A DNA stretch of 64,000 nucleotides. Origin: Clostridia bacterium (GTDB lineage Bacteria; Bacillota; Clostridia; Oscillospirales; Acutalibacteraceae). Where the stretch lies: the NCBI GenBank assembly GCA_017399405.1, contig JAFQCT010000015.1, positions 1 to 64,000 of the forward strand, given 5' to 3'. The position numbers were made by a program, and so were the translations under genes. Positions 1-64,000 of this stretch are shown here, piece by piece (position 1 is the first letter of the stretch; the number at the start of each line of letters is the position of its first letter). Below the pieces are notes generated by a model that was not told the origin of the DNA, searched no databases, and worked only from the letters and a program-made list of their open reading frames with translations.

Positions 1-76
1 GCACCTTTAGCTCAGTTGGTAGAGCACCTGACTCTTAATCAGGGTGTCCAGGGTTCGAGTCCCTGAAGGTGTACCA
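1..76 (+). tRNA. tRNA-Lys (anticodon CTT)
   Basis: Full cloverleaf with a GCACCTT/AAGGTGT acceptor stem, the D-arm TAGCTCAGTTGGTAGAGC, anticodon loop CTCTTAA (anticodon CTT, reads AAG), the T-arm GGTTCGAGTCC and an encoded CCA. It begins at the first base of the window, so any upstream part of the tRNA/rRNA transcription unit is not visible. Confidence 0.95.
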
Positions 77-88
77 TTCGAGATATAC

Positions 89-164
89 GGCCCGTTGGTC
101 AAGTGGCCTAAGACTCCGGCCTCTCACGCCGGCAACACGAGTTCGAATCTCGTACGGGTCACCA
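89..164 (+). tRNA. tRNA-Glu (anticodon CTC)
   Basis: Acceptor GGCCCGT pairs with ACGGGTC (one G-T pair). The anticodon loop CTCTCAC gives anticodon CTC (reads GAG). The T-loop GTTCGAATC and an encoded CCA are present. It lies 12 bases after tRNA-Lys and belongs to the same tRNA/5S transcription unit. Confidence 0.93.
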
Positions 165-221
165 TATGACTATAAGGTCTATACTATATTACAAATAATT
201 GGCTTAAAAGGTCAATTCATA

Positions 222-337
<116 letters not shown>

Positions 338-344
338 TAAATAT

Positions 345-420
345 TCCTCTATAGCTCAGTCGGTAGAGCATGCGGCTGTTAACCGCAGGGTCGTTGGTTC
401 GAGTCCAACTGGGGGAGCCA
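345..420 (+). tRNA. tRNA-Asn (anticodon GTT)
   Basis: Acceptor TCCTCTA pairs with TGGGGGA through G-T wobbles. The anticodon loop CTGTTAA gives GTT. D- and T-arms are standard and CCA is encoded. It is the last gene of the tRNA/5S cluster, with a terminator just downstream. Confidence 0.93.
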
Positions 421-428
421 AACAAAGA

Positions 429-453
429 AGACATCCAAAAGGATGTCTTTTTT
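429..453 (+). terminator. Rho-independent terminator after tRNA-Asn
   Basis: Eight-base-pair stem AGACATCC/GGATGTCT with an AAAA loop, running directly into a T tract. It ends the tRNA/5S unit. Confidence 0.88.
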
Positions 454-587
454 GTTTGCTTTCTTTAATTCAATTTATTTTTTTATCTATGACACGAAAA
501 GTATCGTGATTGTTACGGTAAAATACTTTATACTCTTTATATTTTCTGTTAGTTTTTAATTACAGAATTAAAAAGAGAGGTTCAATT

Positions 588-1256
588 ATGAAAACAAATG
601 GTATGAAAAATCTAACATCAGGATTAGTGTTTATTATTTTCTTTGCATTCTGGACAATGTTAATACTAACAATAGATGCGCAACCCATAGGTGTAAAGGG
701 CACAAATATAGGGTTTGCAACAATAAATGGCTGGTTTCACTCATTAACAGGTGTGAATATGACACTTTATACTGTTACGGATTGGTTAGGTCTTGTACCC
801 ATTTTCATTTGTATGATTTTCGGCTTTTTGGGGTTTGTTCAGTTAATCAAACGAAAAAATCTGCTAAAAGTTGACTTTGATATTATCATTTTAGGCGTAT
901 ATTATGTTATAGTAATATTGTGCTATCTAATTTTTGAAATGCACCCAATCAATTACAGACCAATTATGATAAATGGTTTTATGGAAGCATCTTACCCATC
1001 GTCAACAACGCTACTTGTGTTGTGCGTTATGCCAACGCTTGTATTTCAAGCTAATCAAAGATTAAAAAGCATTATATTGAAAAGATTTATTACGATATTT
1101 GCAGTTGTATTTTCTGTATTTATGGTAGTAGGTAGACTGATTTCAGGCGTTCATTGGTTGACTGATATTATCGGCTCTTGCCTTTTGAGTGCAGGTTTGT
1201 TTTATACTTATAAGGGGATTGTGTTATGGAATTCAACGAAAAACTTCAAAGTTTAA
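588..1256 (+). CDS. PAP2-family membrane phosphatase
   Basis: A 222-residue protein with about six hydrophobic segments. It carries a divergent set of PAP2 (type 2 phosphatidic acid phosphatase) motifs: a His-Pro-Ile-Asn-Tyr-Arg-Pro segment near residue 125, SYPSSTT near 145 (in place of PSGH) and GRLISGVHWLTDIIG near 190, which supplies the Arg, His and Asp of the last motif. The family removes phosphate from lipid phosphates or pyrophosphates at the membrane. The start has a GAGAGG ribosome site. The end overlaps the following XRE-type gene by 31 bases, so the two are probably co-transcribed and the regulator may act on this operon. The substrate cannot be told from sequence. Confidence 0.75.
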   Translation: MKTNGMKNLTSGLVFIIFFAFWTMLILTIDAQPIGVKGTNIGFATINGWFHSLTGVNMTLYTVTDWLGLVPIFICMIFGFLGFVQLIKRKNLLKVDFDIIILGVYYVIVILCYLIFEMHPINYRPIMINGFMEASYPSSTTLLVLCVMPTLVFQANQRLKSIILKRFITIFAVVFSVFMVVGRLISGVHWLTDIIGSCLLSAGLFYTYKGIVLWNSTKNFKV

Positions 1257-1840
1257 GAAAAAGTCAAGGTCTTACGCAAGAAGAATTGGCAGATGCTTTA
1301 TTCGTGTCTCGTACTGCTATTTCAAAATGGGAGTCAGGCAGAGGGTACCCAAGCATTGATTCGTTAAAAGAGATATCAAAATTCTTTTCAGTATCAATCG
1401 ACGATTTACTATCGGGAGAAAAACTTCTTTCAATTGCTGAAAAAGAAAATAAATCAAATATAAGAAATATGTGTGATTTGTTATTTGGGATTGTGGATTT
1501 ATTATCATTTGTGCTTGTAGTTTTACCTTTATACCCCAATACAATTGACGGATTTGTTTACTCTGTGAATCTATTTAACTACACACAAACTACTGGGCTC
1601 AACAAAACAGTTTGTTGGATTATGTTTGCTTTACTTGTAGTAACAGGAGTTGTAAAGATAATACTAACAAAAATCAAGGCAGAAAAATGCGGTAAATCGT
1701 TTATGAAAATATCAATAGTAATCAGTATTTTAACAGTGTTGTTTCTCACAATAACAAGAGAGGTTTACGCTGTAGTTGTTGTATTTATGTTATTGATAAT
1801 TAAAGGTATAATATTTTTGAAAAATATTCAGAATAAATAA
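1226..1840 (+). CDS. XRE-family HTH regulator with membrane C-terminus
   Basis: Residues 1-65 form a classic Xre/Cro helix-turn-helix (RKSQGLTQEELADALFVSRT then AISKWESGRGYPSI). It is followed by a linker and four hydrophobic segments between about residues 85 and 200. This one-piece membrane-bound HTH design is common in Clostridia and often controls a neighbouring envelope gene. The gene overlaps the end of the PAP2 gene and has a good GGGG ribosome site inside it, which points to translational coupling. A second protein of the same design lies at 57869-58711. The signal it senses is unknown. Confidence 0.8.
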   Translation: MEFNEKLQSLRKSQGLTQEELADALFVSRTAISKWESGRGYPSIDSLKEISKFFSVSIDDLLSGEKLLSIAEKENKSNIRNMCDLLFGIVDLLSFVLVVLPLYPNTIDGFVYSVNLFNYTQTTGLNKTVCWIMFALLVVTGVVKIILTKIKAEKCGKSFMKISIVISILTVLFLTITREVYAVVVVFMLLIIKGIIFLKNIQNK

Positions 1841-1908
1841 TTTAACTGCTTATACTCTATTTATTGCCATTTTTTAGTATTTGTGTTACAATTTTTTTGG
1901 GTGATGTT

Positions 1909-3057
1909 ATGAGAATTTTCAAATCTAAAATTTTCAAGGCTTTTATTTCAGCTTTCTTGGCTATAGCAATAATTATGCTCGGACTTTTTATTTCTGCAGT
2001 TGTTGCAGGATTTGCTCATATTGACAACAATATAGAGTACCAGAATAATCATCTCGACTATCTTAAAAATGAGTATTATGTGAATTACACCCCTTGTGAC
2101 GAGCAAAAACTTGCAGATTTTGACATTAAGCAGGCAATCGCAGACGGTGTAAAATTCAATGAAGTTGCATTCCTTGGCACTCATAACAGTTATCAGTTAT
2201 TGACTACAAAACCAAAGCGTGCGTTGATGAAAGCAATCGAAATTATATCATTGGGTAAGGTTGACTACACAAAAGCCACTTTTGAGATGGATACTCTTAC
2301 AAAACAACTTGAATATGGTGTGCGTAATCTTGAAATAGATATTGAAACATCTGATGATGGTGAAAATGTGGGCTTTATTGTTACACATACGCCGATTATT
2401 GACAATGTTACAAGTTGTTATGACTTTGCAAAGGCTCTTGAGGAAATCAAATTGTGGTCAGATAATAATCCAAACCATTTGCCAATTACAATTTTAATTG
2501 AGCCAAAGGGAAAAGTTCTCAATATTAACAATATGAAGGATTTTTCAGTTGAATATGCAAATGAACTTGGCGAGACAATCAAAAATGTGCTTGGAGATAC
2601 ACTTTTAACCCCTTCACAGATGATGAGGGATTACGCTAATTTCAAAGAAATGCGTGAGGCTGACGATTGGCTTACATTACAAGAAACATTGGGCAAAGTA
2701 ATGGTGCTTATGCACGATTGCAATATAACAGACGCTTATATTGAGCAGGACACAACCATAAAAACTCAGGTTATGTTCCCTATGCTACGATTTGAAGACA
2801 TTACAAAAGACTACACTTCGTTCATTCTTGATAATGAAGCGGAAGAAGCATACAAAAATAACCGTGCAAGTGTTGATATGTGCAAATTAGTTGTTCGTAC
2901 TCGTGCAGATTCTCACCCCAAGTTCAGTGATATGCGTTATGCTTATGCAGATGTTTGTGGCTCGCAGATAATCACAACCGATTATCCCCCAAGAGACGTA
3001 AGAACTGATGAACATATATATACTTTTGACGGTTATACAGTAAAACTTTTGAAATGA
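1909..3057 (+). CDS. Secreted or membrane-anchored PI-PLC-like phosphodiesterase
   Basis: About 382 residues. The ATG at 1909 is preferred over the one 45 bases upstream because GGGTGAT precedes it and the protein then begins MRIFKSKIFKAF followed by a hydrophobic signal anchor. The body has the features of the Ca2+-dependent PI-PLC-like fold (TIM barrel): FLGTHNSYQ with the first catalytic His, LEIDIE with metal-binding acids, a THTPI segment with the second His, and ITILIEPKG. The likely activity is phosphodiester cleavage of an inositol- or glycerol-phosphate lipid or polymer outside the membrane. The substrate is inferred only from the fold. It lies 50 bases before the CARF nuclease gene. 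Confidence 0.7.
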   Translation: MRIFKSKIFKAFISAFLAIAIIMLGLFISAVVAGFAHIDNNIEYQNNHLDYLKNEYYVNYTPCDEQKLADFDIKQAIADGVKFNEVAFLGTHNSYQLLTTKPKRALMKAIEIISLGKVDYTKATFEMDTLTKQLEYGVRNLEIDIETSDDGENVGFIVTHTPIIDNVTSCYDFAKALEEIKLWSDNNPNHLPITILIEPKGKVLNINNMKDFSVEYANELGETIKNVLGDTLLTPSQMMRDYANFKEMREADDWLTLQETLGKVMVLMHDCNITDAYIEQDTTIKTQVMFPMLRFEDITKDYTSFILDNEAEEAYKNNRASVDMCKLVVRTRADSHPKFSDMRYAYADVCGSQIITTDYPPRDVRTDEHIYTFDGYTVKLLK

Positions 3058-3106
3058 AAAAATAGTTAAAGGGTTATAAATATTATTTTGCAAAAGGAAG
3101 AATAAT

Positions 3107-4357
3107 ATGACTGTTGTTGAATTTTTTGACGGTGTTTCCATAAACAATATGGTAAGTTGTCTTGCAATAAAACCTGAAAAAATCATTTTTGTTGGTCAAA
3201 AAAAGATGATGAGAAAGCAGGAAGAAGCATACAGACGCTTTGTAAACAAATACGGAATTCAAGTAACTTTTGAGTTCAAACCCGTCAATGTGAATAATCT
3301 TGAAAAACTTATCGAGTTGCTTACAGAAATCGTTGAAAACGAAGATGAGTGCACTTTTGACCTTACAGGTGGCGAAGATACTGTTCTTGTTGCTATGGGT
3401 ATTGTCTATGAAAAATACCATACTACAAAAAAAGTTCAGATGCATCGTTTCAATATAAACACAGGTATGGCATCGGATTTCGATAATGATGGTGTTATAC
3501 CATCTGTGCAGATGCCTGAACTGACCGTTGAAGATAATATTACACTTTACGGTGGTTCAATTGTTCCCTATGATGGGAACAAAGGCACATTTATTTGGGA
3601 TATTGATGGGGATTTTGAAAAAGATGTAAGAACAATGTGGACCTTATGCAAGAAAAATCCAACATTGTGGAATGCAGAAATAATTGCTATGGCATCGATT
3701 GCAAAACGCATAAATCCTGAACAACCCGAACTGTATGTAAAAGTGAATGCACAAAGATTTGAAACTGTTTTAATAACAAGCAGGGTAGATAAAAAGGATT
3801 TCAAAAGATTTCTTGAAATTTTACATAAGCAAGGTCTTTTACAAGAGTTGAAAGCAAATAGTCAAGGAATAGAGTTTTTATTCAAAAACAACCAAGTTAA
3901 GCGTTGCCTTACAAAAGCAGGTAATGTGCTTGAACTTATGGTGCTTTTCAGTGCAAAAAATGCTACAGATAAGCAAGGTAACAAAAGATACAACGACGCA
4001 ATAGTAGGGGCGTTTATAGATTGGGATTCTTCATTACACGATTTTGATGATGAAGAAAAAGATACCGCAAACGAAGTGGATGTAGTACTTATGAGAGGTA
4101 TCGTTCCCGTGTTTATTTCCTGCAAAAACGGAAATGTAGATGAGAATGAACTTTATAAACTGAATACGGTTGCGTCACGATTTGGCGGACCTTATGCGAA
4201 AAAAGTTCTTGTTGTAACATCTGCTGCTAATCAGAATAAAAACGGATATGAGTACTTGTGCCAACGGGCAGAGGATATGAAAATCCAAATTTTAGAAAAT
4301 GTTCATATCTTCACAGATGATGAATTTGAAAGAAAAATCTCGAATCTTTTATGTTGA
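3107..4357 (+). CDS. CARF-domain nuclease of the Card1/Can2 (DUF1887) type
   Basis: 416 residues in the Card1/Can2 layout. An N-terminal Rossmann-like CARF domain begins TVVEFFDGVSINNMVSCLAI, continues with the strand KIIFVGQKK, and carries the ligand-loop motif DLTGGED near residues 85-91. The middle looks like a winged-helix linker. The C-terminal PD-(D/E)XK-like nuclease shows Glu276 in a helix, Asp325 in NEVDVVLMRG and SCK at 338-340. Known Card1/Can2 proteins are switched on by cyclic oligoadenylate made by type III CRISPR Cas10 and cut DNA and/or RNA. No cas gene or repeat array is in this window. Ser338 sits where many PD-(D/E)XK enzymes have Glu, so activity should not be taken for granted. 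The ribosome site is AAAGGAAG. Confidence 0.78.
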   Translation: MTVVEFFDGVSINNMVSCLAIKPEKIIFVGQKKMMRKQEEAYRRFVNKYGIQVTFEFKPVNVNNLEKLIELLTEIVENEDECTFDLTGGEDTVLVAMGIVYEKYHTTKKVQMHRFNINTGMASDFDNDGVIPSVQMPELTVEDNITLYGGSIVPYDGNKGTFIWDIDGDFEKDVRTMWTLCKKNPTLWNAEIIAMASIAKRINPEQPELYVKVNAQRFETVLITSRVDKKDFKRFLEILHKQGLLQELKANSQGIEFLFKNNQVKRCLTKAGNVLELMVLFSAKNATDKQGNKRYNDAIVGAFIDWDSSLHDFDDEEKDTANEVDVVLMRGIVPVFISCKNGNVDENELYKLNTVASRFGGPYAKKVLVVTSAANQNKNGYEYLCQRAEDMKIQILENVHIFTDDEFERKISNLLC

Positions 4358-4375
4358 TAAACAAGGGTGATTTGA

Positions 4376-5311
4376 ATGGATAAAAAAGTTTACATACGAG
4401 GAAAAATAGGGCAATATTGGTATAATTTTACCGAGTTGCTTGTATATGCTTTAACGGTGCGTCCTTGTCCTGCGGAGTTGGAGTATAATATTACTACTTA
4501 TGGTGATGGCAAGCAGAACAAAATTTACACATACTGTCGCAAGGATTTGAAAGAAACTAAAAAGCCGTTGTTTATTTACATTCACGGTGGTGGCTGGATT
4601 TCGGGCATTACACCTATGCGAAACCGATATATTTCTAACTGGGCTCAAAAGGGGTTTTATACTGCATCAATTGGTTACACTTGGGCACCTGAGGCAGTTT
4701 ATCCTACGCAAATAAAAGAAATTTTTATGGCTCTTGACCAAATTCTTGATGATGCAGAAAAGTGCAATTTTGACACAGAAAACATTGTAATCGCAGGGGA
4801 GAGTGCAGGGGGATATTATATTTCTTATGTGGCGTCTTGCTTTAATGATAAATCAATTCTTGACGCACTTGGTATTGAGTTCCGTCATTTTGACTCTGCA
4901 AAAATTAAGGCACTTGTATCAATTTGCGGTTGCTATGATTTGCAAAGACTTACTGACGAGAGCAAAGAACAATCAACATTCCCTGATATGAAGATGATGG
5001 TGCCTACATTTGTAGGTAAAAGTCTTGCAGAAACAAGAGAGTTTTTGAAAACTGACGAGGCAAAGTATTATTCACCAAAGATTACTGACAAGTTCCCACC
5101 AACCTATGCTGTTTGGTCAACAAATGATAAGTTAAGATTTGAAACCTTTGATTTGTGTGCAGATTTAGATAAACTTGGCGTACCAAATAAGCAATACAAA
5201 GCAGATGGAATTATTGGTAATCACGCCTGGGCAGTTATGCCAATCTTCAAAAAGAGTAAAGATTGTTTTGAAGATGCTTATGAGTTTGTAAAAGAATATA
5301 TTGAAAAATAA
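4376..5311 (+). CDS. Alpha/beta-hydrolase, HSL-like esterase
   Basis: 311 residues with the oxyanion-hole motif YIHGGGW near residue 65, the nucleophile elbow GESAGG near 142 and a C-terminal NHAW segment near 283 supplying the likely catalytic His, as in hormone-sensitive-lipase-type carboxylesterases. No signal peptide is seen, so it should be cytoplasmic. It starts 18 bases after the CARF nuclease stop and has a GGGTGA ribosome site, so it is likely part of the same transcript. The natural substrate is unknown; a small acyl ester or deacetylation of a sugar are the usual options for the family. Confidence 0.75.
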   Translation: MDKKVYIRGKIGQYWYNFTELLVYALTVRPCPAELEYNITTYGDGKQNKIYTYCRKDLKETKKPLFIYIHGGGWISGITPMRNRYISNWAQKGFYTASIGYTWAPEAVYPTQIKEIFMALDQILDDAEKCNFDTENIVIAGESAGGYYISYVASCFNDKSILDALGIEFRHFDSAKIKALVSICGCYDLQRLTDESKEQSTFPDMKMMVPTFVGKSLAETREFLKTDEAKYYSPKITDKFPPTYAVWSTNDKLRFETFDLCADLDKLGVPNKQYKADGIIGNHAWAVMPIFKKSKDCFEDAYEFVKEYIEK

Positions 5312-5377
5312 TTTGTATTAGTTTTAATGAATATAAATTTTCATAATGAGAATACTACTAAAAAAAGGAGTGTTCTT

Positions 5378-5812
5378 ATGATTGAACAAGATACAATAAA
5401 ACTATTACGCGAATGTGACGCAGGTATTAAAATGGGCGTTTCATCAATTGATGATGTACTTGGTTATGTTAAATCTGACAGACTCAAAAAAGACCTTGAA
5501 GATAACAAGGAAGAACACAAAAAACTCGACAAAGAGTTACAGGAATTACTTGACCGTTATCGTGATGATGGTAAAGAGCCGAATCCAATGGCAAAAGGTA
5601 TGTCTTGGATGAAAACAAATATGAAACTTGTTATGAATGAGTCTGACCACACAATTGCAGATTTGATTACAGATGGTTGTAATATGGGTGTAAAATCTCT
5701 TAACAAATATCTTAATCAGTATGTGGCTGCAGATGAAAAATCAAAGGATATATGTAAACGACTTATAAACCTTGAAGAAGATTTAATAGTGCAAATGCGT
5801 CAGTTTTTATAG
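5378..5812 (+). CDS. Small all-helical protein, possibly ferritin-like
   Basis: 144 residues when started at ATG 5378, which has a strong AAAAGGAG ribosome site 7 bases upstream; an ATG 51 bases earlier has none. The sequence is charged and heptad-like (KKDLEDNKEEHKKLDKELQE) and predicts four long helices, with EEH and DH pairs that recall the DUF2383/ferritin-like group. The assignment is weak. No membrane segment or signal peptide is present. Confidence 0.5.
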   Translation: MIEQDTIKLLRECDAGIKMGVSSIDDVLGYVKSDRLKKDLEDNKEEHKKLDKELQELLDRYRDDGKEPNPMAKGMSWMKTNMKLVMNESDHTIADLITDGCNMGVKSLNKYLNQYVAADEKSKDICKRLINLEEDLIVQMRQFL

Positions 5813-5827
5813 TGGAATATGAAAAGT

Positions 5828-5854
5828 CCCCTCGGCATAAAATATGTCGGGGGG
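5828..5854 (+). promoter_or_regulatory. Hairpin sequestering the tspO ribosome site
   Basis: CCCC (5828-5831) pairs with GGGG (5850-5853). After a bulged T, seven more pairs (5833-5839 with 5843-5849) follow, closed by an AAA loop. The only Shine-Dalgarno sequence of tspO (the G run at 5849-5854) lies in the right arm. No T tract follows, so translational control is more likely than termination. This is inference from the fold. Confidence 0.45.
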
Positions 5855-5861
5855 ATTTATT

Positions 5862-6329
5862 ATGATAATTATGTGGAAAAAACTTTTGTGGTGTCTTGCA
5901 ATACCATTAGGCGTGGGTGGAGTTTCAGCACTGCTTACATCAGGCAATATGCAGTTGTTTGAAGAAATCAATAAACCACCGTTATCACCACCCGGATGGT
6001 TGTTCCCTGTGGTGTGGACTGTTCTTTATATTATGATGGGCGTAGCACTTTATCTTGTGGTAATGGCAAAGGATACCAAAAGCAACTTACCTGCATATAT
6101 TTCATTTGGAGTACAGTTGTTTTTCAACTTCTTTTGGTCAATAATTTTCTTTAATGCAAGAGCATATTTATTTGCATTTATCTGGCTTGTTTTATTGTGG
6201 TTTGCAATTGTTGTAAACATATATTTCTTCTACAAAATCAACAAGACGGCAGGCAAAATTTTAATTCCATATCTTATTTGGGTAACATTTGCAGGATATT
6301 TGAATTTTGGGATTTATTTATTAAATTAA
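5862..6329 (+). CDS. tspO: TspO/MBR-family membrane protein
   Basis: About 155 residues with five hydrophobic helices and the family pattern: NKPPLSPPGWLFPVVWTVLY near residue 40 (the Pro/Trp-rich signature), FNFFWSIIFF and a closing WVTFAGYLNFGIYLLN. ATG 5862 is chosen because the G-rich ribosome site sits 8 bases before it; ATG 5844 lies inside a hairpin. TspO proteins bind porphyrins and related small molecules in the membrane, and in bacteria their role is often linked to stress or tetrapyrrole handling. No tetrapyrrole genes are nearby. Confidence 0.88.
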   Translation: MIIMWKKLLWCLAIPLGVGGVSALLTSGNMQLFEEINKPPLSPPGWLFPVVWTVLYIMMGVALYLVVMAKDTKSNLPAYISFGVQLFFNFFWSIIFFNARAYLFAFIWLVLLWFAIVVNIYFFYKINKTAGKILIPYLIWVTFAGYLNFGIYLLN

Positions 6330-6348
6330 AACTAAATATCTAAAACAG

Positions 6349-6376
6349 CAACCGTCAAGTTGACGGTTGTTTTTTT
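6349..6376 (+). terminator. Terminator after tspO
   Basis: Stem CAACCGTC/GACGGTTG with loop AAGTT, then seven or more T. Confidence 0.85.
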
Positions 6377-6418
6377 GTGTGCTAAAATATGCAATATTAA
6401 ATCAGGTGAGGTATAATT

Positions 6419-7384
6419 GTGAAAATCGGTAATGTTGAAATAAAAGGCAAAGCAGTTTTAGCACCTATGGCAGGGGTGGCAGATAGAGCGTTTCGTGAAC
6501 TTTGTGTAGATTACGGGGCTGCTTTTGTTGTAAGCGAAATGATAAGTTCAAAAGGCGTGTCAATGGGTGACAGAAAATCAAAAGATTTAATGTTTTTGTC
6601 AGAAAAAGAGCGTCCTGCGGCGGTGCAGATTTTTGGCAGTGACCCTATGATTATGGCACAAAGTGTTGAAACTGTAATGCAGGTAAATCCACAGATTATT
6701 GATATAAATATGGGGTGTCCTGCGCCTAAAATTGCAGGTAATGGGGGCGGTGCAAGTTTGGCAAAAAATCCTGAGCTTGCCGAAAAAATCGTAAAAGCAG
6801 TAGTTAAGGCTTCACCTGTGCCTGTAACTGTAAAAATCCGTATGGGTTGGGACGAAAACTCAATAAATGCGGTTGAAATGGCAAAAAGAGCCGAAAATGC
6901 AGGGGCAAGTGCCATAACTGTTCACGGTCGAACAAGAAAACAGATGTATGCTCCACCCGTTGACAGAAACATTATTGCAGAAGTGAAAAAAAGTGTTTCA
7001 ATCCCCATAATCGGTAATGGTGATATAGTCGATGAGCAATCTGCGGCAATTATGCTTGAAGAAACAAATTGCGACTTAATTATGATTGGTCGTGGTGCTC
7101 TCGGTTGCCCTTGGGTATTCTCGCAAATTAACGCATATCTTGAACACGGTCGGGTATTACCAACACCACCTGTAAGTGAGCGTATGCGAGTAATGATAAA
7201 ACATATCGAAAAACTTTGTGAATATAAAGGGGATTATGTAGGTATGCGTGAAGCCCGTAAGCATGCAGGTTGGTACACAAAAGGACTTCACGGTGCTGCC
7301 AAATATCGTCAGGAGTTAGGCACACTCGAAAATATGGAACAGTTACAAGAGATTGCATATAAAATATGTATGGAAAATCGGTAA
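6419..7384 (+). CDS. dusB: tRNA-dihydrouridine synthase (DusB type)
   Basis: 321 residues, usual family length. The FMN-barrel motifs are in order: LAPMAGVADRAFR near residue 15, the active-site Cys in INMGCPAPKI near 98, TVKIRMGW near 138, TVHGRTRKQMY near 165, GNGDI near 197 and IGRGALGCPW near 222. It reduces specific uridines in tRNA to dihydrouridine using FMN and NADPH. The start is GTG with an AGGTGAGG ribosome site 8 bases upstream. The stop overlaps the start of the ComF-like gene (TAATG), so the two are translationally coupled. Confidence 0.92.
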   Translation: MKIGNVEIKGKAVLAPMAGVADRAFRELCVDYGAAFVVSEMISSKGVSMGDRKSKDLMFLSEKERPAAVQIFGSDPMIMAQSVETVMQVNPQIIDINMGCPAPKIAGNGGGASLAKNPELAEKIVKAVVKASPVPVTVKIRMGWDENSINAVEMAKRAENAGASAITVHGRTRKQMYAPPVDRNIIAEVKKSVSIPIIGNGDIVDEQSAAIMLEETNCDLIMIGRGALGCPWVFSQINAYLEHGRVLPTPPVSERMRVMIKHIEKLCEYKGDYVGMREARKHAGWYTKGLHGAAKYRQELGTLENMEQLQEIAYKICMENR

Positions 7385-8097
7385 TGAATATTTTTAGTAA
7401 GTTAAAAGATTTCATATTATGGCTTGTGCTGACCAAAAAGTGTAAGTATTGCAATACGCTAATTACCAAAAATGAAGATTTATGTGCCGATTGCAAAGAG
7501 GATTTGCCACAGATTAGTGGTGAAAAATGCACATTCTGTGGTGCGGGTAAAGACAGATGCAATTGCAAAAAACACCGTATGGATTTTGATGGCATTACTT
7601 CCCCTTTTTATTATGAGAATGGTATAAAACAGGGATTGCAACTTCTCAAATTTAACAACAAAAGTCATCTTGCAAACATATTCGCAGAAGATATGGCAAA
7701 ATGCGTAAAAGAAGATTTTAACGACATAGATTTTGATTTTATATGCTATGTCCCGTTTTCACCTTTTCAAACTACAGAAAGAAATTACAATCAAAGTGAA
7801 CTGTTGGCAGAAGAAATGTCAAAAAGACTTGAAATTCCCGTAAAGAATGCCCTTGTGAAGTTGTTTGATGTTAAAACTCAGCACGATATGGCGATAATGC
7901 AGAGAAAAGGAAATGTACACGGGATTTATGATGTTAAAGACGGATTCTCAGTGAAAGGCAAAACTGTTTTACTTGTTGATGATATTATGACAACGGGCGA
8001 AACGCTTAACAATTGTGCATTGATTATGAAAATCCGCGGTGCAGAAAAAGTGTATTGTGTAACCGCAGCACTAACTGTAAAAGAAAAGAAGAAATAA
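7384..8097 (+). CDS. ComF-family phosphoribosyltransferase-like protein
   Basis: About 237 residues, started at the ATG sharing a base with the dusB stop. The N-terminus has a zinc-ribbon-like cysteine set (CKYC, CADC, CTFCG, CNC), followed by a phosphoribosyltransferase fold with the PRPP loop LLVDDIMTTGET near residue 197 and the YNQSELLAE helix. ComFC-type proteins take part in handling single-stranded DNA during natural transformation in some Firmicutes; many Clostridia carry this gene alone. The neighbouring ComFA helicase is absent here. Confidence 0.85.
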   Translation: MNIFSKLKDFILWLVLTKKCKYCNTLITKNEDLCADCKEDLPQISGEKCTFCGAGKDRCNCKKHRMDFDGITSPFYYENGIKQGLQLLKFNNKSHLANIFAEDMAKCVKEDFNDIDFDFICYVPFSPFQTTERNYNQSELLAEEMSKRLEIPVKNALVKLFDVKTQHDMAIMQRKGNVHGIYDVKDGFSVKGKTVLLVDDIMTTGETLNNCALIMKIRGAEKVYCVTAALTVKEKKK

Positions 8098-8126
8098 AGG
8101 CTATTGAGGTTTACTCAATAGCCTTT
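8096..8126. terminator. Bidirectional terminator
   Basis: Thirteen-base-pair stem (AAAGGCTATTGAG and its complement) with a 5-base loop between the convergent ComF-like and GT2 genes; it serves both strands. Confidence 0.8.
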
Positions 8127-8136
8127 GTATTTGGGT

Positions 8137-9192
8137 TTAACTGATTTTTCTAAAAACTGACGGAAAACGGTTTTTTATAATTGAAATCATTTTTGCAAAT
8201 GCAAGACAAAGAAAAACGCTTTTTGTCTTGTAAATATTTGCCATAATTCCTATATATTGGTTGCCATATAAATACGGTTCAAATCTCTTGTATCTTTCAC
8301 TATTGAATTCGTTTTTGAGGAATTCTTTTCTCTGTTTTCTGTTCATTCCCGAACGCTTGTCAAAGTTCCTTTCAAGTGCTGAAAACATATACCTTACATA
8401 TCTGAACGCGATAAAATTAAGATTTTCATCAGTCAACATATTCCAATATTTGAATTGGTCATATAATCGGTCAATTTTAACCATAATATCTTCAAAATAA
8501 GTAGGAATAAAACTACCTGTAGTACTGCCTGAATGTTTAATATAGTGATATGGTGCAATATCAAGAATAATACAACTATCAACATCCATAAAAAAGTCAA
8601 TATTGAAAATAATATCTTCATTGAATTTCATTTTTGGGAAGAATGCCCCTGTTGACCTTAAATACTCAACATCATACATTTTGTTACAAGGGTAGCCATA
8701 AAAATCTATTTCTTCAAGGTTCAAAACTTCATTTCTTACCTCTTGCTGAGTTTTAAGAGTTTTGGTTTCGTAATAGCAAACTGCATGGTTGCCTAACGGT
8801 TCGCCGTTTTCTGTAAAATATTCCTCAACCAATCCAAAAATAACTACTTTTGCAGGGTAATCAGTAACCGCTTCTGCAAGTTTTTGGAGCATATCGTCAT
8901 TAACATAGTCATCTGCATCAATAAAGCAAAGATATTTGCCCGCAACTACTTTCATAGCCTCATTTCTCGCGTTACCTGCACCACCATTCTGTGCAAGATG
9001 CAATACTTTTATTCTGCTATCTTTTTTTGCGTATTCGTCACAGATTGCACCGCTATTGTCAGGGGAACAGTCATCAACGAGTAAAAGTTCAAAATCTGTA
9101 AATGTCTGACGGAGTATAGACTCAATGCTCATTTTAAGATATTTTTCACTTTTATATACAGGCATAATTATACTGATATATGGGATTGGCAC
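8137..9192 (-). CDS. Family 2 glycosyltransferase
   Basis: About 351 residues. The GT-A fold starts at the N-terminus: ISIIMPVYKSEKYL, LLLVDDCSPDNSG (nucleotide-binding DD), GGAGNARNEA and the metal motif FIDADDY near residue 95. No membrane helices are needed. The ORF opens at GTG 9201, directly against its AAGAAGG site; the in-frame GTG at 9192 has the correct 8-base spacing and is the likelier start. It points away from the exporter genes next to it and is the first enzyme of the surface-polymer locus. The sugar donor is unknown. Confidence 0.85.
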   Translation of the reverse strand: MPIPYISIIMPVYKSEKYLKMSIESILRQTFTDFELLLVDDCSPDNSGAICDEYAKKDSRIKVLHLAQNGGAGNARNEAMKVVAGKYLCFIDADDYVNDDMLQKLAEAVTDYPAKVVIFGLVEEYFTENGEPLGNHAVCYYETKTLKTQQEVRNEVLNLEEIDFYGYPCNKMYDVEYLRSTGAFFPKMKFNEDIIFNIDFFMDVDSCIILDIAPYHYIKHSGSTTGSFIPTYFEDIMVKIDRLYDQFKYWNMLTDENLNFIAFRYVRYMFSALERNFDKRSGMNRKQRKEFLKNEFNSERYKRFEPYLYGNQYIGIMANIYKTKSVFLCLAFAKMISIIKNRFPSVFRKIS

Positions 9193-9265
9193 AAGTTTCA
9201 CCTTCTTTATTAAAATTATACTTCATAATAAAAAAAGTGTCAACAATACAACCTATTACAAACTG

Positions 9266-9304
9266 ATTACAACACTTGAAAAAGTTGTAATATAGTGATA
9301 TAAT
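9266..9304 (+). promoter_or_regulatory. Promoter of the polymer-export operon with flanking inverted repeat
   Basis: TTGAAA at 9276-9281, 17-base spacer, TATAAT at 9299-9304. An 8-bp perfect inverted repeat, ATTACAAC (9266-9273) and GTTGTAAT (9284-9291), brackets the -35 box and may be an operator. The start codon at 9347 follows about 35 bases after the expected transcript start. Confidence 0.7.
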
Positions 9305-9346
9305 CAATATCGTATATAACTATGCTCAAAGAAGGCGAGAGTTTTT

Positions 9347-10138
9347 ATGAAAAGATTTATAAACGACATTAAAAAATTCAAAAGTTATACGCTTTACGCA
9401 GCAAAATCAGGAATGAAAGCAGAAGTTGCAGGTTCATTTTTGAGTTGGATGTGGTGGATTTTAGACCCATTACTTTATATGCTTGTTTATTCATTTGTTG
9501 CAGTGTATGTTTTCGGCAGTCGTGAGCCATATTTTCCTGTTTTCGTTTTCATAGGTCTTAACACTTGGACCTTCTTCAGCAAAACTGTTAAAGCAGGTGT
9601 TAAGCTTGTTCAGGAAAAGAAGAGTATAGTAACAAAAGTTTATATTCCAAAGTTTATATTTATTCTTGAAAAAGAGACCATCTTTGGTATTAAAATGTTT
9701 GTTTCTTGTGCACTTACAGTTCTGTTTATGATTTTCTATCAGGTTCCTGTAAGTTGGAAAGCACTTTGGGTTATTCCTTTGTGGTTACTCTTATTTATGA
9801 TAACTTTTGCTTGCACAACAATCGTTACTCACTTTGGTGTTTTCGTTGAGGACCTTATGAATGTGCTTACAGTTGCACTTCAGTTAGGCTTCTATGTTTC
9901 AGGTATATTCTATTCAATCGAAACAAGAATTTTACCTAAGAGTGAACTTATTGGTAATCTTCTTATTCATTGTAATCCAATTGCACTTATTATGACAGAT
10001 ATGCGAAATGTATTGCTTTATGACGGTGAGCCTCATTATATTTCACTTGCAATCTGGGCAGTAATTTCAATTATTGTTTCAGCAATCGGTATAAGAACAA
10101 TCTATAAACACGAAAATACTTATGTTAAAGTAATATAA
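9347..10138 (+). CDS. ABC-2 polysaccharide/teichoic acid export permease (TagG-like)
   Basis: 263 residues with six hydrophobic helices, the usual size for the Wzm/TagG/RfbA permease family. The LLWILDP-type motif of the family is seen as WMWWILDPLLYMLVYSF near residue 43. With the ATPase encoded 16 bases downstream it should move a lipid-linked polymer across the membrane. The gene opens the operon that continues with the ATPase, a Stealth transferase and a TagF-like enzyme, which supports a phosphate-containing wall or capsule polymer as cargo. Confidence 0.85.
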   Translation: MKRFINDIKKFKSYTLYAAKSGMKAEVAGSFLSWMWWILDPLLYMLVYSFVAVYVFGSREPYFPVFVFIGLNTWTFFSKTVKAGVKLVQEKKSIVTKVYIPKFIFILEKETIFGIKMFVSCALTVLFMIFYQVPVSWKALWVIPLWLLLFMITFACTTIVTHFGVFVEDLMNVLTVALQLGFYVSGIFYSIETRILPKSELIGNLLIHCNPIALIMTDMRNVLLYDGEPHYISLAIWAVISIIVSAIGIRTIYKHENTYVKVI

Positions 10139-10154
10139 AAAGGAGGGACACAAA

Positions 10155-10886
10155 ATGAGCCAAACTGCAATTTCAGTAAAGAATGTAAAAATCAGATATC
10201 GTATGATGAACAAGGTTTCATTTTTCAGAGCGTTGGTATCTCGTTCAACATACTCAAAAACAAAATATTTTGAAGCAGTAAAAGGTGTGTCCTTCGAAGT
10301 TCCAAAAGGGCAGATTTTAGGTATTGTCGGCAAAAACGGTAGTGGTAAATCAACGCTTCTTCGTGCTATCGCAGGTATTTTCTCACCTGATGAGGGTGAA
10401 ATTGATTTGCACGGTAATACAATTTCACTTCTTTCAATTGGTGTAGGTTTCCAAAATGCACTTTCAGGTCGTGAAAATATCTACCTTTCAGGTATGCTTT
10501 TAGGTTTCTCCCGTGAGTTTATTGACGAAAAACTTGATGAAATCATTGAATTTTCAGAGTTAGGTGATTTCATTGACCGCCCTGTAAAATCATATTCAAG
10601 CGGTATGTATTCAAAACTCGCTTTCTCAATTACAGCAATTCTTGAAACTGATATTATGCTTATTGACGAAGTTTTATCAGTTGGTGACGCAAAGTTTAAG
10701 AAAAAGAGTTACGCAAAAATGAAAGAACTCATTTCTAATGAAGACAGAACAGTTTTGATTGTTTCTCACAGTTCAGATACAATTAAAAATCTTTGTGATA
10801 ATGTTCTCTGGATTCACGATGGCGAAATGAAAATGTATGGTACTACTGCGGAAGTTCTTCCAAAGTATGATGAATTTATGAAATAA
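10155..10886 (+). CDS. Polysaccharide/teichoic acid export ATPase (TagH/Wzt-like)
   Basis: 243 residues. Walker A is GIVGKNGSGKST near residue 60, the signature is the exporter-type SYSSGMYSKLAF near 147 and Walker B is IMLIDEVLSVGD near 170, followed by the H-loop VSHS. The SSGM signature and the EVLSVGD segment are typical of Wzt/TagH/RfbB ATPases. It ends just after the nucleotide-binding domain and lacks the C-terminal carbohydrate-binding domain found in some Wzt proteins. The ribosome site is AGGAGGG. Confidence 0.9.
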   Translation: MSQTAISVKNVKIRYRMMNKVSFFRALVSRSTYSKTKYFEAVKGVSFEVPKGQILGIVGKNGSGKSTLLRAIAGIFSPDEGEIDLHGNTISLLSIGVGFQNALSGRENIYLSGMLLGFSREFIDEKLDEIIEFSELGDFIDRPVKSYSSGMYSKLAFSITAILETDIMLIDEVLSVGDAKFKKKSYAKMKELISNEDRTVLIVSHSSDTIKNLCDNVLWIHDGEMKMYGTTAEVLPKYDEFMK

Positions 10887-10888
10887 TT

Positions 10889-11890
10889 ATGAGTAATAAA
10901 CCAATAGATTTTGTAATAATCTGGGTTGATGGTGCTGACCCGGAATGGCGAAAAGAAAAAGCACAATATGACGGTAGCGTTGTTACAACCGCTAACAGTG
11001 AAGTAAGATACAGAGATTGGGATAATCTTCAGTACTGGTTTAGAGCAGTTGAAAAATATGCACCTTGGGTTAATAAAATCCATTTTGTAACTTGGGGGCA
11101 TTTACCACCTTGGCTTGATACAACAAATCCGAAACTTAATATTGTGAATCATAAAGATTATATCCCCAAAGAGTATCTTCCAACATTCAGTTCACATACT
11201 ATTGAACTTAACTTGCACAGAATTGAAGGCTTGGCTGAACAGTTTGTGTATTTTAATGATGATATGTTCTTGAATAAGCCTGTTTCACCTGAAGATTTCT
11301 TCAAAGACGGTCTTCCTTGTGATACTGCGGCAGTTCATTGTATTTATTTTGCAAACGATAGTGCAGGCTTTTTTCACGGTGCTGATATTGAGGTTATCAA
11401 CGATAATTTCAATAAAATGCAGTGCATGAAACGAGATTTCAAAAAGTGGTTCAATCTTAAAAATGGTTGGAAGAATGTTATGCGAACAGCACTTCTTATG
11501 CCTTGGCCATGGTTTCCGGGAATGTATTGCCATCACACCCCGTCATGTTTCTTGAAATCCACATTTGAAAAAGTATGGGACAAGGCTTATGACACGCTTC
11601 ACGAAACTTGCCTTAATAGATTTAGAAAAAAAGGCGATGTTAATCAGTGGGTAATGAAGTATTGGCAATTGGCAGAGGGTAATTTTGCTGTAAGAGACGC
11701 TTCTTTTGCACAATGTTATCATATTGATAATGAAATGTTCAAAGAACTTTGCAAAGAGATTGAACAAAAAACACATTCTATGATTTGCATTAACGATACT
11801 GTTAACACAGAAGATTTTGAAGAAAAGAAACAGGCTGTGATTTCAGTTTTTGATAAAACATTGCCTGAAAAATCAACTTATGAAAAATAA
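10889..11890 (+). CDS. Stealth-family sugar-phosphate transferase
   Basis: 333 residues with the conserved Stealth regions in order: CR1 PIDFVIIWVDGADPEW (residues 4-19), CR2 RYRDWDNLQYWFRAVEKYAP with HFVTWGHLPPWL, CR3 SSHTIELNLHRIEGLAEQF then FNDDMFL, and a divergent CR4 near residue 210 (YCHHTPSCFLKS). Stealth enzymes transfer sugar-1-phosphate to build phosphodiester-linked capsular or wall glycans. It begins 2 bases after the ATPase stop, so it is the third gene of the export operon. Confidence 0.88.
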   Translation: MSNKPIDFVIIWVDGADPEWRKEKAQYDGSVVTTANSEVRYRDWDNLQYWFRAVEKYAPWVNKIHFVTWGHLPPWLDTTNPKLNIVNHKDYIPKEYLPTFSSHTIELNLHRIEGLAEQFVYFNDDMFLNKPVSPEDFFKDGLPCDTAAVHCIYFANDSAGFFHGADIEVINDNFNKMQCMKRDFKKWFNLKNGWKNVMRTALLMPWPWFPGMYCHHTPSCFLKSTFEKVWDKAYDTLHETCLNRFRKKGDVNQWVMKYWQLAEGNFAVRDASFAQCYHIDNEMFKELCKEIEQKTHSMICINDTVNTEDFEEKKQAVISVFDKTLPEKSTYEK

Positions 11891-11903
11891 CGAGGGTGTT
11901 AAA

Positions 11904-14180
11904 ATGAAGAAAAATTTTGTTTGGCTTATGGGCGAAAATGTAGGTAATACAGCCAACAATAATTCATTCTATTTCTGGAAGCATACCGTTTCTGTAAAAG
12001 ATGATATTGATAAATACTTTGTTATGGAAAAAAATCATAACAATCAGGATGTTTACGAGTCGTTGTCTTCAGAAGAAAAGAAATTTGTAATTTGGAAAAA
12101 CAGTATAAAGCATTTTGAAATATATTTTACGGCTGATATGTTTTTTGTATCATTAAGTTACAAGGATATTTTACCGGATAAGCTTTTAGGAAAATCCCTT
12201 AATTTTCTCATAACCAAACCGTTGATTTATCTTCAGCACGGAACATTAGGAATTAAAGCCGTAGGTTACAATGGTGATGCATATAATAACAATATGTTCC
12301 GCTTTATATATTACAATAAAAATATTAAAGACATCTTCAAAGAAACTAATAATTTTAGGGATTATCAGCTTTATTATGGAGTTTATCCACCAAGATATAC
12401 TGAACTTGTTAAGCGTCATTTTGAATATGCCAAAACAAAAGGTGAGGGGAAGAAAATTTTATGGTTCCCAACATGGAGAGAGTATTTTGGCGATAATTAC
12501 AAAACTGAAATTTTGTTGTTGCAAATGAAAAAAGTTCTGGGCAACGATGAGTTGTCAGAATACCTTGACAAAACATCATCAACATTTACTGTTTGCCTTC
12601 ACCAATTCTTTGATGAAGAAAAAATTGCATACCTTAAAGAAAATGTAAAGACAGATAGAATTAAACTTATTCATGCAAAAAATGTTGATGTGCTTGATGA
12701 ACTTGCATCTAATGATGTTCTTATTACTGACTATTCATCAGTTGGATTTGATTTTACAACACTCAATAAGCCTGTAATTCTATATCAACCTGATTTAGAA
12801 ACTTATCTTGAAGGCAGAGATTTATATTGCACAATTGATGAACTCAAAGAAGCATCAATTTCAAAATCAAGGGAATTGATTGAAACAATTGTAAATGAAA
12901 CCTATGGAATCAATGATTTCTTTAGGTCTCGTTTGCCTGAAAAATTTGATTATGATTATATTATGAGCGGTGGTCACATTGACCGCATGTATAATGAGTT
13001 TGCTGAAATTCAACGCAACAAGATTACTTTTATCGGTTATGATTTTCATGGTATTGGTGGAACTGTTTTTGCAACTCGTTCTTTGGCAGAAGCTTTGCTT
13101 GAAAAGAATTATATGGTGCAATTGATTTCGCTTAAGGCTGCAGGTAAGGGCGAAGGAATGCCTTATGGGGTGCAACTTTCTCCAATTTATGTTGATGGTA
13201 TGCGAACAAAAGTTGAAATTGCCAAAAGGCTTATTCCACCTGTGAAATGCCTTTATGGTAACATTAATTATGATTGTTCCAAACATCACTTGCGACCTTA
13301 TGCAAATCTGGCTTTGAAGCATATGTTGAAGAATACAAAAAGCAAAACAGTGGTTTCAACAAGAGAGTCACTTCATCTTTATCTTAATGATGAGTTATCA
13401 GAATATGTTGAAAATAAAATCTGCTTTTTCCACTGTGCTGCTAGTGCGGTGTATGATTTGTATCCTGAGGCTATGAAACGTATAGTTAAGCAAAAAATTG
13501 AAAAGGCAGTTTTCGTTACAGAAGAAAGCCGACAGGCTTACTTGAACGATTTGAATTATGATAATTATAAAGAGTGTCTTGTTTTAGGTAATGCTCTTGA
13601 AATTAGCAGAAGCATTGAAAGAGATGAAATTACAATACCAGAAAATAAAGATGGAAAAACAACTTTTAATGGTATGTATCTTGTCCGTCTTAGCCCAGAG
13701 AGAAAAGATGACTTGAATAATCTTATAGGATTTGCAAAGTATTTGAAAGAAAAACAGATTACGGATATTACAATAAATGTTTATGGCAATGGGTTTTATC
13801 GCAATGAGTTTCTTGAAATTATTAGAGCTGAATCTCTTGAAGATTATATAATTTATCAGGGTGAAACAAATAACCCTAAAAACGAGATGCAAAAGTATGA
13901 TGCTGTTGTTGACTTTACCCTTAAACATTCTTTTGGTATGCCTTATGTTGAAGCCATATTGAATGGCAAAATGCTCTATTGTACAGATAATATTGCTTCT
14001 CGCGAAGTGTTAAATGGAATTGACGGATGCATCTATTATTCTTATGAAGATTTGGTGGATAAAATTAAAAATCACGCAAAAATCACAGTTTTGCAACTCA
14101 AATCGAATTATGATAAAATCAGTGCAACATTTTCAAGGGAAGTTGTGGCAGATAAATTTATAAACTTTATTGAAAAATAA
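11904..14180 (+). CDS. TagF-like CDP-glycerol transferase fused to a GT4 glycosyltransferase
   Basis: About 758 residues from ATG 11904 (CGAGGG ribosome site); the ORF opens 54 bases earlier inside the Stealth gene. Residues 1-360 resemble TagF/TarF poly(glycerol phosphate) polymerases: LQHGTLG near 109, WFPTWREYFG near 185 and the LITDYSSVGFDF active-site region near 270. From about 372 (KITFIGYDFHGIGGT) the rest is GT-B, GT4-like: an RLSPERKDDLNNL segment near 594 and FGMPYVEAILNGK near 678. The fusion suggests one protein adds both a glycerol- or ribitol-phosphate unit and a sugar to the exported polymer. Confidence 0.8.
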   Translation: MKKNFVWLMGENVGNTANNNSFYFWKHTVSVKDDIDKYFVMEKNHNNQDVYESLSSEEKKFVIWKNSIKHFEIYFTADMFFVSLSYKDILPDKLLGKSLNFLITKPLIYLQHGTLGIKAVGYNGDAYNNNMFRFIYYNKNIKDIFKETNNFRDYQLYYGVYPPRYTELVKRHFEYAKTKGEGKKILWFPTWREYFGDNYKTEILLLQMKKVLGNDELSEYLDKTSSTFTVCLHQFFDEEKIAYLKENVKTDRIKLIHAKNVDVLDELASNDVLITDYSSVGFDFTTLNKPVILYQPDLETYLEGRDLYCTIDELKEASISKSRELIETIVNETYGINDFFRSRLPEKFDYDYIMSGGHIDRMYNEFAEIQRNKITFIGYDFHGIGGTVFATRSLAEALLEKNYMVQLISLKAAGKGEGMPYGVQLSPIYVDGMRTKVEIAKRLIPPVKCLYGNINYDCSKHHLRPYANLALKHMLKNTKSKTVVSTRESLHLYLNDELSEYVENKICFFHCAASAVYDLYPEAMKRIVKQKIEKAVFVTEESRQAYLNDLNYDNYKECLVLGNALEISRSIERDEITIPENKDGKTTFNGMYLVRLSPERKDDLNNLIGFAKYLKEKQITDITINVYGNGFYRNEFLEIIRAESLEDYIIYQGETNNPKNEMQKYDAVVDFTLKHSFGMPYVEAILNGKMLYCTDNIASREVLNGIDGCIYYSYEDLVDKIKNHAKITVLQLKSNYDKISATFSREVVADKFINFIEK

Positions 14181-14209
14181 AAAATGACGAGCATATTGCT
14201 CGTCATTTT
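14181..14209. terminator. Bidirectional terminator between convergent polymer genes
   Basis: Twelve-base-pair stem AAAATGACGAGC and its complement with a 5-base loop; T runs follow on both strands. Confidence 0.85.
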
Positions 14210-14218
14210 TTGTTGATT

Positions 14219-16891
14219 TTATAAGTTTGCATCGAGTTCCATAATTTTATTATAGATACGTTGACTGTTATTTTTATCATCAAAGGCGAAGAATGTATCA
14301 ATTCGATGACGATATTCTTCTTTTAATTGACAATCGTTTTCCATGTATTCAATAAGACGTTCAATTGTATCTTCTAAGTTATACTCAACTTCACCAAAAC
14401 CATCTTTTTCGTAGTCAAAGTAACCTTCGGCATAATGATTTGTATCAAAATGTGCATAAATAACAGGCTTTCTGAGGTAACCCATGTCAAACGCAACTGA
14501 AGAATAGTCTGTTAAAATCAATGAGCTTTCTGCAAAAACATCTCGATAAACTGCATCTGCCTTAAGAATGTTTACTTCCGGACGGATGTTAAAGTGATGC
14601 AAGTGCACGAACATTGTAGGGTGTATAAGAAATTGTAATTCAAATCCACATTTTTTAGCTACTGAATGTAATTTTTCAGAGTTAAGAAGAGAGTTGTAAA
14701 ATACATAGAAATCACTTTCTTCAAATCCTGGCAACAAGTTGTATTGTGATGTCATAGCATCATAAGCGCCAAACAATTTTCTGCGCCATGTAGGCATAAC
14801 TGTGATTTTTCTTTTCTTGTTATCATATAAACGGTCATATCGTGGCATACCGGTCAATATGACCTGTTTTTCATTATAACCGTAATTGTAATAAAGAATA
14901 GAATCATATTCAGCTTTGGTTGATGTAACAAAAAGTGAGAAGTTTTTGTTTTCTCTGTTCAAAGCCATAGAAACATCATCTTTTGTAATGCCGTGTTGTA
15001 AAAACACAATATCATTATCTTGTGAAAGATTGCTGTAATATGGTTGAAATTTACCGAAAGGTGATGAGATTTCGTTGTGGCTGTATGCGGAAATAGTGTG
15101 CTTTGCCAAAAGATGTATGATTTTGTGCCACCATGACATGTACGGAACCACAGGTCCTAATTTTTTCAGACGTTTATAATCTACAGAATCTTTGCTGATA
15201 GCAAAAACAGGATAGCAGTTGGCCTTTTTCTTGTTTTTCAAACAATACATAAAGAATGCTTCACCGTTATCGTCTGCACGGTCTGCCTTATCAGCAATCA
15301 ACCAGATGTTTTTAGGAACAAAAGGACGCATTATATGTGTGAAAATTCTGGCAAAAACTGCTTTAATTAATGGCTTTTGTTTGGTTTTCAATAAATCGGC
15401 AAGATATAATAATTCGCGGAATGCTACTTTTAATTTATTCTTTTTAGTTACTTTTATTTCGTTGATTTCAGGTGTAAGCATATAACCGTGTTTATAATAA
15501 TATGAATGGTCAACTGCTCTGTTTATAGGACTGAATTTGCCATAAGAAATCGACTGAAGTATAACATCAAATTCGTCACATTTTAATCCAAAAGCAATGT
15601 TAAAATCATCGGTATCGTCTAATGGAATAGTGATAGAAAAATGTTTGCGGACACCAGTTGTCTCGCCAACGCTATAAAAATTAGTATTTCTTTCAATAGT
15701 ATTGAAAGAATACTTGTTATTAACTTTTGCGTAAAATGTAGTTGGACAATCATCTTCAATATAAGCTATATACCAACCATTAATCTCTATAGAGTCTTTA
15801 TGAACATCAATAAAATTAATATAAGTCTGAGCGTTTTCAAAAGCGAAAAGAACTTGATTGCAAAACACACATACTTTTTTCTTGTCATAGAGACTTCTGC
15901 CTATGTTTATTTTTTCTTCAGGGTGTTTGCATCTTAAAACGAACATTTTTTGTTCAGTATTAAGATTCAATTGTTCCATAATGACATCATCATCTATTTT
16001 GTTAATGAGAGAAAATAATTTGGTTTTATAATAGTCATATTCATCATCGCTAAGTATTCCTTCAGGAACATTTGATTGTCTGAATTTCCATTGAAGGTCG
16101 TGCATGACATTAAATTGGGCAAATTTTGGAATGTATCCAAATTTTTCTTCACAATACAACAAAGAATGTTCGCTGAAATGCTCTAACATAGGAATAAACC
16201 AAGCGTATGTTTTTCCGCTTGTTTGAATAGCAGATGATGCGCCTACTGAACCGCGTTGGCGATACAGATATCTTGCTTCAGCAAGTACGCCCATCTTTTG
16301 CTTTTCGGCTAAAATCTTAATTATCAATTGTGCATCTTCTGCATATTTCAAAACAGGGTCAAATTGTAAATTTGCAAAGCATTCTGATTTAGAAAAGCAA
16401 CTTGCCAATGAAAGTTGAGGCTTATTCCATTCTTTTTTCAGGTCTATAACGCGAGTGCCTTCAACGAATTTAATATTAAGCGGGTGCCCACCTCTTTTAG
16501 CTCCGAAATATACCAATGGGATTGAGACAAGGTCAACTTCGTCACCATATTTTTCAAAAAACTCACAAACAAGTCGAATTGTATTCGGAGAAAGCTTATC
16601 GTCTGAATCAAGGAAGTTTACATATTTACCTTGAACATATTTTAATCCTTCGTTTCTTGCTGTGGATACACCGCCGTTTTCTTTATGAATAACTACAATA
16701 TTGTCGTTATATTTTTTTGCATATTCATCGCAAATTGCACCACTGCCATCAGGGGAACCATCGTCAACTAAAATTAGCTGAATATTTTCAAATCCGATAT
16801 CTTGTTCTATAATGCTCTCAATAGCATCCTCTAGATAATCTTCAACATTGTAGATAGCCATAACTATTGAGACGAGATACTTATTTTCCAT
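14219..16891 (-). CDS. GT2 glycosyltransferase fused to TagF-like CDP-glycerol transferase
   Basis: About 890 residues from the ATG at 16891 (MENKYLVSIVMAIYN), preceded by GGAG at a rather long 12-base spacing; an ATG 9 bases upstream is also possible, and the open frame continues to 17014. The N-terminal GT2 domain shows LILVDDGSPDGSG, NGGVSTARNEG and FLDSDD. A middle region of about 200 residues resembles nothing I recognise. The C-terminal half is TagF-like: VFLQHGITKDDV near 630, TVMPTWRRKLFG near 705 and LILTDYSSVAFDM near 795. The domain order is the reverse of the fusion at 11904-14180. It probably adds glycerol phosphate and sugar residues to the same polymer. Confidence 0.82.
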   Translation of the reverse strand: MENKYLVSIVMAIYNVEDYLEDAIESIIEQDIGFENIQLILVDDGSPDGSGAICDEYAKKYNDNIVVIHKENGGVSTARNEGLKYVQGKYVNFLDSDDKLSPNTIRLVCEFFEKYGDEVDLVSIPLVYFGAKRGGHPLNIKFVEGTRVIDLKKEWNKPQLSLASCFSKSECFANLQFDPVLKYAEDAQLIIKILAEKQKMGVLAEARYLYRQRGSVGASSAIQTSGKTYAWFIPMLEHFSEHSLLYCEEKFGYIPKFAQFNVMHDLQWKFRQSNVPEGILSDDEYDYYKTKLFSLINKIDDDVIMEQLNLNTEQKMFVLRCKHPEEKINIGRSLYDKKKVCVFCNQVLFAFENAQTYINFIDVHKDSIEINGWYIAYIEDDCPTTFYAKVNNKYSFNTIERNTNFYSVGETTGVRKHFSITIPLDDTDDFNIAFGLKCDEFDVILQSISYGKFSPINRAVDHSYYYKHGYMLTPEINEIKVTKKNKLKVAFRELLYLADLLKTKQKPLIKAVFARIFTHIMRPFVPKNIWLIADKADRADDNGEAFFMYCLKNKKKANCYPVFAISKDSVDYKRLKKLGPVVPYMSWWHKIIHLLAKHTISAYSHNEISSPFGKFQPYYSNLSQDNDIVFLQHGITKDDVSMALNRENKNFSLFVTSTKAEYDSILYYNYGYNEKQVILTGMPRYDRLYDNKKRKITVMPTWRRKLFGAYDAMTSQYNLLPGFEESDFYVFYNSLLNSEKLHSVAKKCGFELQFLIHPTMFVHLHHFNIRPEVNILKADAVYRDVFAESSLILTDYSSVAFDMGYLRKPVIYAHFDTNHYAEGYFDYEKDGFGEVEYNLEDTIERLIEYMENDCQLKEEYRHRIDTFFAFDDKNNSQRIYNKIMELDANL

Positions 16892-17107
16892 AGTTAACAT
16901 CAACTCCATTGATATTAAGTAAGTTTTATGTAGCAACATAAAATGAAAGTTTATATTTCTACAAAAATCAAACTTCTTCTGTTTAATTATCACACTTATA
17001 AAGCAGTTTGTCAAGGTTATTTTGTATTAAAGAGCGCCTTGAAAATAATACGAAATAAGGTAAAGTTTATTGAATTAATAACTAAATACGAAGTTTAACC
17101 TTTTATA

Positions 17108-17136
17108 TTGATTTATATAATATTTTCGGTTATAAT
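17108..17136 (+). promoter_or_regulatory. Promoter of the serine ammonia-lyase gene
   Basis: TTGATT at 17108-17113, 17-base spacer, TATAAT at 17131-17136. The rest of the AT-rich gap from 16892 shows no other feature. Confidence 0.65.
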
Positions 17137-17181
17137 TAGGCATAGGGAAATGGCATTTCTAACATAATAAAGGTGTTATTT

Positions 17182-18417
17182 ATGATAAATGGTAGTAATT
17201 CAAAAAAAGAAATGAATGGTATGGAGTCACTTAACCAGCTTTACAGAATTGGTTGTGGTCCGTCAAGCTCACACACAATGGGGCCTGAAAAGGCTTGCGT
17301 GATTTTCAAAGAAAAGAACGCAGATGCTGACGAGTTTAAGGTTATTTTGTACGGCTCACTTGCCAAAACAGGCAAGGGACATTGCACCGACACGGTTATT
17401 GAAAACACATTAGCCCCAATTAAGACAAATGTTGAGTTCGATTTTGACAAAACGGACATTGACCATCCTAACACAATGGATATGTTCGCATATAAAAATG
17501 GTGAACAGATTGATTTTGCAAGAGTATTCAGTGTTGGTGGTGGCAGAATTGAGTTTGAGGGCTCATCCTCTGCTAAAGAACCAATTGTTTACGAATTGAG
17601 CACTTTTTCTGACATCAAAGCATATTGCAAAGAGAAAAAATATCGTCTTTGGCAGTATGTTGATGAAGTTGAGGGTGAATATATCTGGGATTATCTTGCA
17701 AAAGTATGGCAGACAATGAAGGATGCCATTGAGCGTGGTATTGAAGACGAAGGTATTCTTCCCGGTGGACTTGAAGTGCAGAAAAAAGCGAAATATTTAT
17801 ATAATATGGAGCACATCGGCGAAAGTGCCGAAACTCGAGAAAATCGTGAAGTTTGTTCTTACGCTTTTGCAGTAAGTGAGCAGAATGCGTCAGGTCATAC
17901 AATTGTTACTGCACCAACTTGCGGTGCGTCAGGTGTGTTACCTGCGGTGCTCTACTATATGCAGTTAAAACACGGTTACACAGACCGTCAAATTTTACAA
18001 GCGCTTGCAACAGGTGGACTTATTGGCAACCTCGTTAAAACAAATGCATCAATTTCGGGTGCAGAGTGTGGTTGTCAAGCCGAAATTGGAACTGCTTGTG
18101 CTATGGCGTCAGCAGCGTTAGGTGAGTTATTTGGTCTTAAACGCGGTAAGATTGAATATGCGGCTGAAATTGCTATTGAGCATCATTTAGGGCTTACTTG
18201 TGACCCAATTTGTGGTCTTGTGCAGATTCCTTGTATTGAGCGAAACGCTGTTGCGGCAATGCGAGCAATAAATGCGGTGAATCTTGCAAGTTTTTTAAGT
18301 GAAACAAGAAAAATCTCTCTCGATAATGTTATCGAAACAATGAGAAAAACAGGTCTTGATATTCATGCAGCATATCGCGAGACTAGTGAGGGTGGTCTTG
18401 CAACGTTGAATATATAG
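17182..18417 (+). CDS. sdaA: L-serine ammonia-lyase, single-chain Fe-S type
   Basis: About 411 residues. The beta-like half comes first (LYRIGCGPSSSHTMGPEKA near 17, SLAKTGKGHCTD, SVGGGRIEF), then the alpha-like half with the 4Fe-4S cysteines (TAPTCGASGVLPAVLYY near 243, CGCQAEIG near 292, CDPICGLVQIPC near 330). The two halves are separate proteins in many Clostridia but fused here. It deaminates L-serine to pyruvate and ammonia. ATG 17182 is preferred over GTG 17173 because AAAGG is 9 bases upstream. Confidence 0.9.
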   Translation: MINGSNSKKEMNGMESLNQLYRIGCGPSSSHTMGPEKACVIFKEKNADADEFKVILYGSLAKTGKGHCTDTVIENTLAPIKTNVEFDFDKTDIDHPNTMDMFAYKNGEQIDFARVFSVGGGRIEFEGSSSAKEPIVYELSTFSDIKAYCKEKKYRLWQYVDEVEGEYIWDYLAKVWQTMKDAIERGIEDEGILPGGLEVQKKAKYLYNMEHIGESAETRENREVCSYAFAVSEQNASGHTIVTAPTCGASGVLPAVLYYMQLKHGYTDRQILQALATGGLIGNLVKTNASISGAECGCQAEIGTACAMASAALGELFGLKRGKIEYAAEIAIEHHLGLTCDPICGLVQIPCIERNAVAAMRAINAVNLASFLSETRKISLDNVIETMRKTGLDIHAAYRETSEGGLATLNI

Positions 18418-18438
18418 TGAAAAAAGAGGTATGGGAAA

Positions 18439-19407
18439 ATGATTTGTCCAAATTGTAAAAAAGAGAATATGAACGAATATGCAACTGTGTGTGCATATTG
18501 TAATCAGCCACTTTATAGCGGAGAAAATGCCGAAGCAAAAGCGGTAGAGTTATCGGCAAAGCAAAAGAAGGATAAAGTAAAATCGGCAATTATTACAGTA
18601 ATTTCAGTTATCCTTGTAATTGCGGTTGTAATTGTTGCTTTAATAATTCCAAAGCCTGATAAAGATGATACTACTACAACAACAGAAAATACTACGGAAA
18701 GTACAACATTAGCAAATTCAGAAGAAAACACAACAAATAATGGTGTTGTTGATGAAGAAAAATCAACTAAAAAGAATGAAGATTCTTCAAAAGATGACCC
18801 GAATGTAATGGATACAACTGAAGAGATTGTGGCATATTTCAATAAAAACGCCAACAGAGTAAAAACTGAAGCAACTAAAGTAGTTAAGAATTACGAGGAC
18901 CGTGAAATTAAAGAAATTGTTGCACCAAAGGCACTTCAGGGTATGGCTGAAAGTATGGTAACAACTTTTATGGCAGATGATACAGACCCTGTAGAACATG
19001 CAACTCGCGAAGAAATTGTTGAAAACTTCCAAGTGCCAAAGCAGAGTTATGTAAGTTGTCTTAAAGTCAGCGATATTGAAAAAGCGTCATGTAAAGATAT
19101 GGGTACATATTACGAAATCACCATTATGGTTAAGAGCGAAGATAACCCATCAGCAGGTAAGGGCGTAGGTGCAGCATTTGACGTTATTGAACCTGAAGAA
19201 GTTGAGGGCAAATCTGATATGGTTGAGGATTTCTCAACACGATACAGTAACTGTACTGTAGTTGCGAAATTTGATAAAACAACAAACAGAATGACTAGTG
19301 CAAATTATATGATACCAACAAAACTGATGCTTACAGTAAGTTTTATGGGTACTCATAATGCGTCAATCGATATGTCATTTGAAAAGGATTACACAATTAC
19401 ATACTAA
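18439..19407 (+). CDS. Zinc-ribbon membrane protein with extracellular domain
   Basis: 322 residues. An N-terminal zinc ribbon (CPNC at 3-6 and CAYC at 18-21) is followed by a charged linker, one membrane helix at about 50-70, a low-complexity Thr/Asn/Glu/Ser spacer at about 75-125 and a C-terminal domain of about 200 residues that should lie outside the cell. The topology resembles zinc-ribbon single-pass proteins common in Clostridia. The C-terminal domain is not recognised. The gene starts 21 bases after the serine ammonia-lyase and is likely co-transcribed. Confidence 0.7.
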   Translation: MICPNCKKENMNEYATVCAYCNQPLYSGENAEAKAVELSAKQKKDKVKSAIITVISVILVIAVVIVALIIPKPDKDDTTTTTENTTESTTLANSEENTTNNGVVDEEKSTKKNEDSSKDDPNVMDTTEEIVAYFNKNANRVKTEATKVVKNYEDREIKEIVAPKALQGMAESMVTTFMADDTDPVEHATREEIVENFQVPKQSYVSCLKVSDIEKASCKDMGTYYEITIMVKSEDNPSAGKGVGAAFDVIEPEEVEGKSDMVEDFSTRYSNCTVVAKFDKTTNRMTSANYMIPTKLMLTVSFMGTHNASIDMSFEKDYTITY

Positions 19408-19416
19408 TTAAACAAA

Positions 19417-19440
19417 AAAGCCACTCAATTGAGTGGCTTT
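19417..19440. terminator. Bidirectional terminator
   Basis: Perfect palindromic stem AAAGCCACTCAA with its complement, between convergent genes; a longer T run follows on the minus strand. Confidence 0.8.
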
Positions 19441-19451
19441 AACTTTTGTGT

Positions 19452-20561
19452 TTAGCAATATTTTTTTGTGATTTCTAGCATTTTATCCATTTTCTTTTCC
19501 ATATCTGCAACGAGTGCAAACTGTGTGCGGGCACGGACTAAATTATGGTCGTCATAATCCGTATGGAAATACTTATCACCGTTAAGGTAGTCCATAAGAA
19601 AACGGATTCCACATTCATAAGTCATAAGTTTTGCACCGAATGGCAAAAGCTCTTTTTCAAGGTCTGTAAGTGCATCTTTAGCACTGCTGAGATATCCCTT
19701 AACATAAGATTCGTAAAGGTTAAGGTCTAAAGAAACCTTTGAAACATCTTTTTCGTCTTCAGCGGCTGTATTTGCACCAAAGCGGATACTATCACCAAAG
19801 TCATAAAGCGAAAGACCAGGCATAACGGTATCAAGGTCAATAATGCAAATACCCTTGTTTGTTTTATTATCAAAAAGAATGTTATTGAGTTTTGTGTCGT
19901 TATGTGTAACGCGAAGTGGCAACTTGCCTTCTGCAATTAAATCAACAAGAATATGTGTATCTTTTTCTCTTGTATTGGCAAACTCAACTTCTTCTTTTAC
20001 ATTGTGAAGTCTTCCTGAAAGGTTTTCCTGGACTGCTTTTTTGAAATCTGCAAAGCGGGAAACTGTGTTATGGAAGTTTTCGATAGTTTCAAAAAGTGAT
20101 GAACCATCAAAATCTGCAAGAATATTCTGGAATTCACCAAATGCCACACCTGCGTTAAAGAAGATTTCTTCATTGTCAATTGTGTTGCAAGTATAAACAT
20201 CGTTAACATATATGTAGACACGCCAACAGTTATTGTTTTTGTCTGTGTAGTAGTATTTTCCACTTAAACATGGTAAGAAAACAAGAGTTCTTCGTTCAGG
20301 ACAATCTACATTATTTTCTATATTTTTGTTATGAATATGGCTTGTAACAGCAACAATGTTGCTCATAAGTTGGTCAGGTTTTCTAAATACATGTGTGTTG
20401 ACTTTTTGAAGGACATATTTTTTTGTTTGACCTTCTTCATCAAAAATCAAATGGTATGTGTTGTTAATATGACCGTTGTTGATTTGCTCATATCTAATAA
20501 ATGTGCCATTTAGTGAAAATTGCTCACAAACTTCTTCAATATTAAAAGGCATGTTCGCCAT
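19452..20561 (-). CDS. nahK: N-acetylhexosamine 1-kinase (NahK-like)
   Basis: About 369 residues from ATG 20561 (GAGGTG 7 bases upstream; an ATG 15 bases earlier lacks one). It has the aminoglycoside-phosphotransferase kinase fold and matches the bifidobacterial NahK pattern closely: NNGHINNTYHL near residue 22, AFGEFQNILADFD near 140, the catalytic RVTHNDTKLNNILFD near 215, IIDLDTVMPGLSLYDFGDSI near 240 and a FHTDYDDHNLVRARTQ tail near 340. NahK phosphorylates GlcNAc/GalNAc at C1 in the lacto-N-biose/mucin-sugar pathway. The phosphorylase and epimerase partners are not adjacent. Confidence 0.85.
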   Translation of the reverse strand: MANMPFNIEEVCEQFSLNGTFIRYEQINNGHINNTYHLIFDEEGQTKKYVLQKVNTHVFRKPDQLMSNIVAVTSHIHNKNIENNVDCPERRTLVFLPCLSGKYYYTDKNNNCWRVYIYVNDVYTCNTIDNEEIFFNAGVAFGEFQNILADFDGSSLFETIENFHNTVSRFADFKKAVQENLSGRLHNVKEEVEFANTREKDTHILVDLIAEGKLPLRVTHNDTKLNNILFDNKTNKGICIIDLDTVMPGLSLYDFGDSIRFGANTAAEDEKDVSKVSLDLNLYESYVKGYLSSAKDALTDLEKELLPFGAKLMTYECGIRFLMDYLNGDKYFHTDYDDHNLVRARTQFALVADMEKKMDKMLEITKKYC

Positions 20562-20685
20562 CTCAATACACCTCATGAATACATTATTTTGAATAAAGTA
20601 ACCTAATGTATTATATATCTAAGTGCAAAAATAGTCAATGATTATTTTGAATAATAAAAAAGACGCAAATTGTTTAATTTTATAC

Positions 20686-20714
20686 TTTACATAAGAGTGA
20701 TTTTAATGTAAAAT
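20686..20714 (+). promoter_or_regulatory. Likely promoter of the pyrH operon
   Basis: TTTACA at 20686-20691, 17-base spacer, TAAAAT at 20709-20714, about 50 bases before pyrH. Confidence 0.5.
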
Positions 20715-20764
20715 ATACTAAATATGGTAACTGATTAAAAGTGTTGCCACGGAGGTGTTTTATT

Positions 20765-21478
20765 ATGGAACCAAAATATAAAAGAGTACTCTTGAAAGTC
20801 AGTGGCGAGGTTCTTGCTGGTGACAAAAAGCATGGTTTTGATTTTGACACGGTAAACAGCGTTTGTGCTGCTATTAAGGAAATGGCTGACCTTGGAACAG
20901 AGGTTGCAATTGTTGTTGGTGGTGGCAACTTCTGGCGTGGTCGTTCAAGCGGTGATATGGACAGAACAAGAGCAGACCATATTGGTATGCTTGCAACTGT
21001 TATGAACGCATTAGCACTTGCTGATTCACTTGAACAGATGGGCGTAATCGTTCGTGTTCAAACTGCTATTGAAATGAATAAAATTGCTGAACCATATATC
21101 AGCCACAGAGCAAAGCGTCACCTTGAAAAAGGCAGAGTTGTAATCTTCGGTTGCGGTACAGGTAACCCATTCTTCTCAACTGATACTGCAGCAGCACTTC
21201 GTGCAGCAGAAATTGGTGCTGACATTATCTTCAAAGCAACAAATGTTGATGGTGTTTATGATAAAGACCCTAACAGATTCTCAGATGCAATTAAATATGA
21301 TGTAATTACTCATCAGGATATTTTAAGCAAAGGTCTTGCAGTTATGGATAGTACTGCAGCATCACTTTGTCGTGATAATAACATTCCACTTCTCGTATTT
21401 AATCTTCAACAGCCTGAAAATATGGTTAAGGCGGTTAAAGGCGAAAATGTTGGTACAGTTGTAGTAAGTGAGAAATAA
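20765..21478 (+). CDS. pyrH: Uridylate kinase
   Basis: 237 residues. It has amino-acid-kinase-fold motifs: [14 protein letters not shown] near residue 5, [11 protein letters not shown] near 46, [17 protein letters not shown] near 63 and [14 protein letters not shown] near 155. The enzyme phosphorylates UMP to UDP and is a hexamer in bacteria. ATG 20765 has an ACGGAGGTG site 8 bases upstream; the ORF opens 24 bases earlier. It heads the pyrH-frr-uppS-cdsA-dxr-rseP-ispG-polC run. The usual upstream rpsB-tsf pair is missing here. Confidence 0.95.
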
Positions 21479-21511
21479 TCTGTAATTAAAACATAAAAAG
21501 GAGATAGATTT

Positions 21512-22066
21512 ATGAATACAGTTTTTGATACAATGAAAGAAAAAATGACCAAAACCATCCACGCTCTTGAAAAAGAGTATGCAGGAATGCGTGCAGGCAG
21601 AGCAACCCCTGCAATTCTTGATAAAATTCAGGTTGACTATTATGGTGTACCAACACCAATTCAGCAGATGGCTGCTGTTTCAGTAAGCGAAGGTAGAATT
21701 CTTATTATTCAACCATGGGATGTAAGCACAATCAATCCAATTTCAAAAGCAATTCAGGCTTCTGATATCGGCATTAATCCAATGAATGATGGTAAAGTTA
21801 TCCGTCTTACATTCCCACCTCTCACAGAGGAACGCAGAAAGGCTCTTTGCAAAGATGTAAGTAAAATTGCAGAAGACAGCAAGGTTGCAATCCGTTCAAT
21901 CCGCCGCGATGCAATGGATAAAATCAAGAATATGAAGAAAAACAGTGAAATTACTGAAGATGACCAGAAGAATGCAGAAACAAAAATTCAGAAAATCACT
22001 GACGACTTCATTAAAGAAATCGACACAGTTTCTGACAAAAAAGAAAAAGAGATTATGGAGATATAA
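21512..22066 (+). CDS. frr: Ribosome recycling factor
   Basis: 184 residues, the standard length. It has the signature AGRATPAILDKIQVDYYGVP near residue 28 and the C-terminal helix typical of the three-helix domain. With EF-G it splits post-termination ribosomes. It has an AAAAGGAG ribosome site and lies 33 bases after pyrH. Confidence 0.96.
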   Translation: MNTVFDTMKEKMTKTIHALEKEYAGMRAGRATPAILDKIQVDYYGVPTPIQQMAAVSVSEGRILIIQPWDVSTINPISKAIQASDIGINPMNDGKVIRLTFPPLTEERRKALCKDVSKIAEDSKVAIRSIRRDAMDKIKNMKKNSEITEDDQKNAETKIQKITDDFIKEIDTVSDKKEKEIMEI

Positions 22067-22072
22067 TTGGTT

Positions 22073-22098
22073 TTATGGGCGAGGTGACTCGCCCATAA
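22073..22098 (+). promoter_or_regulatory. Strong hairpin between frr and uppS
   Basis: Eleven-base-pair perfect stem (22073-22083 with 22088-22098) closed by a GTGA tetraloop. Only a short TTT follows, so it is a poor terminator. The only Shine-Dalgarno-like GAGGTGA before uppS is buried in it. Possible roles are mRNA processing, stabilisation or partial attenuation. Confidence 0.55.
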
Positions 22099-22117
22099 TT
22101 TGCCATTATGAATAGTT

Positions 22118-22852
22118 ATGGATAAGAAAAATATACCACAGTTTTCCGTTTTACCACAGCATATCGGCATTATTATGGACGGTAATGGAAGATGGGCAAA
22201 ACAAAGAGATTTACCAAGATATAAAGGTCATATTGAGGGTGCAAAAACATTCCGCAAAATCGGTGAGTTTGCCGCTGATGTGGGAATTAAATGTATGACT
22301 TTCTATGCTTTTTCAACTGAAAACTGGAAAAGACCACAAGAAGAAGTTGACGCTATTATGCAACTTTTCCGCGAATATCTTCGTGAGGCCGAAGAGCGTC
22401 AAGCTGAAAATGAAGAAAAAGGCATTAAACTTTGCTTTTTAGGTGACCGTAAAGGTATTCCTGAAGATATTTTATCTCTTATGGACCAAATTGAAAACGG
22501 TACACAGTATGAGACAAAAGTTATATTAAACCTTGCAATCAATTATGGGGGACGCCACGAAATTACTGAAGGCGTTAAAACGATTGCAAAGAAAGTTAAA
22601 AATGGTGAAATCAGCATTGATGATATTACTGAAGATATGATTTCAGATTCATTATATACAGCAGGCTCACCTGACCCTGACCTTATTATCAGGCCAAGTG
22701 GAGAGTACAGGTTGTCAAATTTCTTGACTTGGCAGTCAGCTTATTCAGAGTTTTGGTTTTCAGATGTGCTCTGGCCTGATTTCACAGAAGAAAATCTAAT
22801 TGAAGCATTGCGAGAGTTTGAAAAGCGTAACAGACGCTTTGGTGGGGTATAA
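22118..22852 (+). CDS. uppS: Isoprenyl (undecaprenyl) diphosphate synthase
   Basis: 244 residues. It has the cis-prenyltransferase motif HIGIIMDGNGRWAKQRDL near residue 14 with the catalytic Asp, TFYAFSTENWKRP near 66, and DLIIRPSGEYRLSNFLTW then SEFWFSDVLWPDF in the last quarter. It makes the C55 carrier used for peptidoglycan and wall polymers. No Shine-Dalgarno sequence precedes ATG 22118, and an in-frame TGA at 22109 rules out an earlier start. Confidence 0.95.
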   Translation: MDKKNIPQFSVLPQHIGIIMDGNGRWAKQRDLPRYKGHIEGAKTFRKIGEFAADVGIKCMTFYAFSTENWKRPQEEVDAIMQLFREYLREAEERQAENEEKGIKLCFLGDRKGIPEDILSLMDQIENGTQYETKVILNLAINYGGRHEITEGVKTIAKKVKNGEISIDDITEDMISDSLYTAGSPDPDLIIRPSGEYRLSNFLTWQSAYSEFWFSDVLWPDFTEENLIEALREFEKRNRRFGGV

Positions 22853-22876
22853 TTTTAGTAAAAGGAAATTTTCGAA

Positions 22877-23743
22877 ATGAAACAACGAATTATTTTTGGA
22901 CTTTTGTGTGTAGGTGCAGGCATTCTTGCACTTTGCATTCGTAACACACCACTTTTTACGGTGATTGGTGCAATAATTTGTGTAATGGTTGCTGTTGAAA
23001 TCAATAAAGCCATTAAACTTAAAAACAAACCTATGTTTGCATTAAGCCTTGTGGTTTCAGCACTTGTTCCCGTTTATTATGAATACGGATATTTGCTTGA
23101 CAGATTACCGCTTGATTTAAGTCCTATTTATCTTATTGCGATTTACATTCTTGCATTGTTTATTTTAATGCTTACAGGCTATGAAAATACAAAATTTTCA
23201 GATGTTGGAATGGTACTTTTAGGCTCATTAGGACTTCCGCTTGCAGTTACGGTGCTTTTGTATTTAAGGGATATTGATAAAATTTTCCCTGAACAAAACT
23301 ATACTACTGAACACGGATTGTTCCTTATCTTGTTTGCAATGTTCTGTGCTTGGATAAGTGATGCGTCTGCATATTTTGGCGGTAGATTTTTCGGCAAACA
23401 TAAATTAGCACCAAAAATCAGCCCCAAAAAGACTATTGAGGGTGTAATCAGCGGTACACTTGGTTGTATTCTTGCAAATGTAATTCTTTATGCAGTGTTT
23501 GATAATCTTGTTTTTGCAGAGCCACATAACAATTACCTTGCAATTATTATAATGTCAATTCCGTTATCACTTATTGGTGTTTGTGGTGATTTGACATTCT
23601 CAGCACTCAAGCGTAATTATGAAATCAAAGACTTTAGCAATCTTGTTCCAGGTCACGGTGGCGTTATGGACAGATTTGACAGTGAAGTGTTTGTGCTTGT
23701 GGCACTTTATGCGATTATCAATATTTTCGGAGTAGTGATTTGA
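22877..23743 (+). CDS. cdsA: Phosphatidate cytidylyltransferase
   Basis: 288 residues, about eight hydrophobic helices. It has the CDS signature near the C-terminus (SALKRNYEIKDFSNLVPGHG then GVMDRFDSE) and SDASAYFGGRFFGKHKLAPK near 160. It makes CDP-diacylglycerol for phospholipid synthesis. AAAGGAAA is the ribosome site. The stop shares bases with the dxr start (TGATG). Confidence 0.93.
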   Translation: MKQRIIFGLLCVGAGILALCIRNTPLFTVIGAIICVMVAVEINKAIKLKNKPMFALSLVVSALVPVYYEYGYLLDRLPLDLSPIYLIAIYILALFILMLTGYENTKFSDVGMVLLGSLGLPLAVTVLLYLRDIDKIFPEQNYTTEHGLFLILFAMFCAWISDASAYFGGRFFGKHKLAPKISPKKTIEGVISGTLGCILANVILYAVFDNLVFAEPHNNYLAIIIMSIPLSLIGVCGDLTFSALKRNYEIKDFSNLVPGHGGVMDRFDSEVFVLVALYAIINIFGVVI

Positions 23744-24900
23744 TGATTACTAAAAATTTAAGTATATTAGGCTCAACCGGTTCAATCGGTACTCAAAGCC
23801 TTGAAACAGCAAGAAAGTGCGGTTACTCTGTTTCCGCGCTTTCGGCATATTCTAATGTAGATTTAATTGAAGAACAAATTCGCGAATTTAAGCCGAAAAT
23901 GGCGGCTTTAGTTGATGAAAATGCCGCAAAAGAACTTAAAAATCGCGTAAGTGATTTAGATGTAACTGTGCTTTCGGGTATAGAGGGCGTTTGCGAATGT
24001 GCAATAGTAGAAAGTGCAGATACAGTAATTAACTCAGTTGTTGGTATGGCAGGTCTTAAACCTACTCTCGCAGCAATTGAAAGTGATAAAAAAATTGCCC
24101 TTGCCAATAAAGAAACTCTTGTTGCGGGTGGACTTATAGTTACAACTAACGCAAAGGCAAAAGGTGTTGACATTTTACCTGTTGATTCAGAACATTCTGC
24201 AATTTTCCAATGCTTACAAGGTCAACCTACAAATCGTGCATTAAAAAGAATCATTTTAACTGCAAGTGGCGGGCCATTCTTCGGCAAAACAAAAGAAGAA
24301 TTAGAAAAAGTAACTGTTGCAGATGCACTTAAACACCCAAATTGGAGTATGGGACAAAAAATAACCATTGACTCTGCTACAATGATGAATAAGGGGCTTG
24401 AACTTATTGAGGCTGTTTGGCTTTTCAATGTTCATCCGTCAAAAATTGAGATTGTGGTTCACAGAGAAAGTATAATTCATTCCGCAGTTGAATATACCGA
24501 TAATGCAGTTATTGCACAGTTAGGGCTTCCTGATATGAAAATCCCTATTCAGTATGCACTCACATATCCTGAAAGAATAGAATCTCTTACAGGTGAATTG
24601 GATTTGACAAAATTGGGAACACTAACATTCTATAAACCCGATTATGACACTTTCAAGTGTATGAACATTTGTCGTGAGGCAATTAGTCGTGGCGGTCTTT
24701 ATCCTGCATTCGCAAACAGTGCAAACGAGCAGGCGAACTTAATGTTCCGTCAGGGTAAAATCGGTTTCTTAGAAATCGGCGAACTTGTTGAGCGTGTTAT
24801 GAATGACGCTCCAAAGGTAGATACATATACAGTTGACGATGTATATAATGCCGACATTGAAGCAAGAAATTTAGTAATCAAGTATTCAGGAAAGCAGTGA
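23743..24900 (+). CDS. dxr: 1-deoxy-D-xylulose 5-phosphate reductoisomerase
   Basis: About 385 residues. It has the NADPH-binding ILGSTGSIGTQSLE at the N-terminus, ALANKETLVAGG near 125 and LPVDSEHSAIFQ with the metal-binding acids near 147. The substrate-binding helix is KHPNWSMGQKITIDSATMMN, followed by MNKGLELIEA. It is the committed step of the MEP isoprenoid pathway; ispG lies two genes downstream. ATG 23743 overlaps the cdsA stop. Confidence 0.95.
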   Translation: MITKNLSILGSTGSIGTQSLETARKCGYSVSALSAYSNVDLIEEQIREFKPKMAALVDENAAKELKNRVSDLDVTVLSGIEGVCECAIVESADTVINSVVGMAGLKPTLAAIESDKKIALANKETLVAGGLIVTTNAKAKGVDILPVDSEHSAIFQCLQGQPTNRALKRIILTASGGPFFGKTKEELEKVTVADALKHPNWSMGQKITIDSATMMNKGLELIEAVWLFNVHPSKIEIVVHRESIIHSAVEYTDNAVIAQLGLPDMKIPIQYALTYPERIESLTGELDLTKLGTLTFYKPDYDTFKCMNICREAISRGGLYPAFANSANEQANLMFRQGKIGFLEIGELVERVMNDAPKVDTYTVDDVYNADIEARNLVIKYSGKQ

Positions 24901-24904
24901 TTTT

Positions 24905-25963
24905 TTGGAACTCTGGTCTAAAATCTGGCCATTTTTAGTAGCCATCTTATTTTTCGGACTTTTAATTTCAATTCACGAGTTAGGTCATTTTACTTTTGCA
25001 AAACTTTTTAAGGTAAAAATAAATGAGTTTTCACTCGGTATGGGCCCCGCAATTTTCAAAAAGAAGAGGGGTGAAACTCTTTACGCACTTCGCTTACTTC
25101 CGATTGGCGGTTATGTAAGTATGGAGGGTGAAGACGAAGAAAGTCAAGATGAAAATGCCTTTAACCGTAAAAAAGTATGGCAGAAAATTATAATAGTTGC
25201 CGCAGGTGCAATTATGAATTTAATACTCGGTGTTGTGATTGTTGCAACTGTGCTTTCAATGGAAGATTTAATCGGCACAAACCAGATTTTAGAGTTTCAC
25301 GAGGGTGCAATAAGTCAACAAACAGGCCTTGAAGTAGGCGATGAATTCCTTGAAATTGACGGTCACAGAGTTTTCTCTGATACGGATATTTCATTTCTTA
25401 TGGGACGCAGTGATGACGGTGTTTTCGATATGGTTGTCCGCAGAGACGGTAAAGAAGTTGAACTTAAAGATGTAACTTTCAAAACCGAGAAAGATGGCAA
25501 ATACACATTCATTACTTACGATTTTGTAATATTAGGTGAAGAAACAAACTTTATAAATATTGTTGAAAACTCATTCAAACGGTCTGCTTCAATTGCACGG
25601 CTTGTATGGTTAAGTTTTTTTGATTTAATTACGGGTAGATATGGGCTTACTGATTTGTCAGGTCCCGTAGGCACAGTTAATGTTATTGCAGATGCGGCAG
25701 CCGGTGCGATTGAGAGTAAAGATGGTCTTATAACAGCACTTACAATGATGGCGTTTATCTCAATAAATATTGGTGTGTTTAATCTTTTGCCATTACCTGC
25801 ACTTGATGGTGGCAGACTCTTTTTCCTTGTAATTGAGGGCATACGCAGAAAACCTATTAACCCTAAATATGAGGGTTATGTGCACGGTGCAGGACTTGCA
25901 CTTTTATTGCTTTTAATGTTGGTTGTAACTTTTAATGATATTGTGACACTTGTTAAAAATTAG
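24905..25963 (+). CDS. rseP: Site-2 membrane metalloprotease (RseP/RasP, M50)
   Basis: 352 residues. The zinc motif HELGH lies at about 24-28 inside the first membrane helix, a PDZ domain at about 115-190, and the second metal site in NLLPLPALDGGR near 297, followed by the last membrane helices. It cleaves membrane-embedded anti-sigma factors and signal-peptide remnants. The first codon is TTG with a poor ribosome site, and no in-frame ATG occurs before the zinc motif, so a non-ATG start is needed. Confidence 0.93.
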   Translation: MELWSKIWPFLVAILFFGLLISIHELGHFTFAKLFKVKINEFSLGMGPAIFKKKRGETLYALRLLPIGGYVSMEGEDEESQDENAFNRKKVWQKIIIVAAGAIMNLILGVVIVATVLSMEDLIGTNQILEFHEGAISQQTGLEVGDEFLEIDGHRVFSDTDISFLMGRSDDGVFDMVVRRDGKEVELKDVTFKTEKDGKYTFITYDFVILGEETNFINIVENSFKRSASIARLVWLSFFDLITGRYGLTDLSGPVGTVNVIADAAAGAIESKDGLITALTMMAFISINIGVFNLLPLPALDGGRLFFLVIEGIRRKPINPKYEGYVHGAGLALLLLLMLVVTFNDIVTLVKN

Positions 25964-25973
25964 GTGATTAAAA

Positions 25974-27026
25974 ATGATTGAAAGAAGAAAAAGTCGCGTT
26001 GTAACAGCGGGCAATGTTAAAATTGGCGGTAATAATCCTATTTCCGTTCAATCAATGCTTAATGTAGTAGCGGAAGATGCAGAAGGTAATGTAAGACAAG
26101 CTGTAGAGTTAGAAAAAGCAGGTTGCCAGATTATCCGTCTTACTGTGCCGAACAAAGAGGCTGTTAAAACTCTTTATGCAGTAAAAAACGCTGTTAATAT
26201 TCCTGTTGTTGCTGATATTCATTTTGATTACCGTTGTGCTTTAGAAAGCGTTGCGGCGGGTGCTGATAAAATCAGAATAAACCCCGGCAATATCGGTGAT
26301 GATGAGAAAGTGAGAGCAGTTGCTGACGCTTGTCGTCTTCACAATGTGCCAATCCGTATTGGTGTAAATTCAGGCTCACTTGAAAAGAATTTACTTGCAA
26401 AGTATGGTTCACCAACACCTGAAGCTATGCGAGACAGTGCGATGTATCATATCGGGCTTTTAGAAAAGTTTGATTTTAACGATATTGTTGTGTCAATTAA
26501 ATCATCAGATGTTCAGAAAATGGTTAAAGCATATCGTCTTGTAGCAGATATGTGTGATTATCCGTTACATTTAGGTGTAACTGAAGCAGGCACTCACAAT
26601 ATGGCACTTGTAAAATCAAGTATCGGTATCGGCTCACTTCTTCTTGATGGTATAGGGGATACAATCCGTGTTTCAATGACTGCTGACCCTGTAACAGAGG
26701 TTAAGGCAGGTTATGACATTCTTAAAGGCGCAGGCATTAAAACTGACTGTGCACAAATTGTATCTTGCCCAACTTGTGGCAGAACAAAAATTGATTTAAT
26801 CGGACTTGCAGAAAAAGTAGAAAAAGCACTTACAAACTACAATAAGCCTATAAAAGTTGCAGTTATGGGGTGTGTTGTGAATGGCCCCGGTGAAGCAAAA
26901 GAGGCTGACATTGGTGTTGCAGGTGGCGACGGTTGTGGCGTAATTTTCAAAAATGGCGAAGTGCTTAAAAAGGTAAGCGAAAATGAAATAGTAGACGAAT
27001 TATTGAAAGAAATAGAAAAAATATAG
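25974..27026 (+). CDS. ispG: 4-hydroxy-3-methylbut-2-en-1-yl diphosphate synthase
   Basis: 350 residues. It has the TIM-barrel start RRKSRVVTAGNVKIGGNNPI, VADIHFDYR near 82, and the 4Fe-4S cysteines in SCPTCGRTK near 266 and MGCVVNGPGEAKEADIGVAG near 301. It performs the penultimate MEP-pathway step. Preceded by AGGTGA, 10 bases after rseP. Confidence 0.95.
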   Translation: MIERRKSRVVTAGNVKIGGNNPISVQSMLNVVAEDAEGNVRQAVELEKAGCQIIRLTVPNKEAVKTLYAVKNAVNIPVVADIHFDYRCALESVAAGADKIRINPGNIGDDEKVRAVADACRLHNVPIRIGVNSGSLEKNLLAKYGSPTPEAMRDSAMYHIGLLEKFDFNDIVVSIKSSDVQKMVKAYRLVADMCDYPLHLGVTEAGTHNMALVKSSIGIGSLLLDGIGDTIRVSMTADPVTEVKAGYDILKGAGIKTDCAQIVSCPTCGRTKIDLIGLAEKVEKALTNYNKPIKVAVMGCVVNGPGEAKEADIGVAGGDGCGVIFKNGEVLKKVSENEIVDELLKEIEKI

Positions 27027-27040
27027 TGGTGTAAATACAT

Positions 27041-30000
27041 ATGACAACAGTAAAAACACTTTTTGGTGAGTTTTTTGACTGTAAAAACAATCTTGATTTC
27101 GGGGTTGCAGAAATCGTAAACTTTGCAATTTCAAGAGAAAAAAACAGGGCAGAACTTACCATAAAGCCATACAGAATAATTGAACAAGACAGAATAAAAG
27201 CCTTTGAAAAAACACTTTCAAGGGCTACAAATGTTAATATAAAAATAATCTGTGATGAGTCAAGAAAAGGCTTTACAACAGAATATGCAAATATGGTTAT
27301 TGAAATTTTAAGAGACCGTGTTGCAGTTGCAAACGGATATTTCAATAACGCAGACTATAAGATTGAAAACGGAGAGTTCAAAATCCTTCTTAAAAAAGGT
27401 GGTAAAGATATTCTTCGTGCATCAAATGTTGACGATGAAATTGCAAAAATTATAAGAGAGATTTTTGGTATTAACCTTGAGGTAACTTTCCATCAACAAG
27501 ATTTTGATGTTGAAATAGCACTTGACTCAATGCAAAAACAGATGGAAGAAATGCATAATCGACAGGTTATTGAAGAAAATCCACAAGCAGCAGTTACAAG
27601 AAGTGAGGGCAAAACTCATATAGTAAAAGAGGGTATTCCTCTTTACCTTGAAACACAAAAGGCGATTTATGGTAATATTATAAGAACATCAAAACTTCAA
27701 AAACTTTGTGATATTTCAATTGAAAGCGGTGCGGTAGCAGTTTGGGGTGAGATTTTCTCGCTTGATGTACGCACTACCCGTGACGGAAGAAATAATATTA
27801 TCAACTTTAATATTACAGATAAAACATACTCATATACAGTTAAAATCTTTGAGACAGTTGCAAATGCAAAATCATTTCTTGGTGCGTTAAAAGAGGGCGA
27901 AACAGTAATCGTTTACGGTAAAGTTAGTTACGATAAATATTCAGGTGAGAATATTATCTCTGCAACTTCTGTGAATACTGTTAAACCTATTAAGAAACAA
28001 GATAACGCAGAAGTTAAGCGTGTTGAACTTCACTTGCACACAAATATGTCTGAAATGGACGGTATGACCTCTGCCGACAAACTTGTTAAACGAGCAATCA
28101 GTTGGGGGCATAGTGCTATTGCAATTACTGACCACGGTGTAGCACAAGGCTATCCTGACGCAGTAAAAGGCAAGGGTAAAGACGATATTAAACTGATTTT
28201 TGGTATTGAGGGTTATCTTATTGACGATATTGGCGATAAAGAAACCCCTTGGGAAAAACTTCCCCGTTATCATATTATTTTGCTTGTGCAGAATAAAACG
28301 GGCCTTAAAAATCTTTATAAACTTATTTCACTTTCTCATACAACATATTTTCACACAAGACCGTGTATTCCTCGTTCAAAGCTTAATGAGCATCGTGAGG
28401 GTATAATATTAGGCTCGGCTTGTGAAGCGGGTGAGCTTATTAAAGCAATCCTTTTTGAGAAAAGTGATGAAGAAATCTTAAAAATTGCCGATTATTATGA
28501 TTATCTTGAAATTCAACCAGATGGCAACAATATGTTTATGATTGACTCTCATTCTGACCCGAATGCTAAAAATCCTGACAGAAATAAAGAGTATAATCGT
28601 ATTAAAAATCTTGAAGATATCCGCGATATCAACCGTAAGATTATACATATTGGCGACAAGTTAAATAAACTTGTATGTGCTACGGGGGATGTTCACTTTA
28701 TGGACCCTGAAGATGCAAGTTTTCGTGCTATTCTTATGGCGGGTAAAGGTTTTGATGATGCCGATAATCAAGCACCTCTTTACTTTAGAACAACTGAAGA
28801 AATGCTTAAAGAGTTTGCATATCTCGGCGAAGATACCGCTTATGAAGTAGTTGTCACAAATACAAATAAAATTGCAGATATGATTGAGCAGGTAACCCCT
28901 ATTCCACCGGGAACATTTAACCCGACAATCCCCGGTGCTGAACAAGAACTTCGTGACATTTGCTGGGCAAAAGCAAAAGAATGGTATGGTGACCCTGTAC
29001 CTGAATATGTAGCTGAGCGTCTTGAAATGGAACTTGAATCCATTATTAAACACGGTTTCGCTGTGCTTTATATTATCGCACAAAAACTTGTTTGGGATTC
29101 AGAGGCTCACGGTTATCATGTAGGTTCCCGTGGTTCTGTTGGCTCGTCCTTTGTTGCTACAATGGCGGGTATTTCAGAGGTTAACCCTCTTGCAGCACAC
29201 TATCGTTGTGCAAAGTGTAAGCATAGTGAATTCTTCTTGCACGGTGAATACGGTTCAGGCTTTGATATGCCACCAAAGAACTGTCCTCATTGCGATATTC
29301 CTATGATTCGTGACGGTCACGAAATACCTTTCCAAACTTTCCTTGGTTTCCACGGTGATAAAGCACCTGATATCGACCTTAATTTCTCGGGCGATTATCA
29401 GGGCAAAGCACATAGATATACTGAAGAATTGTTCGGTCGTGACCATGTGTTCAAAGCGGGTACAATCGCAACAGTTGCCGATAAAACTGCTTATGGTTAT
29501 GTAAAAAAATATCTTGAAGAGCGTGGCAAAATTGTAACTCGTGCCGAAGAAGACCGACTTACAAAAGGTTGCACAGGTATTAAGCGTACAACAGGTCAGC
29601 ACCCCGGCGGTATGGTTGTTGTGCCTAACGAATTTGATGTTTATGACTTTACTGCAGTGCAATTCCCTGCAAATAAAGTTGGTTCAGATATGGAAACAAC
29701 TCACTTTGATTTCCATTTCTTGCACGATACAATTCTTAAACTTGATATTCTCGGCCATGATGTGCCCACCCTTTATAAACACCTTGAAGATATGACGGGA
29801 ATCAATGTTATGGATGTTGATGTGTGCGACCCTAAAATTGTTAGTCTTTGCACAAGTCCTGAAGCGTTGGGACTTACTCCTGACGATATTGGCGTTGAGA
29901 CAGGTACACTTTCGATTCCTGAAATGGGTACAGATTTTGTTCGTGGTATGCTTACAGAAGCACAGCCTAAAAAATTCTCTGACCTTTTACAGATTTCAGG

Positions 30001-30832
30001 TCTTTCACACGGTACTGATGTATGGCTTGGAAACGCACAAGAACTTATTAAAAATGGCACTTGCACAATTTCAGAAGTTATTGGTACCCGTGACGATATT
30101 ATGACTTATCTTATCCATAAAGGGCTTGATTCAAGTCTTGCATTTAAGATTATGGAGCTTACAAGAAAAGGTATTGTTGCAAAGACAGGATTCCCTGAGG
30201 GCGCAGAAGATGCAATGAAAGCGTGTGGGGTTCCCGATTGGTATATGGATTCTTGTCGTAAAATCAAGTATATGTTCCCTAAAGCTCACGCGGCAGCCTA
30301 TGTTATTGCGGCACTTCGTCTTGGTTGGTACAAGATTTATAAGCCAACAGAATATTATACCGCATTCTTAACTGTTCGTGGTGGTGACCTTGACGCTGTA
30401 ACTGTAGTACAAGGCAGAGACGCAGTTAAACGCAAAATGGTTGAGCTTCACGGTCCGCTTAACGCAGAACCGAAAGACAGAAAACCAATGACAACAAAAG
30501 AGCAAGACCAGTTTACTGCACTTCAAGTTGTAAATGAAATGATGGCTCGTGGCGTTGAACTTTTGCCTGTCGATATTTACAAGTCAAGGTCAACAGAATA
30601 TTTTATTGAAGACGGAAAAATCAGAATGCCATTCTCAGCACTTTCAGGTGTTGGCGAAAACGCTGCAAAATCTATTGTGGCTGGGCGTGATGAGTGTGGT
30701 GCGGATTTCGTTTCAATTGACGATTTCCAAGCAAAAACAGGTGCGTCAAGTGCTGTTGTTACTGCACTTAAAGAAATCGGTGCATTAGACGACCTTCCTG
30801 AAACTGCACAAATCTCATTCTTTGGTTTTTAG
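27041..30832 (+). CDS. polC: DNA polymerase III alpha subunit, PolC type, lacking the exonuclease domain
   Basis: 1263 residues, against about 1430-1450 for family members I know. In order: an N-terminal domain and OB fold (1-325), the PHP domain beginning VELHLHTNMSEMDG (331), polymerase with a CxxC...CPHC zinc module near 727-757, catalytic PDIDLNFSGDYQ with Asp777 and Asp779, and the usual C-terminal end ALDDLPETAQISFFGF. Canonical PolC has a DnaQ-like exonuclease (FDVETTGL motif) inserted in PHP. Here the PHP sequence runs straight from FGIEGYLIDD (387-396) to YHIILLVQNKTGLKNLYKL (410-428) with only about 13 residues between and no DEDD motif anywhere. The frame is open throughout, so this is a clean domain loss, not a pseudogene. 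Confidence 0.95.
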   Translation: MTTVKTLFGEFFDCKNNLDFGVAEIVNFAISREKNRAELTIKPYRIIEQDRIKAFEKTLSRATNVNIKIICDESRKGFTTEYANMVIEILRDRVAVANGYFNNADYKIENGEFKILLKKGGKDILRASNVDDEIAKIIREIFGINLEVTFHQQDFDVEIALDSMQKQMEEMHNRQVIEENPQAAVTRSEGKTHIVKEGIPLYLETQKAIYGNIIRTSKLQKLCDISIESGAVAVWGEIFSLDVRTTRDGRNNIINFNITDKTYSYTVKIFETVANAKSFLGALKEGETVIVYGKVSYDKYSGENIISATSVNTVKPIKKQDNAEVKRVELHLHTNMSEMDGMTSADKLVKRAISWGHSAIAITDHGVAQGYPDAVKGKGKDDIKLIFGIEGYLIDDIGDKETPWEKLPRYHIILLVQNKTGLKNLYKLISLSHTTYFHTRPCIPRSKLNEHREGIILGSACEAGELIKAILFEKSDEEILKIADYYDYLEIQPDGNNMFMIDSHSDPNAKNPDRNKEYNRIKNLEDIRDINRKIIHIGDKLNKLVCATGDVHFMDPEDASFRAILMAGKGFDDADNQAPLYFRTTEEMLKEFAYLGEDTAYEVVVTNTNKIADMIEQVTPIPPGTFNPTIPGAEQELRDICWAKAKEWYGDPVPEYVAERLEMELESIIKHGFAVLYIIAQKLVWDSEAHGYHVGSRGSVGSSFVATMAGISEVNPLAAHYRCAKCKHSEFFLHGEYGSGFDMPPKNCPHCDIPMIRDGHEIPFQTFLGFHGDKAPDIDLNFSGDYQGKAHRYTEELFGRDHVFKAGTIATVADKTAYGYVKKYLEERGKIVTRAEEDRLTKGCTGIKRTTGQHPGGMVVVPNEFDVYDFTAVQFPANKVGSDMETTHFDFHFLHDTILKLDILGHDVPTLYKHLEDMTGINVMDVDVCDPKIVSLCTSPEALGLTPDDIGVETGTLSIPEMGTDFVRGMLTEAQPKKFSDLLQISGLSHGTDVWLGNAQELIKNGTCTISEVIGTRDDIMTYLIHKGLDSSLAFKIMELTRKGIVAKTGFPEGAEDAMKACGVPDWYMDSCRKIKYMFPKAHAAAYVIAALRLGWYKIYKPTEYYTAFLTVRGGDLDAVTVVQGRDAVKRKMVELHGPLNAEPKDRKPMTTKEQDQFTALQVVNEMMARGVELLPVDIYKSRSTEYFIEDGKIRMPFSALSGVGENAAKSIVAGRDECGADFVSIDDFQAKTGASSAVVTALKEIGALDDLPETAQISFFGF

Positions 30833-30851
30833 TCAGTTTAACAAATAAAGT

Positions 30852-30885
30852 GTGCAGAGTTGCTGTGAGTTTTGCAATTCTGCAC
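30852..30885 (+). terminator. Hairpin after polC
   Basis: Twelve-base-pair stem GTGCAGAGTTGC/GCAATTCTGCAC (one G-T pair) with a 10-base loop. No T tract follows; it borders the his promoter directly. It may be a weak terminator or a 3' stabiliser. Confidence 0.45.
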
Positions 30886-30886
30886 A

Positions 30887-30928
30887 TTGACATATTTACT
30901 TTATCGTGTTATCATATTAGCACGCTAA
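30887..30928 (+). promoter_or_regulatory. his operon promoter with palindromic operator at the start site
   Basis: TTGACA at 30887-30892, 17-base spacer, TATCAT at 30910-30915. A perfect palindrome TTAGC-AC-GCTAA (30917-30928) begins one base after the -10 box and covers the expected transcript start. A repressor site is the simplest reading. No T-box or leader peptide is seen in the short leader. Confidence 0.7.
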
Positions 30929-30958
30929 AGTGCAAAATGAAAAGAAAAGGTAATTTTT

Positions 30959-32158
30959 ATGAAAAATTATTCCAAAATTACACCTGAAGGAACTAAAGAC
31001 TATTTAGCACTTGAAAGTCGAGCAATCCGTTGTGCTGAAAAAAGACTTTCATCTGTTTTTAAGTCAAAAGGTTACGAAAAGGTAATGACACCTACAATTG
31101 AATTTTTTGATGTTTTTAATCGTGAAAGTTCGGGCTATAATCCGGAAGATTTATATAGTCTTACTGACTCTTACGGAAGACTTTTAGTATTGCGTCCTGA
31201 TTCAACTCTTCCTATTGCAAGACTTGTTTCAACTCGTTTTCAAAACGCTCGCCTGCCACTTCGCCTTTACTATAATCAGAATGTGTTTTTAAGACAGAAA
31301 AACTTAACGGGCAGAAGTGATGAGGCAGTACAAAGCGGTATTGAACTTATGGGTGCATACGGACTTCGTGCAGATTTAGAGGTTATTACAACTGCAGTTG
31401 AGGCTATTGAAAGTTGCACATCTGCTGATTTCAAACTTGAAATCGGTCACGCGGGATTTTTCAAAGAACTTTGCAATAAACTCAATGTAAGTGACGAAAC
31501 AGTAAGTGAAATTTACGATTGTGTTGAAAGCAGAAACTTTGTTTCACTTAATAATATTCTTGATAAAATCGGCAAAAGTGACATTACTGATTGTATTCGT
31601 AATCTTCCAAGATATTTTGGTGGTCTTGAAATTATTGAAAAAGCAAAAGAAATCGATTTAGGTGACGAGGGGCAAAAAAGCCTTGACTACTTAAAAGAAT
31701 TGTATATACTTTTGTGCAAAACAGGGCTTGAAGATAAAATAGTTATTGATTTAAGTCTTGTAAACCGTACAAATTACTATACAGGCATTATTTTCAAAGG
31801 CTATTTGCAAGGTAGTGGTGTTTCGGTAGTTTCCGGCGGTCGTTATGATAGCCTTGGTGCTGAATTCGGTCGTGATATGCCTTCAACAGGCTTTGGTATT
31901 GAAACAGGTGCATTGGCAACAGTTATGCTTAACCGAAACGAACTTGATAATGAAAAATTACCTGAAATCATTGTTTTTGGTGAAAAAGATTATATTACAG
32001 ATGCATTAGCATATTCAAAAGAATTTCGTGCAAAAGGTATCTACTGTGAAAATAGTACTTTTGAAACAATAGAAGAAACAAAAGAATATGCAAAAACAAA
32101 AAATATTTCAAAAATTTGTATTATAGATACCAACGGTGTAAGGGAGGAAACAGTATGA
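30959..32158 (+). CDS. hisZ: ATP phosphoribosyltransferase regulatory subunit
   Basis: 399 residues, a histidyl-tRNA-synthetase paralogue: TPEGTKDYL at the N-terminus, MTPTIEFFDVF near 42, LLVLRPDSTLPIARLVSTR near 77 (motif 2-like) and VVSGGRYDSLGAEFG near 290. It lacks the C-terminal anticodon-binding domain function and instead activates the short HisG encoded next. The stop overlaps the hisG start (ATGA). Confidence 0.93.
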   Translation: MKNYSKITPEGTKDYLALESRAIRCAEKRLSSVFKSKGYEKVMTPTIEFFDVFNRESSGYNPEDLYSLTDSYGRLLVLRPDSTLPIARLVSTRFQNARLPLRLYYNQNVFLRQKNLTGRSDEAVQSGIELMGAYGLRADLEVITTAVEAIESCTSADFKLEIGHAGFFKELCNKLNVSDETVSEIYDCVESRNFVSLNNILDKIGKSDITDCIRNLPRYFGGLEIIEKAKEIDLGDEGQKSLDYLKELYILLCKTGLEDKIVIDLSLVNRTNYYTGIIFKGYLQGSGVSVVSGGRYDSLGAEFGRDMPSTGFGIETGALATVMLNRNELDNEKLPEIIVFGEKDYITDALAYSKEFRAKGIYCENSTFETIEETKEYAKTKNISKICIIDTNGVREETV

Positions 32159-32787
32159 GAAAATTACGAATAGCCCTTACAAAAGGTCGTCTTGAAAAGA
32201 AAAGTGTTGAACTTTTTCAGAAAATGGGGATTGATTGTGACGAACTTATAAACAAAGGCAGACGCTTAATTCTCAACGCAGGCGATTATGAAGTAGTGCT
32301 TGCAAAAGCGGCAGATGTAATCACTTATGTTGAACATGGTGTTTGCGATATTGGTATTGTGGGTCGTGATACAATTGTAGAAAACGGAAAAAGTTTCTAT
32401 GAAATGATGGACCTTAATTTAGGTAAATGCGATTTTGCACTTGCAACTCAAAAAGGTGTTGATTTTTATGATGGCTTCAACACAAAACGAATTGCAACAA
32501 AATACCCAAACATTACAAAGGCATATTTTGAAGGCAAGGGAATGGATATCAAGATTATTAAAATCGAAGGTTCTGTTGAACTTGCACCGCTTCTTAATCT
32601 TGCTGACGGTATTGTTGACATCGTTGAAACGGGTACAACGCTCAAGGAAAATGGGCTTGAAGTAAAAGAAAAGATTATGCCCGTTTCTGCCCGTGTAATT
32701 GTAAATATGGCAAGTATGAAACTTCGTCGTGAAGAAATTGACAAGTTTTTAGAAGAAATAGAAAAAGTTATCCCAAAGGGTGAATGA
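32155..32787 (+). CDS. hisG: ATP phosphoribosyltransferase, short form
   Basis: 210 residues, the short type that needs HisZ. It has LRIALTKGRLEKKSVELF at the N-terminus, DIGIVGRDTIVE near 67, ATKYPNIT near 113 and the PRPP loop DGIVDIVETGTTLKENGL near 148. It does the first step of histidine synthesis. ATG 32155 shares bases with the hisZ stop; the ribosome site is GGGAGGAAA. Confidence 0.95.
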   Translation: MRKLRIALTKGRLEKKSVELFQKMGIDCDELINKGRRLILNAGDYEVVLAKAADVITYVEHGVCDIGIVGRDTIVENGKSFYEMMDLNLGKCDFALATQKGVDFYDGFNTKRIATKYPNITKAYFEGKGMDIKIIKIEGSVELAPLLNLADGIVDIVETGTTLKENGLEVKEKIMPVSARVIVNMASMKLRREEIDKFLEEIEKVIPKGE

Positions 32788-32788
32788 T

Positions 32789-34078
32789 ATGATAAATACA
32801 GTTTTTGCAGACGGTAAGGCAGACGAAAGCCTTATTAAACAACTTAAAGAGCGTAGTGGTGAGGTTGACAAAAAAGTAACTCTTGCTGTTACTGATATTC
32901 TTGAAAATGTTAAAGCAAATGGTGATAAGGCAGTTTTAGAATACACAATTAAATTTGACGGTAAAGCACCTGAAAAAGCAGAAATTTCAAAGGAAGAAAT
33001 CGACAAAGCAATAGAAAAATGTGACCCATTTTTTGTAAAGGCTTTAGAAGATGCTGCAGAGAATATTCGTGATTTCCACGCTCGCCAAAAACAACAGAGT
33101 TGGCTTACAACAAAGGAAAACGGTGTTATTATGGGTCAGCGTGTTCGAGGACTTCAGCGAGTTGGTCTTTATGTGCCGGGCGGTACTGCTGCATATCCAT
33201 CAAGCGTTCTTATGAATGCAATTCCTGCAAAAATTGCAGGGGTTAAAGAACTTGTTATGGTAACACCACCTTCAAAGGATGGTACACCTAACCCTGATAT
33301 TCTTGCGGCTGCAAAAATTGCAGGTGTTGACAGAGTGTTTTTAATGGGCGGGGCACAGGCAGTTGCAGCTTTGGCTTACGGTACAGAAACTGTGCCAAAA
33401 GTTGACAAAATCGTAGGCCCCGGTAATATTTTCGTTGCAACGGCTAAAAAACTTCTTTACGGTACAGTTGATATTGATATGGTCGCAGGCCCAAGTGAAA
33501 TACTTATAGTTGCAGACGAAACTGCAAATCCTAAGTTCCTTGCGGCTGACCTTATGAGTCAGGCTGAACACGATGTTTTAGCATCTGCAATTCTTATTAC
33601 AACAAGCGAAAAAATCGCAGAAGAAACAAAAAAAGAACTTGCTCGTCAATGTGCAACACTTTCAAGAAAAGATATTATCGAAAAATCACTTAAAGATTAT
33701 AGTGCAATTATTATTTGCGACAATATGGACAAGGCTGTTGATTTTGCAAATCGTCTTGCACCTGAACACCTTGAAATGTGTGTGGAAAATCCACTTGAAT
33801 ATATCGGCAGAATGGATAATGCAGGTAGCGTGTTCCTTGGTAACTACTCACCTGAACCATTGGGTGACTATTTTGCAGGACCTAACCATGTTCTTCCTAC
33901 AAGCGGTACTGCAAGATTCTTTTCACCTTTATCAGTTGATAGTTTTATTAAAAAATCAAGTTTTATTTACTATACAGAAGATGCACTCAAAGAGTGTAAA
34001 GACAAGGTTGTTTCTCTTGCAGAAACAGAGGGCTTAACAGCTCACGCAAATTCCATTAAGGTTAGATTTGAGGATTAA
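32789..34078 (+). CDS. hisD: Histidinol dehydrogenase
   Basis: 429 residues. It has VGLYVPGGTAAYPSSVLMNA near 120, DKIVGPGNIFVATAK near 206, DMVAGPSEILIVAD near 228, the zinc ligands in SQAEHD near 255 and APEHLEM near 320. It performs the last two oxidations to histidine. ATG 32789 follows hisG with one intervening base. Confidence 0.95.
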   Translation: MINTVFADGKADESLIKQLKERSGEVDKKVTLAVTDILENVKANGDKAVLEYTIKFDGKAPEKAEISKEEIDKAIEKCDPFFVKALEDAAENIRDFHARQKQQSWLTTKENGVIMGQRVRGLQRVGLYVPGGTAAYPSSVLMNAIPAKIAGVKELVMVTPPSKDGTPNPDILAAAKIAGVDRVFLMGGAQAVAALAYGTETVPKVDKIVGPGNIFVATAKKLLYGTVDIDMVAGPSEILIVADETANPKFLAADLMSQAEHDVLASAILITTSEKIAEETKKELARQCATLSRKDIIEKSLKDYSAIIICDNMDKAVDFANRLAPEHLEMCVENPLEYIGRMDNAGSVFLGNYSPEPLGDYFAGPNHVLPTSGTARFFSPLSVDSFIKKSSFIYYTEDALKECKDKVVSLAETEGLTAHANSIKVRFED

Positions 34079-34080
34079 GT

Positions 34081-35133
34081 ATGTTTCAACTCAATGAAAA
34101 AGTAAAAAACTTAACACCCTATGAGCCAATAAGCGGTACTTACGAAATCCGTCTTGATGCTAATGAGTCATTTTTAACTGTTCCTAAAAATATTGAGAAT
34201 GAAATGGTTGAAGCGTTAAAAAATAGTGCATTAAACCGTTACCCTGACCCAATGGCAACAAAGCTCGTCAACGGATTTGCAAATTATTTTAATGTTAATG
34301 CTGATTGCGTTACTGCAGGTAACGGCTCAGACGAGATTATTTCAGTTATAATGAATGCTTTTTTACAGAAAGGTGATAAGATATTAACTCTTGAGCCTGA
34401 TTTCTCAATGTATCGTTTTTATGCTGAAATCGCAGAGTGTGAAAGTGTTAAATATCAAAAAGATGATAATTTAGATGTTAATATTGATGATGTAATTACA
34501 CTTGCCAATAGCGAGAATGTGCGAATTGTAATTTTTTCAAACCCTTGCAACCCAACATCAAGAATTATCACAAAAGACCACATAAGAAAACTTATAAACA
34601 GTACAGATGCTCTTGTAGTCCTTGACGAAGCATATATGGATTTTGCAGAAGACGAAAGTCTTTTAGGTGAATTTGAAAAGTATGATAATCTTATAATCCT
34701 TAAAACTTGCTCAAAAGCATTGGGTAGTGCAGCATTAAGATTAGGCTTCGCAGTTGCAAACAAGACACTCACAAATGTAATCCGTGCAGTAAAATCACCA
34801 TACAATGTAAACTCTGTTTCACAGGCTCTCGGTGAAGTGCTTTTCGCACACCCAGATTACATTGATAACTGTATTGAAACCGTTGTAAATGCAAGAAAAG
34901 AACTTTACAACGAAATTCTCAAAATTAAGAGTGATAAAATTGAAAAGGTTTACGAAACTCATACAAACTTTGTATTTATGAAAGTTAAAAATACAAAGCA
35001 AGTATTTGAAAAAATGAAAGAAAACAGCATTATAATTCGTAATATGGGCGAGTACTTGCGAATTACCGCAGGTACAAAATACGAAAACGAAAAAATGCTT
35101 GAAACATTCAAAAAAGTGTTGGAGGAAGTATAA
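34081..35133 (+). CDS. hisC: Histidinol-phosphate aminotransferase
   Basis: 350 residues, fold-type I PLP enzyme: TYEIRLDANESFL near 20, GNGSDEIISVI near 81, VLDEAYMDF near 180 and the PLP Lys in TCSKALGSAALRLGFAV near 210. It converts imidazoleacetol phosphate to histidinol phosphate. The stop shares one base with hisB. Confidence 0.94.
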   Translation: MFQLNEKVKNLTPYEPISGTYEIRLDANESFLTVPKNIENEMVEALKNSALNRYPDPMATKLVNGFANYFNVNADCVTAGNGSDEIISVIMNAFLQKGDKILTLEPDFSMYRFYAEIAECESVKYQKDDNLDVNIDDVITLANSENVRIVIFSNPCNPTSRIITKDHIRKLINSTDALVVLDEAYMDFAEDESLLGEFEKYDNLIILKTCSKALGSAALRLGFAVANKTLTNVIRAVKSPYNVNSVSQALGEVLFAHPDYIDNCIETVVNARKELYNEILKIKSDKIEKVYETHTNFVFMKVKNTKQVFEKMKENSIIIRNMGEYLRITAGTKYENEKMLETFKKVLEEV

Positions 35134-35705
35134 TGAGAACTGCAACAATTAACAGAAAGACAAAAGAAACTGATATTCAGTTGTCACTTTGCCTTGAGGG
35201 TGGCGAAATCAGTATTGATACAGGTGTTGGTTTCTTCGACCATATGCTTACAGCATTCGCTGCACACGCGGGTTATGGTCTTACAGTAAAATGTAAAGGT
35301 GACACAGAGGTTGATTGTCATCATACAGTTGAAGATATTGGCATTGTACTTGGTCAGGCACTTTATGAATGTTTAGGGGATAAGTCAAATCTTGTTCGTT
35401 ACGGTAGCTTTTTTGTGCCAATGGATGAGGCACTTGGTTTTTGTGCAGTTGACATCTGTAACCGTGCATACACAGTTTTTGAGGCGGATTTTCCACAAGA
35501 AAAATGTGGTGATTTTGACGCTTGTATGTGCGTTGAATTCTTCCGTGCAGTTGCAGATAATGCAAAAATCACACTTCACTTGCGGGCACCTTACGGAGAC
35601 AACTCTCATCATATTGCTGAGGCAATTTTCAAGGCATTCGGCCACGCAATGAGTATTGCAACAGAAAAAACAGACAAAACACTCTCTACAAAGGGGACTC
35701 TTTAA
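35133..35705 (+). CDS. hisB: Imidazoleglycerol-phosphate dehydratase
   Basis: 190 residues, the single-function form. It has metal-binding motifs GVGFFDHMLTAFAAH near 30, DCHHTVEDIGIVLGQAL near 60 and DNSHHIAEAIFKAFGHA near 152. The usual partner genes hisH and hisF would follow here, but hisA begins 3 bases after the stop. Confidence 0.95.
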   Translation: MRTATINRKTKETDIQLSLCLEGGEISIDTGVGFFDHMLTAFAAHAGYGLTVKCKGDTEVDCHHTVEDIGIVLGQALYECLGDKSNLVRYGSFFVPMDEALGFCAVDICNRAYTVFEADFPQEKCGDFDACMCVEFFRAVADNAKITLHLRAPYGDNSHHIAEAIFKAFGHAMSIATEKTDKTLSTKGTL

Positions 35706-35708
35706 TAA

Positions 35709-36422
35709 ATGATTATTTTTCCTGCTATAGATATTAAAGACAAAGAATGTGTGCGACTTTACAAAGGCGATTTTTCCACAGCTGGTAAGGTTGCAGATAG
35801 TTATATGGAAACTGCTCTCAATTTCAAAAAAGCGGGTGCAGAGTGGATTCATATGGTTGACCTTAACGGCGCACTTGACGGTGTCCGTATAAACAGTGAA
35901 ATCTTTCTTGATGTTGCAAAAAACAGCGGACTTAAAGTTGAAGTCGGTGGTGGAATCCGTACAATGAAAGATGTTGATTTCTATATTCAGAATGGAATTG
36001 AAAGAGTCATAATCGGCTCGGCTGCACTCAAAAATCCGCAACTTGTAAAAGAAGCCTGCAAAGAGTTTGGCGACAAAATAGCAGTTGGGATTGACGCTAA
36101 AAACGAAATGGTTGCAACTGAGGGTTGGACAGAAAAAAGTGACACTCACTATATTGACCTTGCAAAACGAATGGAAGATTTCGGTGTAAAGTACATTATC
36201 TTTACAGATATCGATTGTGATGGTATGCTTTCAGGTCCAAATCTTGAACAGTTAATCAAACTCAATGACGCAGTTTCTTGCAACATTACCGCAAGTGGTG
36301 GCATCAAGGATATACAAAACATTATTGACCTTAAAAAAGCCAATATGTATGGTGCAATTTGTGGAAGAAGTATTTATAGCGGTACATTAAATCTTGCAGA
36401 AGCAATCAAGGAGTGTGAATAA
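35709..36422 (+). CDS. hisA: ProFAR isomerase
   Basis: 237 residues, TIM barrel: [20 protein letters not shown] with the catalytic Asp at the N-terminus, VDLNGALDG near 48, VEVGGGIRT near 78 and the second catalytic Asp in [14 protein letters not shown] near 168. The [11 protein letters not shown] start and the length identify HisA, not HisF. It follows hisB without hisH. Confidence 0.93.
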
Positions 36423-36423
36423 T

Positions 36424-36738
36424 ATGAACCTTGATAAATTTTTTGTAAAAGCAGACCTTATCCCTGCAATAATTCAAGAAGAAAGTACAGGCGAAGTACT
36501 TATGCTTGCCTATATGAATAAAGAATCAATGGCAAAAACTTTAGAAAGTGGTTACACTTGGTTTTGGAGTCGTTCAAGACAAGAACTCTGGAACAAGGGT
36601 GCAACATCAGGTCATTTGCAAAAAGTGGTTTCAATTCACGGCGATTGTGATGACGATACACTTTTAATTAAAGTTGAGCAGACAGGTCCTGCTTGTCATA
36701 CGGGCAGTAAATCTTGTTTTTTTAAGGAGATTAAATAA
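36424..36738 (+). CDS. hisI: Phosphoribosyl-AMP cyclohydrolase
   Basis: 104 residues, monofunctional. It has [20 protein letters not shown] near 29, [16 protein letters not shown] near 52 and the metal site [20 protein letters not shown] near 78. It begins one base after hisA; hisF is not between them. AAGGAG inside hisA serves as the ribosome site. Confidence 0.95.
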
Positions 36739-36739
36739 T

Positions 36740-37066
36740 ATGAATGATACTTTAGTAAATCTTTATGAAACCATTCTTGAAAGAAAAGCAAACCAGCAGG
36801 AAGGTTCATACACTTGCTACCTTTTTGAAAAAGGACTTGACAAAATCCTTAAAAAAGTAGGTGAGGAGTGCTCTGAAACAATTATTGCTGCAAAAAACGG
36901 TAATAAGGAAGATACGGTTGGTGAAATCAGTGATTTGATTTTCCATTTGTTTGTTATGATGGCAAACGAGGGCATAGCGGTAGAAGATGTTATGGCAGAA
37001 CTTGATAAGAGAAGTGCAAAAACCGGAAACCTCAAGGTCTTTCATCAAGTTGATAAAAACTCATAA
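36740..37066 (+). CDS. hisE: Phosphoribosyl-ATP pyrophosphatase
   Basis: 108 residues, all-alpha MazG-like fold. It has SYTCYLFEKGLDKILKKVGE near 25, EECSETIIAAKN and EISDLIFHLFVMM near 65. It is separate from hisI, though the two are fused in many bacteria. Last recognisable gene of the his operon; AAGGAG before it. Confidence 0.93.
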   Translation: MNDTLVNLYETILERKANQQEGSYTCYLFEKGLDKILKKVGEECSETIIAAKNGNKEDTVGEISDLIFHLFVMMANEGIAVEDVMAELDKRSAKTGNLKVFHQVDKNS

Positions 37067-37078
37067 GGAGAGATAGAT

Positions 37079-38545
37079 ATGGAAATTTTGTGGACAATTC
37101 TTGGACTTTTAGCACTCTTTATAGTGGTAACGCTTATCCGTGCTATATTCTTCAAAGAGAAAAAAGCAGAAAATGTAAAACTTGAGCCTGAAATGGTTAA
37201 CATGGAAAAATATTGTCAGGATTTAAGCGATGCAATTAAAATTAAGACAATTTCTAACTATGACCGTGAACTTGTTGATTGGAACGAGTTTGACAAATTC
37301 CACGCATTTTTAGAAGAGCGTTTCCCATTGGTACATAAAACAATGAGCAAGACAAAGGTTGCAGATGCAAGTCTTGTTTTCAAGTGGGAGGGAACAGACC
37401 CAACTCTTGACGGTATTGCAATGCTTGCTCATCAGGATGTAGTGCCAATTACTGCAGGCACAGAAGATGATTGGGAGCATGAACCATTCAGTGGTTATAA
37501 CGATGGTGAATTTATCTGGGGACGCGGTGCTATGGATATGAAAAACCATCTTATAGCTGTTATGGAATGTATGGAAGAACTTATTAACGAGGGCTATCAG
37601 CCAAAGCGTTCAATTTATATCTGCCTTGGTCATAATGAAGAAGTTGTTGCAGCACCTGATAATGGTGCAAAACAGATTGCCGCATATCTTAAAGAGCAAG
37701 GCGTTCATCTTGAAGCAGTGCTTGATGAGGGTGGTGCAATCCTTCCCGTTAAACTCGGCAAACTTCTTGATATTAACCTTACAGGTGTTGGTATTGCTGA
37801 AAAAGGTAGCGTAAACTATAAAGTTAGCGTAAACGCAAAGGGTGGTCACTCATCACAACCACCAAAGCATACTGCGGTTGGTAAACTTGCTGATGTTATT
37901 AAAGATATTGAAAATCATCAGTTCAAGGCAACAATGCCTGATTACCTTAAACAACTTATAAAACGCGTTGGTATGAATGCAGGTTACCCATTAAGAGTAG
38001 TTCTTGTTAATGCACCTATTTTACAACCACTTATTCTTGCTATTTGTAAAAACATTCCTGCTGCAGCATCACTTATTCGTACTTGTACAGCAGTAACAAT
38101 GGCAGAGGGTAGCCCACAGTTTAATGTGCTTCCACAAAAAGCAAGTGTAACTGTAAACTTCCGCACAATGCCGGGCGTTTCAATTGCAGATGTTGAAAAA
38201 CATATCCGTGATAGCGTAAGAAATAAAGATATTGATGTTGAATTTCTTGTTGGTAAAGAATCTTCAATGGTTTCACCAACAGATTCAAAAGCATTCCAGA
38301 CAATTAAAGAACTTGCAGAAGCACAAAATAGCAAAAACCTTGTTACACCATTCCTTGTAATGGGTGGTACAGATGCTTATAACTATGAGCCTGTTTGTGA
38401 GAATATCTACCGTTTTGCACCATTCGTGGCAGATACAAAACTTCTTCTCTGCACACACGGTACAAACGAGCGTATTCCAATTGCTTGTTGTGAAGACGCA
38501 ATCGCATTCTTTAAGCGTTATACTCGCAGAATGACACAAGAATAA
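37079..38545 (+). CDS. M20-family metallopeptidase with N-terminal membrane anchor
   Basis: 488 residues. One membrane helix at 3-25 is followed by the M20 catalytic domain: LLAHQDVVPI (His ligand and Asp) near 118, WGRGAMDMKNHL near 145 (bridging Asp), GHNEEVVA near 183 (Glu-Glu) and GGTDAYNYEPV near 430. The insertion is the usual dimerisation domain (GHSSQPP near 257). It resembles PM20D1-like carboxypeptidases, which act on N-acyl amino acids. It starts 12 bases after hisE with GGAGAG, so it may be transcribed with the his genes; whether it feeds on or releases histidine-containing peptides is not known. Confidence 0.85.
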   Translation: MEILWTILGLLALFIVVTLIRAIFFKEKKAENVKLEPEMVNMEKYCQDLSDAIKIKTISNYDRELVDWNEFDKFHAFLEERFPLVHKTMSKTKVADASLVFKWEGTDPTLDGIAMLAHQDVVPITAGTEDDWEHEPFSGYNDGEFIWGRGAMDMKNHLIAVMECMEELINEGYQPKRSIYICLGHNEEVVAAPDNGAKQIAAYLKEQGVHLEAVLDEGGAILPVKLGKLLDINLTGVGIAEKGSVNYKVSVNAKGGHSSQPPKHTAVGKLADVIKDIENHQFKATMPDYLKQLIKRVGMNAGYPLRVVLVNAPILQPLILAICKNIPAAASLIRTCTAVTMAEGSPQFNVLPQKASVTVNFRTMPGVSIADVEKHIRDSVRNKDIDVEFLVGKESSMVSPTDSKAFQTIKELAEAQNSKNLVTPFLVMGGTDAYNYEPVCENIYRFAPFVADTKLLLCTHGTNERIPIACCEDAIAFFKRYTRRMTQE

Positions 38546-38550
38546 TTTTT

Positions 38551-38633
38551 GGTATATTTCTCGCAAAACTTCCTTGCTTTCGGCTCGCAGTATACCTGAT
38601 ACAGCTTCGCCTCGGCAAGATTGTTTTGCAAAA
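38551..38633. repeat. Structured intergenic repeat, copy 1
   Basis: It shares the blocks TTTCGGCTCGC and ATACAGCTTCGCCTC with the element at 55606-55690. Outer arms are GCAAAAC (38563-38569) and GTTTTGC (38623-38629), inner arms CTTGC (38573-38577) and GCAAG (38615-38619). GGTATA and TATACC also pair across the inner arm. The inner arms differ from copy 2 but stay complementary. Confidence 0.7.
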
Positions 38634-38680
38634 AATCTACTCAAAAATATCAAATAAATAAAGTTTTGCAAATCAAATAA

Positions 38681-38706
38681 AAAGGCAGTCCGTGAGGACT
38701 GCCTTT
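38681..38706 (-). terminator. Terminator of spoVT
   Basis: Eleven-base-pair stem AAAGGCAGTCC with its complement and a GTGA loop; on the minus strand it runs into TTTTTATTT. It may also stop readthrough from the plus strand. Confidence 0.82.
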
Positions 38707-38722
38707 AATTTTGCACTTATTT

Positions 38723-39262
38723 TTATTCTTCCGTCTGCTTTCCTAAAAATGATGCAGCAACGGATACTAACTTGATTTCAGTCTGACTTGGCATAACACC
38801 ATTAGTGTTAAGCATAAGCACAACAGCACCTGCTACATCACCACCACCAATAATTGGGTAGGCAATACCTGCTTCACGGTCGCTGTCTTTTAATGGGTAA
38901 AGAGCCTTAATGTCAGGTGCGGCAACATAATTTTCGCGATTTTCAATGATTTCTTCCAATTCAGATGAAATACGCTTGTCCATAGCATCTTTTTTCGGCA
39001 TACCAGATGCAGCAATAACATGGTCGCGGTCAGTAATAATTACAGGCAAGTTTGTAGCTCTGTTTAGTACATCTGTGTACTGACTCGCAAACTCCGATAA
39101 CTCACCAATAGGGGAGTATTTCTTAAAAATAACCTCCCCGTCAGATGCAGTATAGATTTCAAGCGGGTCTCCTTCACGGATTCGCATAGTGCGTCTTATC
39201 TCTTTCGGAATAACTACTCTTCCCAAATCGTCAATTCTTCTCACAATCCCTGTTGCTTTCAT
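38723..39262 (-). CDS. spoVT: Stage V sporulation protein T
   Basis: 179 residues. The N-terminal AbrB-type swapped-hairpin DNA-binding domain (TGIVRRIDDLGRVVIPKEIR, RTMRIREGDPLEIY) is followed by a C-terminal GAF-like domain (residues 60-175). This is the full SpoVT architecture. SpoVT is a forespore regulator that tunes sigma-G genes, so its presence argues that this lineage makes spores. The ATG at 39262 has AAAGGAG 11 bases upstream; that ribosome site sits in one arm of a long inverted repeat (39270-39325). Confidence 0.92.
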   Translation of the reverse strand: MKATGIVRRIDDLGRVVIPKEIRRTMRIREGDPLEIYTASDGEVIFKKYSPIGELSEFASQYTDVLNRATNLPVIITDRDHVIAASGMPKKDAMDKRISSELEEIIENRENYVAAPDIKALYPLKDSDREAGIAYPIIGGGDVAGAVVLMLNTNGVMPSQTEIKLVSVAASFLGKQTEE

Positions 39263-39269
39263 ATATACA

Positions 39270-39325
39270 AAAACTCCTTTGTTTATTTTGATAACATTTC
39301 TATTATCTGTAAACAAAGGAGTTTT
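39270..39325 (-). promoter_or_regulatory. 16-bp perfect inverted repeat upstream of spoVT
   Basis: Arms 39270-39285 and 39310-39325 are perfect complements (AAAACTCCTTTGTTTA and its complement) around a 24-base spacer. On the minus strand the proximal arm holds the spoVT ribosome site AAAGGAG and the distal arm holds its exact complement. A possible -10 box TATAAA (39328-39323) overlaps the distal arm, so whether both arms are transcribed is not certain. It may act as an RNA switch or a protein operator. Confidence 0.65.
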
Positions 39326-39374
39326 ATACTTGAAAATAAAAGTTGTTTTTACATATAAAAATAAATTCTATAAA

Positions 39375-39399
39375 AACGCCGAGGGTTAATCTCGGCGTT
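39375..39399 (-). terminator. Terminator of the P-type ATPase gene
   Basis: Nine-base-pair stem AACGCCGAG/CTCGGCGTT, 7-base loop, T-rich tail on the minus strand. Confidence 0.85.
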
Positions 39400-39419
39400 C
39401 ATTTTATATTTAATTGTCT

Positions 39420-42113
39420 TTATGCTTTTTTCTTTGCAATTGCTCTTTGGATTGCTTTGATGATTTCAACAATTGGGATAATCAAGAATGCAAGTCCAAG
39501 AGAGATTGAATATTCAACAAGTGAAAGTTCTGTGAATTCAAACATATTTGCAAGGAATGGAACTTCAACAACTGCTGTTGTAAGAAGAAATGAACCAATC
39601 ATAGCACCGTAAAGAGCTACATTATGGTGTCCCTTAAAGAGCATTGCAACTGCTGAGCCACGCTGTGAACGCATATTGAATGAATGGAAGATTTCACACA
39701 TAGCCATTGTGAAAAATGCCATTGTCATACCGTCTGCACTGTCTTGAATGTTATAGAAAGCAAGGTGACCTGTTTCAATGAACTCACCAATATAGAAAGC
39801 AGTAATTGTAAGAATAGAAACAATAATACCCTGATATGCACAGTCAAAACCGAGACCGCCTGAGAATACACCGTCATTCTTACTTCTTGGTTTTCTTCTC
39901 ATAATATCGTCTTCAGGTTTTTCAAGACCGAGTGCAAGTGCTGGGAAGCAGTCTGTTACAAGGTTAATAAAGAGCAAGTGAGGAGCTCTTAAAATTGTAA
40001 AGTTCATAATTGTTGCAAAGAAGATTGAAACAACTTCTGAAAGGTTTGAGCCGAGAAGGAACTGAATTGCTTTACGAATGTTATCGTAAATTCTTCTACC
40101 TTCACCAACTGCAGAAACGATTGTTGCAAAGTTATCGTCAGCAAGAACCATATCAGCAACATTCTTTGTAACATCAGTACCTGTAATACCCATACCAACG
40201 CCGATATCTGCACTCTTGATAGATGGAGCGTCGTTAACACCGTCACCTGTCATAGCAGTAACATAGCCCTTGTTTCTCCAAGCGTTAACAATTCTTGTTT
40301 TGTGTTCAGGCTGAACACGAGCATAAACGCAGATGTTTTCAACGATTTTCTCAAATTCTTCATCTGTATATTTATCAATGTCAGCACCCATCATAGCCTG
40401 ACTATCATCTGTAAGAATACCAAGTTCGCGAGCAATTGCTTTTGCTGTGTTGATATGGTCACCTGTAATCATAATAGGCTTGATACCAGCACCACGACAT
40501 TCAACAATAGCATCTTTAACTTCAGGACGAACAGGGTCAATCATACCTGTAAGACCAATGAAAGTCATATCAAATTCAAGTGCTTCTGATTCATAAACTG
40601 ATGGTTCTGCATCATAAGTCTTATATGCAACTGCAAATACACGAAGAGCTTTGTTACCCATTCTTGTATTTTCTTCCATAATCTTTGCACGGATTTCATC
40701 ATTCATTTCGAAGATTTCACCGTTAATGTCAGCGTGTGTACACTTTTTAAGGATTTCGTCAGGAGCACCCTTTGTGAACTGAACAAAACCTGCACCTTGC
40801 TTATGAACTGTTGACATCATCTTTCTTCCTGAGTCGAAAGGAACTTCGCCAACACGAGGATATTTTTCAACGAGTGATGCTTTTGGAAGATTAAGAGTCT
40901 GAGCATAGTTGATAAGAGCAACTTCGTCAGGCTCGCCTGTGCCTTTGCCATTTTCATCAACTTCAGCATTAGTGCAAAGTGCCATTGCTGTTGCCAACTG
41001 TTCTTCGTTAGGAGCATAGTGGTCAACAACTGTCATAACATTTTGTGTAAGAGTACCTGTCTTGTCAGAGCAGATAATCTGAGTACAACCAAGTGTTTCA
41101 ACTGCTGTCATTTTACGAATAATCGCATTTTTCTTTGACATATTTGTAACGCCAATAGAAAGAACGATTGTCATAACTGCAACAAGACCTTCAGGAATTG
41201 CCGCAACAGCAAGTGCGATAGCTGCAATAAATGAATGGAGAGCAACATCAAAATATTCTGTACTGCCACCAATAATAATCTTTGAAATAATGTTGTATGC
41301 AAAGATAACTACGCAAACACCAATAACAAGTTTTGTAAGCACCTTTGAAAGCTGTTCAAGTTTGATTTCAAGAGGAGTTTTGCCTTCTTCAGCAAGTGTA
41401 ATGGCATTGGCAATTTTACCCATTTCAGTATCCATACCGGTAGCAACTACAACTGCTTTACCACGACCGTATACAAGAGTTGAGCCCATATATGCCATAT
41501 TCTTACGGTCACCGAGAGCTACTTCGTCACTGTCGTTTTTACCCATAAGTGCATTTACAAGTTTTGTAACAGGAACAGACTCACCAGTAAGTGCAGCTTC
41601 CTCAATTTTCATACTTGCACACTCAAAAATACGACAGTCTGCAGGAATAGCGTCACCTGCGTCAAGAAGAATAACATCACCTACAACTAAATCTTCGCTC
41701 TTAACAACTTCAACTTTGCCATCACGAAGAACTTTAGTTGTTGCGGCAGACATTTTCTGCAACGCTTCAACTGCCTTTTCCGCTTTGCTTTCCTGAATAA
41801 CACCAAGAACTGCGTTGATAAGGACAACTACAAGAATGATGATTGAATCAGTTGGCACATACATACCTGTACTAGGGTCGTGCTCAATAAACTCTGTTAC
41901 AGCAGAAATAACAGCCGCAACAAGCAAGATGATAATCATCGGGTCCTTTAACTGGTCAATAAAGCGTGAGAACATTGAAACTTTTTTAGCTTCAGCCAAC
42001 TTGTTTTTGCCGTTTTGTGCAAGTCTTTTTTCAGCCTCTGCTGATGAAAGACCTTCCGGTTTACTGTTGACTGCCTCAAAAACTTCATCAACCGAATGGA
42101 GATAATGTTTCAT
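39420..42113 (-). CDS. P2-type cation-transporting ATPase, probably Mn2+/Ca2+ exporter
   Basis: 897 residues with the full P-type layout: N-terminal actuator region, TGESVPV near 180, an IPEGL membrane motif near 307, phosphorylation site ICSDKTGTLTQN near 349, hinge TGDGVNDAPS near 622 and about ten membrane helices. The cation_ATPase_N and C domains match the SERCA/PMCA-like group annotated as calcium ATPases. A yybP-ykoY manganese riboswitch directly upstream suggests that Mn2+ export is at least one job, as for the riboswitch-controlled P-type ATPase of Lactococcus. Start MKHYLHSVDEVF has an AGAGGTG site. Confidence 0.92.
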   Translation of the reverse strand: MKHYLHSVDEVFEAVNSKPEGLSSAEAEKRLAQNGKNKLAEAKKVSMFSRFIDQLKDPMIIILLVAAVISAVTEFIEHDPSTGMYVPTDSIIILVVVLINAVLGVIQESKAEKAVEALQKMSAATTKVLRDGKVEVVKSEDLVVGDVILLDAGDAIPADCRIFECASMKIEEAALTGESVPVTKLVNALMGKNDSDEVALGDRKNMAYMGSTLVYGRGKAVVVATGMDTEMGKIANAITLAEEGKTPLEIKLEQLSKVLTKLVIGVCVVIFAYNIISKIIIGGSTEYFDVALHSFIAAIALAVAAIPEGLVAVMTIVLSIGVTNMSKKNAIIRKMTAVETLGCTQIICSDKTGTLTQNVMTVVDHYAPNEEQLATAMALCTNAEVDENGKGTGEPDEVALINYAQTLNLPKASLVEKYPRVGEVPFDSGRKMMSTVHKQGAGFVQFTKGAPDEILKKCTHADINGEIFEMNDEIRAKIMEENTRMGNKALRVFAVAYKTYDAEPSVYESEALEFDMTFIGLTGMIDPVRPEVKDAIVECRGAGIKPIMITGDHINTAKAIARELGILTDDSQAMMGADIDKYTDEEFEKIVENICVYARVQPEHKTRIVNAWRNKGYVTAMTGDGVNDAPSIKSADIGVGMGITGTDVTKNVADMVLADDNFATIVSAVGEGRRIYDNIRKAIQFLLGSNLSEVVSIFFATIMNFTILRAPHLLFINLVTDCFPALALGLEKPEDDIMRRKPRSKNDGVFSGGLGFDCAYQGIIVSILTITAFYIGEFIETGHLAFYNIQDSADGMTMAFFTMAMCEIFHSFNMRSQRGSAVAMLFKGHHNVALYGAMIGSFLLTTAVVEVPFLANMFEFTELSLVEYSISLGLAFLIIPIVEIIKAIQRAIAKKKA

Positions 42114-42163
42114 AAAGACACCTCTTTTTATTTCTTTGCTTTCGCAATAAAATTATACATATT

Positions 42164-42202
42164 AAAAAAGACCTTTAGCAGTATTTTTCTGCCGAAGGTC
42201 TT
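42164..42202 (-). terminator. Riboswitch expression-platform terminator
   Basis: On the minus strand AGACCTT-CGGCAG pairs with CTGCTAAAGGTCT, followed by TTTTTT. The left arm overlaps the last conserved segment (GCAAGACC) of the yybP-ykoY aptamer, so ligand binding and termination are mutually exclusive. Confidence 0.82.
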
Positions 42203-42282
42203 GCTGCCCGAAATAATCAGGTACGATAACCAGCCAAAAATATGACGAATGTTGATTACCGTAAAATAGCTACTCCCCTTGG
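42197..42282 (-). ncRNA. yybP-ykoY manganese riboswitch aptamer
   Basis: Minus strand starts AAGGGGAGTAGC (42280-42269), contains TCAACAT in the middle and ends GCAAGACC (42204-42197), the conserved sequences of the yybP-ykoY family, at the expected spacing. The family binds Mn2+ and turns downstream genes on. The terminator that follows is released when the aptamer holds the GCAAGACC strand. The gene controlled is the P-type ATPase at 39420-42113. Confidence 0.88.
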
Positions 42283-42292
42283 GATTAAAATA

Positions 42293-42321
42293 ATTTTACC
42301 ATATTTATAAAAAACTGTCAA
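42293..42321 (-). promoter_or_regulatory. Promoter of the riboswitch-ATPase transcript
   Basis: On the minus strand TTGACA (42321-42316), 17-base spacer, TAAAAT (42298-42293); the transcript would begin a few bases before the aptamer. Confidence 0.8.
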
Positions 42322-42365
42322 TATTTCTATTGTTACACTTTTTGATATTTGTGATATATTGAAAA

Positions 42366-42389
42366 GGTGGGAGATTTTATACTCCCACC
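42366..42389 (-). terminator. Terminator of the CotH-like gene
   Basis: Eight-base-pair stem GGTGGGAG/CTCCCACC, then TTTT on the minus strand. Confidence 0.75.
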
Positions 42390-42398
42390 ATGTTATTT

Positions 42399-44420
42399 TT
42401 ATTCTTCTCTTTTCTTAATTGTTGCCACAATGCCAACACCAGATGCGATTGCTACTGCTGCTGCAACTACGATTGATGCTCCTGCAACTGTGTCAGGAAT
42501 ATCACTGTCGTCGACATTACCGTTTGTATCTGCATTTGTATCGTTATCTGTATTGTCTGTATTGTTATCAGTATCAGTGCCTGTATCTGTGTCAGGTGTC
42601 GTATCAGGAGTTGTGTCAGTGTTTCCGCTATCGCCACCAATTCCACCGCCAATAATACCTTCAACAACATCGCCTAAGCCACTTAAAATACCATCAAGAG
42701 CACCACTTTCAACATCTGTTGTCTGTACTGTGCCAAAATTGTTTGTAAGGAAAATTGCGCGTCTTGTTGAGAAATCCTTTACAAAGTCAACATCTACATT
42801 CCATTCTGATTTAATTGAGTCAATATTAGTTGTTCCGTAAATGTTCCAACGAATTGCGTTTGCAACTGCTGAACCTTCAATTTTATCAGCATAAGCGTCA
42901 ATACCTGACTCATTCATTACATTGAGAACATCAAGAATTTCATTGTCCCATACATTTTTAACACCTGCAACGAAATCTTCTTTCTGGCAAAGAGCGTTAA
43001 AGAGTGTTGGCACTTTCTTGATATCTGCCTGACCAAAAATAGTATTCTTATACTGTCTGCCGAAGCATACTGTAAATTCTTCAGGGTTCATATAATTGCA
43101 ACCATAACGGTCGTTCTCATTGTTGCCAAGTCCGATATCAAAATCCCAAACAGGACCTGCATAAAGTTTGTCGTCTCCTTGTGGTTTGTACATATAAGTA
43201 CTTGTAAGACCACAGTCCATATTTGATGCCCATTCGTTAATTGCATAGAATTTTTGGAATGTTTCAGCGTTACAAAGTTCTGTATAATAGTCGCCATTAG
43301 CATTATAACCGTCTTCTGACATTACAGCATCTTCAAAATTCTGATAAATACCACTGATATACTTAACTTCGCTTTCAGTTGCGTATTCAGGATTTTTGAA
43401 AATTACAGGCTGACCACCATTTGATACAAAACCTGAAATTTCACTGTCATATCTGTCAGCAATTTCCATTTCCATAAGGTATCCGCCTGAGATATCTGCA
43501 GGGTCATTAGGAATTTCAACCCATTTTTGAGTGCCTTCCATAAGTCCTGAATACTGACCACGAGTACCTGCTAATTCAAGTGATTCAATATCAACATCCG
43601 GATTTGCATCTTCATTTGCATCATCAAGATTGTCAATTTCAACACGATTGTCATCAACCTCAACTCTTGTAGTGAGAATGAATGAACCCATATAATCGTT
43701 GTTGATATAAAGGTCAACAGGTGTATACTTTGGAGTATAATCAAGCACTTCACCTGCTACAGAATAAATGATAGCATTTCTCATAAGAGTTGTATCGCCA
43801 TGGTTAGCAATTAAGCTCCACTTTTTGCTTTTCCCCATACCAAAAAGGTCTGCTTTTTTATCGAGTTTAATATTGTATGGCTTTTTCTCCATTTTCCATG
43901 TTGAATTGCCACGACCTTTAATATATTCAAGGTCACCATTATACTCGTATGTGAAACCATCTTCACCAATCACCTGAATATAGCCTGCTTCTTTGTGTTC
44001 CTTGTCAGCATAAATTGCATCAAGACTACCTGATTCAGTTGTAATGAATACAGACGCAAGCTCAGTTTCGGCAATAATTTTAACATTGTAAGTTTTTGCA
44101 CCGCAAGAAACAGAAATTGATGATTTACCGGCAAGTGAAACCATTCCACCATTCTGCACCTTATAACCATCGATTGTAACATCACCATCTGCTACAAAAG
44201 ACACTCTGCAAAGTGCAGTGCTGATTGATGTAGGTATGAAAAGATAATAATTACCATCGTCCGCTAAAAACCATTCAACTGTTGGAACAGTTTCTTCTGT
44301 GAAAGAAATAGCAGAAACAGAAAAACTGTCAATTGTGTCTTCTGTTGCTGCAAAACCAATCATTGAGGTTGATGCGAATATTACAACAAAAGCCAGAATA
44401 AAAGCAAGAGCCTTTTTCAT
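42399..44420 (-). CDS. Secreted CotH-family protein with C-terminal membrane anchor
   Basis: 673 residues. A signal peptide (MKKALAFILAFVVIFASTS, cleavage near AFA) is followed by a beta-rich domain to about 150 and a CotH kinase-like domain from about 165: YIKGRGNSTWKMEKKPYNIK, MRNAIIYSVAG and GPVWDFDIGLG near 400, where WDxD should bind metal. Then comes a Gly/Asp/Thr-rich low-complexity stretch (TPDTTPDTDTGTDTDNN, about 588-630) and a final IPDTVAG, hydrophobic helix and KKREE tail that resembles a cell-wall-sorting signal without a clear LPXTG. CotH proteins of Bacillus spores phosphorylate coat proteins; Clostridial relatives often sit on the cell surface. Confidence 0.8.
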   Translation of the reverse strand: MKKALAFILAFVVIFASTSMIGFAATEDTIDSFSVSAISFTEETVPTVEWFLADDGNYYLFIPTSISTALCRVSFVADGDVTIDGYKVQNGGMVSLAGKSSISVSCGAKTYNVKIIAETELASVFITTESGSLDAIYADKEHKEAGYIQVIGEDGFTYEYNGDLEYIKGRGNSTWKMEKKPYNIKLDKKADLFGMGKSKKWSLIANHGDTTLMRNAIIYSVAGEVLDYTPKYTPVDLYINNDYMGSFILTTRVEVDDNRVEIDNLDDANEDANPDVDIESLELAGTRGQYSGLMEGTQKWVEIPNDPADISGGYLMEMEIADRYDSEISGFVSNGGQPVIFKNPEYATESEVKYISGIYQNFEDAVMSEDGYNANGDYYTELCNAETFQKFYAINEWASNMDCGLTSTYMYKPQGDDKLYAGPVWDFDIGLGNNENDRYGCNYMNPEEFTVCFGRQYKNTIFGQADIKKVPTLFNALCQKEDFVAGVKNVWDNEILDVLNVMNESGIDAYADKIEGSAVANAIRWNIYGTTNIDSIKSEWNVDVDFVKDFSTRRAIFLTNNFGTVQTTDVESGALDGILSGLGDVVEGIIGGGIGGDSGNTDTTPDTTPDTDTGTDTDNNTDNTDNDTNADTNGNVDDSDIPDTVAGASIVVAAAVAIASGVGIVATIKKREE

Positions 44421-44473
44421 AATAAAATCCCCTTTAATAAAGATTAGTGATTACAAAAAATCTAATCAAGATT

Positions 44474-44502
44474 AATATATCATTTTGAAAAATAAAAGTC
44501 AA
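44474..44502 (-). promoter_or_regulatory. Promoter of the CotH-like gene
   Basis: Minus strand TTGACT (44502-44497), 17-base spacer, TATATT (44479-44474). A 6-bp inverted repeat GATTAG (44442-44447)/CTAATC (44462-44467) lies around and after the start site. Confidence 0.6.
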
Positions 44503-44593
44503 TATGATAGAAATTTTTTATTTCTGTGTTTTATTTATCACTATAGTATGGTAAAATAAACAAGAACACTAAAAACGAACGCAGGTTGAAATT

Positions 44594-45556
44594 ATGAAAA
44601 TCTTAGTTATATTTACAGGTGGCACAATCGGTACAAGTATAAAAAATGGTTGGGCAGATATTGACAACAACACAAAATATGTGCTTCTTAATAGTTACGA
44701 TAATAAACACAAAATTGAGTTTGCAACTGCATCTCCATATGGCACATTAAGCGAAAATCTTTCTGCTAAGCACTTAAATCTTTTGCAAAAAGAGATTGCA
44801 GATAATCTTACAAAAGACTTTGATGGCATTATTGTAACTCACGGTACAGATACTTTGCAGTACACTGCCGCTGCCATAGAATACGCATTTAACGGGTGCG
44901 AAATACCGATAGTTTTTGTTTCTGCTGACTATCCGTTAGAGGATGAAAGAACAAATGGTTTTATCAATTTTGAAACTGCAGTTGAGTTTATAAAATCAAA
45001 ATCTGCAAACGGTGTTTTTGCAAGTTATAAAAACAATGATGAAAACAATACAAATATTCATATAGGCTCACGCATTTTGCAACATAGTGAATATGATGCC
45101 AATATTTATAGTATTGATAAAATCCCTTTTGCAACTTACAACGATAAAATAACACTTAACAATATAAAAATTGAGAATACTAATAATATAGGTATATTTG
45201 ATTATGTTGAAAATCCTTGTATTTTATCTGTTGAAAGTTATCCGGGCAACAATTATGCTTATTGCCTTGATAATGTGAATGCAGTTATATTAAAACCATA
45301 TCATTCAGGCACTCTTGATACTGCAAACAGTTGCTTAGTAGATTTTTGCAACCGTGCAAAATCTAAAAACATTCCCGTATTCGTAACGGGTACTCATTAC
45401 GGCGTTGCATATAAAAGTACAGAACTTTATAGTGAGTTAGGGGTTAAACTTGTTCCTTTCGGCACATACATTTCGGCATATATGAAAATCTGGGCGGGGA
45501 TAAGTCTCTCACAAAATCTTGAAGATTTTGTAAATACCCGTATTGCAAATGAATAG
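44594..45556 (+). CDS. L-asparaginase-family amidohydrolase
   Basis: 320 residues. It has the first catalytic Thr in ILVIFTGGTIGTS near residue 10, the second in GIIVTHGTDTLQYTAAAIEY near 80 and a C-terminal domain with ILKPYHSGTLDTANS near 235. The two threonines, the Asp-Thr pair and the Lys motif place it with bacterial type I/II asparaginases. No signal peptide, so it should be cytoplasmic. It hydrolyses asparagine, and in some members glutamine or small amides. Confidence 0.83.
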   Translation: MKILVIFTGGTIGTSIKNGWADIDNNTKYVLLNSYDNKHKIEFATASPYGTLSENLSAKHLNLLQKEIADNLTKDFDGIIVTHGTDTLQYTAAAIEYAFNGCEIPIVFVSADYPLEDERTNGFINFETAVEFIKSKSANGVFASYKNNDENNTNIHIGSRILQHSEYDANIYSIDKIPFATYNDKITLNNIKIENTNNIGIFDYVENPCILSVESYPGNNYAYCLDNVNAVILKPYHSGTLDTANSCLVDFCNRAKSKNIPVFVTGTHYGVAYKSTELYSELGVKLVPFGTYISAYMKIWAGISLSQNLEDFVNTRIANE

Positions 45557-45571
45557 AATTATTACAAAAGA

Positions 45572-45601
45572 AAAAAGAGCTTTCGTATGAAGGCTCTTTT
45601 T
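45572..45601 (+). terminator. Terminator of the asparaginase gene
   Basis: Thirteen-base-pair stem AAAAAGAGCTTTC with its near-perfect complement, GTAT loop, T-rich tail. Confidence 0.85.
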
Positions 45602-45626
45602 CTTTGTTAAAAAAAGGAGAATGAAA

Positions 45627-45668
45627 ATGAAAGGGGATTGTGGTCTATGGAACTTTGACCACGGTTAA
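45627..45668 (+). CDS. Possible 13-residue peptide
   Basis: MKGDCGLWNFDHG followed by TAA. A very strong ribosome site AAAAAAGGAG ends 7 bases before this ATG. The frame contains a GTGGTC/GACCAC inverted repeat (45641-45646 and 45656-45661). No promoter of its own is clear, and it sits between the asparaginase terminator and the 3' end of an opposite gene. It could be a real small peptide, a leftover leader, or chance. Confidence 0.3.
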   Translation: MKGDCGLWNFDHG

Positions 45669-45729
45669 AGAATACTACATAAATATTGAATAAAAATATA
45701 TAAATCTTTAATATTTTGTGAATTTTAGA

Positions 45730-46965
45730 TTATTTGTTTTTCTTTAATGCCCTTGCAATTTCATTAAATTTTGGTGGTTTGCCATACATTAAAATACCTA
45801 TTCTGTAAATTGCAACAGCAAGGCGACCTACACCGTAAATTGAAATAATAAGTATAACAATTGAAATAAGTGCTTCAAGGTGACTTGCGGTGCCCATACA
45901 TATTCTTGCAAACATAGCCATTGGTGCGGTGAACGGAATATATGACAAAATGTTTATGAATGGATTATCAATGTTATCTGCACTCATAAAAGCTATGGTG
46001 ATTACAAAACTTACAATAAATGTAAACATAACAGGTATTGTAAGAGTACCAACATCTTCAAGTTTTGATGCCATTGACCCCATAGCACCGTTTAAGAATG
46101 CGTAAAGACCAAATCCCAAAACAAAGAAAACAACAGTATAAACAATAACTGATGGTGAAATGCTCATAAACATTGACATTACTTCGTTGTCAGCAAGATA
46201 TTCTTTGTTGATTACTATGCAGATTACGCCCCACAAAAGTAATACGGTAATCTGTGCAAGTCCTGCAACACCCGTGCCTATAACTTTACCGAAAATAAGA
46301 CTTTTCGGATTTGCAGAAGTTATAAGCAATTCCATAGCTCTTGAACTTTTTTCAGTTGCAACGCTTTGTGCCACAAGCTGACCGTAAATAAGTACTGCCA
46401 TATAAAGTACCATCATAAGTAAATATGCGTGGAAGAAACTCTGTGTCTGGTCCTGACCTACAATTATAGATTCACTTGTGACAAATGCATTTGAAAATTC
46501 ATCTATTTCTTCATTTGAGAGTCCTGCATTTGCAAGATAGTTCATTTTATATGACGAGAGTAGAATTTCATCGATTATATATGATGTTGTGTCATAAAGG
46601 CCTAAATTATCAACAACATAATTGTATTTAAGAGGTGAGTCAATTACGATTGCTATTTTGTATTCTTCATTTGTTACAAGCTCTTTTGCTTTTGCAAGGT
46701 CATATTTTTCTACGGTGATTTCATAATCAATCAACGCAGATTTCAAAGCATCTGTAAGCGTTTCGTCACCTGAATTATTTACAATAAGAAGACTTGGAAT
46801 TGTGTCGTCACCGAAATTTAGTGAAATATCTTTGCCATCTGCAAGTCTGGGGAAGAATGTAACAATAGCAATAACGATAGCCAAAACTAATGTAAGACCA
46901 ACAAAAATCTTGTTTTTTATGAAATTTATAAATTCAAACTTAAATACTGTAAAAAACTGTTTCAT
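45730..46965 (-). CDS. ABC-2 type export permease (NatB-like)
   Basis: 411 residues. A first membrane helix at 20-40, a large extracytoplasmic loop at about 40-180 and then five or six helices from about 185 give the NatB/YhaP pattern. It overlaps the end of its ATPase gene by 4 bases. NatAB systems export Na+ or small toxic compounds; the cargo here is unknown. Confidence 0.8.
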   Translation of the reverse strand: MKQFFTVFKFEFINFIKNKIFVGLTLVLAIVIAIVTFFPRLADGKDISLNFGDDTIPSLLIVNNSGDETLTDALKSALIDYEITVEKYDLAKAKELVTNEEYKIAIVIDSPLKYNYVVDNLGLYDTTSYIIDEILLSSYKMNYLANAGLSNEEIDEFSNAFVTSESIIVGQDQTQSFFHAYLLMMVLYMAVLIYGQLVAQSVATEKSSRAMELLITSANPKSLIFGKVIGTGVAGLAQITVLLLWGVICIVINKEYLADNEVMSMFMSISPSVIVYTVVFFVLGFGLYAFLNGAMGSMASKLEDVGTLTIPVMFTFIVSFVITIAFMSADNIDNPFINILSYIPFTAPMAMFARICMGTASHLEALISIVILIISIYGVGRLAVAIYRIGILMYGKPPKFNEIARALKKNK

Positions 46966-47873
46966 ATCTGCCCCTCCGTATATGACACAAAAATCTCGTT
47001 AAGAGAAGGCTCTTTAACTGCAAATCCGTCAATAGAATTGCCAAGTTGTGAAAGATTTTCCATAAGTTTGTCCTTGAAGTTTTCGTCAGTAAGTGTTACG
47101 GTGATGTTATCTTCATTGACAATTACACGCTTGATAAAATTGTGTTGTGAAGTATTAAGAAAATCCGCAATAGCAGTAGAGTTTTCTGTTGTGATTTCAA
47201 TAATGTTTCTTGCGTAACTGCGTTTGATGTCTTTAATTGCACCACCAAGTACAATTTTACCACCATTAAGTATTAAAATCTCGTTGCAGAATTCCTCAAT
47301 ATAGTTCATTTGATGGCTTGAGAAAAGAACAAGTTTACCATCTTTAATTAAATCTTTAACCAAATCTTTAAGGAGTGACGCGTTTACAGGGTCAAGTCCT
47401 GAAAATGGCTCATCAAGAATAATTAAATCGGGATTTGTAATAAGCGTAGCAATAAGTTGAACTTTTTGTTGATTACCTTTTGATAGGGTATCAAGACGAC
47501 GATTTTTGTATTCTTCAATGTTAAGACGGTTAAAAAGTGCGTTTGCGTTATTTATAGCAGTTTTTTTGTCGATTCCTTGGAGTGATGCAAAATACACTAA
47601 CTGTTCCATAATCTTGTGTTTTGGGTATAGTCCGCGTTCCTCCGGTAAATATCCTATACGGATTTTTTGCTTGTTTATGGGATTTCCGTCAAGATAAACT
47701 TCACCGCTATCAGCACCAAAAACATCCATAATAATACGGATAAGCGTAGTTTTACCTGCACCGTTACGACCTAAAATGCCAACAGCCTTTCCACTTTCAG
47801 CAGAAAATGAAATACCGTTCAGCACTTGCTTTTCGCCAAAACTCTTTGTAATGTTGTTTACTGATAAAATCAT
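46962..47873 (-). CDS. ABC transporter ATPase (NatA-like)
   Basis: About 303 residues from ATG 47873 (AGGTGAT upstream; the ORF opens 18 bases earlier). Walker A GILGRNGAGKTT near 37, signature TLSKGNQQKVQL near 133, Walker B LIILDEPFSGLDP near 152 and the H-loop FSSHQMN. The SKGNQQK signature and the C-terminal ligand-like tail are typical of NatA/YhaQ ATPases that pair with the permease encoded directly downstream. Confidence 0.88.
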   Translation of the reverse strand: MILSVNNITKSFGEKQVLNGISFSAESGKAVGILGRNGAGKTTLIRIIMDVFGADSGEVYLDGNPINKQKIRIGYLPEERGLYPKHKIMEQLVYFASLQGIDKKTAINNANALFNRLNIEEYKNRRLDTLSKGNQQKVQLIATLITNPDLIILDEPFSGLDPVNASLLKDLVKDLIKDGKLVLFSSHQMNYIEEFCNEILILNGGKIVLGGAIKDIKRSYARNIIEITTENSTAIADFLNTSQHNFIKRVIVNEDNITVTLTDENFKDKLMENLSQLGNSIDGFAVKEPSLNEIFVSYTEGQI

Positions 47874-48026
47874 AATATCACCTGAAATCATTGTACCATA
47901 CTTAATTAAAAAGTAAAATATAAATTCTGTAAGAAATTTGTAATAATTATTAAGGTTTTGTAATTATTATTGAAAAACACAGATTTTCTTATATAATTAT
48001 AATGATAAAATATGGGAGTAATTATA

Positions 48027-49496
48027 ATGGAATCTGTTTTTAAGTCAGAAAAAGCACAAAACAGAATACAGAATATCAGAGCATTCCTCATAAGTGACAG
48101 GTGGATTGCTATATTGTTCTGCCTTGCGGGGATAATTACAACTGCGTCTTCATATTTACCTGAAGCAAAAATTGAAATTCTTGGTACAATCTTTTTTGCG
48201 TATATTATTGGTATAACAATAGTGTTGAGTAATGACATTATGGCAGGCCTTATACCGTTTATGTTTACATATCTTATTGCTATAAGGTGTTATGACTCTT
48301 TTGACGATTTTATGCAGTATAAGTGGTTGGCATTACCGCTTATTCCAATGGTTTTATTTAATGTTATTGCATATTGGAAACCCCTTACAACAAAAGGCTC
48401 ACAGTTTAAGCCTATGGCTTTTGTATCCGCTTCAATTCTTTTGGGTGGTATAGGTTTTATTTCACCGCAAGAGTATTTTTCAGGCACATCAATTTACCAT
48501 ATGTTAGGCTTGGGTTTTGGTATGTTGTTGATTTACTCGTACTTCTATGCTCATATAAGCGTAAGAAAAGACTACTCACTTCTTAATATGCTTACAAAAA
48601 TTATGGTAGTAACAGGTTGCTTTGCAGCGTTTATGGTGATTTCACATTACCTTATAAATATAAACGATGTTATTGACCGCCAAGGACTTTTATTTATGCA
48701 GTGGCGAAATAACCTTTCAACAATTATTATGATTACAATGCCATTTGCATTTTTAATGGCAAACCAAAAATCTTACGCAACCGTGTTTGGATTTATATTC
48801 TACTTTGCACTTTTGCTTACAGGTTCTCGCGGGGGAATGGTTTTCGGCTCGGTTGAGATTGTAATGTGCATTGTTATGTATATGCTTTATGACCGCAGAC
48901 GCCGACTTGCTTATGTTTTTATCATACTTTGTCTTGCTTTTGGTTTTCTTGCATTTGCACCACAAGTTACAGAGATTTTAGGATATACTCTTGATAGATT
49001 GTTTACCGCTGTCAATGGATTTCTTATGGGAGAAAGTACAGAAGTCAGAGCAATTCATTATGCCCGCGGAATAAATGATTTTCTTACACAACCAATATTT
49101 GGTACGGGACTTGGTTATATGGGCAACCGTGATGTTCACGCGTCTGTTGATTTTGCACTTTGCTGGTATCATTGTGAGCCAATTCAGATTGCTGCAAGTT
49201 TTGGCATTGTGGGTATTGTTGCTTTCGTTTATCAGTTTATCCGCAGAAATATGCTTATCTGGAAAAAGGCTACACTTTTTAATATGACAATTTTCTTGTC
49301 CTATATAAGCCTTGAAATGATGTCACTTGTAAACCCTGGTATTCTTTGTCCGTTGCCATATCTGTTGCTTATTACATTGTTTATGGTAGTAGTTGAAAAA
49401 TGTGATGACGGTGAGTATCAAGAAAAAATTTATATTCGTAAAAAACGAGAGTTACCTAAACTCTCTAAAATAAAAGAATTAAAAGAAAAGGCTTGA
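48027..49496 (+). CDS. O-antigen ligase/polymerase-like membrane protein
   Basis: About 489 residues with ten to twelve membrane helices. ATG 48027 has GGGAG 9 bases upstream. The Wzy_C (O-antigen ligase) region is recognisable: the MQWRNNLSTIIMITMPFAF helix near 227, LLTGSRGGMVFGSVEI near 262 and a long loop with HARGIND-type charge near 345. In Gram-positives such proteins polymerise or attach wall or capsule glycans, so it may work with the polymer locus at 8137-16891. No other glycan gene is adjacent. Confidence 0.7.
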   Translation: MESVFKSEKAQNRIQNIRAFLISDRWIAILFCLAGIITTASSYLPEAKIEILGTIFFAYIIGITIVLSNDIMAGLIPFMFTYLIAIRCYDSFDDFMQYKWLALPLIPMVLFNVIAYWKPLTTKGSQFKPMAFVSASILLGGIGFISPQEYFSGTSIYHMLGLGFGMLLIYSYFYAHISVRKDYSLLNMLTKIMVVTGCFAAFMVISHYLININDVIDRQGLLFMQWRNNLSTIIMITMPFAFLMANQKSYATVFGFIFYFALLLTGSRGGMVFGSVEIVMCIVMYMLYDRRRRLAYVFIILCLAFGFLAFAPQVTEILGYTLDRLFTAVNGFLMGESTEVRAIHYARGINDFLTQPIFGTGLGYMGNRDVHASVDFALCWYHCEPIQIAASFGIVGIVAFVYQFIRRNMLIWKKATLFNMTIFLSYISLEMMSLVNPGILCPLPYLLLITLFMVVVEKCDDGEYQEKIYIRKKRELPKLSKIKELKEKA

Positions 49497-49513
49497 CATT
49501 CAGGCCTTTTTTT
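49486..49513 (+). terminator. Terminator overlapping the rpsF promoter
   Basis: Stem AAAAGGC/GCCTTTT with loop containing the -35 box of the next operon, followed by seven T. Confidence 0.75.
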
Positions 49514-49521
49514 GTTACAAT
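49493..49521 (+). promoter_or_regulatory. Promoter of rpsF-ssb-rpsR
   Basis: TTGACA (49493-49498), 17-base spacer, TACAAT (49516-49521). The -35 box is in the loop of the upstream terminator. Confidence 0.8.
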
Positions 49522-49530
49522 TCATATTTG

Positions 49531-49602
49531 CTATGGATAATTTTGTTCAATCCATATCCTTCCTCTCGAGGATAAGTTCGAGGGGCAAAGTCCACAAGGA
49601 GG
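49531..49602 (+). promoter_or_regulatory. Structured leader of rpsF operon
   Basis: Two hairpins: ATGGAT/ATCCAT (near 49532-49554) and CCTCTCGA/TCGAGGGG (near 49561-49585, 8-base loop). S6:S18 autoregulation of this operon is known in Firmicutes, but the diagnostic CCG bulge is not obvious here. Confidence 0.45.
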
Positions 49603-49611
49603 TGTAAAAGA

Positions 49612-49890
49612 ATGTCAAAGTATGAGACTATTATGGTTTTCTCACTCACAAAGGGTGAAGAAGCTGCAAAAGAGCTTGTAGAAAAATTTAAGGCTCTTAT
49701 GGAATCAAACGGCACTCTTGAAAGCGTTGATGAGTGGGGTAAGAGAAGACTTGCTTACCTTATCAATGATGAGGCTGAGGGTTACTATGTTCTTTATAAC
49801 TATGAAGCAAACCCTGAGTTCCCAGCAGAGCTTGAAAGAATTGCAAAAATCACTGACGGTGTTCTCAGAACATTAGTAGTAAAGAAGTAA
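49612..49890 (+). CDS. rpsF: 30S ribosomal protein S6
   Basis: 92 residues. It has YETIMVFSLTKGEE at the N-terminus, WGKRRLAYLINDEAEGYYVLYN in the middle and the RIAKITDGVLRTLVVKK end. First gene of the rpsF-ssb-rpsR operon, ribosome site AAGGAGG. Confidence 0.95.
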   Translation: MSKYETIMVFSLTKGEEAAKELVEKFKALMESNGTLESVDEWGKRRLAYLINDEAEGYYVLYNYEANPEFPAELERIAKITDGVLRTLVVKK

Positions 49891-49906
49891 TCGGAGGAAA
49901 AATAAG

Positions 49907-50380
49907 ATGATTAATACTGTAGTTCTTATGGGTAGATTAACATTTGACCCCGAGCTTCGCACAACACCATCAGGTGTTTCAGTAGTTCGCTTTCAGGTTG
50001 CTGTAGACAGAAGTTACCAGAAAGCAGGCGAAGAAAGAAAAGCTGACTTTATTGATGTTACTGCATGGCGTCAGACTGCTGACTTCGTTTCTCGTTATTT
50101 CCACAAAGGTTCTATGATTGCTATTGAAGGTTCACTTCAAACAGATAACTTTACAGACAAAGACGGAAACAAGAGAAAGTCAGTTCAAGTTATTGCAAAC
50201 AATGTTTCATTCTGCGGTAGCAAGAGTGAAGGTGGTAACAATACTTATGCAGCTGCAAAGCAAGATTCAGCACCGGCTGTTTCTTACCAGAGTGCAGATG
50301 CAGGTAGCTTTTCAGTTTTACCCGATGATAACCAGGGATTCCCATTCGGTGCAGATGATGACGAGGGACTTCCGTTTTAA
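49907..50380 (+). CDS. ssb: Single-stranded DNA-binding protein
   Basis: 157 residues. OB fold from INTVVLMGRLTFDPELRTTP, FDVTAWRQTADF-type core (FIDVTAWRQTADFVSRYF near 48), SMIAIEGSLQTDNFTD near 68, then a flexible tail ending in the acidic tip DDDEGLPF used to recruit repair and replication proteins. It lies between rpsF and rpsR as usual. Confidence 0.96.
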   Translation: MINTVVLMGRLTFDPELRTTPSGVSVVRFQVAVDRSYQKAGEERKADFIDVTAWRQTADFVSRYFHKGSMIAIEGSLQTDNFTDKDGNKRKSVQVIANNVSFCGSKSEGGNNTYAAAKQDSAPAVSYQSADAGSFSVLPDDNQGFPFGADDDEGLPF

Positions 50381-50405
50381 TTGATTCTAATAGGAGGAAA
50401 CAACA

Positions 50406-50648
50406 ATGGCATACGATAAGAATGCAAGACCAAACAGAAAAGGTCGCAAAAAAGTTTGTGCATTTTGTGTAGAAAAAGTTGAAAAAATCGACTATAAAGA
50501 TACAGCAAAACTCCGTCGTTACACATCAGAAAGAGCAAAGATTCTTCCTCGCCGTGTAACAGGTACTTGTGCATATCACCAGAGAGAGCTTACAACAGCT
50601 ATCAAGAGAGCAAGACAAATCGCTCTTATGCCTTACACAAATGACTAA
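50406..50648 (+). CDS. rpsR: 30S ribosomal protein S18
   Basis: 80 residues. It has [20 protein letters not shown] at the N-terminus and [20 protein letters not shown] near 45, ending [15 protein letters not shown]. The CxxC and Cys-x-His residues suggest the zinc-containing S18 form. Ribosome site AGGAGG. Confidence 0.96.
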
Positions 50649-50657
50649 TTAACAATT

Positions 50658-50683
50658 AAGCCGTCCAAAAGGACGGCTTTTTT
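50658..50683 (+). terminator. Terminator of rpsF operon
   Basis: Nine-base-pair stem AAGCCGTCC/GGACGGCTT with AAAA loop and a T tract. Confidence 0.9.
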
Positions 50684-50694
50684 ATATAATTTTG

Positions 50695-50726
50695 TAGGGG
50701 ACGCTGACCACAGCGTCCCCTTTTTT
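50695..50726 (+). repeat. GTAGGGG-type palindromic module, terminator-like
   Basis: GGGGACGCTG (50697-50706) and CAGCGTCCCC (50711-50720), ACCA loop, six T. The GTAGGGG start and the mirrored CCCC end resemble the modules at 62738-62814, so it looks like a repeat that also works as a terminator. Confidence 0.6.
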
Positions 50727-50739
50727 ATGCAAAAAACTA

Positions 50740-50787
50740 TTGACAAAATAAAAACTATGTTATATAGTTAGTTATAGAAGTAACTAA
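50740..50787 (+). promoter_or_regulatory. Promoter and operator of the GntR-type regulator operon
   Basis: TTGACA (50740-50745), 17-base spacer, TATAGT (50763-50768). It overlaps a perfect inverted repeat TTAGTTA (50768-50774)/TAACTAA (50781-50787) with a 6-base centre, placed on the transcript start. This fits self-repression by the first gene product. Confidence 0.75.
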
Positions 50788-50823
50788 CCTAATAAAAGTG
50801 TTTGAAAATTGGGAGGTGCAGAA

Positions 50824-51195
50824 TTGGTGTTTTCGTTTACAGAAGATAAGCCGTTATATCTTCAGATTGCAGAACAACTTGAAGATGCAATTTTCATAGG
50901 TGCTTATAAGGAGGAAACACAAATTCCTTCAACAACCGAGCTTTCGGTGTCTTTGCAAATGAATCCTGCAACGGTATTGAAGGGAATGAATATTCTTGTT
51001 GCAGAAAATATTATCTACAAAAAAAGAGGCTTGGGAATGTTTGTTTGCACAGGGGCAGTTGAAAGGATTAAACAAAAAAGACAAGAAAAATTTTATGACG
51101 ATTTTGTTCTGCCACTTTTAGACGAAGCAAAAAAGCTTGGTCTTAATAATAATGAAATCATAAATCTTATAGAAAAAAGGGGAGATAAAGAGTGA
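50824..51195 (+). CDS. GntR-family regulator, YtrA subfamily
   Basis: About 123 residues. GntR winged helix: FTEDKPLYLQIAEQLEDAIF, GAYKEETQIPSTTELSVSLQ, then MNPATVLKGMNILVAENIIY, and GMFVCTG as the wing; only a short C-terminal helix follows, as in YtrA-type regulators that control ABC transporters. The start is TTG 50824 or GTG 50827, both in frame; GGAGG is 7 bases before the TTG. The gene overlaps the ABC ATPase start by 4 bases. Confidence 0.85.
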   Translation: MVFSFTEDKPLYLQIAEQLEDAIFIGAYKEETQIPSTTELSVSLQMNPATVLKGMNILVAENIIYKKRGLGMFVCTGAVERIKQKRQEKFYDDFVLPLLDEAKKLGLNNNEIINLIEKRGDKE

Positions 51196-52043
51196 GTATT
51201 AAAATTGCCGATTTAACAAAGAAATATGGTAAAAACATTGTGTTAAAGTCAATTTCTCTTGAATTTCAGGAAGAAACAATTTACGGCTTGTTAGGCAGAA
51301 ATGGCGTTGGTAAATCCACTTTGCTGAATATTATATCTAACCGTATTTTCAAGAACAGTGGTGAAGTTCTTGTAGATGGTGAAAACGCAGAGGAAAATAC
51401 AAAAGCACAAGAAAAAATATTCTTAATGAGCGAAACAAATCTTTACCCCGAAACAATGAAATGTTCAGAAATAATTAAATGGACAAAAGAGTTTTATCCT
51501 GAAACTGATGTGGCTCTGGCTTTTGAATTGGCAAAAAAGTTTTCACTTGATACAAGTAAAAAAATCAGTGCACTTTCAACCGGTCAACGAACTATAATCA
51601 AATTTATTGTTGCAATCTCATCAAACGCAAAATACACCTTTCTTGATGAGCCGGTTTTGGGGTTAGATGCAAACCACAGAGCGCTTCTTTATAAAACTAT
51701 AATTGAAGAATACGCAAAAAATCCAAGAACTATTGTTATTTCAACTCATTTAATTGAAGAAATCGCAACAGTAATTGAAAAAGTTGTCGTTCTTCATGAT
51801 TGTAAAGTAGTTTTGGCAGAAAGTACAGAAGATTTGCTTAATAAAGGCTATTCAGCAAAAGGTAGTATTTCAGATATTGAAGAATTTGTAAAACACAAAA
51901 ATTGTCTGGGCATTGAAAAGATAGGCGGATTTGCTACGGCTTATCTTCTTGATGAAAAAACCGAAAGCATTAATGAAAACATTGAATTTTCAAAAATTAA
52001 CTTGCAAAAATTATTTATAGAATTAACAGGTGGGGAGGGCTAA
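51192..52043 (+). CDS. ABC transporter ATPase
   Basis: 283 residues. Walker A GLLGRNGVGKST near 35, signature ALSTGQRTIIKF near 131, Walker B YTFLDEPVLGLDANHR near 151, ISTHLIEE H-loop. Reads as the ATPase of a YtrB/BcrA-like exporter. The start is GTG overlapping the regulator stop. Confidence 0.88.
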   Translation: MSIKIADLTKKYGKNIVLKSISLEFQEETIYGLLGRNGVGKSTLLNIISNRIFKNSGEVLVDGENAEENTKAQEKIFLMSETNLYPETMKCSEIIKWTKEFYPETDVALAFELAKKFSLDTSKKISALSTGQRTIIKFIVAISSNAKYTFLDEPVLGLDANHRALLYKTIIEEYAKNPRTIVISTHLIEEIATVIEKVVVLHDCKVVLAESTEDLLNKGYSAKGSISDIEEFVKHKNCLGIEKIGGFATAYLLDEKTESINENIEFSKINLQKLFIELTGGEG

Positions 52044-52045
52044 AA

Positions 52046-52786
52046 ATGAAACTCAAAAGTGCATTGAAGTACAGATGTCAAAAGAACTTAAAGCTTATCG
52101 GCGTATTTTATCTTGCTTTGTCTGTAATTATACTTGTGCCATTTATCGCAAAAAAACTTTTTTCGTACAGTATTGGGACATTTGAAGATGGCGTTGATAT
52201 GTTCTATTACCTAACGGCAGTATTTTCATTTGCTATAGGCTTTTTATCATTTAAGGAAGAACAAGATTTCTTTGTTCAAAATGGTGCAATCCGTGGACAA
52301 GCTTATAAAAGCTTTATAGGTTATCTGCCTGTAACTGTTGTTTTTGCCCTTGCAGAAAGATTATTTACATTTTTATTGTGCAAGGTAATAAAGGCAGATT
52401 ATTCACATTTTTTAAGCACAAAAGCTGCCATAGAAAACAGAACTTTTATTGAGGATGTTCTTTATGAAACACTTGCCTTAATGTGTTTTTTATGTTTGGG
52501 ATATTTAATAGCAATTATAATCCGTAGAATAAAGCCGATTTATATTATATTAGCAACCGTTCTTATTTCGGTTGGATTATATGCAGACTATTTATCAAGT
52601 AACACAAACAGAATGTTGCCGATTTTTGCTTACGTTCCAAGTCTGATATATTTCGGCTCTGCTTTTAATGAGCTTGTGCCATTGAATTTTGTGGTTTCGC
52701 ACGTTCTGACCATTTGCATTTTACTTTCACTTTCATACATTTTAGCTTTGGGTATGAGTGTTAACGGAAAGGAGAAGCAAAAATGA
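52046..52786 (+). CDS. ABC transporter membrane protein
   Basis: 246 residues with six hydrophobic helices and little recognisable sequence. It starts 2 bases after the ATPase and overlaps the next gene by 4, so it is the permease of this system. It fits the YtrC/D-like ABC-2 permeases. Confidence 0.75.
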   Translation: MKLKSALKYRCQKNLKLIGVFYLALSVIILVPFIAKKLFSYSIGTFEDGVDMFYYLTAVFSFAIGFLSFKEEQDFFVQNGAIRGQAYKSFIGYLPVTVVFALAERLFTFLLCKVIKADYSHFLSTKAAIENRTFIEDVLYETLALMCFLCLGYLIAIIIRRIKPIYIILATVLISVGLYADYLSSNTNRMLPIFAYVPSLIYFGSAFNELVPLNFVVSHVLTICILLSLSYILALGMSVNGKEKQK

Positions 52787-53499
52787 ATAAGAAAAAATAT
52801 ATTATGCCATCAATTATTATAGTAGTTTCGGCTATTCTTCTTGTGATAACATTGGTATTCTCCACAAACTTTATATTTTGCACAGGATTAAACTCATTTA
52901 ATGCTGAACGCATAGAAAAAAGCAGACCGTTTTCAGAATTAGCTTATAAAATAAGTCCGTGCTATTCTAATCTTCATGGCTTGTATGACACTTATCGCTA
53001 TACCCGTTATTATAGCCCTTACGGTGAAAACGGTATTTCTTATACAGGTGAAGCACCTGAAGGTTATTATGAAAAATGCGCTGAATATTCAAAGAAAATG
53101 TATGAATATTATAAGGCAAATTCAGAAGCGTATAAGAGTAATCAAAACTCAAATCCAAGTTTTGATGTTGCTTACCCAACACAAGGAATAGCGTTAGCAG
53201 GTGCGATTTCCAATTATATAGTTTCATTATATTTAGATGGTCAAAAGGAAGAAGCGCAAAGAGTTGTTAACGAGTATGTCAATAGTGCACCTGAAGATGA
53301 ATCTATGTGTCATATAGGTGTTTCTGATTTTTTAAATACAGTACACGACCTTGAAAAAGATATAAATTATCAAAAATGGATGGTTGAAATCGAAGAAAAA
53401 ATTACAGAGGAATATTATAAAGCATTCCCTGAAAAAGATGAAGTTGAGAATATGTTTACAGACGGCGAAAACTACAAACCATTTGACTGGCAAAAATAA
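52783..53499 (+). CDS. Membrane-anchored protein of the GntR-ABC operon
   Basis: 238 residues. One N-terminal membrane helix (residues 7-30), then an extracytoplasmic, Tyr- and Asn-rich domain (YDTYRYTRYYSPYGENGISY near 70). The last 100 residues look helical. No family recognised. The 4-base overlap with the permease implies it belongs to the same transport or resistance function. Confidence 0.6.
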   Translation: MNKKKYIMPSIIIVVSAILLVITLVFSTNFIFCTGLNSFNAERIEKSRPFSELAYKISPCYSNLHGLYDTYRYTRYYSPYGENGISYTGEAPEGYYEKCAEYSKKMYEYYKANSEAYKSNQNSNPSFDVAYPTQGIALAGAISNYIVSLYLDGQKEEAQRVVNEYVNSAPEDESMCHIGVSDFLNTVHDLEKDINYQKWMVEIEEKITEEYYKAFPEKDEVENMFTDGENYKPFDWQK

Positions 53500-53555
53500 T
53501 ACGGTGTCGCTCACTTGAGGATTTAAGGCGGTTAAATCTATGTTTTACATTCACC

Positions 53556-53581
53556 AAGCCACTCGCAAGAGTGGCTTTTTT
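53556..53581 (+). terminator. Terminator of the GntR-ABC operon
   Basis: Nine-base-pair stem AAGCCACTC/GAGTGGCTT, GCAA tetraloop, T tract. Confidence 0.85.
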
Positions 53582-54623
53582 AATTTGTTAATCGTTGTGC
53601 TAATTCGTCTGCTCTTTCAATAACTTCGTAACTATCCTCATATCCTTTACACAAATTATTGTACTTAAATCTAAAATCTCTACCCTCGTAAATGTGCAAA
53701 ACGCAATCTTCTAAAAGTCGGTTTTCAATGGATAGCAGTGCATCAACTTTTTTTGAAGATAAAATACTGTCGCTTGTTAAAAATCGTGATACTGTCACTT
53801 TTTCTTGTGGCTCAAAGGGTAATTTGTGATTTTCATCACAGACTGTAATTGCCAGACTATGATTTGGGAAAATCAGCGTTTGCGGTATATCTTTTGCAAA
53901 ATATGAGGGATTCATTATAAATGAGATTTTCTCCGATGTGGCAAAATCTTTTATAATTCCAAGAATTATTGAGCCAACAAACCCGAAACTATCATCAATG
54001 TTAATTACAGTTTCACAACTTTCAAAAACCGTGTCATAATGAGTGTGAATACCAAGTGGGGTAGGGGAACTTAACAGCCTTATTGTGCCATAACCTTTGG
54101 CATTTGTGCTTTTCAAAGTACGACTACAAAATCTTCGTACATAATTTATTACTTTTTCGTCATTTAAGAATGGTGAAAACTCTGTATGAATTTTTTCTTT
54201 AATATGTGATGCACTTTTAAGTACATTCCACGCATTTTTGTAACAATTATTCTCTTTCGCTTTCAAAACAAGTATTTCTCTACGCAAATCAAGAGGGTAA
54301 TTTTTATCTTTTGTAATAGGGTAATATTTCTCCCAAATTCCGGAAAGTATTGGTGAAATCTGCGAAAATCCGCTATCACTTATTATGTATGTGTCAAGAT
54401 TTTCTATATAAACTCCGTCAGGGGATTCATCATAAAAAGGATTAAATACAGAAATGTTGTAACCCTTAAAATTTTTAATCAGTTGCTTAAAGAAAACTGC
54501 TCGCTCAAAATCGCTACCATTATGTATTATAAAAACTCTTGAATTTGTATTTTTTTTATAGATTGTATTGTATGCACTTAAATAACCGCCATCATAAATC
54601 GCACTCGAAAAATACTTTTTCAT
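53580..54623 (-). CDS. PRK06851-like tandem P-loop-fold protein with degraded P-loops
   Basis: 347 residues. Two repeats are visible. Repeat 1: SSAIYDGGYLSAYNTIYKKN then SRVFIIHNGSDFERAVFFKQ where RIFILKGGPGTGKS-like sequence would be expected. Repeat 2: RLLSSPTPLGIHTHYDTVFE, ETVINIDDSFGFVGSIILGI. The overall pattern resembles Clostridial PRK06851 proteins, which carry two Walker A loops, but here neither copy has GxxxxGK[ST]. It is thus likely not an ATPase. The family match is from memory and moderate. It stands alone on the minus strand. Confidence 0.5.
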   Translation of the reverse strand: MKKYFSSAIYDGGYLSAYNTIYKKNTNSRVFIIHNGSDFERAVFFKQLIKNFKGYNISVFNPFYDESPDGVYIENLDTYIISDSGFSQISPILSGIWEKYYPITKDKNYPLDLRREILVLKAKENNCYKNAWNVLKSASHIKEKIHTEFSPFLNDEKVINYVRRFCSRTLKSTNAKGYGTIRLLSSPTPLGIHTHYDTVFESCETVINIDDSFGFVGSIILGIIKDFATSEKISFIMNPSYFAKDIPQTLIFPNHSLAITVCDENHKLPFEPQEKVTVSRFLTSDSILSSKKVDALLSIENRLLEDCVLHIYEGRDFRFKYNNLCKGYEDSYEVIERADELAQRLTN

Positions 54624-54672
54624 AATACCACCTCTTTTTATACTATTCAGTGGTGTTTATTTTGTTAATTTG

Positions 54673-54701
54673 TTGACAAAAATGTATAGGTGATATATAA
54701 T
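54673..54701 (+). promoter_or_regulatory. Promoter of fba
   Basis: Perfect TTGACA (54673-54678), 17-base spacer, perfect TATAAT (54696-54701); fits a highly expressed glycolytic gene. Confidence 0.88.
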
Positions 54702-54736
54702 ATTTGCGATAAAAATTTATAGGAGTGTATTAAACT

Positions 54737-55603
54737 ATGCCATTAGTAAATGCAAAAGAAATGCTTACAAAAGCAAAGGCTGGTCACTATGCAGTTGGTC
54801 AGTTCAATATCAATAACCTTGAATGGACTAAAGCAATCCTTCTCACAGCACAAGAGATGAATTCTCCTGTTATTCTTGGTGTATCTGAGGGTGCAGGTAA
54901 ATATATGTGTGGCTACAACACAGTTGTAGGTATGGTTGAGGGTATGCTTGAAACACTTAACATTACAGTTCCTGTTGCTCTTCACCTTGACCACGGTTCA
55001 TACGAAGGTGCAAAGGCTTGTATCGAAGCAGGTTTCAGCTCAATTATGTTTGATGGTTCACACTATCCAATCGATGAAAACATTGCAAAGACAAAAGAAT
55101 TAGTTGCAATTTGTGAAGAAAAAGGTCTTTCAATTGAAGCAGAAGTTGGTTCAATCGGTGGCGAAGAAGACGGCGTTGTTGGTGCTGGCGAATGTGCTGA
55201 CCCAGACGAATGCAAAATGATTGCTGACCTTGGTGTTACAATGCTTGCAGCTGGTATTGGTAATATTCACGGTAAATACCCTGAAAACTGGGCAGGTCTT
55301 TCATTTGAAACTCTTGCAGCAGTTCAGGAAAAAACAGGCACAATGCCACTTGTTCTTCACGGTGGTACAGGTATTCCTGCTGATATGATTAAGAAAGCAA
55401 TTTCTCTTGGTGTTTCAAAAATCAATGTAAACACAGAATGTCAGCTTGCATTCCAGGAAGCAACAAGAAAGTACATTGAAGAAGGCAAAGACCTTCAGGG
55501 CAAGGGCTTTGACCCAAGAAAGCTTTTAGCTCCTGGTGTAGAAGCAATCAAGGCTACAGTTAGAGAAAAGATTGAACTCTTCGGCTCAGCTAACAAAGCT
55601 TAA
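54737..55603 (+). CDS. fba: Class II fructose-1,6-bisphosphate aldolase
   Basis: 288 residues. It has AVGQFNINNLEWTKAIL near 22, HLDHGSYEGAKACIEAGFSS near 82 with the zinc His and catalytic Asp, EAEVGSIGGEEDG near 134, GNIHGKYP near 177 and VLHGGTGIP near 210. The GEEDG segment and the length mark the fructose-bisphosphate (not tagatose) branch, though the two overlap. AGGAG precedes the start. Confidence 0.93.
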   Translation: MPLVNAKEMLTKAKAGHYAVGQFNINNLEWTKAILLTAQEMNSPVILGVSEGAGKYMCGYNTVVGMVEGMLETLNITVPVALHLDHGSYEGAKACIEAGFSSIMFDGSHYPIDENIAKTKELVAICEEKGLSIEAEVGSIGGEEDGVVGAGECADPDECKMIADLGVTMLAAGIGNIHGKYPENWAGLSFETLAAVQEKTGTMPLVLHGGTGIPADMIKKAISLGVSKINVNTECQLAFQEATRKYIEEGKDLQGKGFDPRKLLAPGVEAIKATVREKIELFGSANKA

Positions 55604-55605
55604 AA

Positions 55606-55690
55606 TAGTTTATTTTTCCGCAATACCGCGTGTCTTTCGGCTCGCGGTATTTTTATACAGCTTCGCCTCTGACACATTGTCTTGCGAAAA
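55606..55690. repeat. Structured intergenic repeat, copy 2, with terminator of fba
   Basis: AATACCGCG (55622-55630) and CGCGGTATT (55643-55651) plus T tract form a terminator-like hairpin. GTGTC (55630-55634) also pairs with GACAC (55671-55675), and CGCAA (55620-55624) with TTGCG (55682-55686). It shares TTTCGGCTCGC and ATACAGCTTCGCCTC with the element at 38551-38633. Confidence 0.7.
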
Positions 55691-55760
55691 ACTAAATCTA
55701 TTTTATATAATTTCATTTTGATAAGATTGCCTAACGAAAAATAACTCAAATTAAAAAATA

Positions 55761-55812
55761 TAGTTTATTTTTCCGCAATACCGCGTGTCATTCGGCTCGC
55801 GGTATTTTTTTT
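55761..55812. repeat. Structured intergenic repeat, copy 3 (half element)
   Basis: It repeats the first 49 bases of copy 2 with one mismatch (C-A at the loop), including the AATACCGCG/CGCGGTATT hairpin and a longer T run; the ATACAGCTTCGCCTC half is missing. It acts as a second terminator-like hairpin. Confidence 0.7.
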
Positions 55813-55871
55813 GTTGAAATATGAAGAGTCGTGTAGTATAATGAAATTACCAAATAAAAGGGGGATTTGAA

Positions 55872-56267
55872 ATGGAAAATAATTATCAACCAAACGAAAA
55901 TGCTCAGGTTACTTATGAAGCACCACCAGTGCAGACTACACCACCTGTTCAACCGGTGTATGGAGTTTCAGCAAAACCTTTTAATATGCCTGTAATGGTG
56001 TCATTTTTAATGAAACTTACAGCATTCTTTATTCCTGGTCTTGGTTTTATTTTAGGTTGCCTTGTAAACCTTACACCTTATGATAATAAGGCAAAAATCA
56101 GCCACAGTATTCTTAAACTTTCAGCAGCAATGTTTGTAATTACACTTATTCTTCTTGTTGTTGGCGGAGTTATTGCATTTTTGAGTATCTATATAATAGG
56201 ACCTGATATGCCTGTTGAAGTAGGAAATGCGGTAAGTGTTGAAGATGTATGGGCTTGTATTTTCTAA
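55872..56267 (+). CDS. Small membrane protein of unknown function
   Basis: 131 residues. A Pro/Gln/Thr-rich cytoplasmic N-terminus (1-45), two hydrophobic segments (residues 45-70 and 78-110) and a short tail ending in a Cys. A GGGGGA ribosome site 7 bases before the ATG. Not recognised; small proteins of this shape often help membrane assembly in Clostridia. Confidence 0.55.
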   Translation: MENNYQPNENAQVTYEAPPVQTTPPVQPVYGVSAKPFNMPVMVSFLMKLTAFFIPGLGFILGCLVNLTPYDNKAKISHSILKLSAAMFVITLILLVVGGVIAFLSIYIIGPDMPVEVGNAVSVEDVWACIF

Positions 56268-56365
56268 AAATTAAATAACTTATGTTTGGCGGGGTCAAGA
56301 CTATACCCCGCTTTTTTGTTAGAAAAATTGGAGTTTGTTGGGGTGTTTGAAAGACATCCTCTTTC

Positions 56366-56487
56366 CTCCCTCTGACGAGGGAGGTGGCAAAATCGAAGAT
56401 TTTGACGGAGGGAGAGATAAGGTACTTAACGGCTCGTATCTCTCCCTCAGTCTCGCTAACGCTCGACAGCTCCCTCGTCAGAGGGAG
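56366..56487. repeat. MITE-like element with 18-bp perfect terminal inverted repeats
   Basis: Ends CTCCCTCTGACGAGGGAG (56366-56383) and CTCCCTCGTCAGAGGGAG (56470-56487) are exact complements. Inside are a 12-bp inverted repeat (56408-56419 with 56437-56448) and an AAAATC/GATTTT hairpin. No ORF. It fills most of the 345-base gap between the small membrane protein and the AlaX-like gene. Confidence 0.75.
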
Positions 56488-56612
56488 CAAAAAAACAAAC
56501 ACATAAAACAGTTAGATAAACTCAAATTTATAAAACTCAACTTGTATAACAAAGAAATCAATGGTTGATAATTTTTATGATGTTTAGTATAATTAACTAT
56601 GAGGTGTTGAAA

Positions 56613-57764
56613 ATGATTTTACACACAATTAAATTATACGAAAATGATTCATATATAAAGGATTTTTCTGCAACTGTTGTGTCAAGTGAAGAAAACAATG
56701 GTTCATATTTTGTAGTCCTTGATAAAACTGCATTCTTTCCAGAGGGTGGCGGACAAGATGCCGACAAGGGTGAAATCAATGGTATAGAAGTCCTTGATGT
56801 GCAGATTAAAGACGATATTATTTATCATAAGTTAGAAAAACCACTTGAAATTGGCTCAGCAGTTGATTGTAGCATTGATTGGGAAACTCGTTTTTCTCGT
56901 ATGCAGAATCACACAGGCGAGCACATTGTTTCAGGTGTTATTCACAGAACTTTCGGTTACAACAATGTGGGATTTCATATGAATGATACTCTTGTTACTC
57001 TTGATGTTGATGGTCCGCTTAATGAAGAGCAAATCCGTGAAGTTGAACTTAAATCAAATCAAGCCATTTATGGTAACAAATCAATAAAAGCAATTTACCC
57101 AACTGCTGAAGATTTGCCGGATTATGATTATCGTAGCAAACTGGATATTACCGAGGGTGTTCGACTTATAGAGATTGAAGACACTGACCTTTGTGCTTGT
57201 TGTGCACCTCATGTATCAAGAACGGGCGAGGTTGGAATTATTAAGATTTTAAGTTACATTCCATATAAAAAAGGTACACGAATTGAAATGATTTGCGGTG
57301 CGTTGGCACTTAATGATTATATGAATCTTCACACCACAAATAAGGCAATTATGAATATGCTTTCTGCAAAACGATTTGAAATTGCTGATTCAGTTGAAAG
57401 AATACAAACTGAACTTGGTAACGCGAGAGTAGAAAACAAGAAACTTTCAGGTGAACTTGCAATGCTTAAAATGGAAAAGCATATTGCAGATAACAAGGTT
57501 TGCGTGTTCATTGACGGTGCATCTTATGATGAACTTCGCAACTGCTCAAACACGCTTATTGAAGAACACGAATACTGCTATCTTTTCTCAAATACTGACG
57601 ATAATAATTATATCTATGTTGTTTCAAGTAAAGAGAATGGCGTTCGCGAATTAGTGCAAAACTTAAATAAAACATTTAACGGTAAGGGTGGCGGACGCGA
57701 TACTTACGCACAAGGAAAAATCACCGCAGCAAAAGAAGAAATATTGAATTTTATTACAAAATAA
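56613..57764 (+). CDS. AlaX-like alanyl-tRNA editing hydrolase with DHHA1 domain
   Basis: About 383 residues from ATG 56613 (GAGGTG 6 bases upstream; the ORF opens 48 bases earlier). It has the editing domain with FFPEGGGQDADKG near 40, the zinc-binding HTGEHIVSG near 100 and CACCAPH near 198, then a coiled linker and a C-terminal DHHA1 region ending KGGGRDTYAQGK. No synthetase catalytic core is present. It removes Ser or Gly from mischarged tRNA-Ala. This is the long AlaX form. Confidence 0.9.
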   Translation: MILHTIKLYENDSYIKDFSATVVSSEENNGSYFVVLDKTAFFPEGGGQDADKGEINGIEVLDVQIKDDIIYHKLEKPLEIGSAVDCSIDWETRFSRMQNHTGEHIVSGVIHRTFGYNNVGFHMNDTLVTLDVDGPLNEEQIREVELKSNQAIYGNKSIKAIYPTAEDLPDYDYRSKLDITEGVRLIEIEDTDLCACCAPHVSRTGEVGIIKILSYIPYKKGTRIEMICGALALNDYMNLHTTNKAIMNMLSAKRFEIADSVERIQTELGNARVENKKLSGELAMLKMEKHIADNKVCVFIDGASYDELRNCSNTLIEEHEYCYLFSNTDDNNYIYVVSSKENGVRELVQNLNKTFNGKGGGRDTYAQGKITAAKEEILNFITK

Positions 57765-57775
57765 TCGCAAAAACG

Positions 57776-57802
57776 AGAAGTCCACTCCGCGTGGACTTCT
57801 TT
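57776..57802 (+). terminator. Terminator of the AlaX-like gene
   Basis: Ten-base-pair stem AGAAGTCCAC/GTGGACTTCT, 5-base loop, short T tail. Confidence 0.8.
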
Positions 57803-57868
57803 CTAATTAGCGTGGGTTGAGATTTTTTGCAAAAAATGATATAGTAAAAGTAGAAAAGGGGGATTTAT

Positions 57869-58711
57869 ATGAATAATGTAAAAGTTGGACAGTTTATATC
57901 TGAAAAAAGAAAAGCATTAGGAATGACACAACAAGACCTTGCTGAAAAGTTGCAGATTACAAATAAAGCAGTTTCTAAATGGGAAACGGGTGACGGAATG
58001 CCTGATATTCAGTTATTAAAACCATTATCTACAGAGTTAGGTGTGACAGTTGATGAAATTCTTAACGGTGAAGAGAAGACAAATGAAGAACAAAAACCAG
58101 CCATACCAACATATTGTTATGATTTGCCGGTGGGTGTAGTTGTAACCTGTGTATTAGCTTTTGCAGTTGCTCTATATAAAGCTTATGGTTGCTTTTCACT
58201 AATTCCAAATTTTTTGATAATGGATGTTTATGGTGATACATTTTTACAAAAACTTCCGTCAATGCTTATGTCCTTAGCCTTTGGAATATATTGGGTTTTG
58301 ATTTGCGTTATCTTTATGTGTAAAGCACTTAAAATATTTGACTATAAATTCAAGTGTGAAAAAACATTGACAATTGTGGTGTTTGTGGCAGGATTTGTGT
58401 TGCTATTTGCTCAACAGTTAGACTTTTCTCCTGTAAATTACGGTATGTTTATGTTTTCATTTGCACTGCTTTTAGGTACATTCCATGGTTACAAAGTACC
58501 ACATAAAATTTTCTTTGGACTTGCAATACTTTTTACTTGTATTTTTGGGGTGTCAAGTTTAGTCAGTGTGGTAGGTTATTATGATAATCCGTCAACCGAT
58601 AAAATTCAGATATATGCTTTTGTTAGTCGATTAGTGAATGCTTTAGTATTCTATATTTTCTATGGATTACTTGAAAAATTCAGTAGTGAGTATGAGGGTA
58701 TAGAAGAATAA
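57869..58711 (+). CDS. XRE-family HTH regulator with membrane C-terminus
   Basis: 280 residues. HTH at 1-65 (ISEKRKALGMTQQDLAEKLQ, ITNKAVSKWETGDGMPDI), then a short linker and six or seven hydrophobic helices from about 85. AAAGGGGGA ribosome site. It is convergent with the ABC pair at 58774-62392, sharing a terminator, and may sense membrane stress or a transported compound. Same design as the protein at 1226-1840. Confidence 0.8.
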   Translation: MNNVKVGQFISEKRKALGMTQQDLAEKLQITNKAVSKWETGDGMPDIQLLKPLSTELGVTVDEILNGEEKTNEEQKPAIPTYCYDLPVGVVVTCVLAFAVALYKAYGCFSLIPNFLIMDVYGDTFLQKLPSMLMSLAFGIYWVLICVIFMCKALKIFDYKFKCEKTLTIVVFVAGFVLLFAQQLDFSPVNYGMFMFSFALLLGTFHGYKVPHKIFFGLAILFTCIFGVSSLVSVVGYYDNPSTDKIQIYAFVSRLVNALVFYIFYGLLEKFSSEYEGIEE

Positions 58712-58727
58712 AAAGAAAATATATATT

Positions 58728-58757
58728 AAAAACCTCGGTATTGCTACCGAGGTTTTT
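58728..58757. terminator. Bidirectional terminator
   Basis: Thirteen-base-pair stem AAAAACCTCGGTA with its complement, TTGC loop, between convergent genes. Confidence 0.88.
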
Positions 58758-58773
58758 GTTGTTCATTTTGCTC

Positions 58774-60579
58774 TTATTCTTTATATTTCTCCGCTTGCAA
58801 ATTAAACATATAAGCATAAGTGCCACCAAGTTCCATAAGTTCTGCGTGGCTACCGCTTTCAATAATTCTACCATTTTCCATAACATATATTCTATCTGCG
58901 TTAACAGTAGTTGAAAGTCTGTGAGAAATGAAAATAACGGTTTTATGCTCTGCCGCCTCAATCATGGCCTGATTAAGATTGTATTCCGCCACAGGGTCAA
59001 GGTTTGCACTTGGCTCGTCAAGAATTACATAAGGACAATCTTTATAGAATGCACGGGCAATAGCGGTTTTCTGTGCCTCACCGCCCGAAAGCATTACACC
59101 GTCGTCGTCAAATTCTCTTAAAAGTTCAGAGTCAATACCTTTTTCAAGTTTTTTATTAAATCCACTATGTTTAAGTGCGTCCCATACTCTTTCTTCATCT
59201 GGGTTAACATCAAGAGCAACATTTTCACCTAAACTGCAAGAGAAAATCTGAAAATCTTGGAAAACTGCTGCAAATCTGTCACGGTGCGAGTCGGCAGTAA
59301 CATCTTTTATGTTTTCACCGTCAATAAGGATTTCCCCTGTGGTAGCGTCATAAAGTCGCAATAACAGATTGGTAAGAGTAGTCTTACCGGCACCGTTGTA
59401 GCCCACAAGTGCAATTTTTTCATAAGGCTTGATTGTAAGATTTATATCCTCAAGTGTTGGCTTTTCATTATTAGGGTAGGTGAATGACAAATTCTTGATT
59501 GTGATTTCTTTTGGCTCGGTTTTAGGTGCAGTTTTTCCACCGTTTTTGATTTTGAAATCTGCCTTTAAGAATTCGCGGTATTTGTCAATCATTTTGCCTT
59601 GTTCAGAGAATCTCGCCAATGCCCATACGGTTAAGAATTGGAATGACATAGCAACTGCGTGAGCACCGTTGAATGTTGCAACAAAGTCACCTGGGGTGAG
59701 TGTCTCTTTAACAAGCACGCAATATCCCAGATACAAGGGGAGTATGAATAAAAATCCTAGTCCTTGCACGCCTACTGTCTGCAAACAGTTAAGAAAAGAA
59801 ATTTTATTCCAATACTTTTTTTGATTGTTAATAACATCATCTGCCGCATCGTTGTAACGGTCCATAAGAAGTGGTGAAATATTGTTCATTCGCACTTCTT
59901 TTGCATAGTCTTGCAAATAGAAAACTCTTTGGAAATAGTCAGCACGACGGTGGAATTTTGCGTTGTCAATTCTACGCTCCATCATAAGTTCGCCAACTCG
60001 TTTGCTGATTGGCAAAAATACGCAGATAACAACAAGAATGATTACAAGACACCACGGGTCAATGGTAAATAATACTGATGCCACCGCAATAAGTGAAATT
60101 ATGTGACCTACATACATTCTTACAAGACCCAAAAGATTTTGAATACTTGCAGATGATGACTCAATAGTGAGAATAAAATTATTGTAAAATTCAGGGTTGT
60201 CATAAGATTCAAGGTCAAGACTTCTTGCCTTGTCATAAAGTTTTTTGTTAAGACCAAAATAAACTTTTTCACGCTCAACATTCCAGAAAAATTCACGGAA
60301 CAACCAAGAAATTGATGTAGAAACAATTAACACTACCGCAATAACCGCAACTGCACCAAAAATTCTTTCAAGGTCTTTGCCCTCGGTTACAACATCAATA
60401 ATGTATTTAACACCAATAACTTTAATAAGGTTATTAGGTAAAATCATTAAAAGTCCCCATAAAAATTCGCCAAGGACTAAAAGGGGAGATACGCTGAAAA
60501 GAAGTTTTACAAAGAAGAAAATGTTTGAGGGCATTGAGTGAAGTGTCTTTTCTTTTTCTTTTTTCTTAAACATTTTCAC
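58774..60579 (-). CDS. ABC exporter half-transporter B (BmrD-like)
   Basis: 601 residues. Six membrane helices in the first 320 residues, then the nucleotide-binding domain: Walker A LVGYNGAGKTT near 393, signature MLSGGEAQKTAIA near 494, Walker B VILDEPSANLDP near 518, H-loop ISHRLST near 548. It overlaps the partner gene by 14 bases. Together they fit a heterodimeric drug/lipid exporter of the BmrCD type. Both catalytic motifs look intact, so neither subunit is obviously degenerate. Confidence 0.87.
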   Translation of the reverse strand: MKMFKKKEKEKTLHSMPSNIFFFVKLLFSVSPLLVLGEFLWGLLMILPNNLIKVIGVKYIIDVVTEGKDLERIFGAVAVIAVVLIVSTSISWLFREFFWNVEREKVYFGLNKKLYDKARSLDLESYDNPEFYNNFILTIESSSASIQNLLGLVRMYVGHIISLIAVASVLFTIDPWCLVIILVVICVFLPISKRVGELMMERRIDNAKFHRRADYFQRVFYLQDYAKEVRMNNISPLLMDRYNDAADDVINNQKKYWNKISFLNCLQTVGVQGLGFLFILPLYLGYCVLVKETLTPGDFVATFNGAHAVAMSFQFLTVWALARFSEQGKMIDKYREFLKADFKIKNGGKTAPKTEPKEITIKNLSFTYPNNEKPTLEDINLTIKPYEKIALVGYNGAGKTTLTNLLLRLYDATTGEILIDGENIKDVTADSHRDRFAAVFQDFQIFSCSLGENVALDVNPDEERVWDALKHSGFNKKLEKGIDSELLREFDDDGVMLSGGEAQKTAIARAFYKDCPYVILDEPSANLDPVAEYNLNQAMIEAAEHKTVIFISHRLSTTVNADRIYVMENGRIIESGSHAELMELGGTYAYMFNLQAEKYKE

Positions 60580-62392
60580 TCACCTCACTTTCACCTTTGT
60601 AACTTGATGCTTGTAAAGTGAACATTTTACTGTATTCTCCGCCTTGTGCCATAAGTTCTGCGTGGCTACCTGATTCAAGAATTGTACCATTGCCAAGCAC
60701 ATAAATTCTGTCAGAAAGCACTGCACTTGAAAGGCGGTGAGAAATATAAATAACAGTTTTGTCTCTTGTAACATCTATAAGATTTTCGTACATTTTGTAC
60801 TCTGCAATAGGGTCAAGTGCAGAACTTGGCTCGTCAAGGATAGCAATCTCGAATTCCCGTGCAAAAAGTCGTGCCGCAGAAACTTTTTGATTTTCGCCAC
60901 CTGAAAGACCTGCACCGTCAATCTCAAATTCACGGGTAAGTACAGTATCTGCACCCTTTGGAAGACTTGCAATCTTATCCCACACGCCACTTTGTCTTAA
61001 CGCTTTTTCTGCAATTTGTTTTTCTTCATCACTACATTCGTGACACATAATGTTTTCATTTACAGATACTGCAAAGTTTTTGTAATCTTGAAAAACTGTT
61101 GCAAAAGCGTTGCGAAGTGACTGAACATTATACTCTTTTACATTTATACCGTTATAAAGAATTTCACCATCGTTTGCATCATAAAAACGCAAAAGCAGTT
61201 TGACAAGTGTTGACTTACCTGCACCATTAACACCAACAATTGCAATAGTTTCGCCTTTGGTAATCTTAAATGAAACATTTTTAAGGATTTCTTTTGTTGT
61301 GTCAGGGTAGGTGAATGATACATTTTTGAATTCAATGCTTTGGAATTCTTTTGCATCTTTTCCGCCATCTGTGATTTTTGGCTCATAGTCAAAGAAGTCA
61401 CGAAGATTTTGGAAGAAAAGTGCCATCTGAGTCATTTCGTCAAATCCCTCTGCAATACTCAGCGTTGAATCACGGACAGAGTTAATTGACGCAAGAACAA
61501 CTGAAAACCCCGAAATTGAAAGTGATTGTGTAAAAATAAACTGATACCCCGCAAAAGCGTAAGTGCCGATAATCGGTATAAAATCGCTGAAAAGTGAACT
61601 GACCATACTATAAATAAACAGTTTTACACCGTAACTTTTAAGAATTAAAACATTAGCGTCAATTGCCGCTTTGAATCTTTTAGTAAGAACTGCAAAAATG
61701 TTAGATGTTCGCATATCTTTTGAAAATTCTTTTAGGAACATTGTTCGTTGAATATACGCTTTAATTCTGTTGTTTTTGGTCATCTGGAGGTCACGCTTGT
61801 AAACTGCCTTGCTCTTTAATAACTCGATAGCAAAAACGAGCGTAACAGGCAATAAGAATAACAGATACATTGGGTTAATAACTGTAACTGTTGTAATAAC
61901 GCAGATAAGTGCAATTATTCCGCCTACAACTGCTGCCACATCCCAACAAATCAAGTCGTAATAACTTGAAGAAAGAACAAGGGTTGCCCGTTGATATTTG
62001 TCGTAAAATTCAGGATTTTCATAACAACTCACATCAAGCTCAGTTGCTTTTTTGAAAATCTTATTGTTTACATTTTTAAGCACAACTTTAGTGGCAACAA
62101 GTCTTTGACGGGTAGCGTATGCAGAAATCGCATTAACGGTAAAGTATATTCCAAAGAATAACAACAAATATGTAAAGTATGTTTTGAAATCTGCATCGCC
62201 GTCAATGATGCTTAACAATACTTTTAAGAACAATATGTTCTGAACATACATTGATAAAACCTTGTTAGAGATTTCTGTAACAAAATAGCCAATTAAAAGA
62301 CGCTTGTCTGCTTCCCATACAAGTTTCAAGGCAAATATGACATTTTTAAGTACAGGAACCTTAACAGGTTCGTGAAGTTTAATCCACCTCAT
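60566..62392 (-). CDS. ABC exporter half-transporter A (BmrC-like)
   Basis: 608 residues. Six membrane helices to about 310, Walker A IVGVNGAGKST near 385, signature GLSGGENQKVSAA near 496, Walker B IAILDEPSSALDP near 520, H-loop ISHRLSS near 550. The transcript reaching it begins at a consensus promoter (62603-62631), passes a 28-codon leader ORF and a terminator (62411-62435), so expression needs readthrough. Confidence 0.87.
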   Translation of the reverse strand: MRWIKLHEPVKVPVLKNVIFALKLVWEADKRLLIGYFVTEISNKVLSMYVQNILFLKVLLSIIDGDADFKTYFTYLLLFFGIYFTVNAISAYATRQRLVATKVVLKNVNNKIFKKATELDVSCYENPEFYDKYQRATLVLSSSYYDLICWDVAAVVGGIIALICVITTVTVINPMYLLFLLPVTLVFAIELLKSKAVYKRDLQMTKNNRIKAYIQRTMFLKEFSKDMRTSNIFAVLTKRFKAAIDANVLILKSYGVKLFIYSMVSSLFSDFIPIIGTYAFAGYQFIFTQSLSISGFSVVLASINSVRDSTLSIAEGFDEMTQMALFFQNLRDFFDYEPKITDGGKDAKEFQSIEFKNVSFTYPDTTKEILKNVSFKITKGETIAIVGVNGAGKSTLVKLLLRFYDANDGEILYNGINVKEYNVQSLRNAFATVFQDYKNFAVSVNENIMCHECSDEEKQIAEKALRQSGVWDKIASLPKGADTVLTREFEIDGAGLSGGENQKVSAARLFAREFEIAILDEPSSALDPIAEYKMYENLIDVTRDKTVIYISHRLSSAVLSDRIYVLGNGTILESGSHAELMAQGGEYSKMFTLQASSYKGESEVSENV

Positions 62393-62410
62393 AGTTTCCT
62401 CCTATAAAAA

Positions 62411-62435
62411 TAAAAAAGTAGGCACATCTGCCTAC
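62411..62435 (-). terminator. Attenuator terminator upstream of the ABC pair
   Basis: Minus strand GTAGGCA (62435-62429) and TGCCTAC (62424-62418), 4-base loop, six T (62417-62412). It lies between the leader ORF and the first ABC gene, about 20 bases before its start. AGGCAGA in its left arm and loop (62433-62427) is an exact complement of TCTGCCT inside the leader ORF (62501-62495). Confidence 0.75.
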
Positions 62436-62465
62436 AGTGACGAAAAATATAAACACTGAATAAAA

Positions 62466-62552
62466 TTATTCGCAAGAACAGTCTTTATATTTGAAGGCAG
62501 AATTGTAACGGGTTGTTTTGCTTTCACGGTAATTTGACCATATTGTAATCAT
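62466..62552 (-). CDS. 28-codon leader peptide of the ABC exporter operon
   Basis: MITIWSNYRESKTTRYNSAF then KYKDCSCE and TAA. The ribosome site GAGAGGAGG lies 7 bases before the ATG and is nearly ideal. It stands between a consensus promoter and a terminator, and contains the anti-terminator segment TCTGCCT. This is the arrangement of bmrB, the leader peptide that controls B. subtilis bmrCD by ribosome-mediated attenuation. An exported peptide (CSC end) is a less likely alternative. Confidence 0.7.
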   Translation of the reverse strand: MITIWSNYRESKTTRYNSAFKYKDCSCE

Positions 62553-62602
62553 TTTTCTGCCTCCTCTCAAAATATTAGGTTGAACATTTTTGTAACCATT
62601 AA

Positions 62603-62631
62603 ATTATAATACTGCAAAATTTATATGTCAA
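62603..62631 (-). promoter_or_regulatory. Consensus sigma-A promoter of leader peptide-ABC operon
   Basis: Minus strand TTGACA (62631-62626), 17-base spacer, TATAAT (62608-62603): both boxes perfect. With such strong initiation, control must come later, at the attenuator. Confidence 0.88.
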
Positions 62632-62684
62632 GAAAATAATGGAGAATATATAACGCTCGTACAGATTGGGGTTTGTCGAACTCA

Positions 62685-62715
62685 ATTCGTAATGCGTAAT
62701 TCGAAATTCGTAATG
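62685..62715. repeat. ATTCGTAATG direct repeats
   Basis: ATTCGTAATG at 62685-62694 and 62706-62715, with CGTAATTCG between them. The pattern looks like a fragment of a dispersed repeat. Part of the 315-base gap between the leader peptide and the alpha-galactosidase. Confidence 0.45.
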
Positions 62716-62737
62716 TCGGAACTGCGTTGCAATTATA

Positions 62738-62814
62738 GTAGGGGCGATTCACGAATCGCCCGTTTGAACTTATTTTATAACCTTTGGAGCGGGTCATTCG
62801 TGAATGACCCCTAC
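62738..62814. repeat. Palindromic element bounded by GTAGGGG/CCCCTAC
   Basis: Left module GTAGGGG then CGATTC-AC-GAATCG; right module GGGTCATTC-GT-GAATGACCC then CTAC. Outer ends 62738-62744 and 62808-62814 are complements. A single left-type module lies at 50695-50726. No ORF inside. Confidence 0.65.
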
Positions 62815-62867
62815 AAGATGTGTTTGTTGAATTGAAGTAATTAAAGAGCCCTACAAACTCAAATTTG

Positions 62868-64000
62868 TTATTTTGCCTTAATTTTAATAATCTGATTATA
62901 CCCCATACCTCTTACTGTTACAGGTACGCCTACATTTTTAAGGAATGAGCCACTCTTTTCATACTTTGCACTGCCGATTTTGAATTTATAGATTTTCTCA
63001 TCATCAAGTCCCTCAAATTTAAGAGGAATTTGTTTTTGCATAAAGCGTGTAACTACTGATGAGAGGAAACCTACTGCCTCGGTTTTATCTTCACTTACAT
63101 AAATATTGAAAAGAATTTCGTCACGGTCAGGGTCAAGTATTCTGTAAAGGTCACCAAACTGCACAAGATGACGGATTTCTTTGTAAAGAGTAACATTTTT
63201 TCGTGCAGTAGCAAGGTCAGTAAGACTATACTTTGTAAGATTACCACCAATACCCAATGCACCTTGCATAGCAATATGGAATCTGAAATCAAGGCTCATT
63301 GGCGGGTTATACCAGTTAACATCAGTAACCCAAGCACGCATAACCTTTGTAGGACGAAGATATGTAAACCATTTCTGCATCATCATTCTGTCAACAGCAC
63401 TTGTATTGTCACTTGGCCACACTTGGTCAAAGTGAGATAACGCACCGTAATCACTGCGTCCACCACCTGATGAGCAACTTTCAATGCAAACATCAGGGTG
63501 TTTTTCTTTAAGTCGGTCAACGATATCGTAAACTGCTTGAGTGTGTCTGTACCACAATTCTTGTGGACAGTCGAGGTTTTCTGCACCCGTTTCAGAAAGT
63601 GGCCTATTCATATCCCATTTAATATATTTGATATTGTGTTCAGTAAGCATTGTATCCATACGGTCAAAAATGTATTCCTGAACATCCGGTCGTGTCATAT
63701 TAAGCACTAATTGATGACGAAGTGTGTGGGCTGTTCTTGTGTCATAATGATATGCCCAATCGGGATGAGCACGGAATAAATCGGAGTCAGGATTTACCAT
63801 TTCAGGCTCAAACCAAAGACCAAAATCCATACCGAGTTTGTTGACATTTTTAATGAGTTCATCAAGACCTTTAGGGAACTTTTTCTTATTTACAAACCAG
63901 TCGCCAAGTCCTGCACGGTCGTGGTTTCTTGCTCCAAACCAACCGTCATCCATAACGAAAAGTTCAACACCCATAGCCGCAGCGAGTTTTGCAAGTTTTG
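62868..64000 (-). CDS. Alpha-galactosidase, GH36 family (partial, 3' part)
   Basis: The frame stays open to the window edge, so the N-terminal part is missing; 377 residues are visible. They cover the barrel of GH36 enzymes: ELFVMDDGWFGAR, LGMDFGLWFEPEMVNPDSDL, nucleophile Asp in IKYIKWDMNRPLSETG, ESCSSGGGRSDYGAL and the acid/base Asp in WPSDNTSAVDR, then the beta C-terminal domain. It removes terminal alpha-galactose from oligosaccharides such as raffinose and melibiose. Neighbouring sugar genes would lie beyond the edge. Confidence 0.92.
   Translation of the reverse strand, partial: KLAKLAAAMGVELFVMDDGWFGARNHDRAGLGDWFVNKKKFPKGLDELIKNVNKLGMDFGLWFEPEMVNPDSDLFRAHPDWAYHYDTRTAHTLRHQLVLNMTRPDVQEYIFDRMDTMLTEHNIKYIKWDMNRPLSETGAENLDCPQELWYRHTQAVYDIVDRLKEKHPDVCIESCSSGGGRSDYGALSHFDQVWPSDNTSAVDRMMMQKWFTYLRPTKVMRAWVTDVNWYNPPMSLDFRFHIAMQGALGIGGNLTKYSLTDLATARKNVTLYKEIRHLVQFGDLYRILDPDRDEILFNIYVSEDKTEAVGFLSSVVTRFMQKQIPLKFEGLDDEKIYKFKIGSAKYEKSGSFLKNVGVPVTVRGMGYNQIIKIKAK

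What the first reader, a model, noticed from the sequence alone, without database searches (positions are those of the whole stretch)
27041..30832. PolC without its proofreading exonuclease domain
The PHP domain of this 1263-residue PolC is continuous where family members carry a DnaQ-like exonuclease of about 170-180 residues. The length deficit equals that domain, and no DEDD exonuclease motif (FDVETTGL-like) is seen anywhere. The polymerase aspartates (777, 779), zinc module and normal C-terminus are intact, so the gene is not broken. If real, the main replicase depends on a separate exonuclease for fidelity, or this lineage has an elevated mutation rate.
Basis: partly seen in the sequence, partly recalled or inferred. 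Interest (0 to 1): 0.75.

Follow-up and report, generated by a model that had tools for sequence, protein, structure and literature searches.

The report
PolC polymerase missing its DnaQ-like exonuclease
This Clostridia-type bacterium makes a replicative DNA polymerase that lacks its usual built-in proofreading domain; the variant was already known, but it appears to have arisen many times and to keep a second, metal-based proofreading site intact, which makes an old question about how these bacteria copy DNA accurately testable.

Summary
The 1263-residue PolC at 27041-30832 has a continuous PHP domain. A 20-residue loop (residues 391-410) sits where exonuclease-bearing relatives mostly carry about 200-220 residues. 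No hidden exonuclease was found by Pfam or profile-profile comparison, and no second PolC in the genome. A relative 89% identical (residues 1-640) and a second species of the genus share the architecture, so it is not an assembly error.

The variant is not new: Timinskas 2014 reported 6% of PolCs without the exonuclease, in Clostridia and Negativicutes. Added here: (1) about 15 or more losses on a 183-row PolC tree, with both flanks of the insertion site kept; (2) all nine PHP metal ligands intact in 97 of 97 exonuclease-less PolCs; (3) a loop of DnaE length, and Asp at residue 550 where two solved Bacilli PolCs have Asn; (4) the only RNase_T-family exonuclease found in this genome is a KapD-like protein of a size class no rarer beside exonuclease-bearing PolC, so no obvious substitute.

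Best explanation: redundant proofreaders in PolC+DnaE1 Clostridia let the DnaQ domain be lost, and the PHP site proofreads. Activity is not shown; mutation rate was not tested.

The parts
27041..30832 (+). polC, PolC-type DNA polymerase III alpha subunit, 1263 aa, without the inserted DnaQ-like exonuclease
27041..27640 (+). residues 1-200: PolC N-terminal domains (NI/NII-like)
   Evidence: PF11490 at 82-184 E 6.6e-8; PF14480 only below its cut-off (E 0.15); N-terminal alignment matches that of exonuclease-bearing PolCs, hhalign 100%
27692..27994 (+). residues 218-318: OB domain
   Evidence: PF01336 242-311; OB folds in the structure comparison
28013..28927 (+). residues 325-629: continuous PHP domain; nine metal ligands H331 H333 D340 H365 E390 H411 C461 D550 H552 all present
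28211..28270 (+). residues 391-410: 20-residue loop where the exonuclease is inserted in other PolCs; its ends resemble the flanks of the insert (YLIDD ... EKLPRYH)
28943..30169 (+). residues 635-1043: Pol3 core (palm, thumb, fingers)
   Evidence: PF07733 and PF17657
29207..29296 (+). residues 723-752: four-cysteine zinc module
   Evidence: CAKCKH 723-728, CPHCD 748-752; zinc binding recalled
29369..29377 (+). catalytic aspartates D777 and D779 (PDIDLNF)
   Evidence: aligned with 3f2b and 9qpc
30551..30799 (+). helix-hairpin-helix domain
   Evidence: PF14579 1171-1253
30809..30823 (+). C-terminal QISFF, a sliding-clamp-binding type motif (motif recalled)
20741..27026 (+). upstream genes by Pfam: amino acid kinase (likely pyrH), frr, uppS, cytidylyltransferase (cdsA-type), dxr, M50 protease (rseP-type), ispG: a neighbourhood usual for polC (recalled), so probably the native polC locus

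Best explanation
This is an orthologous, apparently working PolC, probably at its native locus, from which the DnaQ-like exonuclease, normally inserted in a loop of the PHP domain, was deleted in evolution, leaving a 20-residue loop with traces of both flanks. Clostridia with PolC+DnaE1 carry redundant proofreaders (PHP of PolC, DnaQ domain of PolC, PHP of DnaE1), so the DnaQ domain can be lost and has been lost many times. In such PolCs the PHP domain, with its full nine-ligand metal site and a loop now about as short as in DnaE-type polymerases, most likely does the 3'-5' proofreading; DnaE1 and mismatch repair back it up. Shown: absence of the domain, flank-like loop ends, repeated change of state on trees, intact ligands, loop length, no exonuclease family searched that tracks the loss. 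Inferred: that changes were losses, that the PHP site is catalytically active, and that it edits PolC's own errors.
For: Bimodal loop length: 97 exonuclease-less rows 10-43 aa, 86 others 150-327. All nine ligands (HHDHEHCDH) in 97 of 97 exonuclease-less PolCs. D550 is Asp here, while two solved PolCs (Geobacillus 3f2b, E. faecium 9qpc) have Asn (GNVH); PMC5636811 (passages) says one ligand is mutated in G. kaustophilus PolC, which shows no exonuclease activity, that mutation of D226 inactivates the M. tuberculosis PHP exonuclease, and that the PolC exonuclease is inserted into a loop beside the PHP site (18 residues in Taq, 29 in Mtb); that D226 equals D550 is my inference. This genome's DnaE loop is also 20 (19-21 in 75 family DnaEs). 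Repeated change: 23 changes, at least 15 forced by starred branches (183-row FastTree); counted as losses only 25, or 15 with weak branches collapsed; one exonuclease-less clade rejected within the family, AU p 0.0002; 9 changes on a separate DnaE tree. Exonuclease-less loops printed (21 rows) look like the flanks of the insert. Four insert-bearing PolCs (L177, L133, L114, L192) lack the exonuclease motifs, possible intermediates. In G022 the DnaE has a decayed PHP (HHNDERYNY) while its exonuclease-less PolC (L028) keeps all nine ligands. Own genome: one PF00929, no PF13482, no PF01612.
Against: No activity was measured. Intact PHP ligands are nearly as common among insert-bearing Clostridia PolCs (83 of 86; one of the three exceptions is only truncated), so intactness does not by itself tie PHP to exonuclease loss. 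The Asp/Asn contrast rests on two Bacilli structures, and PMC3919608 (section 19) says all nine positions are strongly conserved in PolC as a group. Exonuclease-less PolC evolves slightly faster relative to DnaE (mean ratio 0.749, 28 genomes, against 0.702, 23 genomes; not tree-corrected), which also fits relaxed constraint. 7 of 33 exonuclease-less genomes have a further DnaQ-like protein besides the 280-320 aa class, against 2 to 4 of 41 with insert-bearing PolC and 3 of 8 PolC-less ones, so compensation in trans in some lineages is not excluded. The KapD-like protein cannot be excluded as a proofreader.
Confidence: 0.6

Rival explanations
1. DnaE1 is the real replicase in these bacteria; PolC has a minor role, has lost proofreading under relaxed selection, and is on its way out.
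For: Within the family, 18 of 120 sampled genomes gave no convincing PolC match, 8 of them at least 90% complete. Eight PolC-less genomes form one clade (support 100) grouped with exonuclease-less G018, G040 and G047 (support 92) on the DnaE tree. 18 of 97 exonuclease-less PolC frames have under 300 residues before the PHP domain. Slightly faster PolC evolution. PMC3919608 raises the idea that DnaE1 may normally replicate the genome (passage).
Against: All PHP ligands remain intact in 97 of 97 exonuclease-less PolCs, and in this one the polymerase aspartates, zinc module and clamp motif too; G022 shows the opposite, a decayed DnaE PHP beside an intact PolC PHP. Only one well-supported PolC-loss clade; the three other PolC-less rows on the tree are less complete or fragmented assemblies (75-91% complete).
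Confidence: 0.2
2. A separate DEDD exonuclease, the 292-aa KapD-like protein, acts in trans as an epsilon-like proofreader.
For: It is the only PF00929 protein found in the genome and its domain is related to the PolC exonuclease (52 bits to NF001688 positions 424-592). In B. subtilis the PolC exonuclease can serve DnaE in trans (PMC12926913, passage).
Against: Frames of that size class occur in 36 of 41 insert-bearing, 23 of 33 exonuclease-less and 8 of 8 PolC-less genomes searched, so they do not track the loss; 9 of 33 exonuclease-less genomes have no PF00929 hit. None of the five NCBIfam models it hits reaches its cut-off (best KapD, 74 bits, cut-off 169). Size class only; orthology was not tested.
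Confidence: 0.08
3. PolC errors go unproofread by PolC itself; DnaE1's PHP site and MutS mismatch repair suffice, or the lineage is a tolerated mutator.
For: DnaE PHP ligands intact in this genome and in 29 of 31 exonuclease-less genomes compared, one of the other two being truncated; mutS1 present. That losing proofreading can be costly: in B. subtilis a PolC exonuclease mutation together with a deficient mutL raised mutation about 6000-fold (PMC11890065, passage).
Against: Persistence over many lineages and 97 of 97 retained PHP sites argue against a permanent mutator (inference); there are no mutation-rate data.
Confidence: 0.12

Closest known systems
Exonuclease-less PolC of Clostridia/Negativicutes (Timinskas et al. 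2014, PMC3919608; passages and section 19 seen)
   Same: PolC without the Exo insertion, paired with a DnaE; reported in 6% of PolCs, exclusively Clostridia and Negativicutes apart from one extra Thermotogae copy
   Different: In the passages seen, the number of origins, the loop ends and the PHP status of these variants in particular are not given; these are added here
Canonical PolC (E. faecium 9qpc; B. subtilis)
   Same: OB, PHP, Pol3, zinc module, HhH and clamp motif; NTD by profile
   Different: Lacks the DnaQ-like exonuclease; PHP ligand 8 is Asp (D550) where 9qpc has Asn
G. kaustophilus PolC crystal construct (3f2b/3f2c)
   Same: One continuous match over residues 222-1261; its exonuclease was removed for crystallisation (PMC12592400, passage)
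   Different: Engineered; one PHP ligand mutated and no exonuclease activity (PMC5636811, passage)
PHP-proofreading DnaE1 (M. tuberculosis 7pu7/5lew; Taq 2hpi)
   Different: PolC-type, not DnaE; exonuclease activity not shown

Membership tests
PolC-type DNA polymerase III alpha | PolC-specific profile above curated cut-off | tested here: met
   NF001688 1477 against 873 bits, TIGR01405 1335 against 1043
PolC-type DNA polymerase III alpha | OB domain N-terminal to PHP, and PolC N-terminal domain | tested here: met
   Pfam OB 242-311, NII 82-184; hhalign of N-termini 100%
PolC-type DNA polymerase III alpha | Zinc-module cysteines and palm aspartates | tested here: met
   Cys pairs in 723-728 and 748-752, D777, D779
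PolC-type DNA polymerase III alpha | DnaQ-like exonuclease inserted in PHP (called a hallmark in PMC3919608, but lacking in 6% of the PolCs filed there, so usual rather than required) | tested here: not met
   20-residue loop, no exonuclease
Exonuclease-less PolC variant (Timinskas 2014) | PHP without the Exo insertion | tested here: met
Exonuclease-less PolC variant (Timinskas 2014) | In Clostridia or Negativicutes, paired with DnaE1 | tested here: met
   nearest named record found is a Clostridia MAG (L036); DnaE present, NF005298 1667 bits over cut-off 1260 and intact PHP ligands; the window's own taxon is not named and the DnaE1/DnaE3 split was not tested by a tree
PHP-exonuclease proofreader (DnaE1 type) | Nine metal ligands HHDHEH[C/H]DH | tested here: met
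PHP-exonuclease proofreader (DnaE1 type) | PHP fold with short loop beside the site | tested here: met
PHP-exonuclease proofreader (DnaE1 type) | Zn-dependent 3'-5' exonuclease activity | not testable with these tools
   needs purified protein
KapD-type stand-alone exonuclease as replacement | Presence tracks loss of the PolC exonuclease | tested here: not met
   36 of 41 with an insert, 23 of 33 without, by frame size only

The most novel reading that the evidence does not exclude
In PolC+DnaE1 Clostridia the well-known PolC exonuclease is a dispensable module: it has been deleted independently about 15 times or more, each time leaving a PolC whose own PHP metal site, in an architecture equivalent to DnaE1, is the working proofreader; in at least one lineage this was a step towards losing PolC altogether.
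Probability: 0.45. Interest if true: 0.62.

Novelty: new member of a known kind. Interest (0 to 1): 0.42.

Why it matters
How Clostridia with two apparently complete replicases share synthesis and proofreading had no experimentally characterised example when PMC3919608 was written (passage). Repeated natural deletion of the exonuclease, with the PHP ligands kept in every case examined here, gives ready-made comparisons: related species with and without the domain, PolC-less relatives, and one genome (G022) in which, of the two polymerases, only PolC keeps an intact PHP site. It may also bear on PolC as a drug target, since many relatives lack a domain present in the full-length enzyme solved so far.

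Tried and rejected
Hidden or diverged exonuclease in the N-terminus or PHP: rejected. Assembly error or frameshift: rejected. Second polC in the genome: none found. Single origin of the exonuclease-less state: rejected inside the family (AU p 0.0002, LG+G4 quick tree; the four outgroup rows did not form one side of a branch). Caveats: the 183-row tree is FastTree with weak deep branches and long rows, and it warned that long branches meet at L071/L185; change counts cannot tell gain from loss, and loss is inferred from the shared insertion site and the flank-like loop ends. Genome shrinkage as the cause: exonuclease-less genomes are smaller (median 1.88 against 2.42 Mb), but the 8 independent pairs, about 4 of them informative, are too few to show an association. 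Structure: residues 1-640 modelled with pLDDT 85.9, pTM 0.64; among the 50 rows shown by VIA I saw no DnaQ-type exonuclease fold apart from PolC chains and alpha-epsilon chimeras matched by their PHP part, which is not proof of absence. Ligand geometry could not be measured (no coordinates in the box). Seven fragmentary PolC loci (L055, L078, L080, L084, L091, L106, L113) were dropped before the counts; L028 (G022) was left out of the family PolC tree and G022 out of the rate comparison as fast-evolving. The class sorting rows was mine, by match continuity and frame length; some contig-edge fragments (for example G023, G019, G089) stayed unsorted. The exonuclease motif pattern missed two rows (L111, L185) that look intact by eye. 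Searches for print: (2 papers; 25 of 49 listed; 20 of 26 listed; 10 of 68 listed), all in open-licence PMC full text; by titles and abstract starts I saw no paper on repeated loss of the PolC exonuclease. Most subscription papers are not held.
Full report
The gene. ORF 27041..30832 (+) encodes 1263 residues. It scores far above both NCBIfam PolC cut-offs and lies behind genes that match, by Pfam, an amino acid kinase (likely pyrH), frr, uppS, a cytidylyltransferase (cdsA-type), dxr, an M50 protease (rseP-type) and ispG, a neighbourhood usual for polC (recalled). Its genome (G000, 1.96 Mb, 97.5% complete) has one other family-C polymerase found, a DnaE with all nine PHP ligands, and mutS1.

How widespread. 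I classed 33 of 120 sampled genomes of the same family as exonuclease-less, and 18 of 120 gave no convincing PolC, 8 of those at least 90% complete; most others have insert-bearing PolC and some are contig-edge fragments.

Repeated loss. I compared 183 PolCs out of 190 loci with a PolC match (7 fragments dropped): 97 have 10-43 residues between ligands E390 and H411, 86 have 150-327. Of the 86, 80 have all three DEDD motifs by pattern, two more by eye, and four (L177, L133, L114, L192) lack them. On a FastTree of the core without the loop, the state changes at least 23 times, 15 of them forced by well-supported branches; counted as losses only, 25 or, with weak branches collapsed, 15. Inside the window's family an IQ-TREE of 57 family rows plus 4 others rejects a single exonuclease-less clade (AU p 0.0002; 7 changes among the family rows), and a separate DnaE tree of 77 genomes needs 9 changes. 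The 21 exonuclease-less loops I printed start and end much like the flanks of the insert in 15 insert-bearing PolCs (YFVND/YLIDD at the start, often KKLPxYH-like at the end), so I read these as deletions rather than an ancestral gap (inference).

What proofreads. PMC5636811 (passages) describes a nine-ligand trinuclear zinc PHP exonuclease in M. tuberculosis DnaE1, says mutation of D23 or D226 inactivates it, that G. kaustophilus PolC has one ligand mutated and shows no exonuclease activity, and that the PolC exonuclease sits in a loop next to this site. In the window's PolC all nine ligands are present, as in 97 of 97 exonuclease-less PolCs. At ligand 8 the window has Asp (D550) where the two solved Bacilli PolCs have Asn. 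The loop is 20 residues, the same as in this genome's DnaE (20; 19-21 in 75 family DnaEs). Hence the PHP site is the best candidate proofreader. Limits: 83 of 86 insert-bearing Clostridia PolCs also keep all nine ligands, so within Clostridia the comparison does not discriminate, and PMC3919608 (section 19) calls the nine positions strongly conserved in PolC as a group, so the Asn may not hold for all Bacilli. The reading agrees with PMC12926913 (section 14), which says Clostridia mostly have three active proofreaders and that PHP of PolC is often inactive in PolC+DnaE3 systems.

Rivals. A stand-alone exonuclease: the only PF00929 protein found (292 aa, KapD-like) belongs to a size class common to the compared groups, and 9 of 33 exonuclease-less genomes have no PF00929 hit; own-genome searches for PF13482 and PF01612 were empty. 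7 of 33 exonuclease-less genomes have a further DnaQ-like protein against 2 to 4 of 41 with insert-bearing PolC and 3 of 8 PolC-less ones, so trans compensation elsewhere is possible. Decline of PolC: eight PolC-less genomes form a clade grouped with exonuclease-less ones, and exonuclease-less PolC evolves slightly faster, but its PHP ligands stay intact and G022 shows decay of DnaE's PHP instead. Genome size could not be tied to the loss on independent pairs, which were too few.

Known or new. PMC3919608 (passages and section 19) reported exonuclease-less PolC in 6% of PolCs, exclusively in Clostridia and Negativicutes apart from one Thermotogae copy. The window's protein is a new member of that kind. 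Many origins, flank-like loop ends, the intact PHP ligands with a DnaE-like loop, and the neighbouring PolC-less clade are what this work adds; in four literature searches I saw no listed title or abstract start making these points.

Noticed in passing
L071:5089-8721: Exonuclease-less PolC with intact PHP ligands on a contig labelled Candidatus Goldiibacteriota (JAOAAI010000171.1), outside the phyla where PMC3919608 found PolC; horizontal transfer or a mis-binned contig.
   Followed up: partly
L272 (G022, DnaE) and L028 (G022, PolC): In a 1.1 Mb family genome the DnaE has lost most PHP ligands (HHNDERYNY), has a frame of only 1025 aa and a very long branch, while its exonuclease-less PolC keeps all nine PHP ligands: DnaE3-like decay inside this family.
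   Followed up: partly
L185 (G375): The reverse case: a PolC with an intact-looking DEDD exonuclease and a decayed PHP site (EHDTESGSR).
   Followed up: no
L177, L133, L114, L192: PolCs with an insert at the exonuclease site whose catalytic motifs were not found; possible intermediates before deletion.
   Followed up: partly
L244, L250, L254, L265, L266, L269, L270, L271: 8 of 11 family genomes without a PolC match have DnaE frames of 1207 aa or more, against 3 of 66 PolC-bearing ones (stop-to-stop frames).
   Followed up: no
G365:C2:30817-31470: A 756-aa open frame with a continuous PolC-like PHP (47% identity) in a genome that also has an exonuclease-bearing PolC (L190).
   Followed up: no
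L150, L153, L154, L022, L139 and others: 18 of 97 exonuclease-less PolC frames have under 300 residues before the PHP domain, suggesting loss of part of the N-terminal domains as well (at least L052 is cut by its contig end).
   Followed up: no
window 42399-44420 (-): CotH kinase-family protein of 673 aa beside a P-type cation ATPase (39420-42113).
   Followed up: no
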